Shown in pieces: positions 1 to 64,000 of a DNA stretch of 64,000 nucleotides. The number at the start of each line of letters is the position of its first letter. The stretch's first letter is position 1. The notes under the pieces were generated by a model, which saw only the letters and a program-made list of their open reading frames with translations, was not told the origin of the DNA and did no database searches. Position numbers and translations under genes: made by a program. The DNA comes from Bryobacterales bacterium (GTDB lineage: Bacteria > Acidobacteriota > Terriglobia > Bryobacterales > Bryobacteraceae): positions 1 through 64,000 of the forward strand of contig JADLDI010000057.1 of NCBI GenBank assembly GCA_020846745.1. Direction: 5' to 3'.

Positions 1-670
1 CTTGGAGGGCGGTCTGGTAGCCGATTTTGGCGTACTGGCTGATGAGGAAGTTGACGGAGATATCGAGGTTGGCAGCGTCGTCGCGGATTTCGGCGGCTAC
101 GGACGGGGGGAAGTGGGTGAGGATGTCTTCGGAGGGCGCGGCACTCGCTTGCGGTCGCGGTTCCGTTTCCGGAGAGGTGCGAGGTGGGGGAGTTCGTTTC
201 GCAAAGCGTTGAATTTTAAGGGCGTCGGCGAGGGGGAGCGACGGACGGGGGGCGTCCGGATGGGCTTCTATTAGCTGGCAGATGCGGTTCGTTTGGGAAT
301 CTTTGAGTTGTTTGTAGGCGCGGTTGAACGAACCTTCGAAGCGGATGTAGTAGCGCGAGTAGAGTTCGGCCTCTTTTGGGGTGGGGGGGTGGGTGATGGG
401 GTCGCGGCCATCGGAGCGGTCGTAGAGTTCGTTTTGGAAATCGAGCGCACGGAGCATGTTACAGCGGGCGGTGACGAGTTTGTCGAAGAAGATTTCTTCC
501 AAGGGGCCATCGGGGTGGCACTGGGCGTGGAGTTCGTTTCGCAAACTGTTGAAAACAGGACGGAGGTCGGCGGGGATGGACTCGGCCGACAGTCCATGCT
601 TGCGCGCATTTTGGGAGGATTTGGCTTTGCCTTCTTCGGTGCGGGGTCCTGTGCTGAGGTTTGCAGACAT
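1..670 (-). CDS. Uncharacterised 'STGPRTEEGKAKSSQNARKHGL' protein, cassette copy A (truncated by left window edge)
   Basis: ATG at 670 on the minus strand (MSANLSTGPRTEEGKAKSSQNARKHGL...), open to the window edge; near-identical to the 55228-55962 protein. Confidence 0.8.
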   Translation of the reverse strand, partial: MSANLSTGPRTEEGKAKSSQNARKHGLSAESIPADLRPVFNSLRNELHAQCHPDGPLEEIFFDKLVTARCNMLRALDFQNELYDRSDGRDPITHPPTPKEAELYSRYYIRFEGSFNRAYKQLKDSQTNRICQLIEAHPDAPRPSLPLADALKIQRFAKRTPPPRTSPETEPRPQASAAPSEDILTHFPPSVAAEIRDDAANLDISVNFLISQYAKIGYQTALQ

Positions 671-775
671 CTGAGTAGTACTCCTTGTGGGGAAATCTTT
701 GAATCGGCCGCCGATTAACGCGGATTTAACGCCGATGGGTCGGGGGCGCGGCGGCCAGCGACCGGAGGTAGTGCG

Positions 776-807
776 AAAAAAAAGACCGCGCGATGGCGGT
801 CCTTTTT
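776..807. terminator. Intrinsic-terminator-like hairpin, cassette copy A
   Basis: aaaaaaaagaccgcgcgatggcggtccttttt: GC stem flanked by A and T runs. Confidence 0.7.
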
Positions 808-849
808 GGTTTGTTTGGTGGGTGGACACACGTCCACGACCACGGGTCA

Positions 850-878
850 AGTGTACCAACGATCCAAGCGGAATACAA
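850..878 (-). promoter_or_regulatory. Candidate promoter, cassette copy A (minus strand TTGTAT-N17-TACACT)
   Basis: Plus strand AGTGTA at 850-855 and ATACAA at 873-878; same 17 nt spacing in copies B and C. Confidence 0.5.
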
Positions 879-1143
879 GAGGGATTGCGTGAAAAAGTTG
901 TTCGCAGGAGTATTTCGCAGAAATGGGGAAGAGATTAATTTTAGATTAACAGAGTTGATAGTCCTTGATGAAGGAGGGTAGTGTTCAGAAGCAGGTGGCA
1001 TGAATGGTGAAGTTACCAGTAGAAGACGCGTCACGGTCTGGATTTGAGAGGACTTCATCAGGTGCTCGGCCCGGTTCAAATAGGGTTGCGTTCCAGATTG
1101 ACTCCGGGGACGGTGCGGAGCGGATTATCGATTTGGTGTCGCG

Positions 1144-3402
1144 ATGAGGATTGCGAGTTGTCGGCTGCTCGGTTGCTTGCTGGCCGTATCGTTTGGTGTG
1201 GAAGGGGCGGAGCGGAAGTTTACGTATTCGGTGCGGCCGGGGGGAGGAGGGCCGCGGACGAGGTATGACGTCACGGGTGGGGGGATTGCGGTGGACGGGT
1301 TGGGGCAGGCGCATGTTTTGTTTCAGTCGTCGGCGGTAATGAAGATGAATGTGGCGGGGAATGCGGCGCTGTACACGACGTATATTCCGGGGGCGTATGA
1401 GATGGGGGCGATTGCGCTGGACGCACAGGGGAACGCATATGTGACGGGGTTGGCATGGATGCGCGGCGGGTTTAAGGCGACGACGCGGTTGCCGGGAGGA
1501 GAGGACGGGGACTTAGACGGGATATTTGTGGTGAAGTTGGATGCGGCAGGGCGGACGGTGTATTCGTTGCTGTTGAGTACGACGCCGTTCCGGTCCAGCA
1601 GCGGCGCCAATCTATACACTACTGAAGGAGGAAATGCGATCGCGGTAGATGCGGAGGGGAACGCATATGTAGGGGGAGTCACGATGAGAGGGATTGCGAC
1701 GACGCCGGGGGCGTATCAGGCGTCGCGGCCGGAGGAGGGCACATGCTATACGAATGGGCCGGGGGAGTGCACGAACGGGGTTGTGGCAAAGATCAATGCG
1801 GCCGGGACGGGACTGGTGTGGGGGACGTATTTGGGAGGCAGCAGGTTGGATGGCGTCAAATCATTGGCTGTGGACAAGGCAGGGGCGGTGTACGTGGGGG
1901 GCTACACGACGTCGGCGAACTTTCCGGTGACGGCTGGGGCGCTACGGACGGTGTTCAGCTCGACTGCCGATCACCCGGAACCGTATCGGGACGGGTTTTT
2001 GGTGAAGCTGAGCCCGGATGGGCGCAGATTGGAGTATGGGACGCTGGTAGGCGGGGCGTCTCCGGACGAGGTGCGCGGGGTGGCGGTGGACGGGGCGGGG
2101 CGAGCACATCTGGTGGGGTACACCAGTTCACCGGAGTTTCCGCTGAAAAATGAGATGCAGAATGAGCCGTTTTGGTCGGCTGGAGGACCTGCGCCCGATC
2201 CGAAAGCGTTTCTGACGATCGTAGACGCGGCAGGGCGGCTGGAGTTCTCGACGTTTTTTGGACCGTGGCAAGGGACGGAGGCCAGCACGGTGATGCTGGG
2301 GCGGGACGGGAGTGTGTACCTTGGCGGGTCCACGGAAAGTTCGGACTTGCCGGTGGTGGAGGCGCCGCAACCGTCGTTCCGGGCGGGGAGTTGCAGGCTG
2401 ACATCGCGCCTTGAGTCGCCATGCCTCGGGGGATATTTCGCGCGGATTCGTCCCGACTTGGGCAGGCTGGTTTTCTCAACGTTTGTGGGCGTTTACGGGC
2501 CTGGTAACGATAGGGGCTGGACGGAGAAAGGCAACCAGTTCGACTATGTGCGCGGGTTGGCGCTGGGGCCGAATGGAGCCGTCTTTGCGACCGGGTATGC
2601 TCTCGGCCCGTTTCCAGCGGTTGGTGCGTTCGGAACGAATACTGGCGCGACATTTGTGACGCGGATGGAGAGCGTGGGCGAGGTGCAAGCGAACGCGATT
2701 CCGCCGGTGTTTACGCGGGAGAGCGTGGTGATGGCGCCGAGCGGGGCGCCGAGCGTGATGCGTGGCTCGTGGGTATCGATATACGGGCGCAACTTTCTGC
2801 CGCGGGGCGGGACGGTATTGGCCGAGACGCTGCCGCTGCCGACGGAACTAGCGGGAGTATCGGTTAGCTTCAACGGGCACGCGGGGCGGATACTTTCGAT
2901 CTCGTCGACCAGCGAATGGGATCAGATCAATGTACAGGTGCCGTGGGATATTGATGGACGCTCCCGAGCGGCGGTGGTGGTGAGCCGGGAGGGAGTCGCA
3001 TCGTATGTGACCTATGTGACAAACCGGTTTCGGCTCCCGGAGGTGTTTCGCATGAACGGAAGCGAGGCACTGGTGTTTCGAGCCGCAGATTACTCGTTAG
3101 TAACTCAACAGCGTCCAGCCGCCGGAGGGGAGGTGCTGGTCCTTTACGCGACGGGGCTAGGGCCAGTCTCGCCAGCAGTGGCAGACGGCGCTCCATCGCC
3201 GCTCAGCCCTCTTTCGCTGCCGACAATCCCGGATAACGTGGTTACGGTGAATGGGAGAATAGTCACCCCGCTGTTTATCGGGCTTGCACCCGGGTTGATA
3301 GGGATTTTTCAAGTAAATTTCATTTTGCCCGCGGATATTCCAAAGGGCGAGAACGAGATTGGTATGCGGTTCGGGACCCCCGCGAAAATCTGGGTCCAGT
3401 AA
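1144..3402 (+). CDS. Secreted SBBP-type beta-propeller repeat protein with TIGR03437-like C-terminal domain
   Basis: 752 aa; signal peptide; repeated 'AVDAEGNAYVGG'-type blades; C-term 'GSWVSIYGRNFLPRGG...QINVQVPWDIDG...VLYATGLGPVSPAVADG'. Confidence 0.85.
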   Translation: MRIASCRLLGCLLAVSFGVEGAERKFTYSVRPGGGGPRTRYDVTGGGIAVDGLGQAHVLFQSSAVMKMNVAGNAALYTTYIPGAYEMGAIALDAQGNAYVTGLAWMRGGFKATTRLPGGEDGDLDGIFVVKLDAAGRTVYSLLLSTTPFRSSSGANLYTTEGGNAIAVDAEGNAYVGGVTMRGIATTPGAYQASRPEEGTCYTNGPGECTNGVVAKINAAGTGLVWGTYLGGSRLDGVKSLAVDKAGAVYVGGYTTSANFPVTAGALRTVFSSTADHPEPYRDGFLVKLSPDGRRLEYGTLVGGASPDEVRGVAVDGAGRAHLVGYTSSPEFPLKNEMQNEPFWSAGGPAPDPKAFLTIVDAAGRLEFSTFFGPWQGTEASTVMLGRDGSVYLGGSTESSDLPVVEAPQPSFRAGSCRLTSRLESPCLGGYFARIRPDLGRLVFSTFVGVYGPGNDRGWTEKGNQFDYVRGLALGPNGAVFATGYALGPFPAVGAFGTNTGATFVTRMESVGEVQANAIPPVFTRESVVMAPSGAPSVMRGSWVSIYGRNFLPRGGTVLAETLPLPTELAGVSVSFNGHAGRILSISSTSEWDQINVQVPWDIDGRSRAAVVVSREGVASYVTYVTNRFRLPEVFRMNGSEALVFRAADYSLVTQQRPAAGGEVLVLYATGLGPVSPAVADGAPSPLSPLSLPTIPDNVVTVNGRIVTPLFIGLAPGLIGIFQVNFILPADIPKGENEIGMRFGTPAKIWVQ

Positions 3403-3434
3403 CAGAAAGCTCTTCCAAGGATCGGAGAATCTCA

Positions 3435-6431
3435 GTGAAACGCTATTCGTGTATCTGTTCGGTATTGCTGGCAGGAATGGGCGCGGTCTATTTCCCGTTG
3501 CCAGTGACGGCGAGCGGGGTAGGGCCGGCACTGCTGGAGATCAATTTAGGGGTCGTGCCCATCGATAAGTACTTTGATGCTAACAATGACCGGGGTAATC
3601 CGATATTACCAGCGTGCCGCGATAACAACGGAGTGACGCAGACCAAGTGGACGATTCAGGAATGCTACGCGTGGATCATCTCGGAGAACGGCAAAGTGGG
3701 GAATTACCGGTCGCAGGGGGTGACTGGCGTGCGATTCATGTACACACTTGGGGGCGGATTTTTCAGCACAGCGTTTGACGATAACGGGCTGGTGAGGTCG
3801 GGTTGGCGAACGAACATGAAACAGTTTCTGCATGACTTGAAGAGCTATGGGATTGAGCGAGTAAGTCCGTCGCCGATGGCGCTTGTGGGTTGGGGCGTAA
3901 ATGAAAGCCAGCACCCAAACTTTGTCGATCACGCCAGTAATCCGGTTATTATCGGGACGTTAGGACACCGTTTGAAGTTTGTGAAGTGGTTAAATTTCGG
4001 ATTCATCGATGGCCAGTATTGCCAGGGACAAGCACGTTGTGACGATTGGTTGTGGGACGGCCTGGAGTCGAATCAAGCTTACAACAGTTCACCAGCAAAC
4101 CCGAACTTCTGGGGGTGGTACGACGATGCGACGCTAGGTTTCGGGAATCTGCAGCAGAAGTACTTGTTAGGGGTGATTAATACGGTGCTGTATGAGGCGA
4201 GCCAGGAGAATCTAATAGTGGCCGACCTGGACATCGAAAACGAAGTGATGATGTCACGCGGAACGGTGTTGGCGAGACTGTATTACGACAACAAAGCCGG
4301 CGTACACCTGTACGGCAAACTCCGGGAGATGATGACGAAATGGGGATTTGGTGCAGGACGGGTGGGCGTCTCGGTGGTGGCGGACCGGCCTTCCAAGGTG
4401 GAGGCCGTCGACTGCGATACGGATTTTGAACTGTACCCCGGGGGGCCGAAGGATAAGGCGACGCTACTGAATCTGTCGTCGTTGGATGCAGCGATCGGCG
4501 GGCGGCATTTCGGGATGCCCAGGTACATTGAGCGTCCGAACGGGTTGGCATGCAAGGGCGATAACACCTGCGAGCCGGGTAACGATGGATGCCGGTATGG
4601 CGACATGCCGACGATTGCGGCCCCCGAGTCGCTTCCGGCGCCAGACGTGATTGATATCCATTCGCACGTGTGCGTGGAGAACGCGCTGGGCGCTTGCGAC
4701 GATACATTTCTAAAGACGCAGAGCTATCCGGAGAATTTGTATAACGCGGTCTGGAAGTTTCTCACGGATCGAGGCCGGACAGACACATATGTAGTGTTCG
4801 GCGAAACGAATACGAACCAGACGAGGAACTGCGATCATTCAACTCCCTTGCAAGCGTATTGGAATGTGAAGGGATTTCTGGCGAGCAACCTGTATCAGAA
4901 CCGGCCGGGCAGCGCAGGCGCGAAGACGGTGATGCGGCCATGGGGGAATATATCGTCGCAGGATGGATGTTATGAAGCGCCGAATCCGTTGACGCCGTAT
5001 GCATCGACAGGTCCGCCGACGGCGGTGTCGGTAAGCCCGGTGGAGAGTTTGCACGCGCCGTTGACGTTTCGGTTCATTGACTCGGATGGGTACGCGGATA
5101 TGCAGAGCGCGGAGGTGAACATTACGCAAGGGGCAGAGCGGGCAGACGCGGGGGCTTGCTGGGTACGGTACACGCGGGCGACGGACATGTTTTATTTGAG
5201 GAACGACACGGGGACCGGATGGTTGGGGCCGATCAGTCCGGGATCGGCGGGGAATGTGAGCAATTCGCAGTGTATGGTGACCGGCGCCGGGCTGCAGGCA
5301 ACGGGTTCCGGGAACGAATTGAGCCTGACGATTCCGTACTGGTTTGGCGCGAACTTCCGGGGGACGAAGACGGTGCACATGCGGACGGCAGACGGGCAGT
5401 TGACGACGGAGTGGGGGCGGCGCGGTTTTGTGGAAGGCGACCCGACGGTGGTGTTTAAGTCGGCGTGGAATGACGGGTATTATGCAGGGGATTACGGTCC
5501 GCTGAACGAAGGGGATCTCCAGTATACGTTCACGGCCGTGCCGTTTTCGTTAGATACGAATGGGAGTTGGCCTTCGGCATCGCAGACAAGAAATGGGGAT
5601 ACGTTTGTAGCAGTGGCGGATCAGACTGGGCGGGTTTGGGGGAATATTTACCGGAGGGCGACACGATCGTGGGATGTGTGGCGGATGGCGCCGACGAGTT
5701 TTACGGCGGGCAAACCGAGCATAGTGGGGGTGAGTTCGACGGAGGCGGTGGTGTTCGCGCGCCGAGTGACGGGTGGAAGTGGTCTGTTTTCGATCTCCTT
5801 TTCAACGGGAATGGGGTTCGGGAACTGGATTGATCGCGGGGGCTTGTGGGCCGGCGATCCGGCCGCGGCGGGCAATGGGGATGGCAGCCAGGTGAGGGTG
5901 GCGATCAAGGATACATACAACGGGATCTGGGTGGGGACGCTAACGAACGGATCTACGTGGACGTGGTTTGGCCAGGGTGGGATTGTGAATGGCGAGCCTT
6001 CCGTGGCAATGACACCGGCGGGTACGTTCAACGTGGCAATGCGTGCGTGGGCCAATGGTTCGAACCTGGGGATTGGCTATATGCTGGTTTTGGGCAAAGA
6101 CCAAGGCGTTGGGTCGTGGAAGCAGATTGGTGGGGTATGGAGCGCGGACCTTGTCGCTGGAGCGGATGCGTATGGGGAGACGGTCCGGGTGGCGGGAATC
6201 GACGAGTGGGGCGGCATTTGGGCGGGAGAGGGCGGCTATGACGGGGCATGGTTCAGTTGGGGGTACAAGGCGGGCGTGCTGGCAAGGGTGAGCGCAGCGC
6301 AGGCGAGTGGCCGATTTACGTTATACGGGGCCGATAGTTGGAATGGGACGTATCGGTTGAATTTGGAAAAGGATGTGTGGAGCGGTCCACATGGGTTGGC
6401 GAGCGGGAACCCGGCGGCTACGGGCAGGTGA
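3435..6431 (+). CDS. Large secreted protein; putative TIM-barrel-like N-terminal part and C-terminal PLL-like beta-propeller repeats
   Basis: 998 aa, GTG start, signal peptide; C-terminal repeats with Trp/Gly patterns (GGLWAGDPAAAGNGDGSQVRVAIKDTYNGIWVG; GGVWSADLVAGADAYGETVRVAGIDEWGGIWAG). Confidence 0.6.
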   Translation: MKRYSCICSVLLAGMGAVYFPLPVTASGVGPALLEINLGVVPIDKYFDANNDRGNPILPACRDNNGVTQTKWTIQECYAWIISENGKVGNYRSQGVTGVRFMYTLGGGFFSTAFDDNGLVRSGWRTNMKQFLHDLKSYGIERVSPSPMALVGWGVNESQHPNFVDHASNPVIIGTLGHRLKFVKWLNFGFIDGQYCQGQARCDDWLWDGLESNQAYNSSPANPNFWGWYDDATLGFGNLQQKYLLGVINTVLYEASQENLIVADLDIENEVMMSRGTVLARLYYDNKAGVHLYGKLREMMTKWGFGAGRVGVSVVADRPSKVEAVDCDTDFELYPGGPKDKATLLNLSSLDAAIGGRHFGMPRYIERPNGLACKGDNTCEPGNDGCRYGDMPTIAAPESLPAPDVIDIHSHVCVENALGACDDTFLKTQSYPENLYNAVWKFLTDRGRTDTYVVFGETNTNQTRNCDHSTPLQAYWNVKGFLASNLYQNRPGSAGAKTVMRPWGNISSQDGCYEAPNPLTPYASTGPPTAVSVSPVESLHAPLTFRFIDSDGYADMQSAEVNITQGAERADAGACWVRYTRATDMFYLRNDTGTGWLGPISPGSAGNVSNSQCMVTGAGLQATGSGNELSLTIPYWFGANFRGTKTVHMRTADGQLTTEWGRRGFVEGDPTVVFKSAWNDGYYAGDYGPLNEGDLQYTFTAVPFSLDTNGSWPSASQTRNGDTFVAVADQTGRVWGNIYRRATRSWDVWRMAPTSFTAGKPSIVGVSSTEAVVFARRVTGGSGLFSISFSTGMGFGNWIDRGGLWAGDPAAAGNGDGSQVRVAIKDTYNGIWVGTLTNGSTWTWFGQGGIVNGEPSVAMTPAGTFNVAMRAWANGSNLGIGYMLVLGKDQGVGSWKQIGGVWSADLVAGADAYGETVRVAGIDEWGGIWAGEGGYDGAWFSWGYKAGVLARVSAAQASGRFTLYGADSWNGTYRLNLEKDVWSGPHGLASGNPAATGR

Positions 6432-6529
6432 GACTCGAATTCAGGTGGGTGAGAAAGGTTGGGCGCGCGGCACATGCCGGTTGGTGGAAGAGGGCAAGGG
6501 CTTTCGACTTAAAACGAAACGCCCGGCGA

Positions 6530-6705
6530 AATTTCGGAATCGGCCGCGGATTAACGCCGATGGGCCGGGGCGCGACGGCTTCCGACCGGAGGTAGTGCGA
6601 AAAAAAAAGGACCGCGCGATGGCGGTCCTTTTTGATTTGTTTGGTGGGTGGACACACATCCACCCACCGGTCAAGTGTACCAGCAATGCCAGTGGAATAC
6701 AAGAA
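6530..6705 (-). repeat. Solo copy B of the leader cassette (promoter, two hairpins), no downstream gene
   Basis: Aligns with copies A and C from 'gccgatt..' to 'ggaatacaaga'; hairpin gaccgcgcgatggcggtc at ~6608-6629. Confidence 0.8.
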
Positions 6706-6751
6706 CCGATGTCATTCTACGTCGCGCAGGCGGTCGGCGATAGCCGGGGGG

Positions 6752-7300
6752 TCAATCCTTCTTCCCCGGGCCTTTCTTTGCGCGATCGTTGCTGAAATTC
6801 ATCTGCGGAATCCCGAACTTGCCGCCCAAGTCGCGCAATCGCGCCGGGTCGATCGAGCCTACGATGTTCACCACCGTCAACTGCTTCGGCTCGGCGGCAA
6901 CCACCACCAATCCTTCAATCAGTTTGCCGTTCGTCTTCAGATACACACCCGCGTTTTCGCGCTCCCCTTCGACGTTCACCAGCCGTTGCCACGCCGGCGC
7001 GGAGACGATGCTGCGGATGCGATTCACGTCGTCGGCCGAGTACTCGCCCGGCTTATTAAACTCGTAGCTGCGGACGTAAATGCCCTTGATCCCGGAAACC
7101 AACTGGCGGACGTTCGCCTCATCTTCCTTGTTGTCGTCCAGGAAGCGCGAGGCCAGATCGAGCAGCGCGCCCTCCAGGTTCACCTCTACCTTTTCCTTGG
7201 CCTTCGGAGCCAGCCGGTTCAACTGCTCGAGCGGGATACTCTGCGCAGCGGTAATCGTGACTGTAGCGAACGCAGAAAGAACGACTTGGGTCCATTTCAT
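6752..7300 (-). CDS. DUF4252-like secreted protein
   Basis: 182 aa, signal peptide; 'EGALLDLASRFL..VRQLVSGIKGIYVRSYEFNKPGEYSADDVNRIR'. Confidence 0.75.
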   Translation of the reverse strand: MKWTQVVLSAFATVTITAAQSIPLEQLNRLAPKAKEKVEVNLEGALLDLASRFLDDNKEDEANVRQLVSGIKGIYVRSYEFNKPGEYSADDVNRIRSIVSAPAWQRLVNVEGERENAGVYLKTNGKLIEGLVVVAAEPKQLTVVNIVGSIDPARLRDLGGKFGIPQMNFSNDRAKKGPGKKD

Positions 7301-7605
7301 GGCAGACTCCTTCGATTCAATTCAGTAACCTTGTTTCGTGCGACGTCCAACTTTTCGGCGGTGATCTCGAGGGCGAGCATCAACTGCTGTTTTGCCCGCT
7401 GCCCCTGCCGATACCGGTACGCCTCGACCGATCCGACTGTAACCACCACCAGCGATGCCGCCAGTGCCAATAGCCGTGGCCAGTGTTGCGGGGCACTCCG
7501 CCGCGGTGCGGGCGACGGCAACCGGCTCAGCACACGATCCGCAAAGCCCGGGGGCGGTTCTCGCCGCCTGAAGGTGGATTTCAAAAGGCCGTCAAATTCG
7601 TTCAT
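7297..7605 (-). CDS. Small single-pass membrane protein, possibly anti-sigma factor
   Basis: 102 aa, one TM segment, overlaps the sigma factor stop codon. Confidence 0.6.
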   Translation of the reverse strand: MNEFDGLLKSTFRRREPPPGFADRVLSRLPSPAPRRSAPQHWPRLLALAASLVVVTVGSVEAYRYRQGQRAKQQLMLALEITAEKLDVARNKVTELNRRSLP

Positions 7606-8135
7606 TGGCTCACCCCCTTGACGGCGTGCCGCTCCAGGCGGGTACGCAACGACGCCAGGGCCCGGTGCAGACTGCTTTTTACGGTTCCCACCGGCATGTT
7701 CATCACTTCAGCGATCTCTGCCGGTTCCAGATCTTCCTGGTAGCGTAACAACACCACGGCCCGCGCGCGCTCGGGCAGCGCTCGCACCATCCGGCGGAGC
7801 AAGTCGCCCAGAAACGGATCGGCCTCGCGATCGCGTGCCGCCGGTTCGGGCGTATCCGCCAGATACACGCTCGGGCGGATTCTCAACCGCCGGCTTTGGT
7901 CCACGCAACGGTGGGTCGTGGTCTTCCGCAACCACCGCACCAGGTGCGCTTCCGATTCGATATCGCTCAGCGACCGGTAGAGGTGAAGGAAAACGTCCTG
8001 CGATAGTTCTTCGGCCAGTGCGCCGTTTCGCAAAAAATGGCAGGCCAGCGAGTACACCATCGATTCGTACCGCTTCACCAGCAGCCCGAAAGCCGTCCGG
8101 TCGCCACTCTGCGCTTGCTGGAGTATCGCCTCCAT
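7602..8135 (-). CDS. ECF-family RNA polymerase sigma factor
   Basis: 'ERYESMVYSLACHFLRNGALAEELSQDVFLHLYRSL' region 2 and 'PAEIAEVMNMPVGTVKSSLHRALASLR' region 4. Confidence 0.9.
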   Translation of the reverse strand: MEAILQQAQSGDRTAFGLLVKRYESMVYSLACHFLRNGALAEELSQDVFLHLYRSLSDIESEAHLVRWLRKTTTHRCVDQSRRLRIRPSVYLADTPEPAARDREADPFLGDLLRRMVRALPERARAVVLLRYQEDLEPAEIAEVMNMPVGTVKSSLHRALASLRTRLERHAVKGVSQ

Positions 8136-8253
8136 TGGTTTGTCGGAAAGTAATACGCGCGAGCGCCGCTCAAGTTCGCAAAATCTTTCCGAAGCCGTAA
8201 GAGATTATCTTCTCTTTATCTTTGCCGTTTCATTCAGTACTATCCTAGGCTCT

Positions 8254-9741
8254 GTGAAGCCACTGCCGATCGCAATGCTTGTGATGGGGGTCGTGGCGTG
8301 CTCGCAATTGCGCCGTCCGCCCACCGCACTCGACAAGCTGAAGCCCTGCACGAGCGACGAAGGTCCCACCGACGCCTACTGCGGAAAGCTCGAGGTGTTT
8401 GAAAACCGCGCAAGCAATACCGGACGGAAGATCGCCCTCAAGATCGTACTGCTGCCCGGCCTGAGCCGCAACACGACAACGGACCCGCTCTTCTATCTTG
8501 CCGGCGGACCGGGCACGGGCGCCGCCAAAATGGCTCGGAACATCAAAGAGCTGTTCCGTGACATTCAAACTGAACGCGACATTGTGCTCGTCGACCAGCG
8601 CGGTACCGGCGATTCGGCCCCTTTGGCCTGCAAGTTCGACGACGATATTGCACCCGGAACGGCGGAAGAGACTTTCTTTCTGAACAAGCTGAAGAAGTGC
8701 CTCGACGACTACAAGGCCGATGTCCGGCAATACACCACCTCCATCGCCATGGACGATCTGGACGAAGTTCGTGCTTATCTCGGCTATAGCAAGATCAACA
8801 TCTACGGCGGGTCGTATGGAACCCGGGCGGGTATCGAGTATGTGCGCCGTCACGGCGGCCACGTTCGCAGTATCGTGCTGGATGGCGTTGCCCCGCCGGA
8901 CATGAAATTGCCGCTCTACATGGCTCGCGACGGCCAGCGCGCGATGGACCTGCTGATTCGCGATTGCGAACAGGACAAGGCCTGCAACGAGCGCTTCCCG
9001 AAACTGCGCGACCGTGTGCGGAGGATCTTTACCCGCCTGCAAGCGAAGCCCGAAAAGATAAAGCTCGCGCACCCGCGCACGGGCAAGGAACAGGAGATTG
9101 AAGTGAAGGCCCCGAACATCGCGGCGATCCTGTTCACGGCGTTCTACAACAGCCCGGCTACGTCTCTGTTGCCGCTGCTGCTTGAACGCGCCGAAAACGG
9201 AGATTATCGTGGACTGTTCGCCCTGGGCACGACAAGCGAATCGATCAGCGAGATGATGAGCCATGGCATGCATTTCTCTGTTGTATGCGCGGAAGACGCT
9301 CCCCTGGTGGACAACGCGGAAATTGCGAAAGAGACCAGCGGAACTTTCATGGGCGATGCGATGGCCAAACTCCGGCTGAAGCCCTGTGAATACTGGCCGC
9401 GGAACCCTGTCGACCCCGCCTTTTACAAGCCTTTCGCGAGCGATGTTCCCGCCCTGATTCTTTCCGGAGAGATCGACCCCGTCACCCCGCCCGTTTGGGG
9501 CGAGCAGATCGCCCGCCAATGGAAGAATTCAAAGCACCTGGTTGTGCCAGGCGTCGGACACGGCACCGTCACCAGCGGTTGTGTCATGCGAATCATGACC
9601 CGGTTTATCAAAGCGGGCACTTTCGGCGCGATCGATACGTCGTGCCTGGCCCGTGTCCACCGGCCGCCGTTCTTCCTCGGACCCGCTGGACCGAACCCCG
9701 AAACGCCAACCGCTACCAGAGCGGCAGGAGGCGCCCAATGA
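8254..9741 (+). CDS. Alpha/beta hydrolase, S33/TAP-like, probable lipoprotein
   Basis: GTG start giving lipobox 'VVAC'; 'GGPGTG', nucleophile 'YGGSYGTRAG', C-term 'SGEIDPVTPPVWGE' and 'GHGTVTSGC'. Confidence 0.85.
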   Translation: MKPLPIAMLVMGVVACSQLRRPPTALDKLKPCTSDEGPTDAYCGKLEVFENRASNTGRKIALKIVLLPGLSRNTTTDPLFYLAGGPGTGAAKMARNIKELFRDIQTERDIVLVDQRGTGDSAPLACKFDDDIAPGTAEETFFLNKLKKCLDDYKADVRQYTTSIAMDDLDEVRAYLGYSKINIYGGSYGTRAGIEYVRRHGGHVRSIVLDGVAPPDMKLPLYMARDGQRAMDLLIRDCEQDKACNERFPKLRDRVRRIFTRLQAKPEKIKLAHPRTGKEQEIEVKAPNIAAILFTAFYNSPATSLLPLLLERAENGDYRGLFALGTTSESISEMMSHGMHFSVVCAEDAPLVDNAEIAKETSGTFMGDAMAKLRLKPCEYWPRNPVDPAFYKPFASDVPALILSGEIDPVTPPVWGEQIARQWKNSKHLVVPGVGHGTVTSGCVMRIMTRFIKAGTFGAIDTSCLARVHRPPFFLGPAGPNPETPTATRAAGGAQ

Positions 9742-10466
9742 TCCGCGTAGAAGGTCTTAGGCGGACTTTTGGACCGGTGGTTGCCGCCGACAGAGTCACA
9801 TTCACTGCCCACGATGGCGCGGTGACCGGTCTGCTCGGCCCGAACGGCGCCGGGAAGACCACCAGCCTGCGCATGATCTACGGTCTGCTGAAGCCGGATT
9901 CCGGCCGCATCGAGGTAGACGGGGTCGACCTGCTGGCCGACCCGCAAGCCGCGCAGGCGCGCCTAGGCGTTTTGCCGGACGTTTCCGGCCTTTACCCGCG
10001 GCTCACCACACGAGAGCACATCGAATACTATGGCGAGTTGCGCGGCCTTCCCGCTGCCGAAATCCGCCAGCGCACCGGACAGTGGCTCGATTCCCTCGAC
10101 ATGCGTGACCTCGCTGACCGCCGCGTCGCCGGCTTTTCGCACGGCGAACGCACCAAAGTCGCGCTTGCCCGCGCGCTCATCCACGAGCCGCAGAATATAC
10201 TGCTCGACGAGCCCACCAACGGACTCGACGTGATGAGCACACGTGCCGTTCGCGACCTGATCCGCCGGCTGCGGGACCAGGGCCGCTGCGTCCTGTTCTC
10301 GAGCCACATCATGCAGGAAGTGTCTGCCCTCTGCGACCGTATTATCGTCATCGCCCACGGCCGCGTGGTTGCGGACGGAACGCCCGACGATCTTCGCGCG
10401 GCCACGGGCAAGGCTGACCTGGAAGACGCTTTTGTGTCGCTTGTGGAAACGGAGCAACGCGCATGA
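9738..10466 (+). CDS. ABC transporter ATP-binding protein (NatA-like)
   Basis: Walker A 'GPNGAGKTT', signature 'FSHGERTKVALARAL', Walker B 'NILLDEPTNGLD'; ATGA overlap with upstream gene. Confidence 0.92.
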   Translation: MIRVEGLRRTFGPVVAADRVTFTAHDGAVTGLLGPNGAGKTTSLRMIYGLLKPDSGRIEVDGVDLLADPQAAQARLGVLPDVSGLYPRLTTREHIEYYGELRGLPAAEIRQRTGQWLDSLDMRDLADRRVAGFSHGERTKVALARALIHEPQNILLDEPTNGLDVMSTRAVRDLIRRLRDQGRCVLFSSHIMQEVSALCDRIIVIAHGRVVADGTPDDLRAATGKADLEDAFVSLVETEQRA

Positions 10467-11638
10467 ACCTGCGGCGAATCGTAACTGTTACGCGTAAGGA
10501 ACTGAAAGACGCATTTCGCGACCGCCGCCAATTGGTCTCGATCCTGGTTGCATCGCTCGCCAGTCCGCTGCTGATCGCCTTGCTGTTCAACCGTATTGCC
10601 GAAGACCGGCGCGGAGCGGAAGAGATCAAAGTGCCCGTTGTGGGCCGGCAATACGCTCCGGTGCTGCTCGATTGGCTGGGGCAGCAGGCGGGCGTTCAGG
10701 TTGTGCCCGGCCCGGCCGATGCGGAAGGCGCCGTGCGCGAGCGGAAAGAAGACCTGGTCGTTGTCATCCCGAAAGATTTCGCGGAACGATTCCGCGATTC
10801 GAAGCCGGCGAAGGTGAAACTGGTATCCGATTCCACTTCGAGCCGCGGACGATTCAAAGTGGAGCGCGTCCGCACGCTCCTTCAGCGATATGGAGCTGAG
10901 ATCGGCGGTCTGCGCCTGATTGCGCGTGGTGTCAGCCCGGTGATCGCCAGCGCCGTTAACGTCGAAAACGTCGAGGTATCGAGCGCACAGCAGCGTGCCG
11001 CCATGATTCTCAACATGATCCCGATGCTGGTTATGATCGCGGCATTCATCGCCGCGATGTCCATCGCGACAGACGCCACGGCGGGCGAACGCGAGCGCGG
11101 GTCGCTGGAATCGCTACTGATCAACCCGGTGCCGCGCCTCGAACTCGTGACAGGCAAATGGCTGGCAGCGGCCATCTCATCCTGCGGCTGTATGCTGCTG
11201 ACGCTCGTCATCGTGTCGACCGTGGTGTTCCGGCTTCCTTTGCAGGACTTAGGCGTCCGGTTCCGGTTCGGCGTCCCCGAAGCCCTGCTGCTGATGGCCG
11301 CCGCCCTGCCCATGTCGCTTGTCGCCCCGGCTCTCCAGATGTACCTGTCGACCTTTGCACGGTCCTTTAAGGAAGCGCAGGGCTATGTCAGCTACCTGAT
11401 GCTGCTGGTCACCATGCCGGTGGTGTTGCATACGTTCTATCCGATTACGGGCCGGACATGGACCCTTGCGGTTCCCGTCATCGGACAGTTCGCGCTCGCG
11501 CTTGACGTCATCAGCGGTAAAACTCCATCGCCCGCCGCCTTGCTCGCCGGATTGGCCACTGCGATCGCCACCGCCGCCATCTGCCTGCATTTGACCAGGC
11601 GCTTGTTCGAGCGCGAAACCATAATTTTCAACCGGTAA
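10463..11638 (+). CDS. ABC-2 type transporter permease (NatB-like)
   Basis: 391 aa multi-TM; ATGA overlap with ATPase; 'ERGSLESLLINPVPRLELVTGKW'. Confidence 0.88.
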   Translation: MNLRRIVTVTRKELKDAFRDRRQLVSILVASLASPLLIALLFNRIAEDRRGAEEIKVPVVGRQYAPVLLDWLGQQAGVQVVPGPADAEGAVRERKEDLVVVIPKDFAERFRDSKPAKVKLVSDSTSSRGRFKVERVRTLLQRYGAEIGGLRLIARGVSPVIASAVNVENVEVSSAQQRAAMILNMIPMLVMIAAFIAAMSIATDATAGERERGSLESLLINPVPRLELVTGKWLAAAISSCGCMLLTLVIVSTVVFRLPLQDLGVRFRFGVPEALLLMAAALPMSLVAPALQMYLSTFARSFKEAQGYVSYLMLLVTMPVVLHTFYPITGRTWTLAVPVIGQFALALDVISGKTPSPAALLAGLATAIATAAICLHLTRRLFERETIIFNR

Positions 11639-11647
11639 TTACGCGTC

Positions 11648-12283
11648 GTGAATGAATCCAATCCACCACCGGGTTCCGTACCAACAGATATGAGTGCTGC
11701 CGCGGCGGTGCGCATGGGCCCCCTGCACGATCGCGATCAGTTATGGTTCGGCTTTCTGACCAAAGCGGCGGAAGGCGACCGCGATGCGTTTGCCGCGCTT
11801 TATGACGCCACTTCCTCGCTTGTCTATTCACTTGTGTTGCGAATCCTGAACAATCCGGCCGATGCCGAAGAAGTCACACTCGATGTCTACATACAGGCCT
11901 GGCGCGACGCCAAACGGTTCGATTCGAGCCGCGGCGGCGTCGGCGCCTGGCTGGTGACCATTGCGCGCAGCCGTGCGCTCGATCGTATCCGGGCGCACGA
12001 ATCCCGGCAAAAACGCGAAGCTTTACCTCTTGTATGCGAGATTCAATCGAACGTGCCTTCGCCCGAAGATCTCTCGGCCATGAGCCAGGACCGGCGAGCC
12101 GTATCCGCCGCCATGGCTGCGCTCTCCGCCGAACAGCGCGAGGTCATCGAACTGGCTTACTTCCGGGGCATGTCGCAGAGTGAAATGGCTGAACACCTCA
12201 AGCTGCCGCTCGGGACGGTGAAGACTCGAGTCCGCCTGGCGATGATTCGCCTGCGCGAACTCATCGGGGGGTGGAAAGCATAA
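11648..12283 (+). CDS. ECF RNA polymerase sigma factor (SigK-like)
   Basis: 'YDATSSLVYSLVLRILNNPADAEEVTLDVYIQAWRDA', 'SQSEMAEHLKLPLGTVKTRVRLAMIRLRE'. Confidence 0.9.
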   Translation: MNESNPPPGSVPTDMSAAAAVRMGPLHDRDQLWFGFLTKAAEGDRDAFAALYDATSSLVYSLVLRILNNPADAEEVTLDVYIQAWRDAKRFDSSRGGVGAWLVTIARSRALDRIRAHESRQKREALPLVCEIQSNVPSPEDLSAMSQDRRAVSAAMAALSAEQREVIELAYFRGMSQSEMAEHLKLPLGTVKTRVRLAMIRLRELIGGWKA

Positions 12284-12285
12284 CC

Positions 12286-12858
12286 ATGCCGCACACCAAA
12301 ATAACCGACGATCTACGCACCATCACTTCGCTCTACAGCCTGGGCGCGCTGCCGCCCGATGAGGCGGTGGAGTTCGAGAAGCACCTGGCCGAAGGGTGCG
12401 ACGTGTGCCGCGCGGAACTGGAATCGCTCAATGCCGCGGTTTTGCAGCTAGCGTTCGCCGCGCCTGAGGTGCAGCCGCCTGCCTCGCTTCGCGACCGCCT
12501 GTTGAACGCGATTGCCCCGCTTCCGGAGGGCATGCACATCGTTCGCAACACAGAGGGCCGCTGGGTGGCCACCGCGTTTCCCGGGGTAACCATGAAAACC
12601 CTGCACTTCGACAAGCAGACGTTCATGGTCACCAACCTTCTGAAGATGGAACCAAAGTCTTCCATTCCGCCGCACCGGCACACTGCCATGGAACAGTGCC
12701 TGGTGCTGGAAGGCGATGTGCGCCAGGATGGCGTCGCCATGGGTCCGGGAGACTACAGCCGCAACGATCCGCAAAGCCACCATGGCCGCATCTACACGGA
12801 GAACGGCTGCCTGCTCCTGCTGATTTCCTGCGCCAAAGACGAATTTTCCGCGGCGTAA
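12286..12858 (+). CDS. ChrR-like anti-sigma factor with cupin domain
   Basis: Zinc-finger-like N-term 'EKHLAEGCDVCRAELE'; cupin 'PPHRHTAMEQCLVLEGDVRQDG'; follows sigma gene. Confidence 0.82.
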   Translation: MPHTKITDDLRTITSLYSLGALPPDEAVEFEKHLAEGCDVCRAELESLNAAVLQLAFAAPEVQPPASLRDRLLNAIAPLPEGMHIVRNTEGRWVATAFPGVTMKTLHFDKQTFMVTNLLKMEPKSSIPPHRHTAMEQCLVLEGDVRQDGVAMGPGDYSRNDPQSHHGRIYTENGCLLLLISCAKDEFSAA

Positions 12859-12908
12859 GAAATCCATTTTCCACCCAGGTCCGTAACTCTTGCTGAAAGG
12901 ACTTGGAA

Positions 12909-13310
12909 ATGACAACCACTTCTACTGCTGTTGAACTCGTACAGAGCCTTTACGAGGCGTTTGGCCGCGGCGATATTCCGTTTGTAATCGCCCATGTTGC
13001 CGACGATTGCCGGTGGATCTCGCCCGGCCAGGGCATTCCGGCCGCGGGGGCGTATGTCGGGCCGGCTGGGGCGGGCGAGTTTTTCCAGAGATTAGGCGGA
13101 TCGGAGGAGTTCACCCGCTTTGAACCCCGGGAATACTTCACCAAAGGCGACGATGTGGTAGCGCTTGGTTTCGAGGAATGCCGCTCTCGCGCCACAGGCA
13201 AGACGATGTCGACCAACTGGGCGATGCTGTTCCGCGTGCGCGACGGCAAGGTTGTCTATTGGGAGGCGTTCTACGACACGTCCGCTTACGCGAACGCACA
13301 CCGCGGATGA
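12909..13310 (+). CDS. SnoaL-like / NTF2-fold protein
   Basis: 'VQSLYEAFGRGDIPFVIAHVADDCRW...VVYWEAFYDTSAY'. Confidence 0.8.
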   Translation: MTTTSTAVELVQSLYEAFGRGDIPFVIAHVADDCRWISPGQGIPAAGAYVGPAGAGEFFQRLGGSEEFTRFEPREYFTKGDDVVALGFEECRSRATGKTMSTNWAMLFRVRDGKVVYWEAFYDTSAYANAHRG

Positions 13311-13325
13311 CGATTGCGCGCTGAA

Positions 13326-15038
13326 CTATTGCCCGGCAAGCGCGCCGGTATCGTAAACAACTTTGCCGTCGACCACTGTGCGCACGGGCTCAATCGACTT
13401 GATCTCGTCTTCGGGGACCGCGAAGAAGTCTTTATCGATCACCGCAAAATCGGCCAGTTTGCCGGGCTCGATGGTGCCCTTCAGCTTCTCCTCAAACGTG
13501 AGATAGGCGCCATTGACGGTCCACATGCGCAGTGCTTCTTCACGCGTGATGCGCTGTTCCGGACCGAGCACATTGCCGTCCGAAGTCTTCCGCGTAATAG
13601 TCATCCACATCGCATAAAACGGGTGATAGGCATTGATCGACAATCGCGGATCGTACTTGATCATGTGGTCCGAACCGCCTGCTACGACGATTCCCGCATC
13701 GTGCATGGCCCGCAACGGTAGAAACCACTTCGTCCGTTCGGGGCCGAACACCGGAGCCAGCGCTGGACCGTCGAAGTGATGCCACTGCGGCTGGCAGTCG
13801 AATACCACGCCCAATCGGGCGGCCTTCTCAATCGCGTCGGCGTTCGGGAAGTTGCCATGGGTAACGGTGAAGCGGCGGCCTTTGATCGGCTTCTCTTTGT
13901 TTGCCTCGTCGTAGGCATCGAGCAGCAGATCGATGGCCCCGCCGCCGGTTGTGTGCGAGGTCATCTGCCAGCCGAGTTTATTCGCGGTACGCGCCATCGC
14001 GATCAGGTTCTCGCGAGGAACGTTTACCACGCCGCGATAATCCGGATCGACGTAACCGTACACCTGCGTGTTCATGCCATACGGTTCGCGCAGATAAGCG
14101 GTGCCGATCAAAATGCCGCCATCCACAACCGTCTTCAGCGGACCGACACGCAGCCACTCATCGCCCCATCCCGTCGTAAACGGGATCGCCTCCACCCGCT
14201 TGGCCACGTCTTCCGGTTTCCCGTTCGCCTGAATCAAATACGTCACCGCGGTACGGACCGTCATTTGGCCCCGCTGTTTCAGATCCTGATACAAGCGGAA
14301 GCCATCGGGCCCCTGGCCCCGGTCGCCCGTGGAGGTGATGCCCACGCGGTTATATGCCGCCTGCATCTTGCGCAAGCCGCTCAGCCGCTCGTCGTAGGTG
14401 AACGCACGCGACGCCCGCAAGGGCCCAAGCAGTTGCTGGGCGCCGAGAACCAATCCAGTGGGCTCGCCCTTATCGTCTTTAATGATTTTGCCGTTCGACG
14501 GCTGAGGCGTGTTGCGGTCGATCCCGAGCCGTTTCAGCAGCTTCGAATTCAAAACCGAGGCGTAACTGTTGTCCGTCATCGCCTCGTGCTCTCCGGACAC
14601 TGCGTCCAGGTCGTGCCGCGTGGGATACCGGCGTTCCCGCAGCCGCGTGGAATAAACCTTGGGCACAAAGATCAGCTTGCCCGACGGCGTGCTGTTTGCA
14701 ATCTTCTTCACGTATTCTTTGACGTCATCAATGGACGTCATCACCGGAAGGATGCCTTCCTGCTCCGCCATCGCCGCGCCGATCGGATGCGTATGGCTAT
14801 CGTTGAGGCCCGGAACAACCGTGCGGCCCTTCAGGTCAATCCTTGCCGTGCCAGGCTTGGCCGCCTTCAGCACGTCCTGATTGCCGCCGACCTTGGCGAA
14901 GCGATTGCCTTCCACCAGGAACGCCTGCGCGATCTTGGTGGAACTGCTCAACGTGACAACCTTGCCATTGAAGTAAACAGCGTCGGCGCCGAATGTTGCG
15001 GCCGGCGCCAGCACGCACAAGCTGACGAAAAATCTCAT
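13326..15038 (-). CDS. Amidohydrolase family protein (YtcJ-like)
   Basis: 'GRTVVPGLNDSHTHP', 'GGSDHMIKYDPRLS', 'GTIEPGKLADFAVID'. Confidence 0.9.
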   Translation of the reverse strand: MRFFVSLCVLAPAATFGADAVYFNGKVVTLSSSTKIAQAFLVEGNRFAKVGGNQDVLKAAKPGTARIDLKGRTVVPGLNDSHTHPIGAAMAEQEGILPVMTSIDDVKEYVKKIANSTPSGKLIFVPKVYSTRLRERRYPTRHDLDAVSGEHEAMTDNSYASVLNSKLLKRLGIDRNTPQPSNGKIIKDDKGEPTGLVLGAQQLLGPLRASRAFTYDERLSGLRKMQAAYNRVGITSTGDRGQGPDGFRLYQDLKQRGQMTVRTAVTYLIQANGKPEDVAKRVEAIPFTTGWGDEWLRVGPLKTVVDGGILIGTAYLREPYGMNTQVYGYVDPDYRGVVNVPRENLIAMARTANKLGWQMTSHTTGGGAIDLLLDAYDEANKEKPIKGRRFTVTHGNFPNADAIEKAARLGVVFDCQPQWHHFDGPALAPVFGPERTKWFLPLRAMHDAGIVVAGGSDHMIKYDPRLSINAYHPFYAMWMTITRKTSDGNVLGPEQRITREEALRMWTVNGAYLTFEEKLKGTIEPGKLADFAVIDKDFFAVPEDEIKSIEPVRTVVDGKVVYDTGALAGQ

Positions 15039-15140
15039 TGCCTCTTCGATTCTAGTGCGTTGCAGTGCCTTACAGTCTTACAGCTCACGCAAACGGACTA
15101 AAACACGCACAATCGGCGTCATCGTCTTTCACCTGGAAGG

Positions 15141-15968
15141 TTAGCGTGCGTACCGCTTCAGGTATTCCACCCAGCGCTTCCCGGCGACTGGAGTGGCGAA
15201 CTCCTTCTTCCATAGCGCGACAAACTTGCTCCGCTTATCGTCGCGATGGGCGTTCAACCACTCCACCAGCGCCCGATGCTTCTTGACTGCCGGCATGGCG
15301 AGCATAGTCTCGTAATCGTTGATATCGCCCAGAACCGTTTGCACTTTGCGCATGGATGCCAGCCGTTGCGCCAGCCCTTTGGAATACAGCGGTTCGAACA
15401 ATTCGAGCGTGTAGCGAAAGCGTTTGCCACGCAGCCGGAACTGGTGCAGACCGGTCCATGTTGTGGATGGATCGATGGCGCATTCACCCGCTTTGAGAAA
15501 CTTCCTCGTCAGCTTCGGAAGCACGGCCCGCGCGTTCTCGGCCGGAGTCAGTTCCGGGTCCCACAGTTCGCCGCTTTTCGGGATCTTCCACTCCACGTGC
15601 AACTCGATCCCTTCGAGCGCCCGCACCAGCGTCAGCAGCGTGCCGACGTATCTTTTTCGCTCCGCTTCAATCGCCGCCGCAACGTCTTGTGTGTCCGGCA
15701 CCTGCGCTTCCCCGAGGATCAACAGGGCGACGTCGCGGTTGCGCGCTTCGCCCGCCGCCTTGAGCACGGGCCGCAACCGGTTCCGCAGCTTTCGCGCACG
15801 CTTCGCGCCCAGCAATTCGCCAAACAGCCGTAGCGCTTGTGCCAGGCGCCGGATCGAGACCCGCAGATCGTGAATCGCCTCTTCGTTTGGCTGCTCGCGC
15901 GTGCGGTCCAGTTCCGCCAATACGCGATCGATCTTCAGGTCGGTCTGCTGCCGTACGTAATTCTTCAC
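15141..15968 (-). CDS. CHAD domain protein
   Basis: 'EEAIHDLRVSIRRLAQALRLF', 'LHQFRLRGKRFRYTLELF'. Confidence 0.88.
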   Translation of the reverse strand: MKNYVRQQTDLKIDRVLAELDRTREQPNEEAIHDLRVSIRRLAQALRLFGELLGAKRARKLRNRLRPVLKAAGEARNRDVALLILGEAQVPDTQDVAAAIEAERKRYVGTLLTLVRALEGIELHVEWKIPKSGELWDPELTPAENARAVLPKLTRKFLKAGECAIDPSTTWTGLHQFRLRGKRFRYTLELFEPLYSKGLAQRLASMRKVQTVLGDINDYETMLAMPAVKKHRALVEWLNAHRDDKRSKFVALWKKEFATPVAGKRWVEYLKRYAR

Positions 15969-17497
15969 CGTCTTGCCCTCACCACCGCCAAACGCTTTTC
16001 ATACGCCTGCAGGAACGAAGCGCCTGTGCGCTCAGCCGCCCATAATTCAAGGTCCACCTTGCCCGTTCCCGTCACCTGCAGCACCACGACGCCATCGCGC
16101 GTTTCGCAGGCGATCGACTTCACACGCTGCTCTTTGCCCTGATCGAGCGCGCTTGCCAGGCGCAACAGCGGGATCAACTGCATCAGCGCGCGTTTATCGT
16201 CCGCCGCCAGCGTTTGAAATGCCGTGTGGCGGGCCGTCGGCATCGATTTCCGGTGAAACCGGCAGAGCATAGCCGTGAGCATCTTTTCGCGCGCGGTGAA
16301 CCCGGGCAAATCGGAGTTCTGCACCAGGTATTGCGAATGCTTGTGATGGCCGGTGTCGCTGACGAAGTGTCCCGTGTCGTAGAGCAGGGCCGCGGCTTCG
16401 AGAATCTTCCCCCACGCGGGCGGCAGCTTGTGCAGCGCCTTCAAACTATCGAACAGAACCTCGCAGAACCCGGTGACGTGGCGGGCGTGCTTCATCGGCA
16501 CGGCGAACTTGACGGCCATCCGTTCCGCCACCCGGCGCTGTTCTTTGGTAAGAGACGTCTGGTCCGCGCCGACGCGGCGAGCGGCCAGGTCCGCCACAAT
16601 GCCATCGCGCACACCGGCGGCGGAATGATAGAGCGCCGGCAGTTCGAACCGCTGCAGGCATTCAAGCAACACCGCCACGCCCGCGACGATAATCTGCGCG
16701 CGCCGCGGACCGATGCCGGCGATCTTCGCCCGGCCTGACGTCTTTTTCGCGCATAGTTGGCGAAACAGCGCCTTCACCTGGGCCGAGGACGCGCGGCGGC
16801 GGTCGGCTTCCTCGCGGCGGGCCCGCGGAATGCCGTTCACCGCGCAAACAAGCGCGGCGGCCGTCGCGGATGTCGCAATCGCACGGTCGCAAGGCTTTGG
16901 CCCGAACTTACGAACCGCGGGATTCAGACGCTCGCCTATGAATTCGCGCAAACGGTCGAGTTGAACCGGTGAAGGAGGATCGTCCTCCAGGAACGCCTCG
17001 GTCAACCGGACGGCCCCCAGCGGCTTCGAGAAGGCATCGGTCAACCGGCCATTGTCCGCCAGGATGATCTCCGCGCTTCCCCCGCCCACATCGATCACCA
17101 GCACGCGGCTGTTCGGATGCGGCCAGCGGCTTTGCACGCCCACGTGAATGAGGCGCGCCTCTTCCTGGCCCGAAATAATTTCGACCGGACTGCCGGCCGC
17201 GGCCGAAGCACGTTCGATAAACTCCGCCTGGTTGCTCGCATCCCGCACCGCGGCCGTCGCGACCGCCCTCACGCCCACGACGTCCACCTTCCGGTACGCC
17301 TGCGACATCCGCCCCAGGACCGTGCATACGAAGTCCATCGCTTCGCGGCTGATCGCACCGTTCCGAAAGACGCTCGTGCCCAGCCGCGTCACTTCCCGGT
17401 CGGACGCCAGTTGTTCGATCCGTCCGCCCGGCAGCACATCGGCGGCGAGCATGCGGACCGAGTTCGATCCGATGTCGATGGCGGCATAACGCGGCAT
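15965..17497 (-). CDS. Ppx/GppA-family exopolyphosphatase
   Basis: 'YAAIDIGSNSVRMLAADV', 'VLVIDVGGGSAEIIL'; overlaps the CHAD gene. Confidence 0.9.
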   Translation of the reverse strand: MPRYAAIDIGSNSVRMLAADVLPGGRIEQLASDREVTRLGTSVFRNGAISREAMDFVCTVLGRMSQAYRKVDVVGVRAVATAAVRDASNQAEFIERASAAAGSPVEIISGQEEARLIHVGVQSRWPHPNSRVLVIDVGGGSAEIILADNGRLTDAFSKPLGAVRLTEAFLEDDPPSPVQLDRLREFIGERLNPAVRKFGPKPCDRAIATSATAAALVCAVNGIPRARREEADRRRASSAQVKALFRQLCAKKTSGRAKIAGIGPRRAQIIVAGVAVLLECLQRFELPALYHSAAGVRDGIVADLAARRVGADQTSLTKEQRRVAERMAVKFAVPMKHARHVTGFCEVLFDSLKALHKLPPAWGKILEAAALLYDTGHFVSDTGHHKHSQYLVQNSDLPGFTAREKMLTAMLCRFHRKSMPTARHTAFQTLAADDKRALMQLIPLLRLASALDQGKEQRVKSIACETRDGVVVLQVTGTGKVDLELWAAERTGASFLQAYEKRLAVVRARR

Positions 17498-17685
17498 AGG
17501 ACCATCATAGGCGTGAAGACGACAGATGGACGGGAAAAGTGCCGGATCTCGCAGGGAGAAGACAAGGAGAAGATCGAGCAAGTCCCTTCTATTCAACAGA
17601 GTGCGAGACGAAATGACCGGTCTTCGAATTGCTACAGTACTAATAAGTTCCGTTTCTCCGAAAAATGTGATATGTTTATCCGCAA

Positions 17686-18813
17686 ATGGAACCCGTCAAC
17701 CTTTCCCGTCGAGATTTGATTCATCTGGCTGCCGCCGCCCCGGCAGTGCTCTCCGCTCAGAACAAAGGAGACGTGATCCGTGTCGCCTTTGTTGGGGTCG
17801 GAAACCGTGGATCGTTCCTGCTGAAGCACGGTGTCCGCGTGCCCGGCATTCAGGTTGTCGCCGTGTGCGATATCCTGCCGGAACGCGCCGAGGCCGCAGC
17901 CCAAGTTGTCGCCAAAGCGGGCGGAAAGGCTCGCGTGTGGAACGACTTCCGCAAGATGCTCGATGAACAGAAAGAGATCGACGCCGTCGTTCTCGCCACG
18001 CCCGACTGGACGCACAAGGATTTTGATATCGCCATCCTTGAGGTCGGTAAGAATCTGTATGCCGAGAAGCCGCTGGCCCTGCACACCCGCGATACCGGAG
18101 CCATTCTCCAGGCGGCGAAACAAGCGAAAGGAATCATGCAGGTTGGTTTCCAGCTCCGGCACGACCCGAATCGCAACGCGGCGGAAAAGTTTATTCAGAG
18201 CGGCGGTATCGGCCGTGTTCTGATGTGCCATGGCATACGCCACGGCGGCGACCTGCCGCGCAACATCCCCTGGTATTTCGACAAGACGAAGTGCGGCGAT
18301 ATCGTCATCGACCAGGGCATACACATCCTCGACCTGTTCACGTGGGCGATCGGTACGCACCCGATCCGGGCCATGGGCTCAGGCGGCACCGATCTGTTTG
18401 TCGACGAACCGAAGGGCCGCACGGTGATGGATAACTACAGCCTGATCCTCGAGTATCCGAACGGCGTAAGGGTCAACTTCAGCCACCACTACTTCGACCC
18501 GCCGGGATTCAGCGGAGACCAGGAGCGCGTGTTCGGTTCCAACGGGTCAGTCGACCTCGTCAGTGCCACCTGGAAGCCGCGCGACCGCAAGTCCGAACCC
18601 ATCAAGCTGGAGGTGCCCAACGCCGGCGAGGACTCTACCTATATGTCGCTCGCGGCGTTCGCCGAAAACATCCGGACCGGGAATCGCAAGCCAGTCAACA
18701 ACGTCGAGTCCGCCTTGGTTTCCACTCTGGTCCCCATCATGGGAACCCGCGCGATTTACCAGAAGCGAATTGTCGAATGGGAGGAAGTTGCAAAAGAAGC
18801 AGGGATCGCCTAG
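17686..18813 (+). CDS. Gfo/Idh/MocA family oxidoreductase with Tat-like signal
   Basis: 'SRRDLIHLAAAAPAVLSA', 'VAFVGVGNRG', 'GKNLYAEKPLAL'. Confidence 0.9.
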   Translation: MEPVNLSRRDLIHLAAAAPAVLSAQNKGDVIRVAFVGVGNRGSFLLKHGVRVPGIQVVAVCDILPERAEAAAQVVAKAGGKARVWNDFRKMLDEQKEIDAVVLATPDWTHKDFDIAILEVGKNLYAEKPLALHTRDTGAILQAAKQAKGIMQVGFQLRHDPNRNAAEKFIQSGGIGRVLMCHGIRHGGDLPRNIPWYFDKTKCGDIVIDQGIHILDLFTWAIGTHPIRAMGSGGTDLFVDEPKGRTVMDNYSLILEYPNGVRVNFSHHYFDPPGFSGDQERVFGSNGSVDLVSATWKPRDRKSEPIKLEVPNAGEDSTYMSLAAFAENIRTGNRKPVNNVESALVSTLVPIMGTRAIYQKRIVEWEEVAKEAGIA

Positions 18814-18858
18814 CGCTTCGCCAGATCGATCCCTGCGGGGTCGCTTGTGTTTGTTTGG

Positions 18859-20907
18859 TTAGAACACCGGCACGATCACCGTTCCGCCCGCCTGGACCGG
18901 AACGGTGCTCTGTTGCTGGCCTCCATAGGTTTCGCACCGGCCGTAGCAAGCTCCGGTCACCGGTACGGTTGCGGTGCCCCGTGAGGTGATCGTTAGACCG
19001 ATGCCGGGCACGTAGCGCGCGCTGACGCCGGCGTTGAAGTAGTTTGCCCGTTCAATCAGCTTCTGCGCCACGGTGGCCTGCGGGAGGCTGGCAATCGGCA
19101 GGTTCGAGATGGCCGCGAACTTCTTGATCGTGGCATCAACCAGGTCGGTAAACAACATGTTCCGGCCGTTGTAGCGGATGTAGTTTGCCTGATGGAACAT
19201 TACCGGATACAACTCGCCGCGTAGCATGTAGGAAACAATCTGCGTGCTCTCCCAATCGAGGATCTGCTCATAGCTGAGATTGGTCTGAAAGAACGGATCG
19301 CCGTTGCCCGTCTTGAAGTAACCACTGGGTCCAAACAGGAAATTGAACTCGTCCGTCTCCGATCCCCACGCCCCGGCTACAGGTGTCGAAGCGTTATAGA
19401 AGATATTGGTCGCACGGCGCGGTATCAGGAGAATCGACGGCTGATAGGGACTCCAAACGCCCGTATTCGGCTTGGCCGGCAACCAGTCGGGCCGCGACAT
19501 GTCGCTGACGAGGTAACGAATGCCGTTGTCCTTTGCGGCACGCAGAAACGCGGCATTCTTCAGGCCGGAGATGCCGGGCGTGACCATGCTCAGCTTGTCG
19601 AGCGGCAAGCCCATGCCGGCGGCGATCTTCATGTTTTGTTGAATCTCCCAGGCCGATTCGGCATAAGTGGCGCCCACGCATGTGCCGCTGTTCGGTACGG
19701 GATTGAAACAATCGAGGTTCTCGTGATCGTACGTGTGACTTACCCAGAAGAACTCGCCGCGAAGCGATTTCGCCTGAGCGGTCAACCGGTCGTTCGCGGC
19801 GGCGCCGGATTCTGTCGTGGTGCCGAAACCGTTGAATGCGTGCGTAACCGCGAAGTCTTTGGTCTGTGACTGCCTTTGCAGGTTGTCCTGCCAGTCGCGC
19901 AGGCCCCGGAAATCGCCATCTGTCATGCGCGCGTCGGTGCAGTGGCTGGACGGGTCGAACGTCGGATCGGCGGCCGCCCCGACAGGCTGGCAATTGGGAT
20001 CGTTGATCGCGAACTGGTCGCTCGCCAGGAAGAGGTCGTCATTCTGGGGCGTCAGGTAGACGCGGCGCGAGCCGAGAAAGATACCGCGCGTGACCCAATT
20101 GAATAGCCCGTAATTGAGGCTCATCGAATGCAGCAGGTAAGGGTTGTGGTCGATCGTAAGCGCGAGGTATTCGCGGGCGTCGGCCTTCTTGTGATACGCC
20201 CCAACGGTGTAGCCGTTCAGCGTCAGTAGCGGCGTGGTGACCTCGCCGGCCGCGGCGGCGGGGTTGGCCAGATAGGCTGCGGCATTGCTCGCCGGGATCG
20301 CGTTGGCGGCGTTGAGATAAGGGAAGATCGCCTTGCCCGCGGCGGTGATGCGCAGCGGAAGGGCGCCAGGGCTTGCGCCGACAGCCGACACCGGCGCCAG
20401 TCCATAACGCGGCTCGGGCCATGAATAAAAGCTGAGCAGGCGCACGCCGTAGTTCCGCATATATTCATCGATTGCCAGCCAGCTATCGGCCGGAAGCGAC
20501 GATGGTTGTCCGGCGCTGTTGACGTAATAGAGGTTACCCGTGGCGACAACAATGCCCTGATAGAGGCCGCGCGTTGAATCGGACAATGCAGGCAATGCCT
20601 GTTGGCTGATCGCTACTGTGTCGTACGGAATTCCAATATGGTCCAGGAAGAAGCGGATCGCCTGGTAAGACGGTTCGTTCCCGCTCCCGGTGAGGACGAG
20701 CAGCTTGAGGTCCACCGGCCGGGTCCAGCGATTGGTTGCGTTAGTACCGACTGTTGGGGTACTAGGGGTCGCCACTGGCGCAAGCGGTGTCGACCCGCCC
20801 ACCGGATCGGTTGGAGCAGGTGGCGCAATCGGATCGGACTTTGTCTTCTTGGCCGCCATCATCGGCATGGCCACGAGTAGGGCCGTCAGCAGTATTCGGA
20901 TTCGCAT
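18859..20907 (-). CDS. Secreted Agd3/CE18-like polysaccharide deacetylase
   Basis: 682 aa, signal peptide; 'LTPQNDDLFL', 'FFWVSHTYDHENLDC', N-term 'KLLVLTGSGNEPSYQAIRFFLDHIGIPYDTV'; adjacent to pel genes. Confidence 0.65.
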   Translation of the reverse strand: MRIRILLTALLVAMPMMAAKKTKSDPIAPPAPTDPVGGSTPLAPVATPSTPTVGTNATNRWTRPVDLKLLVLTGSGNEPSYQAIRFFLDHIGIPYDTVAISQQALPALSDSTRGLYQGIVVATGNLYYVNSAGQPSSLPADSWLAIDEYMRNYGVRLLSFYSWPEPRYGLAPVSAVGASPGALPLRITAAGKAIFPYLNAANAIPASNAAAYLANPAAAAGEVTTPLLTLNGYTVGAYHKKADAREYLALTIDHNPYLLHSMSLNYGLFNWVTRGIFLGSRRVYLTPQNDDLFLASDQFAINDPNCQPVGAAADPTFDPSSHCTDARMTDGDFRGLRDWQDNLQRQSQTKDFAVTHAFNGFGTTTESGAAANDRLTAQAKSLRGEFFWVSHTYDHENLDCFNPVPNSGTCVGATYAESAWEIQQNMKIAAGMGLPLDKLSMVTPGISGLKNAAFLRAAKDNGIRYLVSDMSRPDWLPAKPNTGVWSPYQPSILLIPRRATNIFYNASTPVAGAWGSETDEFNFLFGPSGYFKTGNGDPFFQTNLSYEQILDWESTQIVSYMLRGELYPVMFHQANYIRYNGRNMLFTDLVDATIKKFAAISNLPIASLPQATVAQKLIERANYFNAGVSARYVPGIGLTITSRGTATVPVTGACYGRCETYGGQQQSTVPVQAGGTVIVPVF

Positions 20908-21055
20908 TCACCACTGACGGGGCAATCGCGCCGCCATCCGGCCGGGATGCGGAATGTTCCAGAAAACGTTAGGGTGGACGGGGCTGCCCAATCGCAATTC
21001 CGACAATCTGTCCGGTAAGGCCGCCCTTAGTCCGGACATTTTGTCCGGTTGAGGC

Positions 21056-22447
21056 TCAGGACTCCTGCTGCTGCACGGAAGGGTTCGCCGCGATGAACGT
21101 GATGTAGGGCAGTTCGTTCAACGCTCGCGCGAGCACAAGGAATGCTCCCACAAACGCGATCACCGAAGCCGTCAGGTAGCCGAATCCGTACCACGCGAAT
21201 CCGAGGCGTACCGTTACCAATGTCCCGCCCAGGTTCAACAGGAAAAACAGCGCTTGTAGCGCCAGCACCGGCCGGTGCAGCTCGAAGTACGCCAGCACGA
21301 TCGTGATGAACAGAAACAGCACGTGAAACACGGCGCCGAGCACGCCTAGCCGGAATGCGCCGTATTGCGAAAACTCGAGGTGAAGCCAGCCGAAGATGCG
21401 TGGCGCCAGCAGAATGACGCCCAGCCCGATTCCGACCTGCGTCAGCAGAATCGATTTGCCCGCAACCCAAATCTCCTCGATCAGCGCCCGGTGCTTTGCT
21501 TCGATGTCTTCCCACGTCCCAAGTTCGAGAATCGCCCGCGAATACGCCATGTACCGTTCAAAGAAGCCGGTTTCCGCTCGCAGCAGAAACAGCGCAAGCG
21601 CCGGTGTCATCGTGAGAAACGCCAGAAACATGGCGCTGTCGTAGAGCGGCATTGATACCAATCCCATCGGGATCCACTCTGCTTGCGGACTGCTCCAGAA
21701 CACCCATTTGTCGATCCAGAGCGCTGCGTTGTAAACCAACCCGCTCGCCGCTAATTCCGGGTGCCGCCTGAACCATTCCCATATTCGCCACACGTTGCGT
21801 GCTTCGTATGGGAATTCGGCCAGCGCGAGGCCAAGCAGCGCGAACAATACCACCATTAATCCGGTATTGAACCCGGCCAGCAATCCCGCCAGGGCAAACC
21901 GCGGACCCAATACGCAAATCGCGAGGAAACCGGTCAGCATGCCCGCGCCGAATGCGCCGCTCACCGCCCTGTGCCGCTTCACTGAACTGACAAATACCGT
22001 TGCCAGCCAGATGCCTGATGTCAGGAAGTAGTTCGCGAGCCCAAGCAGCCTCACGCGCGGCTCCGCGTCCACATAAAGAAGATAAAAGGGCGCGGCGAAG
22101 AGCAGTTGCAGACCCAACAGAATCGCCAGTCCGCCAATCAGCATTCCCGGGCACTCTCGCAGGTCGCGTTTAAAAAGCGCGTCCGCCAGGAATCGGGTTG
22201 CAACCCCCACCAGCGGCCCCGACAAAACCAGCGAAAATGCGAAGTTGTACATCACCACCAGGTGGAATGCCGTCAGGTCTTCGGGCGACACGCGTCCCGC
22301 CAGTGCGATAGGAATGGCGGCGATGGTGACCACTGTCAGGAGCCACGGCCCGGCCGCCGCGATTGCCGATTGACCATAACCGGCCGCGAAGCTCGTCAGC
22401 GTTCCTTGCGACAGCAGCTTTCGAAGTTCAAAACCTATGCCGGCCAT
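21056..22447 (-). CDS. pelG: Pel exopolysaccharide inner membrane transporter PelG
   Basis: 'MAGIGFELRKLLSQGTLTSFAAGYGQSAIAAAGPWLLTVV', multi-TM; overlaps pelF. Confidence 0.88.
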   Translation of the reverse strand: MAGIGFELRKLLSQGTLTSFAAGYGQSAIAAAGPWLLTVVTIAAIPIALAGRVSPEDLTAFHLVVMYNFAFSLVLSGPLVGVATRFLADALFKRDLRECPGMLIGGLAILLGLQLLFAAPFYLLYVDAEPRVRLLGLANYFLTSGIWLATVFVSSVKRHRAVSGAFGAGMLTGFLAICVLGPRFALAGLLAGFNTGLMVVLFALLGLALAEFPYEARNVWRIWEWFRRHPELAASGLVYNAALWIDKWVFWSSPQAEWIPMGLVSMPLYDSAMFLAFLTMTPALALFLLRAETGFFERYMAYSRAILELGTWEDIEAKHRALIEEIWVAGKSILLTQVGIGLGVILLAPRIFGWLHLEFSQYGAFRLGVLGAVFHVLFLFITIVLAYFELHRPVLALQALFFLLNLGGTLVTVRLGFAWYGFGYLTASVIAFVGAFLVLARALNELPYITFIAANPSVQQQES

Positions 22448-23985
22448 AGCGCTTCTCCATCCGTTCGCGCCACCCGGGGTGGAGCCTGGCCCGCCGTGCC
22501 CCGGCTTCGAGGCGCTGTGCGCAGCCGGTCGTAGAGTTCCCAGTACGCATGGTCCAAATTCGTCTTGTTGTAATAGCGGACGATCCGCTGTCGTATCGTC
22601 CGGCTGCACCGCTGATAGAAATCCTCATCCGTGAGCAGCCGGCAGAGCGCTTCCGCCGTCGCCAGCGGATTCGCGAGCGGTGTCACCACGCCGGCGGTTC
22701 CCAGGTTCGGCCGTTCGTCGCTGCGCCCGTGAATCATCTCCGCGCATCCGCCCACATTCGTTGCTACCACCGGAATGCCGTGCGCTCCGGCTTCCAGAAT
22801 CACGAGCGGTTGCGCCTCGCTGATACTGGTCAACACCAGCACATCGATCTGGCCGAAATACTCCGCCAGCTTCACCCTTCCGGTGAACTCGACCGTGTCC
22901 TGGAGTTTCAGATGCTCTACCAGATCGAGGCATTGCCGGTAGTAGACGGGATCCTCTTCCGTTGGGCCGAGCACCAAGGCGCGTAGTCCCGGCATGCGCG
23001 CTCGCAAACTGGCGCACGCCCGCAGCAGAGTCTTCACGTCTTTGATCGGCACTACCCTACCGATCAGCGCGACGGTGGGCCGGCCCGCCCGCCGCCGCGG
23101 GCTAAACTCATCCACCTCGCTGCAATCGATGCCGTTCGGGATGACGCGTAACCGGTCGGGTGGTGCGCCATCCAGCTTCTGCGCCGACTGGTTGCCCTCA
23201 TAAAGCGTGATGATCTCTGAGCAGCACTCGTAACAGGCGCGCGAATAGCCCACAAACCAATCCACCCACAAATCCCTTATACCCGCGGATTTCCCCTCAA
23301 GCGACAGCATCTGTTCCGCCGGCTCTTCAATCCAGTCTGCCAGCGCGATCTCAATCCGGCGCTCGTTCGTATAGATTCCGTGCTCGGTCAGCATCACCGG
23401 GCGGCCTGTCTCGATGTACGCTCGAGCCGCCAGCAGCCCGGCGTATCCCGTACATATGGGGTGATACACACGCGCCCGTGGCAATTCGATCGTCAGCATG
23501 GTGAACAACCCCGCCAATAGCGTTCGCCAGCCCCAGAAATACGAGAGAAATGGGGTGAGCCGGTGGGTCTTCAGGTAGATGGTCTTCAACAGGTCCCATG
23601 CCGCGCGGGAATTGAGCAGCGCGTGCGAATCGATCGTTCCCTGGCCGGCCGCCAGCACTTGCAGAATCTGCTCGATCGGCGTGAGGCCCTGGCCGCGCTG
23701 CAAATCCAATAGTGGCTTGGCGAGCGCATGCACGAAGCGCCGGTAAGCTGCCGCGTCGGCTTTGCCATCCGGTAGTGTGGGCAGCCGAACGGCGGTATGC
23801 CGTATGACATTTGCAGGCACCTTGTAGCGGACCGCGTGTTTTCCCGGCGGCATGATCGATACGAGGTGAAACCGCAGATCCGGCTGCGCTTCGATCAGTT
23901 GCTGAACCCATTGCGACACGCCGCCCACCACGTGCGGGTACGTGCCTTCCACGATCACGCAGACATCCGCGATTCCCGCGCTCAT
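22435..23985 (-). CDS. pelF: Pel GT4 glycosyltransferase PelF
   Basis: 'ADVCVIVEGTYPHVVGGVSQWVQQLI', 'ALIGRVVPIKDVKTLLRA', 'TSISEAQPLVILEAGAHGIPVVATNVGGCAEMI'; ATGA overlap with upstream gene. Confidence 0.92.
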   Translation of the reverse strand: MSAGIADVCVIVEGTYPHVVGGVSQWVQQLIEAQPDLRFHLVSIMPPGKHAVRYKVPANVIRHTAVRLPTLPDGKADAAAYRRFVHALAKPLLDLQRGQGLTPIEQILQVLAAGQGTIDSHALLNSRAAWDLLKTIYLKTHRLTPFLSYFWGWRTLLAGLFTMLTIELPRARVYHPICTGYAGLLAARAYIETGRPVMLTEHGIYTNERRIEIALADWIEEPAEQMLSLEGKSAGIRDLWVDWFVGYSRACYECCSEIITLYEGNQSAQKLDGAPPDRLRVIPNGIDCSEVDEFSPRRRAGRPTVALIGRVVPIKDVKTLLRACASLRARMPGLRALVLGPTEEDPVYYRQCLDLVEHLKLQDTVEFTGRVKLAEYFGQIDVLVLTSISEAQPLVILEAGAHGIPVVATNVGGCAEMIHGRSDERPNLGTAGVVTPLANPLATAEALCRLLTDEDFYQRCSRTIRQRIVRYYNKTNLDHAYWELYDRLRTAPRSRGTAGQAPPRVARTDGEALWPA

Positions 23986-25094
23986 CGGCTCGCTCCCTGC
24001 CAAAGCGCAATCACGTCACGTAAGGCCGGCGCCGACTCCATTTCCTGCTCCAGGCGCCCGGCGTGCACTTCCGCGAGGTGATGCAATTCCTCCCAACGCC
24101 CCAGGCGAAAGGCAATTTCCATTCGCCACATCGTCCCTTGCGTGCTTTCTTCGCCGGTTCCAGCATCGCCGCTTCCAACCGTCTCGAGCCACGGTTCGGC
24201 TGCCTGATAGTCTCCTCGGCGGATTAGCAAGCGGGCCACCGCGGTTCGCACGGCCGCATCTTCCGGGCGCCGGATCAGGTATTGCAGATAGAGGTTGAGC
24301 GCTTCGGTTCGATTCTGTTGTTCCCGCTCGGGATCGAGCAGCCCTGTAAACGCATAATCGTCCAGCAACCGCGCCAGCTTGAGCGTGCAGCCGTCATCGC
24401 CGCCAAACGCTTCCTCAAATTCTCTGCGCAACTCGACTTCCCGCTCCAGGAACTCGCCTTCAATGCGAGCCAGTGCCGTCGCCGCCTGCACCCTCACGGC
24501 GTTGCTCGCATCCTGCAGCGCTCGTTCAAGAAGCGGCGCCAGCGATGGCCGGAACGATCGCGCTACCAGGGCTACCACCGCCTGCTTCTGGAACTCATCG
24601 CCGCTTTCGAGCAGATCCACCAACGGCAGCACTTCGCCGTCGAACTCCCCGCTTGTCGCCCTTCGAGCCGAAGACGCCGACACTTCCAGGTCGTGCTGAG
24701 CCGATTGTGGAAACAACGCGGCAAACCACTCCGCCGATCCTCCTTCTGTCCGGCTCACCTTCATGACACATAGTGCGATCAGCGCTCCAGCCGATCCGAA
24801 CACACCTGCGCCGGCCGTCCCGATCAGAACCAGGCCCGGGATGCGAACTCCGCTTCCGTTCCGCACCGAACGATATACGAGCAGCCCGGCCGCGCACAAG
24901 CCCGCGACGTGGATTACCAAGGCGGCTGTGAAGACGTGTGCCCATGCCATCCACGTGACGATCAGTTCGATCAGCAGCAACGCGCCTGCCGCCAGTAGTT
25001 CGTTCACCGCCGGAGCGGTGCATCTCGCGTTACACACTCGGCGCCTCTTGCCGCTGCACCCTGTCGAGGCTTGCTGCCCCGGAAACGGTCTCAC
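23982..25094 (-). CDS. pelE: PelE-like membrane protein with helical repeats (start may be GTG at 25007)
   Basis: N-term TM pair then HEAT/TPR-like repeats; syntenic between PelD and PelF. Confidence 0.75.
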   Translation of the reverse strand: MRPFPGQQASTGCSGKRRRVCNARCTAPAVNELLAAGALLLIELIVTWMAWAHVFTAALVIHVAGLCAAGLLVYRSVRNGSGVRIPGLVLIGTAGAGVFGSAGALIALCVMKVSRTEGGSAEWFAALFPQSAQHDLEVSASSARRATSGEFDGEVLPLVDLLESGDEFQKQAVVALVARSFRPSLAPLLERALQDASNAVRVQAATALARIEGEFLEREVELRREFEEAFGGDDGCTLKLARLLDDYAFTGLLDPEREQQNRTEALNLYLQYLIRRPEDAAVRTAVARLLIRRGDYQAAEPWLETVGSGDAGTGEESTQGTMWRMEIAFRLGRWEELHHLAEVHAGRLEQEMESAPALRDVIALWQGASR

Positions 25095-26535
25095 TCAAAC
25101 GCGACACAGCGGACGCCAGTGAGGGTAGTTCCTGTAGCGCCCGGCGCGAGTGCAGCGATTCCACCCGAATCTGAAAATCCCTCGTGCGGAAGGCGGACGG
25201 GAGTCTCCGCTCCAATTCGCTTAGCAGTTTGCCTGCCACCACCTGCGCGCCCGCCTCCGATGTGTTCGGCAGCAGGATCGTATAGCCATAGCCAACCCGT
25301 TCGGCCTCGAACGCCAGATCTGTCGTGCGCAGCACCGACCGGACCGCTCCACCCAGGGCCTGCGCAATCTGCGACCGCTCGCCTGCCGTATGATTGCGTT
25401 TCACCTCCAGCCTGATGGCCAGAAGCGAAAGGTCGAAGTTCAGCCGCCGCGCGATGCGTGTGACGAATAGCGATTGCTGCTCGAACATGCCGAACGACAG
25501 GATCTGTGTGTTGGCATTGAAATAAGCGCTGACATGCCCGTCCATGTGCTGTTGCGCTTTGGCAAACGCCGTACCTACCCAGCGGCATATCACCTCAAAG
25601 TTCTGAACCGCCGCCAGGCTGAGCGAGATGAACCCGATCTGCTCGATCTTGAGCATTCCCACCACCTCACCAGTCTGGTCGCTGATGAGCGGTCCGGCGA
25701 TTACGCCATCCTCAGCCAGTATGCCGGCCTCGGCCGGACGCGCCACGCACGCGGTGAGACGCTGCTCCACAATCCGCGCGAACAACGGCGTCGAACGGTC
25801 GTACACCCACCTTGCGCAACCGGGTTCATGCCCTTCACTCAACACGCACACCAGCCGGTCGCCATCCAGCAAATACAGCGAGTACTGCGACGGATCGAGG
25901 CCGGCTTCTATCAACGCCCGCGCGCCGCCGATCACCTCCAGGGGGTCTGAGCGTTCAATGTGCTGTGCCGCCCCGTACAAGGAAACCGCTGAACGCAGAT
26001 GGCTTGCCACTGCTTCTTCCAGACGTCGCTTGACGCGGCGGACATGATCGAATCCGCTGCTCAGTTCGCGCTCGCGCCGCAGCGATTCCTCCAGGTCTGC
26101 TTCAATCTTCCGCTGCCGCCCGCGATGATAGTTGCGCACAGCGCCCACAACTACGGCTAATACAAGCCACCCAAAAGGCTGCACAACGCAGGCCCACAAG
26201 TAGTCGTAAGCGTCGCCACCGGTGGCGGGTGGTAAATTGCCGGCGCGCAGTGCCACCGCGGCCAAAGCCGCGGCGATAAGACCTTCGCCCAAGCCGTAAT
26301 GCGCGGCCGCTATCAGCACCACGAACAGAAACGGATGAGGTTCCACGCCGCTAAACCGCCCCGTTTCGAGCCAGGCGTCCACGCCCAGCGCTCCAGCAAG
26401 CATCGCGGCGATCTCGAACAGCGCCGCCACTCGCAGTCCCCAAACTTCGGCGTGCGCCCAGTCAACTCGCCTCGCTTGGCCGGCGCCTGACTCCGGTGCT
26501 CCCTGTGCTTTCGACGGCAATGTCTTTAAACTCAT
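25030..26535 (-). CDS. pelD: PelD-like c-di-GMP receptor (GAF plus degenerate GGDEF)
   Basis: TM segments, GAF-like region, GGDEF-like C-term with RxxD 'LRTTDLAFE' (RTTD at 25318-25329); ATG overlaps PelB stop. Confidence 0.85.
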   Translation of the reverse strand: MSLKTLPSKAQGAPESGAGQARRVDWAHAEVWGLRVAALFEIAAMLAGALGVDAWLETGRFSGVEPHPFLFVVLIAAAHYGLGEGLIAAALAAVALRAGNLPPATGGDAYDYLWACVVQPFGWLVLAVVVGAVRNYHRGRQRKIEADLEESLRRERELSSGFDHVRRVKRRLEEAVASHLRSAVSLYGAAQHIERSDPLEVIGGARALIEAGLDPSQYSLYLLDGDRLVCVLSEGHEPGCARWVYDRSTPLFARIVEQRLTACVARPAEAGILAEDGVIAGPLISDQTGEVVGMLKIEQIGFISLSLAAVQNFEVICRWVGTAFAKAQQHMDGHVSAYFNANTQILSFGMFEQQSLFVTRIARRLNFDLSLLAIRLEVKRNHTAGERSQIAQALGGAVRSVLRTTDLAFEAERVGYGYTILLPNTSEAGAQVVAGKLLSELERRLPSAFRTRDFQIRVESLHSRRALQELPSLASAVSRLSETVSGAASLDRVQRQEAPSV

Positions 26536-29500
26536 GGTTGCTGCGCTTTCGCCGCCGTGGAAGCCGGAGGCCTTGATGGAACGCCATACCGCCACGTCAC
26601 GGATATGCCGAACTGCACCGTCGGGCGCGTCGATGTGTCGAACCGGCTGAGGCGCCGGTCGAACCACGCATCCACAGCAAGTCCAGTGCGGCTTTCGTAT
26701 CCAATGCGTCCAGCTACGTAAGGTCCACGGCCGCCCAGCCGATCTACCGCCATGCCGGCCGCGCCCTCCGCCCGCCAGTCGCGCCCTATCCGGCGCGCGT
26801 TTCGCAGGCCCGCCGAATGGACTTCCCGATCTGCGAACGGCAGCGGCCGGTACGTTTGCTGGTTGTGGTCTCGGACGCCAGCCACAAAGCGCGCCCGCTC
26901 CATATCGAAGCTATAGTCCGCAAAGAATGGATTTCGGCTGCGTGTAATCGGATACGCCGCTCCCGCCGACACGCCCGCCGTATCAGCGGCACGCGGCAGG
27001 CCCGCCAGCCCATACCGGTTCGCCGCAGCCGTGATCCACGCCGACAACGGTCCGATCCTTTGCATCCGCTCTGCCGCAAACCGGCTTCGCGTTCCGTACT
27101 GTGCGACGGCCTCCATAAACTCCCAATACGGCCGGCGAACTTCACCGCTCAGCCGCGTTCCGCCATGGTTGTCGCTGCGGAAGTATTCGCCGCCGGCGCC
27201 CGGCGCCGCGCCCCAGAACAACTGTCCCTTCACCCGGCCGCCTGCCGCGGAGTCATGCTGCAAATATCCTTCAAACCGGCTTCTCAATTCGTAAAAGCCG
27301 GTCCGCACACCTTGCCCCGTGCGATAGCCGCTGATGGACGACCGGTTCCACTCCGCCAGATATCCGGCCCGAATCGATGGGCTTAGCAACTGGTGGCCGG
27401 CCAGTTGCGTAATCGTGTCCTGCCACAGATTGCCCACGCTCCGCTGTTTCGTCTCGAGTTTCACCTGGTCGCGTTGTTCCCGCCAGAGGTCCCGTTGCAG
27501 CCGTGCCGCTTCGGCATGAGCGGGGTCGTGGCTGAGCACCGATCCATACAACGCGTCGGCCGTTTTCCAACGGCCCATCTGGCCCTCCACCATCGCCATG
27601 CCTAGCAGCAGGTTCGAATCGTTTCCCCGTTCCAACCGCCGCGACTCGAGCAGCAGTTGTTCATAACGCCGCCCAGAACGCGCCAGTTCTCCATGCGCAA
27701 GTTCCAACTGCGCACGCAGCACCTCTAAGCGTCTCGCCAGAACCTTCTCTTCTGATGGGTTCGGTTTCTGCGGTTTGGCCTTGAGCGTGACTTCCAAACG
27801 TGCGCCTGCGGAGTGAATCGCAAAATCGACCGGACGGACCGTTCGGATCAGCAGCGAATCGTATCCCCCCGATACTCCTTCGACCCAGCCGTTTAACTGT
27901 CTTTCCAGTGACTCAGCGACTCCTTCCGGCAGCTTTCCGGCAATCCGTATCGCGAATTCCCGCTCTGTCCGGTATGCCTGCTGTACCGACGGAGACGCCA
28001 ATTCCACGCGAGCTTGGACACTATCCGTTCGTGCAGGCGCGCTTCGCGGATCGGCGTCCAAGAGCCGCTTTGCCTCAACCAGCAGCCCGCGGTGAATCAG
28101 CAGTGCCGCGTAGTCCGCCCTTACCTGCCGGTCCGCCGGATCGGCCGCAAGCAGTTGCTCCCACAACCGTCGACCCTCGTCCCAGCGCCCCACCCTGCTG
28201 AGCAGGTGAGCTTTCAACAGCGCATACGTCCGTGCAGGCGGCTTCTGCCTTTCGAGCGCCGCCAGGCCTCGCTGATACCAAAGCAACGCACGAGCGCTCC
28301 CTTCGTCGCGCTCAACGCATTCGCCAAACAATAGTAGGACCTCGGGATCGTTCTCGCCCGCATTGATGGCTCCGGCCAGAGCTTCTCGCGCGCGGTTGTA
28401 GCTGAGCGCCGCAAAAGCGATGCGGCCGTGCCAGGCCAAGGCTTCACGATCGTTGGGGAGCTTCGCCAGAATCGTCCGGAATCCTATATCGGCGATAACC
28501 GGCAGCGACTGCTCAAGCGCCAGTCGCGCCAAGCGGCGGGCCTCCTCGGGATCGCGTTCGGTAATGAGCCGTTGCTCCAGTTCCCGCTCCAGCAAATTAA
28601 CCCGTCCGGCGGCTTGCAACGCGCGAAGATAGATCGCCGGGCGAGGATTGCGCCAACCTGCCATTACGTTCAACGCACGAGCCGGGTCGCCACTTTCGAG
28701 CAATACCGTGACCCACTCCTCCGCCTCTCGGCCCGAAGCGTTCCGTGCTCGCTGCTCCAACCATCCGAGCGCCATGGCGTTCGGCCGTGGACCCCAGAGA
28801 TAACGGAGTTGGCGGACTTCCTTGCTGTTTGCGCCTGCGGTGCTCGCCAGGCCGCGAAACAGCGGCTCTGCGACCTGTATTTCTCCCGCCGCCAACATTC
28901 GGTAGGCCAACTCGCGCTGCTGCTCTTCGGTCAACCCCGGATCAGCCGCGCGCGCTTTCCACCAGGCCATCAACTCACGGTCTTTCTTGAGCAGCGTCAG
29001 CACCCATTCGTACACGCCCGCCCAATCGCCTTTTCGCTGTTCCGCCAGCTTCTTCACATGCGGCAGTGCCCGTTCTGGTCCGCCGTGCTCTACAAGCGCA
29101 TAGAGAACCTGGTCCGTTTCCCCGGCAGGCAGGTCTTTTCTTCCAAGTTCATGCTCAAGAAAGCTAACCAATCCGGAACGGTCGCTTGCGGCAGCCGCTT
29201 CGATATACGCGAAGAACCACGTCTCACGGCGCTCCTTGGCCCACTGCTTCATCAGGGGCAAAGCGAGCCCAAAGGATTTCTGTCTGAGCAGCGCACGGAC
29301 GATCGCCTCTCGTTCCTCCAGAGCTGCCCGGGAATCGTTCAGCCGGGATCTCGCGAACGCTTCAAGCTCTTCACGAACGGGAACCCCGTCCGAGGCCGCG
29401 CGGATTAGTGCGGCGGAGTAAATCTCCCCGGCTTCCGCCAACCCGCGCTTCTTGACCTCCTTGGCCAGCGCCCACTGTGAGCGCGGATCCGAACGCTCCG

Positions 29501-30986
29501 CACAGAGGTAGTACAGGTCGAGCAGCAGCCGTGGCCCCGGTGCGGAGCCGGCGACCCAGTCTGCCACTTCACCGCCAGACCCTGTTGCCGCGGCGAGAAT
29601 CGCCCATGCCGGACCACGTTCGCCGTTCCCAAACCGCTGCCGGCCCCGCGCTGCTTCGTCGAGGTCAACATATAACCAGGCCAACTGGACTTGCACCGGC
29701 TCTGGTAACTCTTTGTTGGGCACCTGCTCCAGCACGCGCAGCGCCCGGCTCGATTTGCCCAGCTTTGCAAACAGCGCTGCCAGCGTAATCGCATCTCGCG
29801 CGTCCATTGGTTGCTTCGCCGCGGGTTGCTTCGCCGCTCGCTCGGCCCACTGAAGGGCACGTGCTTTATTCCCTTCGGCCAACGCCCATGTCGAAGCCAG
29901 TAGTGGCTTTGTGTGCAGGAAGTGGTCGCCGAAGCTCTCCCGCAACTTGTACAGTGAACCCTTGTCACCTGCTGCCAATGCTTTGTCGACGAAGTATGCC
30001 AGTGCCCATTCCGGCAAACTGTCGGGCGGGGCGCCGAAAATGGCGGCACGTGCAACGTCGATCCGGCCCGCTTCGAGAGCAAGGTCCACCAGTGTGGGCC
30101 AAGCCTGATGAGGCAGTTGCTTCTGCGCCTCGATCGCTCGAAGCTGCTTCAGCGCTTTGCCGTTGTCTCCGGCCGCGCGGCATATCTCGACCCACACCAG
30201 CAGCAAATCGGGATTGTTGCCCACTTCGCCTTCAAACGAGTCCACCACGCGCCGGGCCGCGTTCAGGTGTCCCCGAACGGAGAGTATGTGGCCGAATCTG
30301 GCGACCAGCGCAAGATCGCGCCGGGCCTTCAGCCACGGCAACAGATCGGCTTCCAGCGCTCGCGACCCGCCGGTCTCAATGTGCAGCCGGGTCAGCAACT
30401 CCATTGTTTCTGGCGTCATCCGGCTGCGGGGAAGCCTGCGCAACGTGGCGGTGGCCGGCTGGAACAGCCCGTTTGCCGCCTGCCAGCGCGCTAATTGAAG
30501 CACCTCGGCGTCGCTCGCCTGCCCGGCCCCGGCCAATTGATCCAGGCATCTGAATTGGCACTCCTGATCTCCCGCCACATTGCACGCCCCGGCAAGTTCG
30601 CGCAACGTCGCCGCGTCGCGCTGCAGCTTGAGCAGGGCGTTCAATTCCTCCCGATACCGCTTCGATTCGCCCGCCGCTTTCCACGCATTGGCGAGTTGGC
30701 GCCGTGCTGCCAACTGCTCGGGATTCATACGAACGAATTCGGCCAGCACCTCAGCCGCCGCCGTCGGATCGCCTGTGCCCTCGAGGGCGGACGCCAAACC
30801 CGTTGCGACACTCCATGTGCGGTCCCCTTGTTGCCAGCGGCTCAGGTAAAGGGCCGCCGCGCCGTCGAAATTCCGATCGCGCAGCAGCATCAGGCCGATT
30901 TCCATTTGCCGCGGCATTAGTGCGACCCCGGCCAGCAGCGCCATCAACGCCCAAAGAGCCGCGCTGACAACATGGCGCCGCTTCAC
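26532..30986 (-). CDS. pelB: PelB-like TPR/outer-membrane beta-barrel exporter
   Basis: 1484 aa, N-term TM, many TPR-like repeats, C-term barrel-like region ending 'VQFGISVTWRYG'; syntenic with pelD. Confidence 0.82.
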   Translation of the reverse strand: MKRRHVVSAALWALMALLAGVALMPRQMEIGLMLLRDRNFDGAAALYLSRWQQGDRTWSVATGLASALEGTGDPTAAAEVLAEFVRMNPEQLAARRQLANAWKAAGESKRYREELNALLKLQRDAATLRELAGACNVAGDQECQFRCLDQLAGAGQASDAEVLQLARWQAANGLFQPATATLRRLPRSRMTPETMELLTRLHIETGGSRALEADLLPWLKARRDLALVARFGHILSVRGHLNAARRVVDSFEGEVGNNPDLLLVWVEICRAAGDNGKALKQLRAIEAQKQLPHQAWPTLVDLALEAGRIDVARAAIFGAPPDSLPEWALAYFVDKALAAGDKGSLYKLRESFGDHFLHTKPLLASTWALAEGNKARALQWAERAAKQPAAKQPMDARDAITLAALFAKLGKSSRALRVLEQVPNKELPEPVQVQLAWLYVDLDEAARGRQRFGNGERGPAWAILAAATGSGGEVADWVAGSAPGPRLLLDLYYLCAERSDPRSQWALAKEVKKRGLAEAGEIYSAALIRAASDGVPVREELEAFARSRLNDSRAALEEREAIVRALLRQKSFGLALPLMKQWAKERRETWFFAYIEAAAASDRSGLVSFLEHELGRKDLPAGETDQVLYALVEHGGPERALPHVKKLAEQRKGDWAGVYEWVLTLLKKDRELMAWWKARAADPGLTEEQQRELAYRMLAAGEIQVAEPLFRGLASTAGANSKEVRQLRYLWGPRPNAMALGWLEQRARNASGREAEEWVTVLLESGDPARALNVMAGWRNPRPAIYLRALQAAGRVNLLERELEQRLITERDPEEARRLARLALEQSLPVIADIGFRTILAKLPNDREALAWHGRIAFAALSYNRAREALAGAINAGENDPEVLLLFGECVERDEGSARALLWYQRGLAALERQKPPARTYALLKAHLLSRVGRWDEGRRLWEQLLAADPADRQVRADYAALLIHRGLLVEAKRLLDADPRSAPARTDSVQARVELASPSVQQAYRTEREFAIRIAGKLPEGVAESLERQLNGWVEGVSGGYDSLLIRTVRPVDFAIHSAGARLEVTLKAKPQKPNPSEEKVLARRLEVLRAQLELAHGELARSGRRYEQLLLESRRLERGNDSNLLLGMAMVEGQMGRWKTADALYGSVLSHDPAHAEAARLQRDLWREQRDQVKLETKQRSVGNLWQDTITQLAGHQLLSPSIRAGYLAEWNRSSISGYRTGQGVRTGFYELRSRFEGYLQHDSAAGGRVKGQLFWGAAPGAGGEYFRSDNHGGTRLSGEVRRPYWEFMEAVAQYGTRSRFAAERMQRIGPLSAWITAAANRYGLAGLPRAADTAGVSAGAAYPITRSRNPFFADYSFDMERARFVAGVRDHNQQTYRPLPFADREVHSAGLRNARRIGRDWRAEGAAGMAVDRLGGRGPYVAGRIGYESRTGLAVDAWFDRRLSRFDTSTRPTVQFGISVTWRYGVPSRPPASTAAKAQQP

Positions 30987-32542
30987 ATGCGCCTCCGCAG
31001 AACAATGTCCAGCCCCTTCACCGCCGACAGCGGGATAGCCGTTGTCAGCAGTCCATCGCGACCCGCTTTGACGGCAAACCTTCTACCGGTCGCCGGCGCC
31101 TCCACCCACCACTCGCCGTCCTGCGGTACCTGCCACGTCATCTCTCCTGGTCCGTACCCCTTCACCCGGCAGCGCACCTCGCCGGCCGAGCGCTGTACCC
31201 CACTGACGCGCCACCGTGCATCGACGAGCAGCGGAAACACTGCGCTTTGACGAGTTCCCGCGGACGACAGTGCAATGCGGGACTCCCGCACTTCCGGATC
31301 GAGCGCCACATAAAGGCTTCCTCTTCGGTGATTCGCTCCAATTACGCCGGTGGAATGCGCGAAGTCCACATGCAGCCGATCCGCATGATCAAACCGGAGG
31401 GTAGCGAGCCCCGGCCCGACCTTCCAGATCATTGAGTCCACCTGCGTGATCCATGCTCTGGCCGCCCGTTCCGAGTCAACACGGTGGTCCTCGGCCAGGG
31501 TTGGCAAAACACGGTCCGTCTGCGCCTCCCGCAGGGACTTTTCAAGGCGGCTCGTCCGTGCCGATCGCTCCAAATCCTCAGCCGTGATCGCAATCGTCTG
31601 TATGCCGTCCATTAGTGACGGTGCGCCAAATGAAATCGGCAACGTAGGGAATTCGGCCGCGAGTCGTTGAACCTTCGTCTCGAACCTCGGTCCTCTTCCG
31701 GCTGTAACGGAACGCTGCGTGTTCGCTTGCGCCACCACCACAAGAACCCGCCGGCCGGATATGACCGATGGATCCGGCTTAGGGGCGTCCGCAACATGAA
31801 GCGCCCGCTCCAGAAATCCCACTGGATCGATGTACCACTGGCGGCGCCCGGGGGCAGGCTCGACATGTGAATACCCGGCCGCCACATAGCCACCCAACGG
31901 ACCGGTTACCACTAAATGCGCCTTCGGAGCCGCACCTTTCGTCGGCCCTGGCGCACCCACAACTAAATGCGATTGCACTCCGCTACTGGAGGGTACCGTC
32001 ACTCGATAGGGCGGCAGGACGGCCCCGATCGGACGCTCAAAACCGATCAACCCATTTGTTGCGGTTAAGACGCGTTGGTCGTAGGTGACTGCCACCCATC
32101 TCCCCGTATCCACCAATCCAACCAGCTTCCAGAATCTTGCCCTTACCGACGCGGGCGTGGCTTTACCCTGTTCGTCGTAGTCGGTACCGGGATCGCCCAG
32201 ACAAACGAAGTATTTGCCCTTGGCCGCCAGTCCTTCTACCCATGCGGTGTAACCAAGCGGGTCCGGCATGCGATTGCGATCAAGAAACGAGACCACCGCC
32301 CTCACGTCCCGGTCCGTCCGGAGGTCAGGCAGAGGTTGATGCACGCTCACGTACCGCGCCCGCAAACCCAACCGGACCAGCACCGGACGGAGCATTTGGC
32401 CTGCCCACGACTGCTCAGGTGTGCTCGCCCCCGATCCGTCCCACACCACGGCCACTGTCCGCGCAAACGGCTGTTCTCCGGCCATGGCCCCAAAGGCCAG
32501 AGCCGGAAGCAGAAACGGTATTCGGAATATCCCCAAACTCAT
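30983..32542 (-). CDS. PelA-like periplasmic protein lacking obvious hydrolase and deacetylase catalytic motifs
   Basis: 519 aa, signal peptide; 'WYIDPVGFLERALHVADAPKPDPSVISGRRVLVVV' resembles the PelA central region; first gene of the pel operon; overlaps pelB. Confidence 0.55.
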   Translation of the reverse strand: MSLGIFRIPFLLPALAFGAMAGEQPFARTVAVVWDGSGASTPEQSWAGQMLRPVLVRLGLRARYVSVHQPLPDLRTDRDVRAVVSFLDRNRMPDPLGYTAWVEGLAAKGKYFVCLGDPGTDYDEQGKATPASVRARFWKLVGLVDTGRWVAVTYDQRVLTATNGLIGFERPIGAVLPPYRVTVPSSSGVQSHLVVGAPGPTKGAAPKAHLVVTGPLGGYVAAGYSHVEPAPGRRQWYIDPVGFLERALHVADAPKPDPSVISGRRVLVVVAQANTQRSVTAGRGPRFETKVQRLAAEFPTLPISFGAPSLMDGIQTIAITAEDLERSARTSRLEKSLREAQTDRVLPTLAEDHRVDSERAARAWITQVDSMIWKVGPGLATLRFDHADRLHVDFAHSTGVIGANHRRGSLYVALDPEVRESRIALSSAGTRQSAVFPLLVDARWRVSGVQRSAGEVRCRVKGYGPGEMTWQVPQDGEWWVEAPATGRRFAVKAGRDGLLTTAIPLSAVKGLDIVLRRRM

Positions 32543-32669
32543 GTGGTGTCCGAAAACGTCCGAACGGCTCGTCAGGTGAACCGCCTAATGTATTTCGACT
32601 CTTCCGCCGAAAAACATTAGGGAGAGTGCAGTAACCGCTGTTCAGCGATCCCAGGAGACACCAAAAGCT

Positions 32670-32996
32670 GTGAATCAGCCCGAGCCAGTCCGCTACCAGA
32701 TCAAGATCGAGGGCGCTTCCCTCGGCGTTCGTGAAGCCGATGAGATCGGACACGCCGTCGCTCCCCTCCTCGGCATCGAGAACTCGCTACTTGTGCTTGA
32801 CCTTTCCGACGTCAAGCGCATCGACTGGTACGGCTTGCACGCGATTGCGACGGTGGCGGAACGCGCCCGCCCGAAAGTAGAAATCGTTGTATGTGGAGCC
32901 AATCAGGACGTGGCCGGCCTTTTCCATCTGGTCCGGCTCGACAGGAAAGTCCGCATGTATCCCAACCTGGAGTCAGCATGTAAAGCACTGGATTAG
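32670..32996 (+). CDS. STAS-domain-like anti-anti-sigma factor
   Basis: 108 aa, GTG start; 'NSLLVLDLSDVKRIDWYGLHAIATVAERARPK'; divergent from pel operon. Confidence 0.7.
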   Translation: MNQPEPVRYQIKIEGASLGVREADEIGHAVAPLLGIENSLLVLDLSDVKRIDWYGLHAIATVAERARPKVEIVVCGANQDVAGLFHLVRLDRKVRMYPNLESACKALD

Positions 32997-33106
32997 AGCA
33001 GCGGGAAATATCGTCGCGCCTGGAAATTGCTTCGCTCTGCCAGCAACCGCAAGTGATTGATTCCAAAAATGCAGGAGGTGGCCCGGCGATTGCCCCGGCT
33101 TAGGCT

Positions 33107-33712
33107 ATGGCTACCACTGTGATCGGTGTTTTCCCGAGCGTCACGGAAGCGGAGCGCGCTATCGACGGCCTGACGGCGAATGGCTTTTCGCGAGCGGATG
33201 TCAGTCTCTTATCATCCGGTCACGATACTCCGGACGTCGGGCCGAAGGACTCCATAGGCGCAGAAGGCGGAACGGGCGCGGGCGCTGCCATTGGCGGATT
33301 GGCTGGTTTCACGGCCGGCATTGTGGCCCTGGCGATTCCCGGTTTGGGTCCTCTTCTCGCCGTCGGACCTCTTGCCGCCGGGTTAGTCGGCGCCAGCGTT
33401 GGCATGGCCGCAGGCGGCATTGCCGGCGCGCTGAAGGACCGCGGAGTGCCGGATGGCGATGCCCAGAACTACTCCGAAGCCGTAGGCCGGGGGAATGTAC
33501 TGGTCACCTTAGATGTTTCCGACGAACGAGCCGACGAAGCAGTCGCCTTGCTTGACCATTACGGCGCGATGGACGTTCGCGAGCAGCAGCCCCGCGCATT
33601 TACGGCGGCTGCCGGGACCTATTTACAGTCCGAAGACCAGGGCATCCACGTCATGGAGCGGGCTCGACAACGCGAAGAGCGCCAGGTGCGCGCCCACTTC
33701 TACGTCAGTTAG
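33107..33712 (+). CDS. YflT/general-stress-17M-like protein with glycine zipper
   Basis: 'VIGVFPSVTEAERAIDGLTANGFSRADVSLLS', 'GGTGAGAAIGGLAGFTAGIVAL'. Confidence 0.8.
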   Translation: MATTVIGVFPSVTEAERAIDGLTANGFSRADVSLLSSGHDTPDVGPKDSIGAEGGTGAGAAIGGLAGFTAGIVALAIPGLGPLLAVGPLAAGLVGASVGMAAGGIAGALKDRGVPDGDAQNYSEAVGRGNVLVTLDVSDERADEAVALLDHYGAMDVREQQPRAFTAAAGTYLQSEDQGIHVMERARQREERQVRAHFYVS

Positions 33713-35055
33713 CGCCGTAACGCCGCCTCACTGGTCTGCATCGCCGCCGGACCATCGGGTTTGGCGTCCAGGTACTCGATCCAACTGGTCATCATCTCTT
33801 CTTCCGACCGGTCGCCCCACCGGAGCGTCTGTTTCGGATCGGGATTGAACCGGTTGTTGGGGCTGTTGTCGTAGTGAATTGTGACGATCATCCGGCTACC
33901 TTTCGGGACCAAAACCGGTTCCTTCAACCGGTATACGAGTTGCCAATTGAAGTCATACCGCGGCACCTTCAGCAGGATCTCGCGCTTCCCGTCCGGCCGG
34001 ATCACTTCATATGTAACGTCCTTGCCCCGATAGTGCATATGAGGTGTAAACGATAGCAGCAGCTTGTCTTTTTCGAATTCGTAGCACCGCCGCACCTCAT
34101 GATTCGGCGCGCCCGCCGGAATCTGCATGAAAAAGTTCCGCAGGTCCATTCGCCGCAAAACCCGCTGCGGCGGCGCCGGAGCCAGATACAACCCGATGGA
34201 GGTGCGGTCCGTCTCTCCCTGGTTCGGCACCTTGGCATAGTGGATCACGAATTCCAGCTTGCCGCCCGGCGGAATCCACTTCGCCGTACCGGAAGGGAAC
34301 ACATCCGGCGGCCGTCCCGGAAGAAACGAAGCCAATGCGCCCTCCTGGAACCCCGTCAGGAATGGCAGATTGGGAAGATTCTGGGCGCATGCGTCGTTCA
34401 CAACCGGAGCATCCTGGCGAATCCGCGACAGTTTGCCTTCCTTGATCAGGAACTTGGATAGTGACGGCATGTTGCCGGTGGAGGCGACCTCCATGTCCTT
34501 TAGGTTGTTTGAGACCATCAACACGTGCGCGTGATGGACTACTTTGCGATTACCCGGATGGATCTCCGCTGCACGGATCCATCGGCCTTCGGTGAAATTG
34601 GTCGGCACCACGAAATGCTCGTACGCATCTTCGCCCGGCGTCACCTTATAGGTTTCGCCGATATCGATCACGATGTCCGGTTTCCCTAACTGCCACCCTT
34701 CGATCATGGGTGGCGGGGCCGGCATGTCCTTGGCGTCGCCTTCGGCCGCGCCGCCATCCACCCACGTTTTTACCGTTGCAATCTCCGCCTCCGACAAGCG
34801 CGCGTCATTTGAGAAATGCCCGTATCCAGGATCGGCGAACCAGGGCGGCATCTTGCGGCCGACTACCGAGGTCCGGATCGCCTTCGCCCACGGACGCGTA
34901 CTTTTGTAATCCAGAAGCGACATCGGCGCGATGTCATTGGGACGGTGGCATGAGACGCAGTGCTTAAAGAAGATCGGCGCGACGTCTTTGGTGTACGTCG
35001 GGCCGGCGGCATAGGCGCATACCGACACGAGGAGTGCAATTGGCCAGCGGGTCAT
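33709..35055 (-). CDS. Secreted cytochrome c / copper type II monooxygenase-like protein
   Basis: CxxCH 'HCVSCH', 'KVVHHAHVLMVSN', 'FTPHMHYRGKD'; signal peptide. Confidence 0.8.
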   Translation of the reverse strand: MTRWPIALLVSVCAYAAGPTYTKDVAPIFFKHCVSCHRPNDIAPMSLLDYKSTRPWAKAIRTSVVGRKMPPWFADPGYGHFSNDARLSEAEIATVKTWVDGGAAEGDAKDMPAPPPMIEGWQLGKPDIVIDIGETYKVTPGEDAYEHFVVPTNFTEGRWIRAAEIHPGNRKVVHHAHVLMVSNNLKDMEVASTGNMPSLSKFLIKEGKLSRIRQDAPVVNDACAQNLPNLPFLTGFQEGALASFLPGRPPDVFPSGTAKWIPPGGKLEFVIHYAKVPNQGETDRTSIGLYLAPAPPQRVLRRMDLRNFFMQIPAGAPNHEVRRCYEFEKDKLLLSFTPHMHYRGKDVTYEVIRPDGKREILLKVPRYDFNWQLVYRLKEPVLVPKGSRMIVTIHYDNSPNNRFNPDPKQTLRWGDRSEEEMMTSWIEYLDAKPDGPAAMQTSEAALRR

Positions 35056-35166
35056 AACGGAAAGGAGCCTGCTGGCCGCTAAGATATCACATGTTTGAGC
35101 GGTGTGCAGTCGTTCGAAGACGCCCAAATAGCCGCCGCCGGCCTCAAAGTCATTGGACAGTGAAGT

Positions 35167-35745
35167 TTAGCGCTCCGCCACCACGTTGAACTGGACCTTC
35201 ATTTCGTCCTTCGTGCCGGCTGCCCCAAGCAGCGCCGTGGGCGGTTTCAGGTCGTAATCCGACAGTTTAACTTCCGCTTCGCCCGTCAGCCGCATGCGCC
35301 CGCCTTCATGCTTCAACTGCACCTGCATGGTCAGGGGCTTCGGCATCTCGCGGATACTCAACACGCCTTCCACCTCAAACGCGTCCCGCCCCTTCGGGTT
35401 GACCCGCTTACTGACGAACCGGATTTCGGGGAAATGCTCCACATCGAGCATGTTCTTGTCGCGAGCCGCCTCGGTCACCTTCCGCTGATCTTTCTCGTTG
35501 ATCCAGGTGTCCTTGCATTCGATGCTGTCGACCTCAATCGTCAGGTCGACTTTCGACCGGTCCGGCGATTCGGAATCGAACCAAAGCGTCCCGTGGTAGC
35601 GTGCAAACTCGAAGTGATGAGTCTTGCCGCTCATCAACCCCGTCTTATACACCTCAAGAACAATATGGGTATGGTCGGCAGGTTCGATCTGATACGCAGC
35701 AGGACCGGCGAATAGGGCGAACCCAAGTAAAGCTATAGCGCTCAC
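35167..35745 (-). CDS. YceI family protein
   Basis: 'YQIEPADHTHIVLEVYKTG..THHFEFARYHGTLWFD', 'FPEIRFVSKRV', 'LTGEAEVKLSDYDL'. Confidence 0.85.
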   Translation of the reverse strand: MSAIALLGFALFAGPAAYQIEPADHTHIVLEVYKTGLMSGKTHHFEFARYHGTLWFDSESPDRSKVDLTIEVDSIECKDTWINEKDQRKVTEAARDKNMLDVEHFPEIRFVSKRVNPKGRDAFEVEGVLSIREMPKPLTMQVQLKHEGGRMRLTGEAEVKLSDYDLKPPTALLGAAGTKDEMKVQFNVVAER

Positions 35746-35791
35746 GCCAACCTCCCGCCAAGTAAATTTGTTGAACGCTAACCGACGCGGG

Positions 35792-36358
35792 TTAGTCGAT
35801 GTTCAGAACCCGCTTCAGCGTACCCTTCTCGTCCTCGATCTTCTTCTGCAGCATGAGAATGGAGTAGATCAACTGCTCAGGGCGAGGCGGGCAGCCAGGA
35901 ACGTACACATCCACGGGAATGATCTGGTTCACCGGGATCAAGGCGTAGTTCGAAAACACACCGGTCGACGTTGCGCAGGCGCCCATCGAGATTACCCAGC
36001 GCGGTTCCGGCATCTGTTGGTACAGTTTGCGGATGACAGGCGCCATTTTCTGGGATACGCGGCCCGCGATGATCATCAGGTCCGATTGCCGTGGTGAACC
36101 GCGAAACACTTCCGCGCCAAATCGGGAAATATCGAAGCGCGAAGCGCTCATAGCCATCATCTCGATCGCACAGCAAGCCAAGCCAAAGGTCATCGGCCAG
36201 ATTGAGTTCTTCCGCGCCCAGTTGATCGCTTTGTCGACGGTAGTGGTGATGACGCTTTCTTCCAGTTCAACCGGCAAGTCCTGGTCGATCTTGCTGAAAA
36301 GCCCCTCCACCGGGTCGAGTGGTGGACGATATTCCCGCAGGTCCATATGCTCTTTCAT
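35792..36358 (-). CDS. nuoB: NADH-quinone oxidoreductase subunit B
   Basis: '[46 protein letters not shown]', '[11 protein letters not shown]', '[14 protein letters not shown]'. Confidence 0.95.
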
Positions 36359-36430
36359 TATCCCACGGAGTCTCTCCTTTCACCCCATGCGCTGTCCCCC
36401 GGTCGAGTCCCCGACCCCGTATATTGGTAA

Positions 36431-38650
36431 TTGGACCGTCAGGATCTACTTCGCGAAGCCTCGGAACTGTTTGGAATTGAACCAGGTTACTGGGACATTT
36501 CAGGGGCGTGGCACGAGACTACCCCCGAGTTACGAGAAGCCATCCTCCAATCGCTCGGCATCAACACCGGAACGCCTGCAGACCTGGAACGATCTCTCCA
36601 GGATCGGCTCCTTGAAACCTGGGGCCGCCTCGGCGAACCGGTGCGCGTCGTCACACAAGGCGAACCTCTTCAAGTCAATCTCTACGTGGACGAACCGCGT
36701 GCTGAGGGTTGGGTGATGGGAACCCTGGTTCGCGAGGACGGCTCGCGCACCCACATACGGTTCGACCTTTCCGAGTGGCCCGCGGAGGAAAGCCGTACCG
36801 TCCGTGGCACGCGCTACATCCGTAAGCGCGTGGGGATCCCGTTCCCGCTTCCGCTGGGCTACCACTCTATCGATTGGGAACTTAGTGGCGACCCCGCCGG
36901 CTCCACTCGCATCATCGTCTGCCCCGAGAAGGCTTACCTGCCTCCGGCCCTGGTCTCCGGCCAGCGGCGTGCCGGCCTCGCCGTTTCCTTGTATGGCGTG
37001 CACTCCCGGCGCACCTGGGGTTGTGGCGACTTTACGGCCCTCGGCGAAATCGTGGACTGGGTTTCCGATTACATCGGCGGCGCATATATCGCGCTGAACC
37101 CCTTGCAGGCTATCCACAATCGCCAACCGTTCAACACCAGCCCCTACCTGCCGAACAGCATTCTCTACCGTAACTTCATTTACCTGGACATCGACGCTAT
37201 TCCGGAGATGTCCACCAGTCAAGAAGCTGCTGGGTTACGCCGTTCGCCCGAGGTGCTCGAAGAGATCCGCACCCTCAACGAATCGGACTTTGTCGAATAC
37301 GAGCGTGTGGCGGCGCTGAAGCTGCGATTCTTGCGGATTCTGTTCGATCAGTTCCTAAGTGAGGAGCAGAGCGGCAACTCTCGAGCCGGCGACTTCCGCA
37401 AGTTCGTCGCCGCCGAAGGCGGCCTGCTCGACCGCTTCGCGCTTTACAACGTCCTCGATGCCTGGTGCCACGAACAGAATCCCGATTGCTGGGTGTGGCC
37501 CGATTGGCCCACGGAATTTCACGACCCCACCTCTCCGGCCGTCAAGCACTTCCGCGAAGAGCACGACCGCGACGTGCTCTTCCACAAGTACATCCAATGG
37601 CTCCTCGACGTCCAAGCCCGCCGCGCCCAGCAATATGCCGAATCGCGCGGCATGGAAATCGGCCTCTTCCACGATCTGCCCCTCGCCACGGACCGCTGCG
37701 GCTTCGAACTGTGGGCCAATCGCGACTTCTACGTCGCCGGGTGCCGCGTCGGCGCGCCGCCCGACGGATTCTCGCCCAAGGGGCAGGATTGGTCGTTCCC
37801 GCCGCCCAACCACGAACAGCACCGGCGCGACGGCTACCGGCTGTTTACCGAGTCGATTGCGAAAGCGTGCCGCCATGGCGGAGCGCTCCGTATCGACCAT
37901 GTCATGCGGCTGTTCCGCCTCTACTGGATTCCCGAGCGGTTCGATGCCACCCAGGGCACCTACGTCCGCGACAATCCCGACGAACTGTTGAAGGTCTTGG
38001 CGCTTGAAAGCCATCGCAACAAGGTGCTGATTGTCGGCGAAGACCTCGGCACGGTCGAGCCCTCGATGCGCGAAGCTCTCGCCCGGCACGGCATCCTGTC
38101 ATACCGGCTTTTCTTTTTCGAAAAGCACAGCGACGGCCGCTTCAAGCAGCCCTCCGAATATCCCCAGCAAGCGCTGGTATCTTCGACAACGCACGATTTG
38201 CCGACCCTGGCCGGCTTCTGGTCCGGCGAAGACATCGAAATGCGCGCCAAACTCGGCGTGCTCGATGACGAGGGCCGCCGCCGGTCTCTCGACGAGCGCC
38301 GCGAAGACAAGCGAAGCATGTTCGATGCGCTTGCGGTCGCAGGACTTCTGCCGCCCGGCTACCCGCGCGAAGCCGCCGAGGGTCCGGTACTTTCGGGTGA
38401 GCTGCATTCCGCGGTTACCGGCTTTCTCGCTTCCACCCCGTGCCTCTTGATGACTCTGAACCAGGAAGATCTCACCAAAGAGACCTGCCAGCAGAACCTT
38501 CCGGGCACAACCTGGCAATACCCCAACTGGCGGCGTAAGATGCGTTTTAGCATCGAAGAGCTGACCACGCTTCCGCTGGCCCGCGACTACGCCCGTATGA
38601 TGGACTATTGGCTCCGCCGGACGTCGCGGCGTTGGCAGCCTTCCACTTGA
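36431..38650 (+). CDS. malQ: 4-alpha-glucanotransferase
   Basis: TTG start, 739 aa; 'YLPNSILYRNFIYLDIDAIPE', 'ALRIDHVMRLFRLYWIPE', 'VGEDLGTVEPSMREALARHGILSYRLFFFEK'. Confidence 0.93.
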   Translation: MDRQDLLREASELFGIEPGYWDISGAWHETTPELREAILQSLGINTGTPADLERSLQDRLLETWGRLGEPVRVVTQGEPLQVNLYVDEPRAEGWVMGTLVREDGSRTHIRFDLSEWPAEESRTVRGTRYIRKRVGIPFPLPLGYHSIDWELSGDPAGSTRIIVCPEKAYLPPALVSGQRRAGLAVSLYGVHSRRTWGCGDFTALGEIVDWVSDYIGGAYIALNPLQAIHNRQPFNTSPYLPNSILYRNFIYLDIDAIPEMSTSQEAAGLRRSPEVLEEIRTLNESDFVEYERVAALKLRFLRILFDQFLSEEQSGNSRAGDFRKFVAAEGGLLDRFALYNVLDAWCHEQNPDCWVWPDWPTEFHDPTSPAVKHFREEHDRDVLFHKYIQWLLDVQARRAQQYAESRGMEIGLFHDLPLATDRCGFELWANRDFYVAGCRVGAPPDGFSPKGQDWSFPPPNHEQHRRDGYRLFTESIAKACRHGGALRIDHVMRLFRLYWIPERFDATQGTYVRDNPDELLKVLALESHRNKVLIVGEDLGTVEPSMREALARHGILSYRLFFFEKHSDGRFKQPSEYPQQALVSSTTHDLPTLAGFWSGEDIEMRAKLGVLDDEGRRRSLDERREDKRSMFDALAVAGLLPPGYPREAAEGPVLSGELHSAVTGFLASTPCLLMTLNQEDLTKETCQQNLPGTTWQYPNWRRKMRFSIEELTTLPLARDYARMMDYWLRRTSRRWQPST

Positions 38651-39369
38651 CCTATCTTCACTTCATCCCAACGTTTTGGTTCCTCGTCGCACTCGCCGGG
38701 ATTCCTTTTCCCCGTCGCCGATTGACCTTCGCCTACGTCGCTCTGGCGGGAATATTCCTATGTATGTTCCCCCCGCTCGCGGCCCTGGGGTTACGAGCCA
38801 TCAATTCCGGCTATGCTCCGATTCCCGGCGCGGAGGTTCCCGCGGACTCCATTGTTGTGCTGTCCGGGCACGTCGCCGGTCCCGACGAACAGTACCCTAC
38901 CGCCACGCCACACACCGACACCGCCGAGCGGCTTCGTCATGCCGCGACTCTGTACCGGACCTGGCGCAAACTGCCGATTATCGTCACCGGCGGCACTCGC
39001 GATCTGAGCGGCGTCGCGTTCGCGGTGACCATGAAGCGCGAATTGGTGCGCATGGGCGTTCCCGAAGAGGATATCTGGACCGAAGAGCAATCGACCAACA
39101 CGCACGAAAACGCACTCTTTTCAGCAAAGCTGCTAGCCGCGAAAGGGCTGAAGCGGCCCGTGGTCGTCACCAGTTGCTACCACATGCTGCGAACCGAGAT
39201 GTGTTTCAAGAAGCAGGGCTTCGAGGTCTATCCCGCGCCCGTGGGAATCCCGCCTTTCGAACTCCGCTTGGCTTCGTTCATCCCAAACGACGGGGCACTA
39301 CTCCACAATGAACACATCGCGCACGAGCTGGTAGGGATCGCGTTTTACAAGGCGCGGGGGCAGTTGTAG
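38608..39369 (+). CDS. YdcF/DUF218-like protein
   Basis: 'ADSIVVLSGHVAG', 'LPIIVTGGTRDLSG', 'EQSTNTHENALFSAKLL', 'VTSCYHMLRTEMCFKKQGFEVYP'. Confidence 0.88.
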   Translation: MAPPDVAALAAFHLTYLHFIPTFWFLVALAGIPFPRRRLTFAYVALAGIFLCMFPPLAALGLRAINSGYAPIPGAEVPADSIVVLSGHVAGPDEQYPTATPHTDTAERLRHAATLYRTWRKLPIIVTGGTRDLSGVAFAVTMKRELVRMGVPEEDIWTEEQSTNTHENALFSAKLLAAKGLKRPVVVTSCYHMLRTEMCFKKQGFEVYPAPVGIPPFELRLASFIPNDGALLHNEHIAHELVGIAFYKARGQL

Positions 39370-39480
39370 ACGCTGCCTACGCTCGCCTCGACTTTGAGAA
39401 AGGGGTTGCCGACATCTCCTTCAACGATCAACAGGTCGGCCCGCAAAAACTCATACAATGGACACAGGTACCAGACGTCG

Positions 39481-39753
39481 ATGACAATAACCATCCCACC
39501 CGAACTGGAACAGCGGATTCGGACGAGTGCCGATGCGGAAAACCTCAGCGTTCAGGACTACGTCGAAAGGCTGATACGAGAAGACGAGACGTGGACTGAA
39601 CTGAGCGAAGCCGCGCTAACTCCTTCAGATCCGGAGTTCGACGAAATCCGTAGAGCGGTCCAGGTAGGGCTGGATCAGGCGGAGCGTGGCGAAAGCCGGC
39701 CCGCGGCTGAGGTATTCTCAGAACTCCGGGCCAAGTATGGAATTTCGCGTTGA
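39481..39753 (+). CDS. ParD-like antitoxin
   Basis: 90 aa; 'MTITIPPELEQRIRTSADAENLSVQDYVERLI'; overlaps ParE-like ORF. Confidence 0.72.
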   Translation: MTITIPPELEQRIRTSADAENLSVQDYVERLIREDETWTELSEAALTPSDPEFDEIRRAVQVGLDQAERGESRPAAEVFSELRAKYGISR

Positions 39754-40048
39754 GATAACGCCGCGCGCCCAATCGGACCTCAACGACCTCCACGAACACA
39801 TCATCGGGCAAGCTCCAATAGCCGGAGCAAAGTGGCTTCGACGGCTTGAACGCGCCGTCCTGACTCTTGCAGTTTTTCCTGAACGTTGCGTAGTCGAGCC
39901 CGCGTTGTGCTCGCCTACACGGACCGTGAGGAAACTCCTATTCGGCAGGAAGCGCCACGTCTATCGTATTTACTTTGAGGTGAGGGGCCGCACAGTACAT
40001 ATCCTACATATCCGGCACGGCGCCCGGCACGATCCTGAAAATGTTTAA
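39737..40048 (+). CDS. ParE/RelE-like toxin
   Basis: 'MEFRVEITPRAQSDLNDLHEHIIGQAPIAGAKWLRRLERAV...RKLLFGRKRHVYRIYFEVRGRTVHILHIRHGARHDP'. Confidence 0.85.
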   Translation: MEFRVEITPRAQSDLNDLHEHIIGQAPIAGAKWLRRLERAVLTLAVFPERCVVEPALCSPTRTVRKLLFGRKRHVYRIYFEVRGRTVHILHIRHGARHDPENV

Positions 40049-40072
40049 AAAGGACCGTGCCGTTCTTGCACC

Positions 40073-40495
40073 CCGCTCATGCACCGCATTTATCCCCGCA
40101 TCGTCACGATCTCTCTCCTCATGGGAATATTCCTCTGTATGTTCCCCCCGCTTGCGGCCCTGGGGTTAAGGGCCATCAACTCCGGCTATGCTCCGATTCC
40201 CGGCGCGGAGGTTCCGGCCGATGCCATTGTTGTGCTGTCCGGACACGTCGCCGGCCCCGACGAACAGCATCCTACCGCCACGCCACACACCGACACCGCC
40301 GAGCGGCTTCGTCATGCCGCGATTCTGTACCGGACCTGGCGCAAACTGCCGATTGTCCTAACCGGCGGTACTCGCGATCTGAGCGGCGTCGCGTTCACGG
40401 TGACCATGAAGCGCGAATTGGATCGCGTTTTACAAGGCGTAGATTTCAAGTTCCGGTCCGGCGCTTCTGCATCATTTCGCGCAGGAATGCGTTAA
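40073..40495 (+). pseudogene. Chimeric duplicate: K+ channel 5' end fused to internally deleted YdcF gene
   Basis: 40073-40121 matches 41073-41121; 40123-40421 matches 38748-39046 without gaps; 40422-40439 matches 39337-39354, implying a 290 bp frameshifting deletion. Confidence 0.85.
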
Positions 40496-40715
40496 TCCGA
40501 GTCTGATACCCCTCTCCACTGGCCTTTAACCACGCAAGGATATCCGCATCCAGCCTGATCGTCACTGCCGTCTTTTTGGGCCGGTAGAATTTTCCGATCA
40601 CCGCATCGGAGGGGATGCTCCGGATTTCCGGTATGTCCGTAAGGTCAATCTCGCGGTCCGGCCGGGCTGCCAGTTTCTTCAATTGCCTGCGCTTCTCCTC
40701 AGTGAGTTTGCTCAT
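40446..40715 (-). CDS. brnA: BrnA-like antitoxin
   Basis: 'YRPKKTAVTIRLDADILAWLKASGEGYQTRINAFLREMM'; overlaps BrnT. Confidence 0.88.
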   Translation of the reverse strand: MSKLTEEKRRQLKKLAARPDREIDLTDIPEIRSIPSDAVIGKFYRPKKTAVTIRLDADILAWLKASGEGYQTRINAFLREMMQKRRTGT

Positions 40716-40983
40716 ATAATCTCCTCTCATTGCGTGTAGCTTGACGCGCAGAGATGATCCGGATCACCTCAACGGCTGCTTGTTCACGATATGTGTGCAC
40801 AACAACAATCAGAACTATTCCTTCAATTGACCCGATCGCATGCCATCGCTGCTCACCGTCGGTTACCCTTTCGACGAAGCTGACGCAGTGCGGATCTTCG
40901 AACACGAGTTGTGCCGTTTCGAAATCGATTCCATGTTTTGCCTTGTTCGTTGCATTCTTGGCGTCATCCCATTCGAAACGCAT
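40699..40983 (-). CDS. brnT: BrnT-like toxin
   Basis: 'MRFEWDDAKNATNKAKHGIDFETAQLVFEDPHCV...IRIISARQATRNERRLYEQ'. Confidence 0.92.
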   Translation of the reverse strand: MRFEWDDAKNATNKAKHGIDFETAQLVFEDPHCVSFVERVTDGEQRWHAIGSIEGIVLIVVVHTYREQAAVEVIRIISARQATRNERRLYEQTH

Positions 40984-41078
40984 CTGTATTTACTGTAGTG
41001 TACATACATTGAAATTGGCATATCCCGCTCCGTTTCAGCTACCGTATCCATAGAGCTTTCCCGAGAGCTTTCCCGCTC

Positions 41079-42098
41079 ATGCACCGCATCTATCGCCGCA
41101 TAATCACCATCGCGCTCCTCATTGCCGCCATTCTCCTGATAGGAACGGTTGGCTTTGTCGTCATTGCGGACTACCCTGTCTTTGATGCCTTCTACATGTC
41201 GGTCATCACCATCACGACCGTCGGCTACCTCGAAGTCCACCCGCTCACGACGGCGGGGCGTGTCTTCAATTCCATCCTCCTCCTCATCGGCGTCACGGCC
41301 ATGTTCTACTCCGTCGGGGTCATCACGCAGACGGTGCTTGAAACCCAGTTCTCCGATTTTTTCGCCAAACGGCGGACTCGCAAGATGATCGATCAGTTGA
41401 ATAACCACTACATTCTTTGCGGATTTGGACGTGTCGGCCGCGGCGCCGCGGCTGAACTGCAGCGCAGCGGTGTTCCGTTTGTCGTAATGGACCGCAATGA
41501 AGACCGGGTCGAACGGGCGATGCGAGGCGGCATGCTGGCGGTGTTGGCGGATGCGACTCAGGACGAGCACCTCAACGACGTCGGCATTAAGCGTGCCCGC
41601 GGACTGGTGGCCGCCCTGGCCACCGACGCCGACAATCTCTTCCTGATCCTTTCCGCCAAAAACCTCAATCCGAACATTCGGGTCTCGACGCGCGTCGGCG
41701 AAGAAGCGTCGGAAACAAAGATGCGCCGCGCCGGGGCCGACGCGGTTTACATGCCCTACTCCACCGCCGGCTATCGCCTCGCCCAATCGATCCTGCGCCC
41801 GCACGTGTTCGAATTCCTCGACGTTACTTCCACGGCAACCGCCATCGGCATGAACGTGGGTATTGAGCAGATTGAAATCACGCCGTCCAGTTCGGTGGCC
41901 GGCAAGTCGCTTGCGGAACTCAAACTGCGGACACTGCTTGGCATTATCGTCCTTGCTATCCGCCGCCGCTCCGGCCAGATGGAGTTCAACCCGGCCGCTG
42001 AAGCCGTCCCCAATCCCGGCGACTTCCTCATCGTGATGGGCTCGGCTGAAGATGTCAGGAAGCTTGAGACGATTGTCGCCTCCGGAACGCGCGTATGA
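41079..42098 (+). CDS. Two-TM potassium channel with TrkA-N/TrkA-C domains
   Basis: Filter 'TTVGYLEVHPL', 'HYILCGFGRVGRGAAAEL', C-terminal TrkA-C-like region. Confidence 0.9.
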   Translation: MHRIYRRIITIALLIAAILLIGTVGFVVIADYPVFDAFYMSVITITTVGYLEVHPLTTAGRVFNSILLLIGVTAMFYSVGVITQTVLETQFSDFFAKRRTRKMIDQLNNHYILCGFGRVGRGAAAELQRSGVPFVVMDRNEDRVERAMRGGMLAVLADATQDEHLNDVGIKRARGLVAALATDADNLFLILSAKNLNPNIRVSTRVGEEASETKMRRAGADAVYMPYSTAGYRLAQSILRPHVFEFLDVTSTATAIGMNVGIEQIEITPSSSVAGKSLAELKLRTLLGIIVLAIRRRSGQMEFNPAAEAVPNPGDFLIVMGSAEDVRKLETIVASGTRV

Positions 42099-43534
42099 AG
42101 GTCCTCACTGCGGCCGAGATGCGCGAGGTGGACCGCAAGACCGTCGAACTCGGCCTGCCCGATCCGCTTCTGATGGAGAACGCCGGTCATCGCGTGGTTG
42201 AACTCCTGGCCGAAAAGTTCGCTCCACTCTCGTCGCACCGCATTCTTATTCTCTGCGGCAAAGGCAACAACGGCGGCGATGGCTTGGTGGTCGCGCGCCA
42301 ACTGATTACGCGGTTCCGCCCTGCCGCGTTGTGGGTCGTGCTGGCCGATACGCCGCCGTCCAACTTTGCTACCTTCGCCGTTACCGGCTGCCGCACCTAC
42401 GCGCAGATCGAACCCGAGATGCGCACCGCCACCATCGTTGTCGATGCGTTGCTCGGCACCGGACTCACCGGCCCTCCGCGCGAGCCCTACGCCACACTGA
42501 TTGACGCAATCAACACCCGGTTCCCGTTCGCGAAAGCCGTAGCCGTCGACATCCCGTCAGGCCTGGCGTCCGACACCGCGGAAACCGGTTGGCCCCACGC
42601 GCGCGCCGGCTACACCGTCACGTTCACGGCGCCCAAACTCAGCCAGGTGCTTCAACCGAACGCCTCCGCGTGCGGTGAACTGCACGTCGGCCAGATCGGC
42701 TCGCCCGACTCGATTCTGCCGGACCATACCATCGTCATCGAGCCTACGCTGTTCGCTCACCTATTCAAGCCGCGCCCGCTCCTGGGACATAAGGGAACCT
42801 TCGGCCACGTGCTCGTTGTCGGCGGCGCCCCCGGCAAAGCCGGCGCGGCGTCGATGTCCGGCTTGGCCGCTCTGCGCGCCGGTGCGGGCTTGGTGACGGT
42901 GTGCTCCTCCGAGCCGCCTCCCACGCTCGAACTCATGCACGAGCCTCTGGGCGGCCTCGATCGGCTCAAAGCGGCCGCTGAGTCGAAGACCGTCCTCGCC
43001 ATCGGTCCCGGACTCGGCGTTTCGCCGGTCGTGAAGCCTTTGCTCGACTGGGCCAGGCAGCCGGTCGTCGTCGACGCCGATGGACTCAACTCGATGAACG
43101 GACTCCCGTTCCCGGCCCGCGAAAGCATCGTCCTGACTCCCCATCCCGGTGAGATGGCGCGGCTCTGTGGAGTCTCCACCGCCGAAATCCAATCGGACCG
43201 CCTCACTTGGGCCCGCCGCTTCGCCACAGAACATGGCGTGACCCTTGTGCTCAAGGGACGCAATACGCTGATCGCGTTCCCCGATGGCAAGCTGTACATC
43301 AACCCAACGGGCGGGCCCGCACTCGGCACAGGCGGCTCTGGCGACATTCTCACCGGCTTGATCGGTGGCCTTATCGCACAGTTCCCCGATCAACTGCGAA
43401 CCGCTGTCGCTGCCGCCGTCTGGCTGCACGGCCGCGCGGGCGACCTTGCCGCCGCCGAGCTAACCGAGCCCTGCGTCATCGCCACCGACATTCTTCGCTA
43501 CCTGCCACACGCCATCCATGACCTTCCTCACTAA
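42095..43534 (+). CDS. nnr: Bifunctional NAD(P)HX epimerase/dehydratase
   Basis: 'LMENAGHRVVELL', 'CGKGNNGGDGLVVARQL', 'GHVLVVGGAPGKAGAASMSG', 'TGGSGDILTGLIGGL'. Confidence 0.94.
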   Translation: MKVLTAAEMREVDRKTVELGLPDPLLMENAGHRVVELLAEKFAPLSSHRILILCGKGNNGGDGLVVARQLITRFRPAALWVVLADTPPSNFATFAVTGCRTYAQIEPEMRTATIVVDALLGTGLTGPPREPYATLIDAINTRFPFAKAVAVDIPSGLASDTAETGWPHARAGYTVTFTAPKLSQVLQPNASACGELHVGQIGSPDSILPDHTIVIEPTLFAHLFKPRPLLGHKGTFGHVLVVGGAPGKAGAASMSGLAALRAGAGLVTVCSSEPPPTLELMHEPLGGLDRLKAAAESKTVLAIGPGLGVSPVVKPLLDWARQPVVVDADGLNSMNGLPFPARESIVLTPHPGEMARLCGVSTAEIQSDRLTWARRFATEHGVTLVLKGRNTLIAFPDGKLYINPTGGPALGTGGSGDILTGLIGGLIAQFPDQLRTAVAAAVWLHGRAGDLAAAELTEPCVIATDILRYLPHAIHDLPH

Positions 43535-43958
43535 CAGCGAAGAAGAGACAATCGAACTCGGCCGGCGCCTCGCGCGCGAAGTCCTGCCGCCGCAAGGCGT
43601 AGTCCTGCTGATCGGCAACCTTGGCGCAGGCAAAACCACACTCACCAAAGGAATCGCCGAAGCCCGCGGCGCTGTCTCGACGGAAGACGTCTCGAGCCCC
43701 ACCTACACCCTCATCCACGAATACGGCGAACCGGTGTCGGTCTATCACATCGACCTCTACCGTCTCGACACCGCGGAAGAGGTCGCCACCCTAGGCCTCG
43801 ACGAAATCTTCGACCGCGATGCGCTAGTCCTCATCGAATGGGGCGAGCGCTTCCCTCAACTCTTTCCGCCGAACACCATCCGCATTGAACTGGAACGCAC
43901 TTTCCCGGACGGGCGCAGGATTGTCGTCAGCGGCCTGCCCGGAACCGGGCCAAGCTAA
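43518..43958 (+). CDS. tsaE: tRNA threonylcarbamoyladenosine biosynthesis ATPase TsaE
   Basis: 'LIGNLGAGKTTLTKGIAEARG', 'SSPTYTLIHEY', 'VYHIDLYRL', 'LIEWGERFP'. Confidence 0.94.
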   Translation: MTFLTNSEEETIELGRRLAREVLPPQGVVLLIGNLGAGKTTLTKGIAEARGAVSTEDVSSPTYTLIHEYGEPVSVYHIDLYRLDTAEEVATLGLDEIFDRDALVLIEWGERFPQLFPPNTIRIELERTFPDGRRIVVSGLPGTGPS

Positions 43959-43976
43959 ACCGAAGCCAAACCGAAG

Positions 43977-45230
43977 CTAAACCTCCTTCGCTCCCTTAAT
44001 CACCGCGGCAATATCCTTGATCCCTACGCCAGGACCCGCCGGCACCGACATCTTTCCATCCTTCACCGTGATTGCCGGTTCGAACCACTGTGCGTACTTC
44101 TCCTGTCCCAGCTTGTACTCCTGATACTTGCCCGGGTCGCGGATCACGCTCGCAAAGTGCAGCATGTATACGTACCCGAACCCGCCCGAGATATGCACCG
44201 TCGTCGGCATGTTCGCCACATCGGCCATCTTCGCCACGCGCATAGACCGTACCATGCCGCCGTAGTAGTGCAAATCCGGTTGAACAATATCCACCGCCCG
44301 ATTCGCGATCATCCAACGGAACCGCCAGTCCGAATACTCCTGCTCGCCGCCGGCCACGGGAATCGTCAGCGTATCGGCCACCACCTTCGTATCTTCCAGA
44401 TGGTCGAATGGACAGGGCTCCTCAAAGTAGACCGCTTTGATATCTTCGAGCATCCGGCCGACCTTGATCGCTTGTGGCGGATCGTATGAGCTGTTCGAAT
44501 CCGCGTGGATATCGAAGTCGTCGCCAAACGTCTTCCGCACCAGCGGAATCAGCGTCTCGGTCCGGCCGGGCATCGCGTCCGCGTTGCGGCTCATCCGTCC
44601 GCCTACGCGGAACTTCAGCGCTTTTGAACCCGACTCGGCCACCAGCTTCTTCAGGTGCTCAATCTCCTGCTCGGGCGTCGTATCGCGCCTTCCGCTGGCC
44701 GTATAGATCGGGATCTCCTTGCGTCGCACATCGCCAAACAGCGCGCCCATCGGCTTTTTCGCGATCCGCCCCAGCATGTCCAGAATCGCGAACTCCACCC
44801 ACGCGTGCGGCGACCACAAGGCGATCCCGTACAGCTTGTAGTTGTCCTTATAGCGGTACAGCTCCCACAGCAGATTCTCGAGGTCCCGCGCATCTTTGCC
44901 GATGAAGAAGGGGACGATCAGATCCTGCAGGATCTTCGCGAGATACTCCGGCCGCGGCGGGTTCGGCAGGGACAAACCCTCGGCCCCGTCTTTTGACCGC
45001 ACGTGGACAAAGAACTCCTTGTCCTTCTTGAGCAGCTTGATCGACTCGATGACGACCGGCGACGTGATGCCGTCGAGCTTCAACACCGGTTGTGACGCCG
45101 CTTTATCCAGTTCTTCGACGGGCGGTCCGGCGGCAGCCTTGGCGCTGGCGGTGGTTTTTGAAGACGAGCAGCTCAGGGCGGCGGTCCCGAACCCGGCTGC
45201 GGCGAGAAGTCGGCGGCGATTCATCGACAT
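43977..45230 (-). CDS. Enolase-superfamily (mandelate racemase/muconate lactonizing-like) protein, secreted
   Basis: 'KALKFRVGG', 'DIHADSNSSYDPPQAIKVGRML', 'YFEEPCPFDHL', 'IPVAGGEQEYS'. Confidence 0.88.
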   Translation of the reverse strand: MSMNRRRLLAAAGFGTAALSCSSSKTTASAKAAAGPPVEELDKAASQPVLKLDGITSPVVIESIKLLKKDKEFFVHVRSKDGAEGLSLPNPPRPEYLAKILQDLIVPFFIGKDARDLENLLWELYRYKDNYKLYGIALWSPHAWVEFAILDMLGRIAKKPMGALFGDVRRKEIPIYTASGRRDTTPEQEIEHLKKLVAESGSKALKFRVGGRMSRNADAMPGRTETLIPLVRKTFGDDFDIHADSNSSYDPPQAIKVGRMLEDIKAVYFEEPCPFDHLEDTKVVADTLTIPVAGGEQEYSDWRFRWMIANRAVDIVQPDLHYYGGMVRSMRVAKMADVANMPTTVHISGGFGYVYMLHFASVIRDPGKYQEYKLGQEKYAQWFEPAITVKDGKMSVPAGPGVGIKDIAAVIKGAKEV

Positions 45231-45268
45231 GGTGAAAACCATTGTAGGTCCGCTGCCTGCCCCATCGT

Positions 45269-45347
45269 GCATCCCCCAATGCTGCGTCCCCCCAATGCTG
45301 CATCCCCCCATGCTGCATCCCCCAATGCTGCGTCCCCCAATGCTGCA
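45269..45347. repeat. Short tandem repeat, five units of ~15-16 bp (GCRTCCCCC(C)AATGCT)
   Basis: gcatcccccaatgct gcgtccccccaatgct gcatccccccatgct gcatcccccaatgct gcgtcccccaatgct read directly. Confidence 0.9.
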
Positions 45348-45399
45348 TCGACGCCAGGATGTTCGCAGTTGCCTCCGAGTTCTCGGCGTGCTTAGACCG

Positions 45400-45606
45400 T
45401 CAAGCCCCCAAGTGCCGCATACGCCCCGCCCATCGCAAAAACCGGAACAAGTCCGCGCGGTGCACCCAGACAAACGCCCAAAACTCCCGAAAGCCGATCC
45501 CGTCGGCGTGCACGCCCCAATACGTCTCCATGCGCCATCGCAGATATGGACTACGCCACGGCCTCAGCCGGTAGCCCTTCGTCGCACGCCACAAAAAACC
45601 GATCAC
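45400..45606 (-). CDS. Small conserved-looking protein (68 aa)
   Basis: 'MIGFLWRATKGYRLRPWRSPYLRWRMETYWGVHADGIGFREFWAFVWVHRADLFRFLRWAGRM'; ATG 6 nt after the upstream VWA gene's stop. Confidence 0.6.
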   Translation of the reverse strand: MIGFLWRATKGYRLRPWRSPYLRWRMETYWGVHADGIGFREFWAFVWVHRADLFRFLRWAGRMRHLGA

Positions 45607-45612
45607 AGTCGC

Positions 45613-46647
45613 TTATCGCAGGGAATTCGTCGCCGGCGCCAGTTGCGTCGGCGGCTTCTGATCTTTCGTCGCGTAATAGCCCGACCGTGTCCGCACCGTC
45701 GGCCGGTTCGGACCTTTCGCGTTCACCTGGATCCGCCGGTAGCTGCCGTCGAGCGCCTGCTCGCTCGGCGAATACGCCAGGATGTACTGGTTCCGGATCT
45801 CATGGGCCACCTGCGAAGCGAGTTGGTCCATGTCCGTGACCTCTTTGGGGATGTACGAAGCGCCGCCCGATGCATCGGCCAGAGCCTTTAGCGCCCGTTG
45901 CGCCCGCTTGGCCTTGCCGCGCTCTTCCTCATGCAGCAGCCCGATCGTATAGACCAGAACTTCAGTCTGCTGAGCCTTCGCCACCAGCTTCTCCAGGGTG
46001 TTTACGGCCGAACTGGTGTTATCGTCGCCGTCGGTCACCACCAGCAGAATCTTCTTATCCTTCTTACCCTTCTCTTTCAGGTAATCGATCGACATCGACA
46101 CGGCATCGCGCATCGCCGTTCCGCCGCGCGAATCGATCCGCGTCAGCGCCTCTTCCAGCTTCTTCTGGTCCGAGGTAAACGGCTGATCGAGGAAAGCCTC
46201 GTCGTTGAAGTTGACGATGAACACCTCGTCCTGCGGGTTCGATTCTTTCACCAGCCGCAACGCCGCGGTCGCCACCTGTTTGCGCTTGTCGCGCATGCTG
46301 CCGCTGTTATCGATAATCAATCCAAGCGACACCGGAACGTCTTCACGACGGAAGACCTTGATCGGCTGCGGAGCGCCGTTCTCGAGAACGGTAAAGGCGT
46401 CCTTGGGTAAATCGGTAATCAACTTGCCATTCCGGTCGGCTACCGTCGCGTGCAGCAGCACCAGCCGTGTGTCGGTACGGAACACGGCATCGCTTTGCTC
46501 GGTGTCTTGTTTCGGGGCTTCTCCTCCAGGCTTCGCTTCTCCCCCAGGCTTCGCCGGCGCAGCGGGCTTTGCTTGTTCTTGTGCGCCGAGGCTCACCGCG
46601 GTGGCCGCCAGCACAACGAGTGCGGTCGCTTTATTGAGTCGGTGCAT
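45613..46647 (-). CDS. VWA domain protein (TIGR03436-like)
   Basis: 'SLGLIIDNSGSMRDKRKQVATAAL...LLVVTDGDDNTSS'. Confidence 0.9.
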   Translation of the reverse strand: MHRLNKATALVVLAATAVSLGAQEQAKPAAPAKPGGEAKPGGEAPKQDTEQSDAVFRTDTRLVLLHATVADRNGKLITDLPKDAFTVLENGAPQPIKVFRREDVPVSLGLIIDNSGSMRDKRKQVATAALRLVKESNPQDEVFIVNFNDEAFLDQPFTSDQKKLEEALTRIDSRGGTAMRDAVSMSIDYLKEKGKKDKKILLVVTDGDDNTSSAVNTLEKLVAKAQQTEVLVYTIGLLHEEERGKAKRAQRALKALADASGGASYIPKEVTDMDQLASQVAHEIRNQYILAYSPSEQALDGSYRRIQVNAKGPNRPTVRTRSGYYATKDQKPPTQLAPATNSLR

Positions 46648-47635
46648 AGTACCCCGTCCGATAATACGCGCGAAGCGGCGGCAACCCTCGCGGCTGCACC
46701 AGTTTCACTTCCACGCGGCGGTATTTGCCATCCTTCTGGAGGTTCGAGGGCGAATACCCCAGAACGTACTGACTTCTCAATTCCACCCCAATCTTTGCCG
46801 CCACGTCCGGCAGCTCGTTCAAATTGTCGATCGGAAAGTGCCGGCCGCCGGTCTGTTCGGCGATCTCGGTCAACAATCCCGGCCCGGCCAGTTCTTCCGC
46901 GGTCCGCCCACGCCCGGCGACCTGCTCAAAGATGCCGATCGCATACACTTGGACGTCAGCCTCGCGCACCAGGTTCTTGATTTCGCTTTCCGTATACCGG
47001 CTCGAATTGTCGCCACCGTCTGAGAGCACCAGAATCGCCTTCCGCGGGTTGCGGGCCTTCTTCATCTGATTCATTGCAAGATAAAGGCCATCGAGCAGCG
47101 CGGTTCGGCCCTTCGCCTGCGTGAATGCCAACCGGTTCTGGATCTCTTCCGTATTCGTGGTCCAGGGGATCACCAGTTCGGGCCGTTCGTTGAACTGAAC
47201 CAGGAAAAACTCGTCCTCCGGGTTCGCCGTCTTGAAAAACTGCGCCGCCGCCTGCCGCGAACGGTTCAATTTATTACCCATGCTGCCGCTGACGTCGAAC
47301 ACGAGACCGATCGAGAGCGGCGCTTCCTCCGACGTGAACGACACGATCTGTTGCTCGGTCTTGTCCTCGAACAACCGGAAATGTTCGCGCTCCATCCCCG
47401 TTACTACCTGGTTGAGCGGAGTGGTCACGGTGACGTTGATTTGGACCAGCGTCGTATCCACTCGGATGTTCGGGGATTTGCGGTCTTTCGGAGCGTCCGG
47501 ATCCGCCGGCCTGGCCCGCGGCTCGATGTTCACACGAGGCTGTGGTCCCGCTTGCTTTTTCTCATTGTCTCCGGCAATAAGTCCATTGCCTACAACGAGA
47601 AAGAAAGCTCCTACGAGTGCCCAGACCTTCCTCAT
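46631..47635 (-). CDS. VWA domain protein (TIGR03436-like), paralogue of downstream gene
   Basis: 'SIGLVFDVSGSMGNKLNRSRQAAAQFF...AILVLSDGGDNSSRYTESEI'. Confidence 0.9.
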   Translation of the reverse strand: MRKVWALVGAFFLVVGNGLIAGDNEKKQAGPQPRVNIEPRARPADPDAPKDRKSPNIRVDTTLVQINVTVTTPLNQVVTGMEREHFRLFEDKTEQQIVSFTSEEAPLSIGLVFDVSGSMGNKLNRSRQAAAQFFKTANPEDEFFLVQFNERPELVIPWTTNTEEIQNRLAFTQAKGRTALLDGLYLAMNQMKKARNPRKAILVLSDGGDNSSRYTESEIKNLVREADVQVYAIGIFEQVAGRGRTAEELAGPGLLTEIAEQTGGRHFPIDNLNELPDVAAKIGVELRSQYVLGYSPSNLQKDGKYRRVEVKLVQPRGLPPLRAYYRTGYYAPTQ

Positions 47636-47698
47636 TGTCACCTTCCCGGCCGCGCCATCCCAAGTATAACATGTGCCCTTTTTGTGGTATGCTTGAAC

Positions 47699-48442
47699 GT
47701 GCCCGCCAGAGTTCTGGGTGTCATTCCTGCCCGGTTCCAGTCGTCGCGCTTCCCCGGAAAAGCCCTTGCCCTTCTTGCCGGAAAACCGATTATTCAGCAT
47801 GTCTTTGAACGTGCGTCGCATTCCAGATACCTTTCTGACGTTTTAATCGCGACCGACGACCATAGGATTTTCGACGCCTGTCGTAAATTCGGTGCGAACG
47901 TTCGCCTCACCCGGCCTGACCACCCTTCCGGCACCGACCGTGTAGCCGAAGTGGCCTCCGCTTACCACTCCTCCGTGGTGGTTAATATTCAGGGGGACGA
48001 ACCGCTGATCGACCCCGCCGCGATCGACGCCGCGGTGCTGGCGCTGCTCGACGACCCCGAACTCCCGATGAGCACGCTCATGAAGCGGATTGAGTTCGTT
48101 GACGAAATCACCAACCCCAACGTCGTGAAGGTCGTTTGCGATCTCCGCGGCAACGCAATCTACTTCTCGCGTAACCCCATTCCCTACAATCGGTCGGGTG
48201 GCGCGGAGTACTTTAAACACGTCGGGCTGTACGTTTACCAGCGGGAATTTTTACTGGGCTATTCGTCTTTACCGGTCGGACCACTCGAAAAGATCGAGTG
48301 CCTGGAACAGATGCGAGCATTGGAAAATGGGTATTCGATTCGGGTCGTCGAAACCGGCTACGAATCGCTGGGTGTGGATACGCCCGAGGATCTCGAAACC
48401 GTAGCGCGGCTCTTCAAGGTCGCTGCGCCAAGCAATGAATAG
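47699..48442 (+). CDS. kdsB: 3-deoxy-manno-octulosonate cytidylyltransferase
   Basis: GTG start; 'VIPARFQSSRFPGKALALLAGKPIIQHVFERA', 'HPSGTDRVAEVA', 'VNIQGDEPLIDP'. Confidence 0.95.
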   Translation: MPARVLGVIPARFQSSRFPGKALALLAGKPIIQHVFERASHSRYLSDVLIATDDHRIFDACRKFGANVRLTRPDHPSGTDRVAEVASAYHSSVVVNIQGDEPLIDPAAIDAAVLALLDDPELPMSTLMKRIEFVDEITNPNVVKVVCDLRGNAIYFSRNPIPYNRSGGAEYFKHVGLYVYQREFLLGYSSLPVGPLEKIECLEQMRALENGYSIRVVETGYESLGVDTPEDLETVARLFKVAAPSNE

Positions 48443-48460
48443 GGCGGAAGAAACGTAAGG

Positions 48461-50120
<1,660 letters not shown>

Positions 50121-50131
<11 letters not shown>

Positions 50132-50897
50132 CGAGCTGCTGCTGATCGCCGGACCCTGCGTCATCGAGTCGGAACAGCACGTCCATCTTCTAGCGGAACG
50201 TCTCAAAGCCGTCGCGCCTCATTTCTACTTCAAGGCGTCATTCGATAAGGCCAACCGTTCCAGCGTCTCCTCCTATCGCGGACCCGGCCTCACCGAGGGC
50301 CTGAGAATTCTCGCCACCCTGAAGAACCAAGGCTTCCGCATCCTCACCGACATTCACGAGCCCGCCCAAGCCGAACCCGCCGCCCAAGTCTGCGATGTCC
50401 TCCAAATCCCCGCCTTCCTCTGCCGCCAGACGGACCTGCTCGTCGCCGCCGGCCGCACAGGCCGCATCGTCAACATCAAGAAAGGACAATTCGTAGCCCC
50501 GCACGACATCGGCCACGCCGCCGACAAAGTAGCCTCCACCGGCAACACCAACATCTGGCTTACCGAACGCGGCACGACGTTTGGCTACAACAACCTGGTG
50601 GTCGACATGCGGGGCCTCGTCATCATGAAGCGCTTCGGCTATCCCGTAATCTTCGACGCCACCCACAGCGTCCAGTTGCCGGGCGCGGCGGGACAGGCTT
50701 CGTCAGGCCAACCCGAATTCATCGAACCACTGGCACGCGCGGCGGTAGCCGCCGGCGCCGATGGCCTTTTTGTCGAAGTCCACGAAAACCCACCCAAAGC
50801 GCTATCCGACGGCGCCAACGCTCTCCACCTGGACAAGCTCCCAGGCCTCTATTCCCGCCTCACCGCCCTCCACAACCTGATCGCCGCTTGGCCGTAG
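50121..50897 (+). CDS. kdsA: 3-deoxy-8-phosphooctulonate synthase
   Basis: '[14 protein letters not shown]', '[20 protein letters not shown]', '[13 protein letters not shown]', '[10 protein letters not shown]'. Confidence 0.96.
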
Positions 50898-50959
50898 GTG
50901 GCCCAAGACCAAATTGCCGGGATGGGTTATCCGGCCGCGCTTTGCCTTCCGCTGATGCG

Positions 50960-51394
50960 TCACGCCATGAATATTTCCGCAGGAACGCGGAAGTGTCCGG
51001 CCAAACGCTGCGCCAAATCCCAACTGATCTTGCGCCGCCCGTTCAGGATCTCCGTCGTCAGCCCCTTATTGCCAACGACGGGCCAAACATCCTTATGGCG
51101 GAGACCTCGGTCTTCCATCAGCGCTTTAAGCGCTTCATGCGGCGCGACTGCCGGGAACCGGTAATGCCGTTCTTCGAAATCGGATATGACGATACCCAGA
51201 AGTTCGGCGAAAGCGCTTTCCTCGGGGGTCAGCCCGGCCTCTTCCTCCCGTTCATCGAGCGCCAGTAGGATCTTCGTCAACCGTTCATTGTCACCTTCCG
51301 TTTTGGGCGGAATCGGCAATGCGGCCGCTATCAATTGCACGTATCTCTCGGGGTTGATCCGTTTCCGGTTTACTCTCGACGGCATTACTTCCAT
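50960..51394 (-). CDS. higA: HigA-like antitoxin (HTH)
   Basis: 'HEALKALMEDRGLRHKDVWPVVGNKGLTTEILNGRRKISWDLAQRLAGHFRVPAEIFM'. Confidence 0.85.
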   Translation of the reverse strand: MEVMPSRVNRKRINPERYVQLIAAALPIPPKTEGDNERLTKILLALDEREEEAGLTPEESAFAELLGIVISDFEERHYRFPAVAPHEALKALMEDRGLRHKDVWPVVGNKGLTTEILNGRRKISWDLAQRLAGHFRVPAEIFMA

Positions 51395-51495
51395 TCCCCT
51401 TTCGAATACTCTTCATGCGTCATGATGTGCAGGACGAAAGCCTTCTGCATCTGGAAGTTGACACGCGCAATCAGGCGGTATTTACAAATTGTAAA
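51386..51495 (-). pseudogene. Truncated HigB-like toxin remnant (C-terminal part only)
   Basis: Minus-strand reading '...LFTICKYRLIARVNFQMQKAFVLHIMTHEEYSKGEWK*' resembles a HigB C-terminus; upstream in-frame sequence does not look like a HigB N-terminus. Confidence 0.65.
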
Positions 51496-51555
51496 CAAAG
51501 AGGTCGACTGTAACCCCTTCTCCTCAACCCAACCGTAAGCTATCCTCTCCCCTGT

Positions 51556-53193
51556 ATGAGGATCGCTCCTCTAACCGCTGTACTCTTCTCATCCATCGCC
51601 ACCCTCACCGCGCAACCCAACATCACCGCGTGGCAGCCCAACTACTCGTTCACCTTGCCCGGCACCCCGCACTACGCCGCAGCACAAGGATCGCTGATCG
51701 TCATCTACGGCGATAATCTCGGACCGGCCCAACTGCTCTCCCAAGGCTTCCACCCCGCACTCGACCGGAATCTCGGAGGTGTCTCCGTCCGTATCACCGT
51801 CGGCACAACCACCACGCAGGCCATTCCGTATTACGTGTCCGCTAGGCAGATCGCAGCGATCGTACCGTCCACCACCCCACTCGGTGATGGGACCCTGACC
51901 GTCACCTATAACAGCGCCACCAGCGCCACCTTCCCCATTCGCATCGTGCAGAGCGCCGTCGGCCTGCTCACCAGAAACGGCTACGGCGTCGGTCCGGCCG
52001 CGGTCTATGATTCCAGCGGCCGCCTGATTACCCGCACCAATGCCGCCAACCCAGGCGATACGGTAGTGTTCTGGGGCACAGGTGTCGGCCCTGATTTAAC
52101 CACTGATGAGACGCGTCTGATCTCGGCTGTCCGCAATCTCGAGAACCTCCCGTTTGAGTTCCACATCGGCGGCAAACTTGCGACCGCCGCCTACCGCGGC
52201 CGGTCTACCTATCCCGGCGTCGACCAGATTAACGTAATCGTTCCGCAAGGAGTTTCGGGTTGCGCCGTGAGTGCTTATGCCAAAACCGGCGCGTTCGTCA
52301 GCAACATTACAACAGTTCCCATCGCTCTAACCGGCAACATCTGTTCCGACAACAAGGGCTTCTCCGCCGAACAAATATCACGCTTCGAGACCCAGACCGG
52401 CTGGATCCTTTCGGCCTCTGCCTCTGTCGGCAGAACCGCCAACTGGCGGGGAGGCCCATGGTTCACCGTCCCACCCGGGACCATTCACGATGAAGCCAGG
52501 CTGGAATTTCAAATAACGATAGATCAAGACCGGCAGGCTCCCGTTGTGCTTCAACCTCCGTCCATTGGGAGTTGCGTAGTGGGTGCGGGAGATGACCGTC
52601 CCTCCTCGGCGGGAAGGGTTGTGTTCCACCCCGTTGATGGCGTTACCCTGAAACTCCCCGATGGAACGTCGCGGCCGATGACTGGACCCAACCCGTACAC
52701 CTATTCCGAATTTGGACCCGCTGGGTCGGAACCACTCATCCCAAACGTCGGAGCACTCTTCCAAATCGACACCGTTGGCGGCACCAGTAGCGCTCCCTTC
52801 ACCACCACCCTCACCGCCCTCCCCACCCTCCAGTGGACCAACAAGTCCCAACTCGCCGAAATCGACCGTACCCGCCCACTCGACCTCACCTGGATCGGCG
52901 CCCCGCAAACCTACGCCGTCATCTCGGGTTATGCCGCCAATGGTCCGGACCCATTCCTCTGGAGTACCTTCTATTGCACCGCACCCGGCGATACCGGCCG
53001 CTTCACCGTCCCCGCCGACATCCTTTCCCACATGCTCAAAAGCCTCACCGCAAACGATGCCGGCGATCCCGTCCAGAGCGGACAACTGACCCTTACGCTC
53101 TACAGCATTCCCAACTTCCAAACCGTCCAGGGCCTCGATTTCGTCGAATCCTCCAGCTACTCCAGCGAAATCCTACGCGTTAACTTCAAGTAG
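51556..53193 (+). CDS. Secreted protein with TIGR03437-like domain (paralogue 1)
   Basis: 'QGSLIVIYGDNLGPAQLLSQGF..GGVSVRITVGTTTTQAIPYYVSARQIAAIVPSTTPLG', 'FWGTGVGP'. Confidence 0.82.
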   Translation: MRIAPLTAVLFSSIATLTAQPNITAWQPNYSFTLPGTPHYAAAQGSLIVIYGDNLGPAQLLSQGFHPALDRNLGGVSVRITVGTTTTQAIPYYVSARQIAAIVPSTTPLGDGTLTVTYNSATSATFPIRIVQSAVGLLTRNGYGVGPAAVYDSSGRLITRTNAANPGDTVVFWGTGVGPDLTTDETRLISAVRNLENLPFEFHIGGKLATAAYRGRSTYPGVDQINVIVPQGVSGCAVSAYAKTGAFVSNITTVPIALTGNICSDNKGFSAEQISRFETQTGWILSASASVGRTANWRGGPWFTVPPGTIHDEARLEFQITIDQDRQAPVVLQPPSIGSCVVGAGDDRPSSAGRVVFHPVDGVTLKLPDGTSRPMTGPNPYTYSEFGPAGSEPLIPNVGALFQIDTVGGTSSAPFTTTLTALPTLQWTNKSQLAEIDRTRPLDLTWIGAPQTYAVISGYAANGPDPFLWSTFYCTAPGDTGRFTVPADILSHMLKSLTANDAGDPVQSGQLTLTLYSIPNFQTVQGLDFVESSSYSSEILRVNFK

Positions 53194-53282
53194 CGATTTT
53201 CTTCGCTACGATTGCAGTTTCTCGTACACTAATCTTGCGCGAGGTATGTTGTGCTCGCGCAATTAATCTGAGGTCGGAGAAC

Positions 53283-54914
53283 ATGAAGATATTTTACGGA
53301 GGCTTCGCCGGACTGTTATGTCTGGCCGCTTCGGCATTGGCCCAACCTAAGGTTGACGCCTGGCAAATGAACTACAGCTTTACCCTCCCCAAAACTCCGC
53401 ATTACGCGGCGGCGCAGGGTTCAATCATCGTTATTTACGGGTCCGGCATGGGACCCGCAACCTTGCTGTCGCAAGGCTTCAACCCGGCGCTCGACAAGAA
53501 CCTCGGTGGTGTTTCCATCAAGGTGACCGTTGCCGCCACCACCACGGAAGCGATTCCTTATTACGTTTCCGCAACCCAGATTGCAGCTATCCTCCCATCC
53601 GCTACCCCGGTCGGCAACGGAACGCTCACCGTCACCTACAACGGCCAGACCAGCGCTTCTATTCCCATCCGTGTCGTACAAAGCAATCTCGGTATCCTCA
53701 CGCTAAACGGCGCAGGCACCGGCACTGCCGCGGTCTACGACCTGAACTATCAGTACGTCACACCCACCAATGCCGCCAACCCGGGCCAGTCCATCATCTT
53801 CTGGGGAACCGGCCTCGGCCCCGACCCCAACGACGAGACACGCCTGATCACGGGCGCCAAGAGCCTCGACACCATCCCCTTCGAGTTTTACATCGGCGGC
53901 AAGCGGGCCAACGTCACCTACCGCGGCCGCTCCCCTTACCCCGGACTCGACCAGATCAACGTAGTCGTTCCCGACGGTGTCTCCGGTTGTGCGGTCGCCG
54001 CCTACTCGAAATCAACCACCTGGGTCTCCAACATGACGACCATCCCCGTTGCCGCCAGTGGACGTATCTGCTCCGACCCGAGCGGTTTTTCGAGCGGCGA
54101 CATCTCTCGCCTCCAGAACCTCTCGCAGATCAACATCGGCAGCCTCTCATTGGGTAAAGCGACTGCGGCCCAAGGGCCCATCTCGCTCACCAGCGACAAC
54201 GCCACCGCCATGTTCGCACGCTACACCCCCATCGACTTCACCAATAACGCCAGCGGCGGTCAGGCTTCTATCGGCAGCTGTATGGTCAGCACCTACACCG
54301 GTTCGAGCGGCGCTCCGCCCACTTCACCAGGCATCAAGTTGCTCGATGCCGGCGCCGTAACCTTGCGCCTGCCTGACAGCAGCACCCGCACCTTAGCTCG
54401 CCAGCAGGGCATCTATTCCTATTCCGGAGTAAGCCTGGGCGGGAACCCGCTCTTCATCCCTGCTTCCGGCGGCGACTTCACATATAACATTGGCGGCGGC
54501 GCTGATGTCGGAGCCTTCAGCGCCGGACTCTCCGCCTTCCCCGCCATCAATTGGACCAACAAGTCGAGCATCTCCAACATCAACCGCTCCAGTTCGCTCG
54601 ACGTGACCTGGACGCCCGGCCCCGCCAGCGCGTACATGGTTATCGCCGGCGTTTCCATCATCACGGGTCCTCCATCGCTCGCCACCTCGTTCGTCTGCAC
54701 CGCCGATGCCGCGGCCGGCCGCTTCACCATCCCCGCCGACGTCCTCTCGAAAATGGTGCAGAGCGAGGTGATCAGTGGCGGCGGCATAACCATTGCCACC
54801 GGTCAGTTATCGCTCATGATGTACAGCAACCCCAAGTTCACCACCGGCCCCGGTCTGGACATCGTGTCCACCACCTACTTCAACTCCGACAGCGCGGCGG
54901 TGAACTACCAGTAA
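53283..54914 (+). CDS. Secreted protein with TIGR03437-like domain (paralogue 2)
   Basis: 'QGSIIVIYGSGMGPATLLSQGFNPALDKNLGGVSIKVTVAATTTEAIPYYVSATQIAAILPSATPVG'; tandem paralogue of 51556-53193. Confidence 0.82.
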   Translation: MKIFYGGFAGLLCLAASALAQPKVDAWQMNYSFTLPKTPHYAAAQGSIIVIYGSGMGPATLLSQGFNPALDKNLGGVSIKVTVAATTTEAIPYYVSATQIAAILPSATPVGNGTLTVTYNGQTSASIPIRVVQSNLGILTLNGAGTGTAAVYDLNYQYVTPTNAANPGQSIIFWGTGLGPDPNDETRLITGAKSLDTIPFEFYIGGKRANVTYRGRSPYPGLDQINVVVPDGVSGCAVAAYSKSTTWVSNMTTIPVAASGRICSDPSGFSSGDISRLQNLSQINIGSLSLGKATAAQGPISLTSDNATAMFARYTPIDFTNNASGGQASIGSCMVSTYTGSSGAPPTSPGIKLLDAGAVTLRLPDSSTRTLARQQGIYSYSGVSLGGNPLFIPASGGDFTYNIGGGADVGAFSAGLSAFPAINWTNKSSISNINRSSSLDVTWTPGPASAYMVIAGVSIITGPPSLATSFVCTADAAAGRFTIPADVLSKMVQSEVISGGGITIATGQLSLMMYSNPKFTTGPGLDIVSTTYFNSDSAAVNYQ

Positions 54915-54937
54915 ATCCGCTTAACCCCAAAACGCGA

Positions 54938-54965
54938 AAAAGGACCGCCCCCGTGCGGTCCTTTT
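54938..54965 (+). terminator. Rho-independent-type terminator
   Basis: AAAAGGACCGC-ccccgt-GCGGTCCTTTT, 11 bp stem, 24 nt after the stop codon of 53283-54914. Confidence 0.85.
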
Positions 54966-55017
54966 ATTCTTTTCGAACGAGGCCCCGGAGCGGCGGGAGT
55001 TCCTCACGAAATGCCTC

Positions 55018-55046
55018 TTGTATTCCGCTGGCATTGCTGGTACACT
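55018..55046 (+). promoter_or_regulatory. Candidate promoter, cassette copy C (TTGTAT-N17-TACACT)
   Basis: TTGTAT at 55018-55023, TACACT at 55041-55046; same elements and spacing in copies A and B. Confidence 0.5.
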
Positions 55047-55053
55047 TGACCCG

Positions 55054-55120
55054 TGGTCGTGGACGTGTGTCCACCCACCAAACAAATCCAAAAAGGACCG
55101 CCATCGCGCGGTCTTTTTTT
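55054..55120 (+). ncRNA. Candidate leader RNA: hairpin 1 (55054-55080) followed by terminator-like hairpin 2 (55091-55120)
   Basis: TGGT-C-GTGGAC-gtgt-GTCCAC-CC-ACCA; then AAAAGGACCGC-catcgc-GCGGTCTTTTTTTTT; both upstream of the 55228 ATG and present in copies A and B. Confidence 0.5.
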
Positions 55121-55227
55121 TTCGCACTACCTCCGGTCGGAAGCCGTCGCGCCCCCGACCCCCTCGGCGTTCATCCGCGTTAATCGGCGGCCGATTCAAA
55201 AATTTCCCCAGAAGGAGTATTACTCAG

Positions 55228-55962
55228 ATGTCTGCAAACCTCAGCACAGGCCCTCGCACCGAAGAAGGCAAAGCCAAATCCTCCCAAAATGCCAGAAAAC
55301 ATGGTTTGACCGCCGAATCCATCCCAGCCGATCTCCGTCCTGTTTTCAACCATTTGCGAAACGAACTCCACTCCCAGTGCCGCCCCGATGGCCCCTTGGA
55401 AGAAATCTTCTTCGACAAACTCGTCACCGCCCGCTGGAACATGCTCCGTGCGCTCGATTTTCAAAACGAACTCTACGACCGCTCCGATGGCCGTGACCCC
55501 ATCACCCACCCCACCACCCAAAAAGAGGCCGAACTCTACTCGCGCTACTACATCCGGTTCGAAGGTTCGTTCAACCGCGCCTACAAACAACTCAAAGATT
55601 CCCAAACGAACCGCATCTGCCAGCTAATAGAAACCAACCCGGACGCCCCCCGTCCGTCGCTCCCCCTAGCCGACGCCCTTAAAATTCAACGCTTTGCGAA
55701 ACGAACTCCCCCCTCCGTAACGGAGCCGCGACCGTCAGGGAGCGCCGCGCCATCCGACCCGCGACCGTCCGCGAGCGCCGCGCCATCCGAAGACATCCTC
55801 ACCCACTTCCCCCCGTCCGTAGCCGCCGAAATCCGCGACGACGCTGCCAACCTCGACATCTCCGTCAACTTCCTCATCAGCCAGTACGCCAAAATCGGCT
55901 ACCAGACCGCCCTGCAAGAATCCGTGCGGAACGAACCCAATTACGATTGCGTTAAACGTTAA
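55228..55962 (+). CDS. Uncharacterised 'STGPRTEEGKAKSSQNARKHGL' protein, cassette copy C
   Basis: 244 aa 'MSANLSTGPRTEEGKAKSSQNARKHGLTAESIPADLRPVFNHLRNELHSQCRPDG'; AAGGAG upstream of ATG. Confidence 0.85.
   Translation: MSANLSTGPRTEEGKAKSSQNARKHGLTAESIPADLRPVFNHLRNELHSQCRPDGPLEEIFFDKLVTARWNMLRALDFQNELYDRSDGRDPITHPTTQKEAELYSRYYIRFEGSFNRAYKQLKDSQTNRICQLIETNPDAPRPSLPLADALKIQRFAKRTPPSVTEPRPSGSAAPSDPRPSASAAPSEDILTHFPPSVAAEIRDDAANLDISVNFLISQYAKIGYQTALQESVRNEPNYDCVKR
55726..55791. repeat. 33 bp tandem duplication inside copy C gene (two units)
   Basis: ccgcgaccgtcagggagcgccgcgccatccgac / ccgcgaccgtccgcgagcgccgcgccatccgaa; copy A has a single equivalent unit. Confidence 0.85.
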
Positions 55963-56039
55963 TATGGCTAAACGTTAATCAAGATAACCGGCCACGTTCG
56001 GGCGGTTCGGTGCGCCGGGCCGCTGGGCGATCAGGCCTG

Positions 56040-56507
56040 TTACCGCAGTTCTTCGCTCGTCGGCGTTGCCGGTTCCTGGCCCCAGTTTTGCCGGATCACA
56101 CCCGACTGGTCCGCGAAAAACGTTCGCCGTCCCGTGCTGCCGAAGGCCTGCGGAATCGCCTGGATGAAGAAGCCCTGGGGTGAGCCTTGCAGGTTGTACT
56201 TATACCCGTTCTTGCTTCCCTTGGCCATGTCGCCGGTGATCAGGTCAGCGCCTGAAGGGTTCGGTTGACCGGAAGTGGGCGGCCCGAGTTCCTGCATCGA
56301 CGTCGCATACCGTCCGAACTGCGACATGTACTGCGTTTGCGCGGTGATCAGGTTATGCAGCTCTCGCGTGGCCGCCATCTCTTTGGCGTTCATCATCGCG
56401 ACGTTAATGCGCGGAATCGCAATCGCACCGATGATCATCAGGATGGCCACCACAATCAGTAGTTCCATCAGGGAGAAGCCGCGGCGGCGGCGCTGAATCC
56501 TGTTCAT
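56040..56507 (-). CDS. Type II secretion/type IV pilin-like prepilin (pseudopilin)
   Basis: 'MNRIQRRRRGFSLMELLIVVAILMIIGAIAIPRI' class III prepilin signal. Confidence 0.9.
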   Translation of the reverse strand: MNRIQRRRRGFSLMELLIVVAILMIIGAIAIPRINVAMMNAKEMAATRELHNLITAQTQYMSQFGRYATSMQELGPPTSGQPNPSGADLITGDMAKGSKNGYKYNLQGSPQGFFIQAIPQAFGSTGRRTFFADQSGVIRQNWGQEPATPTSEELR

Positions 56508-56605
56508 ACAGTTCCTCATTACATAATGACGCGAAAACGAGTACGTGCGTGCAAGCCCCCCGCCAAGGGAAACCGCCGGCGATAATCGGCCAAACGCCGC
56601 TTCGT

Positions 56606-59600
56606 TTAGAACGAGAACCGCAAGCCTAGTTGCACCTGCCGGTTGGGACCCACCGTCGACGTGATCCGCCCGGCCGCCGGATTGCCCACCGCGCCGTTCG
56701 GCGTACCGAACTGCGGCGTGTTGAACAGGTTGAACATCTCGGCGCGGAACTGCATCCGCCACTTCTCAGACGGAGAGAAGTCCTTAAACAGCGACCAGTC
56801 GAAGTTGATGCGGCCCGGTCCGCGCAGAATGTTGCGGCCGCCGTTGCCGAACGTGTAAATGGCCGGCACGCCCCAGGCGCCGTTCGGACCGAGCGACGTG
56901 TCGAACCACAGGAACGGATCGGGATTGTCGATTTTGCCGGATTTCAAACGGTCGGGCCGGCTGCCGCCCGCGTTCGATACCGAGCTGTTCAGCGCCGGAG
57001 TGAACGGCAGACCAGTCTGTGCCGTGAAGATGAAGTTAGTGTCCCAGCCGCCGAAAGCCGTGTCGAGAGCGCGGGCTCCGGAACTCCATTTGCGTCCTTT
57101 GCCGAAAGGCAGCGCCCAGTTCATAGAGGTGGTGAAGCGGTGGCGGATGTCGAAGCCGGAATCGCCACGGTCGCACTGCCGGCAGCGCCGGTCCTGCGGA
57201 ATAGGACCGTTGTCCGCTCCGCCGAACGCATTCGCCACATCATCAATCGCGTGTGACCATGTGTACGAGGAAACGAAGCCGATCGCCTTGAAGCGCCGTT
57301 CGAGCGAAGCCTGGAGCGAGTTGTAGTTCGCTTTGCCGTCGAAGGTCAGGTAGGTAACGTCGGTGACGTTCGGGGCGATACCGTACAACGGACGCCGCGG
57401 GTTGTTCGCCCCCGGACCCGGTACCGGCTGGTTGTAGTTCCAACTGAAGTCGAGGCGGCGGCCGATATTGCCGACGTACCCGATTTTGGCCACCAAATCC
57501 TTCGGCAACTGCTGCTGCACCTGGAAGTTGTACTGCTGGATGTAGGCCGACCGCAGGTTCGGGTCCACCGCGAGCATGGCGCCCGTCGGGTTGTTGGCCA
57601 CGATGTTGAAGTCGAGCACCGGTATGGGATCGAAGCCCTGGCTCATCTTCCGGAAGTTCGGGTTGAACTGATTGATGTCGGGCGTCACGATGGGCCCGAA
57701 CGGCAACTGCCGGTGGCGCCGCATATACACGGATTCACTGTTGGGCGGGTTGTAGAACACGCCGTAACCGCCGCGGACGACCGTGCTCGGCCGTGCCTGG
57801 TACGCAAAGCCCAGCCGCGGTCCGAAGTTGTTCTTATCCGCCTTAATGCCGGTAGCCGCATCGGTGTTGAAGCCGGCTATCAGCAGCTTGGCCGATACGG
57901 GATCGAAGTTGGTCATGCGGTTGGCCACCTCAGTGATCGGCGAATCGTACTCGTAGCGCAACCCGAGGTTCAGCGTGAACTTCGACGTGACCTTCCAGTC
58001 GTCCTGTATATAGCCGGCCCACTCGGTGTAGCGGAAACCCGGGAAGACGAGCGTAAAGTCCTGCTCAATCAGGCTGGGCGCGCCCAACAGGAATGCCGCC
58101 ATGGTTTCGCCCGTCGAAGCGGCATTGTTCGGATCGTCGGAAAATGTGCGGCCGTAGTTGAACCGGCCGTTGCCGCGGTTGGTTTGAAACTGCGTGATTT
58201 GGCGGCGCCGTATCTCAAAGCCGAACTTCAGGGAATGTTTGCCCTGGAGTTTGGTGAAGTCCAGGCGCGGGTTGAACGTGTTCTGGATGCGAAGAATCGG
58301 CAGCGAACGCGTTTGGCCGATTCCGAAGTAGCCGCCGGGGCTGATGATCGGAATACCGTCCGCCTGTGGACCCTGGTTCGCGTTCTTGAACCCAACCTGT
58401 TCGCCGAGCTTTGAACCCGGCACGGCGCCTTCCTGCCGGAAGTCCAGGTTAAACCGGTTGAAGCCCATTTTGGCTTCCATGATCAGCGTCGGCGTAAACG
58501 TGCGAACCCAGGAGGCAACCGCGTTATACGCCCGCAGGTAAGAGTCGCCGGCGAATGTGTCTTCGTTGCCGAGGCTAACCGGCTGGCTTAATCCGGCGAG
58601 GTTCACATTGGGGAAGGTGGAAGGCCGTGTTGTGATCGTGTTCTGCTGCGAGAAGCGGCCGAACACCTGGTTCTTTTCGTTCCAGTTCCAGTCGATGCGG
58701 CCGTCGCCTTGATCCCACCGCTGAACATCCTTCAGGATGGCCGTGTAATTGTTCGTCAATGCGCTCGTCTGTGGCAACGGGTAGGCATTCATAAACTTCA
58801 CAGACAGCGGATCCCAACGGCTCTGGGGAATAATGTCGCCGGGGAAACGGTCGCGTGTGTACCCCGATGCCGTTCCGGGGGTGGCGCGCGTAGTGACCGG
58901 GTCGAAGATCGGGCGGACACCGGAGAAATCGCCTTGCCGCATCGCGGCGGTCGGAACCGTGCCGACGGACGGACGTTCCTGCCGGCGCCGGTAGCCTTCG
59001 TAGTTGGCGAAGAAGAAAACCTTGTTCGGAATTATCTTGCCGCCCAGATTCGCGCCGAACTGCTTCTGCCGGAACGCGGGCTTGTTGAAGTTAGTAGGCG
59101 CGAAGTAGTTGCGGGCGTCGAGTTTGTCGTTGCGGAGGAACTCGTATGCGGTGCCGTGCCAATCGTTCGAGCCCGACTTGGTGATCACGTTCACGGTAGC
59201 GCCCGAGTTACGGCCCTGGTCGGCCGCAAACATGTTCGTCTGGATCTTGAATTCGCGCACCGCTTCGACCGAAGGCCGCAACGTGATCGACAACGTGAGC
59301 CGCTCGTTGTTGTCCACACCGTCCATCAGGAAGTTATTGGAGTTTTCGCGGTTGCCGTTGGAGAACAACTCGGAGCCGGGCCGGAGATCGTCCGGGCGCG
59401 TGCCGCTCATGATGGTGCCCTGTGCGCCGAAGCCGACGCCCACCACGCCAGGTCCGAGAATGGCGAGTTGGACGAAGTTACGGCCGTTGAGCGGCAGGTC
59501 TTCGATCGCCTTCTGTTCGATTACCTGGCCGATCGACGATGTATCGGATTCGATTAGCGGCGCCGCTCCGGTCACTTCTACGGTTTCGGAAACCGCGCCC

Positions 59601-59920
59601 ACCTCGAGACCGAAATCGAGACGCGCTACCTGGTTGACTTCCAGTCGTACGCCCTCGCGGCGCGATTGCCGGAAACCCAGTTTGGAAACGCTGATGTTAT
59701 ACGTGTCCGGCGACAGGAACGGAACCGTGAAACTCCCCGCTTCGTTGCTGTTCACTTTACGTTCGGTATTCGTCGAGGCGCTGATAACCGTGATTTCGGC
59801 GTCAGCGACCGCCGCACCGCTCTTGTCGGTGATGTTACCGGTGATTTGTGAAGTTGCCTGGCCGAATAGAACGGCCGAGAAGGCGTAGAAACACAGTACG
59901 CCGGGGCGGACAAGGCTCAT
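56606..59920 (-). CDS. Oar-like TonB-dependent receptor with N-terminal carboxypeptidase-regulatory domain
   Basis: 'GQATSQITGNITDKSGAAVADAEITV', 'VIEQKAIEDLPLNGRNFVQLA', C-terminal 'FNLFNTPQFG...RQVQLGLRFSF'. Confidence 0.92.
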   Translation of the reverse strand: MSLVRPGVLCFYAFSAVLFGQATSQITGNITDKSGAAVADAEITVISASTNTERKVNSNEAGSFTVPFLSPDTYNISVSKLGFRQSRREGVRLEVNQVARLDFGLEVGAVSETVEVTGAAPLIESDTSSIGQVIEQKAIEDLPLNGRNFVQLAILGPGVVGVGFGAQGTIMSGTRPDDLRPGSELFSNGNRENSNNFLMDGVDNNERLTLSITLRPSVEAVREFKIQTNMFAADQGRNSGATVNVITKSGSNDWHGTAYEFLRNDKLDARNYFAPTNFNKPAFRQKQFGANLGGKIIPNKVFFFANYEGYRRRQERPSVGTVPTAAMRQGDFSGVRPIFDPVTTRATPGTASGYTRDRFPGDIIPQSRWDPLSVKFMNAYPLPQTSALTNNYTAILKDVQRWDQGDGRIDWNWNEKNQVFGRFSQQNTITTRPSTFPNVNLAGLSQPVSLGNEDTFAGDSYLRAYNAVASWVRTFTPTLIMEAKMGFNRFNLDFRQEGAVPGSKLGEQVGFKNANQGPQADGIPIISPGGYFGIGQTRSLPILRIQNTFNPRLDFTKLQGKHSLKFGFEIRRRQITQFQTNRGNGRFNYGRTFSDDPNNAASTGETMAAFLLGAPSLIEQDFTLVFPGFRYTEWAGYIQDDWKVTSKFTLNLGLRYEYDSPITEVANRMTNFDPVSAKLLIAGFNTDAATGIKADKNNFGPRLGFAYQARPSTVVRGGYGVFYNPPNSESVYMRRHRQLPFGPIVTPDINQFNPNFRKMSQGFDPIPVLDFNIVANNPTGAMLAVDPNLRSAYIQQYNFQVQQQLPKDLVAKIGYVGNIGRRLDFSWNYNQPVPGPGANNPRRPLYGIAPNVTDVTYLTFDGKANYNSLQASLERRFKAIGFVSSYTWSHAIDDVANAFGGADNGPIPQDRRCRQCDRGDSGFDIRHRFTTSMNWALPFGKGRKWSSGARALDTAFGGWDTNFIFTAQTGLPFTPALNSSVSNAGGSRPDRLKSGKIDNPDPFLWFDTSLGPNGAWGVPAIYTFGNGGRNILRGPGRINFDWSLFKDFSPSEKWRMQFRAEMFNLFNTPQFGTPNGAVGNPAAGRITSTVGPNRQVQLGLRFSF

Positions 59921-60025
59921 AGATCTATAACCCCTTAGACTTGGTCTTTTTGGGAAGCAAAGACGTCGTACAAGTATATTCACACTGCTTCGTAACCGTT
60001 GTCAAAACGGTTTGCCGCGCGAACC

Positions 60026-61009
60026 TTAGCCGGCCAGCCCTGGTACGCCCCCAACGGTGGGTGCAAGCTTGACAGCTCTTACGATCGCCTGTTCCACCGC
60101 TTCCGCCGCCGCCACCCCTAATGCCATCAGATCCGCCTGCTTCGTGCCGGCGCTGAGGGCGAACACGACATCGCCATCCGCCGTTGTCCACACCGGCGAG
60201 ATCGACCGCGCCATCCCGATGCTCCCCAACGCCGCCAGCTTCGAAGCGGCCACCTTGTTCAGCCGCGCGTTCGTCGCCACAACGACCAGTGTCGTGTTGC
60301 CCCCGGTCCGCGACCGTGCCCGTGTGCCCCGCTTCAGCACGGCCGCCGAATCGGCAAACTCCTGCGATGCTGCCGATACCCGCGTCCCCGCCAAGATCTT
60401 GCCCGTCGCCGGTTCGCGCACATCCCCCAGCGCGTTCACCACCGCCAGCGCCGAAACCAGCACACCCGCGTAACTCCCCTCGAGCGCCACCGTCGCCGTC
60501 CCCAACCCGGACTTCATGGCATGCGACATCCCCATCACTTTGCCCACCGTGGCGCCCGTGCCCGCGCCGACGGCGCCTTCCTTCACGGCTTCCTCGCCTG
60601 CCTTCCCGGCATCCGCGCTCGCCGCCGCTGCCGCCGCTTCGCCCATCTCGCGCGTAGGCCGCGCGTTCGGCTTCCCGATGCCGAGGTCGTAAATCACAGC
60701 GCCCGCCACGAGCGGCACCACGGCCGATGGCATCTTGTACCCGATGCCGCGAGCCTCGAGCACCCGGCGCACACCGCTCGCCGACTCCAGACCATAAGCG
60801 CTTCCGCCCGTCAGCACGATCGCGTGAATCCGCTCCGTCACGTGGCCCGGCGTCAGTAGATCCCATTCCGTCGACCCCGTCGCCGACCCTCTGATGTCAA
60901 TCCCGCCCACCGCCCCGTTCGGACACAGGATCGCCGTACAACCGGTTACGCCCTGCAGGTCGGTCGCGTGGCCCACCAGAATCCCGTCTATATCGGTGAG
61001 CCCTTTCAT
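60026..61009 (-). CDS. P1 (DmpA-like) peptidase
   Basis: 'LTDIDGILVGHATD..TGCTAILCPNGAVGGIDIRGSATGSTEWDLLTPGH', 'VLTGGSAYGLESASGV', 'NTTLVVVATNARLNK'. Confidence 0.9.
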   Translation of the reverse strand: MKGLTDIDGILVGHATDLQGVTGCTAILCPNGAVGGIDIRGSATGSTEWDLLTPGHVTERIHAIVLTGGSAYGLESASGVRRVLEARGIGYKMPSAVVPLVAGAVIYDLGIGKPNARPTREMGEAAAAAASADAGKAGEEAVKEGAVGAGTGATVGKVMGMSHAMKSGLGTATVALEGSYAGVLVSALAVVNALGDVREPATGKILAGTRVSAASQEFADSAAVLKRGTRARSRTGGNTTLVVVATNARLNKVAASKLAALGSIGMARSISPVWTTADGDVVFALSAGTKQADLMALGVAAAEAVEQAIVRAVKLAPTVGGVPGLAG

Positions 61010-61055
61010 AGTTACAAGTCCAACCGTATGCTAGCATCGCCATTAGAAACCCATC

Positions 61056-61817
61056 GTGCTCGACATCCTCAAAGGCCCTCTCTACACGATCCAGGGTTTC
61101 GTCCTGCTGAGTGGCCGCGCGCTTTTGAACATTCTTCGCTCGCCCCACTACCTGAACGACATCTTCCTCCAGATGGACATTATCGGCGTGGGCAGCCTGC
61201 CGCTCATCCTGCTCACCGGTCTGTTCACCGGCGCCGTCATCACGTTGCAGATGTCCAAAACCCTCAACCAGTACGGCGCCCAGGGCGAGGTCGGCACGAT
61301 TGTCGCTGTTACCCTCGTCCGCGAACTCGGCCCCGTGCTGACAGCGCTGCTGGTTGCCGGCCGCAACGCCTCCGGCATGGCCAGCGAACTGGGCTCGATG
61401 AAAGTGACTGAGCAGATCGACGCCATGCGCGCCCTCGGCACCGATCCGGTCAAGAAACTGGTCACCCCGCGCCTTGTCGCCACGGCCACGATGCTGCCGC
61501 TGCTCACGATCATTGCCGACTTTATGGGCCTGGTCGGCGGCTACCTGGTAGCCTCCGTGATGCTCACGCTCACCACGCCGACGCAGTTCTGGTCTTCCGC
61601 TTATCAGGCGCTTGGCTTTTCAGACGTGCTGCAAGGGCTTGTCAAACCATTTACGTTTGCCATGATCATCGCGCTGGTCGGCTGCCATTACGGCATCGAA
61701 ACCTCAGGCGGAACGCAAGGCGTCGGGCGTGCCACCACACAGGCCGTAGTCGTCTCTTCCGTCTGGATCATTGTTCTCACCTTCTTCATCGGAAAGATCT
61801 TCGTCTCGTTGACCTGA
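61056..61817 (+). CDS. mlaE: MlaE-family ABC lipid transporter permease
   Basis: 'LILLTGLFTGAVITLQMSKTLNQYGAQGEVGTIVAVTLVRELGPVLTALLVAGRNASGMASELGSMKVTEQIDAM'. Confidence 0.93.
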   Translation: MLDILKGPLYTIQGFVLLSGRALLNILRSPHYLNDIFLQMDIIGVGSLPLILLTGLFTGAVITLQMSKTLNQYGAQGEVGTIVAVTLVRELGPVLTALLVAGRNASGMASELGSMKVTEQIDAMRALGTDPVKKLVTPRLVATATMLPLLTIIADFMGLVGGYLVASVMLTLTTPTQFWSSAYQALGFSDVLQGLVKPFTFAMIIALVGCHYGIETSGGTQGVGRATTQAVVVSSVWIIVLTFFIGKIFVSLT

Positions 61818-61829
61818 GTGAGAATCCCG

Positions 61830-62666
61830 ATGACCGCCGCCCCCGCCAGCACCCCTACCGGCTCCGTTCTGCGCTTTGAGAACGTTACGGTTCGTTTCGG
61901 GGACAACGCCGTTCTCAAGAACCTGAACCTCACTCTTGAAGAAGCCGACACGGTGGTGATCCTGGGCAGCGCCGGCTCCGGCAAAACCGTGCTGCTCAAA
62001 ACCGCGCTCGGCTTGATCCGCCCCGACGAAGGTTCCGTCTACCTGTTCGGCACCCGCACCGACGGCATGCGCGAGGAGGATATGGTGGAGCTTCGTTCGC
62101 GCCTCGGTATCCTTTTCCAGGAAGGCGGCCTCTTCGACTCGCTCACAATCGAAGAAAACGTCGCCTATCCGCTGCTCAACCAGAAATCGCTCGCCTGCCC
62201 GCCCGAAGATGTGCTGCCGCGCGTCACGGAAGCGCTGCGCTTCGTCGAACTCGCCCATACGCTCGAAAAAGTTCCCAGTGAACTCTCCGGAGGCATGCGC
62301 CGCCGCGTCGGCATCGCCCGCGCCATCGTCACGCAACCCGCCCTTCTCCTATATGATTCGCCCACCGCCGGCCTCGATCCGATCACCGCCAACACCATCA
62401 TGGCCTTGATCGCCAAGGAGCGCGATTTGCGCCGCACCACCACCGCCATCGCCACCCACCGCTACCAGGACGGGCAACTCCTGGCCAATTATCGCTACAA
62501 TGGCGACACCGCCGGCCTGCAGGCGGTCGACCCGGCTCGCGACGATCTGCGCACGCGCTTTATCGTGCTGAAAGACGGTGAGTTGGTGTTTGAGGGAACG
62601 CAGGCGGAATTGGAAGCGAACACGGATAGCTACATTTCCAAGTTCGCCAAGCGTTTGTCAGAATAG
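61830..62666 (+). CDS. mlaF: MlaF-family ABC ATP-binding protein
   Basis: 'ILGSAGSGKTVLLKTALGLIRPDEG', 'ELSGGMRRRVGIARAIV', 'LLYDSPTAGLDPI'. Confidence 0.93.
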   Translation: MTAAPASTPTGSVLRFENVTVRFGDNAVLKNLNLTLEEADTVVILGSAGSGKTVLLKTALGLIRPDEGSVYLFGTRTDGMREEDMVELRSRLGILFQEGGLFDSLTIEENVAYPLLNQKSLACPPEDVLPRVTEALRFVELAHTLEKVPSELSGGMRRRVGIARAIVTQPALLLYDSPTAGLDPITANTIMALIAKERDLRRTTTAIATHRYQDGQLLANYRYNGDTAGLQAVDPARDDLRTRFIVLKDGELVFEGTQAELEANTDSYISKFAKRLSE

Positions 62667-62672
62667 GGGAAG

Positions 62673-63746
62673 ATGCCGTCCGCGAATAAGGTTGCCTGGG
62701 CTCAGCTTCGTGTCGGCATCGTCGCCGCGGTCGCCATGATCCTGCTGGCCGCGCTGGTGTTGCTCATCACCGGCCGGACCAGTTTCTTCGCCCCCAAAGC
62801 CAACCTCTATACCTTTTTGAAAGACTCGGCGGCGCTCGCCAGCGGCGCGAACGTCCGCATCAACGGCATCCTCGCCGGCCGCGTCGCTTCCGTGGAACTC
62901 ACCGGCTCGACGCAACCGGATCGCGTCGTCAAGGTAACGCTCGAAGTGGAACGGCGGCTGTTGCCGCAAATACCGTCCAACTCCATCGCCGCCATGGCGG
63001 CTGAGAATCTGCTTGGATCGAAGTACATCAACATCCAAAAGGGCGATAGCCCCGTGCCGGTACAACCAGGGGCTGAACTGAAGGCGAAAGACACGTCGGA
63101 GTTCGACGAGGTGCTGCGCTCTTCCTACAACCTGTTGGGCGGCCTGCGCGCCACGCTCGAACGCATCGACCGTATCGTCGCCGTCGTCGAAAGCGGCGAA
63201 GGGTCTATCGGCAAGCTCATCTTCGACACCCAGCTTTACAACAACCTCAATCGCACCGCCGGCGAAGCCAATCGCCTCATGGCCCAGATCAACAGCGGCC
63301 AAGGCACCATCGGCAAGTTGATGTACGACGATGCCATCGTTACCGATGTCCGCAACTCCATCGCCCGGTTCAACGTCCTGCTCGACGATCTGCAAGCGGG
63401 CAAAGGCACCGCCGGGAAGCTCTTGAAAGACGAGAAACTGTACGCCGAACTGCGCAGCACAATGGCCGAATACCGCAAAATTGCCGCGGACCTCAATTCC
63501 GGCAAAGGCACCGCCGGCAAGCTCTTGAAAGACGAAGACCTGCACAAGCAGATCCTCGCCACCATGAACCGGGTCGACACGCTGTTCGACAAGATCAACT
63601 CCGGCCAGGGAACCCTCGGTCAACTGGTCGTCAACCCCCAGATGTACGAGTCGCTCAACGGGGCCTCGCGCGAAATCCACGAGTTCCTCAAAGCGTTCCG
63701 GTCGAATCCGAAGAAATATCTCTCTATCAAGCTGAACCTGTTCTAG
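62673..63746 (+). CDS. mlaD: MCE/MlaD-family substrate-binding protein
   Basis: N-term TM; MCE region 'LKDSAALASGANVRINGILAGRVASVEL'; repeated 'SGKGTAGKLLKDE' motifs. Confidence 0.9.
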   Translation: MPSANKVAWAQLRVGIVAAVAMILLAALVLLITGRTSFFAPKANLYTFLKDSAALASGANVRINGILAGRVASVELTGSTQPDRVVKVTLEVERRLLPQIPSNSIAAMAAENLLGSKYINIQKGDSPVPVQPGAELKAKDTSEFDEVLRSSYNLLGGLRATLERIDRIVAVVESGEGSIGKLIFDTQLYNNLNRTAGEANRLMAQINSGQGTIGKLMYDDAIVTDVRNSIARFNVLLDDLQAGKGTAGKLLKDEKLYAELRSTMAEYRKIAADLNSGKGTAGKLLKDEDLHKQILATMNRVDTLFDKINSGQGTLGQLVVNPQMYESLNGASREIHEFLKAFRSNPKKYLSIKLNLF

Positions 63747-63773
63747 GCGCGCCCGATCCCCTTTGCATCACCC

Positions 63774-64000
63774 ATGATTCTGGAGATTTTTCTCTGTTGT
63801 TCACCCGCCGACAGGCCGGTAGCCGACATTATTGCGGCACGCCTGTCGCATGGCGCGGAAGCCATCGTCACCGTGGACGACGGCGCTGCCGAAAGCGTCG
63901 CCTCGAAATGGGAAGGCGGGCTCTCTTCTGCCGCCATCCTGCTGCTGCTCTCGCCCGATTCCGTTCCACCCCGTGTCAGCCGCGACCATTGGGGCGACTT
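63774..64000 (+). CDS. Partial protein, possibly with a TIR-like N-terminal domain
   Basis: 'MILEIFLCCSPADRPVADIIAARLSHGAEAIVTVDDGAAESVASKWEGGLSSAAILLLLSPDSVPP..' runs off the right edge. Confidence 0.45.
   Translation, partial: MILEIFLCCSPADRPVADIIAARLSHGAEAIVTVDDGAAESVASKWEGGLSSAAILLLLSPDSVPPRVSRDHWGD

Follow-up and report, generated by a model that had tools for sequence, protein, structure and literature searches.

We identified a gene family of Bryobacteraceae and their relatives that occurs in high copy number, is probably mobile and, we propose with moderate confidence, limits its own expression by promoter-proximal transcription termination. Its copy number, its dispersal, the layout of its unit, the conservation of its RNA structures and the selection on its coding sequence are established at the level of sequence. 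A first-pass annotation of the window (the whole 64,000-nucleotide stretch of DNA that was analysed) had reported three copies, A, B and C, of a dispersed cassette in which a promoter and two hairpins, the second resembling an intrinsic terminator, precede an uncharacterised gene. These three copies are part of a genome-wide family whose layout is conserved in other genera. When the sequence was read again, the coordinates and elements given for copy C were correct, including the order of promoter, terminator, ribosome-binding site and gene, and the promoter, its 17 nt spacing and both hairpins were present in copies A and B as described. The features of the window are as follows.

1 to 670, minus strand: gene of copy A, truncated at the contig end (93% protein identity)
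671 to 892, minus strand: leader of copy A, with promoter, hairpin 1, terminator and ribosome-binding site
6545 to 6704, minus strand: copy B, with promoter, hairpin 1 and terminator and without a gene
54937 to 54968, plus strand: terminator-like hairpin after the upstream gene, its stem that of the family terminator
55018 to 55046, plus strand: promoter-like site of copy C, TTGTAT-N17-TACACT, read from the sequence, with an extended -10 (TGG.TACACT); TTGTAT at 55018-55023, 17 nt spacer, TACACT at 55041-55046
55053 to 55080, plus strand: hairpin 1, beginning at the predicted transcription start (minimum free energy fold; core GTGGAC-GTGT-GTCCAC)
55090 to 55122, plus strand: hairpin 2, an intrinsic-terminator hairpin with stem arms GACCGC (55096-55101) and GCGGTC (55108-55113) and a nine-T run (55114-55122)
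55212 to 55217, plus strand: ribosome-binding site AAGGAG, read from the sequence
55228 to 55962, plus strand: family gene, 244 amino acids, predicted all-helical, ATG at 55228 and TAA at 55960-55962
55354 to 55369, plus strand: first copy of the motif TTGCGAAACGAACTCC, within the family gene
55694 to 55709, plus strand: second copy of TTGCGAAACGAACTCC, within the family gene in a different reading frame

Copy B is a decayed or solo copy of the leader. Its perfect hairpin 1 stem had been taken as a sign of selection on structure; that selection holds, as described below, but copy B is weak evidence for it because its gene has been lost. The stem AAGGACCGC..GCGGTCCTT occurred at 15 sites in the genome, of which 14 were family leaders; the fifteenth, at 54940-54963 of the window, lay between the upstream gene and copy C and was the only non-leader site in the genome. 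The terminator at 54937-54968 is probably an older remnant of the family, and possibly one that has been co-opted behind the upstream gene. Two tandem paralogous secreted-type genes (51556-53193 and 53283-54914) adjoin copy C. Further repeats of the window were a 300 nt direct repeat at 38748-39047 and 40123-40422 (93% identical), tandem 102-nt repeats at 63195-63545, probably in a coding region, and a short tandem repeat of 15-nt units resembling CCCCATGCTGCATCC at 45260-45353.

A search of the same genome yielded 30 close copies of the leader, and a covariance model of the kind that the first-pass annotation had proposed building raised this to 44 matches. Thirty-seven of the 44 lay directly before a family gene, 2 were cut by contig ends and 5 were solo or decayed; in this genome the leader is part of the gene-family unit and not a regulon-wide switch. 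A hairpin followed by a T run was detected in 20 of 28 non-redundant leaders here and in all 14 of the sister species, compared with 15% of shuffled sequences. Outside the two closest genomes 15 of 96 leaders passed the terminator test, which is about the shuffled rate, with several convincing by eye, and the leader layout is not universal across the family. Among 138 non-redundant family leaders, a -10-like TG.TA...T was present in 49 (9.5 expected) and AAGGAG in 32 (5.8 expected). Transcription had been expected to start upstream of the hairpins, and the predicted start agrees: of 21 divergent leaders taken from this genome, the sister species and five other genera, 15 had their first stem at the predicted +1, beginning 6-8 nt past the -10-like box, compared with a mean of 2.3 and a maximum of 5 in 200 shuffled sets, although the boxes were chosen by a regular expression that also required a downstream hairpin and T run, which may somewhat favour good spacing. 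The folding-energy z-score of these 21 leaders had a median of -4.5. A second upstream pattern, TTGACA-N5-TGnTA, was noted in leaders of genomes G000, G001 and G029, and family genes followed 10 of its 12 sites in this genome. Its spacing is unfit for sigma-70, and having rejected it as a promoter we treat it as a putative family-specific site.

The layout of promoter, stem, terminator, ribosome-binding site and gene recurred in six genera with unrelated stems. Within this genome the terminator stems took the forms GGACCGC/GCGGTCC, GCCGGC/GCCGGC, GGACGGC/GCCGTCC and AAGCCCGCC/GGCGGGCTT, with pairing kept in each, and stems had been swapped between subfamilies with pairing retained. Terminator stems of the sister species carried GGACCGG or GGACCAG with an inner stem, and at one locus (L116) CTCTCC/GGAGAG replaced CTCGACC/GGTCGAG; those of G124 were GCCGGC or GGCCGG. 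Hairpin 1 of one member of the window's subfamily (L048) read GTGGAT-GTGT-ATCCAC in place of GTGGAC-GTGT-GTCCAC, a two-sided change of C-G to T-A. The covariation check that had been suggested thus found pair-preserving changes, and its column counts lent modest support: 7 cells had changed on both sides against 2.4 in shuffles, a level reached by 0 of 500, while the level for pairs changed on both sides was reached by 36 of 500. Whole leaders were replaced as well. The gene at L002 is 94% identical to that of the window and carries the leader type of another subfamily, with a different terminator, so leaders are exchanged while the layout stays; two further leaders of this genome (L009 and L138) had been replaced. 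Judged from sequence, the leader is real and selected for structure, and the earlier claim to that effect is upheld by the compensatory changes and by the recurrence of the layout in several genera whose stems are unrelated.

These features suggest a mechanism by which each intact unit would bring its own promoter, and the transcript would start to fold at its 5' end, forming either a hairpin followed by an intrinsic terminator or the terminator straight away. The ribosome-binding site would follow downstream of the terminator, and then the gene, whose product is small and helical and probably binds nucleic acids. The majority of transcripts from the unit promoter would end at the T run, and protein would be made from the read-through fraction only. 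Premature termination would in this way keep the expression of a proliferating gene low at any landing site, and the same terminator would also block transcription entering from outside. Both termination in the cell and the resulting self-limitation are predicted from the arrangement of the leader.

On a rival reading the leader is a conditional attenuator or riboswitch, in which the choice between termination and read-through would be made by a ligand, a protein or an RNA. The order of promoter, structured RNA, terminator and ribosome-binding site is indeed that of an attenuator and the structure is conserved, and this part of the first-pass annotation, which had read the region as an attenuator or riboregulated leader, has stood; a riboswitch with its own ligand or trigger has not. 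Constrained folding with the 3' arm barred revealed no strong upstream partner competing for the 5' arm of the terminator in eight leaders, the stretch from the predicted +1 to the T run contained no ATG for a leader peptide in the window, and no Rfam family matched the leader at its gathering score. The leader also serves no other gene set in its own genome. The sub-threshold Rfam matches include a weak likeness to amino-acid operon leaders, among them Trp_leader at 23.6 bits against a cut-off of 41, which may reflect only the combination of hairpin and terminator. Since no competing antiterminator, ATG leader peptide or Rfam match was found, a self-contained switch is unlikely, and we consider the conditional reading as a whole unlikely too; a trans-acting antiterminator protein, perhaps the family's own product, may nevertheless act on the leader.

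Mobile genes often need shielding from outside transcription. The hairpins could accordingly act as an insulator that stops flanking host transcription, with the working promoter lying between the terminator and the ribosome-binding site, and the position of copy C in the window, directly behind a host gene on the same strand, would suit such a role. Against this, the -10 box sits at a fixed 6-8 nt from the first stem across genera, and the T run and ATG of G124 and G001 are only about 20-30 nt apart, too short for a second promoter. We regard this explanation as quite unlikely.

We judge it very unlikely that the terminated leader acts as a small RNA in its own right, partnering the protein as a guide, scaffold or antisense regulator. 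A structured, terminated RNA of ~70 nt adjoining a gene for a helical protein would fit this idea, as would the conserved GUGU segment of hairpin 1 in this genome, and small RNAs are known to regulate some mobile elements, such as ISPpu9 (PMC8450116). The predicted leader RNA of G124 is, however, ~30 nt long and consists of the terminator hairpin alone, the stems are wholly different between genera, and no targets were found.

The gene family itself was far more extensive than the three copies in the window. In this genome its protein gave 145 tblastn matches, comprising dozens of close copies and several diverged subfamilies, with many copies truncated or internally deleted, and the description of a dispersed cassette was borne out. 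Many of the matches lay at contig ends, and the assembly breaks within copies. A profile search of 121 genomes from the same bacterial family located the gene in 100, and copy numbers ranged from 0 to at least 26 per genome. Among the carriers was G124, a near-closed genome of three contigs only, so the copy number is not an assembly artefact. The sister species contained at least 35 matches at ~40% identity, which formed multi-copy families of their own, and relatives beyond the bacterial family were present in other Acidobacteria, in Planctomycetota and Armatimonadetes and in one Rubrobacteraceae genome. Collections of plasmid and phage records gave no match, and a literature search returned no paper describing the family. 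Between copies dN/dS was 0.18-0.45, which indicates purifying selection and therefore that a coding function has been kept.

Copies shared nothing beyond the unit, and their flanks were unrelated. In a synteny and empty-site comparison, orthologues of the neighbouring pilin gene in nine genomes were flanked by unrelated neighbours, a result with no bearing on insertion. Inverted repeats of the form GGGTGCGCGAC..AGAAATG ended part of the window's subfamily (L062, L063, L064 and L067, with 3' ends such as L061 and L066); when up to 2 mismatches were allowed there were 26 such sites, against none in a reversed control. Other copies of that subfamily ended elsewhere, copy C lacked these ends, and no terminal inverted repeats were seen in the G124 copies. 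Searches of Pfam, NCBIfam, PHROGs, PDB and predicted folds detected no recognisable transposase or recombinase in the unit. The GGGTGCGCGAC..AGAAATG ends often adjoined a GC-rich dispersed repeat (..TTGCGCTTCGGGCGG..TGCGCCGGCCGGGTCGCTGACGCTCCC), and at one locus cut by a contig end (L068, G000 C157:123654) the GGGTGCGCGAC..AGAAATG inverted repeat lay beside an apparent IS21-type end (repeated TTGGCCCCACC) and a tyrosine-recombinase-like ORF. Because a shared unit stands in unrelated flanks but inverted repeats mark only a subset of copies, mobility is something we infer, and we describe the gene unit as probably mobile. That the family consists of ordinary, immobile host paralogues, spread by duplication and gene conversion and equipped with a terminator-containing 5' UTR, would agree with the lack of a transposase, the purifying selection and the presence of the family in most genomes of the bacterial family, but is scarcely credible given that only the unit is shared between unrelated flanks, that related species differ from 0 to at least 26 copies and that so many copies are truncated or internally deleted.

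The product of the window gene had been described as having no recognisable function, and we came to the same result: it had no match in Pfam, NCBIfam, PHROGs or PADLOC, and PDB sequence and fold searches gave nothing usable. A SEC-C motif was present in some relatives. The AlphaFold model of the family protein was confident and all-helical (mean pLDDT 87, pTM 0.63); fold matches to an IS621 coiled coil had E values above 1, were not meaningful and were set aside. The N-terminal module STGPRTxEGK..NA.KHGL was common to the family protein and to proteins on viral contigs. Profile comparison (hhalign) between the family and the phage proteins aligned 46 N-terminal columns with a probability of 98.6 and an E value of 1.2e-15, and nothing beyond. 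At the phage loci with the STGPRTPEGK..KHG form of the module (L277, L278, L281, L282, L285, L286 and L287), the next genes matched the large terminase (phrog_2) in 6 of 7 cases tested, and STGPRTPEGK..KHG constitutes an unnamed module of phage proteins in the small-terminase position. A weak resemblance to small terminases was seen in one of them (Pfam E 0.0064, below the cut-off; PHROGs E 0.0073), and the predicted structure of the phage relative was too poor for use (mean pLDDT 54). The family protein thus resembles the phage proteins, whose genes lie directly before or near the terminase large subunit in six viral contigs, in the 46-column module, and differs from them elsewhere in its sequence and in having no packaging genes as neighbours in the window. 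We rejected the family protein as a phage small terminase, both by homology, which fails for the whole protein since only the N-terminal 46 columns align, and by gene context, the large terminase not being adjacent in the window neighbourhood. Sharing a module with proteins in the terminase position therefore points to nucleic-acid binding, not to terminase function, and the family protein is probably a small, helical, nucleic-acid-binding protein.

A 16-bp motif was linked to the family. TTGCGAAACGAANYCC was counted 159 times in this genome and 17 times in the sister species, whereas two others had 1 and 0 copies and controls had none. The two copies in the window gene lie in different reading frames, and other family genes have the motif in the third frame. 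The core CGAAACGAA of this motif was enriched in family genes and their 3' ends: 16 of the 21 non-redundant genes of this genome had it, as did all 5 from the sister species and 2 of 4 from G124, where 0.15 or less was expected per group. We put forward the CGAAACGAA-core motif as a candidate binding site for the family protein. TTGCGAAACGAANYCC also formed regular tandem arrays elsewhere, at three or more loci (L346, L347 and L348), with units of 116 bp at C15, about 122 bp at C48 and about 112 bp at C45, and the sister species had a similar array (L354).

A bolder reading, to which we give only a small probability, is that the family is a self-propagating element of a new kind, in which the small helical protein, with its DNA-binding-like module shared with phage terminase-position proteins, would recognise CGAAACGAA and spread the unit without known transposase chemistry, either by itself or together with the terminated leader RNA. 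If the family protein does move the unit, this would be a new mobility mechanism; if it does not, other machinery amplified the family. The family, which most sampled genomes of this widespread lineage of soil bacteria carry, in up to dozens of copies each, has neither a domain model nor a recognised transposition enzyme. Such families break assemblies, and many contigs here begin or stop within a copy. The leader offers a clear and testable example of selection for a terminator close behind a gene's own promoter, maintained from genus to genus as stem sequences are replaced, a layout that would amount to expression control through built-in premature termination.

Several known systems resemble the family in part. 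IS10, IS200 and ISPpu9 (the last of the IS110/IS492 family) limit their own expression by RNA means, mainly at the level of translation or through antisense small RNAs (PMC8450116). They share with the family a high-copy, single-gene unit whose expression is restrained by 5' structure or RNA, and the family of ISPpu9 likewise has no clear inverted repeats (PMC8450116); here, in contrast, an intrinsic terminator lies between promoter and ribosome-binding site, and the gene is not a known transposase. Because no transposase is present, the family falls outside the known insertion-sequence families. Transcription attenuators such as Trp_leader (RF00513) have the same succession of promoter, hairpin, terminator and gene, whereas the family leader lacks a competing antiterminator, an ATG leader peptide and a regulated pathway gene, and scores below the Rfam threshold. 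REP elements, bacterial MITEs and Rickettsia palindromic elements are alike in their many dispersed copies, and the likeness extends to the partial terminal inverted repeats of one subfamily and to a motif lying inside genes in several frames; unlike them, the family unit carries a gene under purifying selection together with its own conserved leader.
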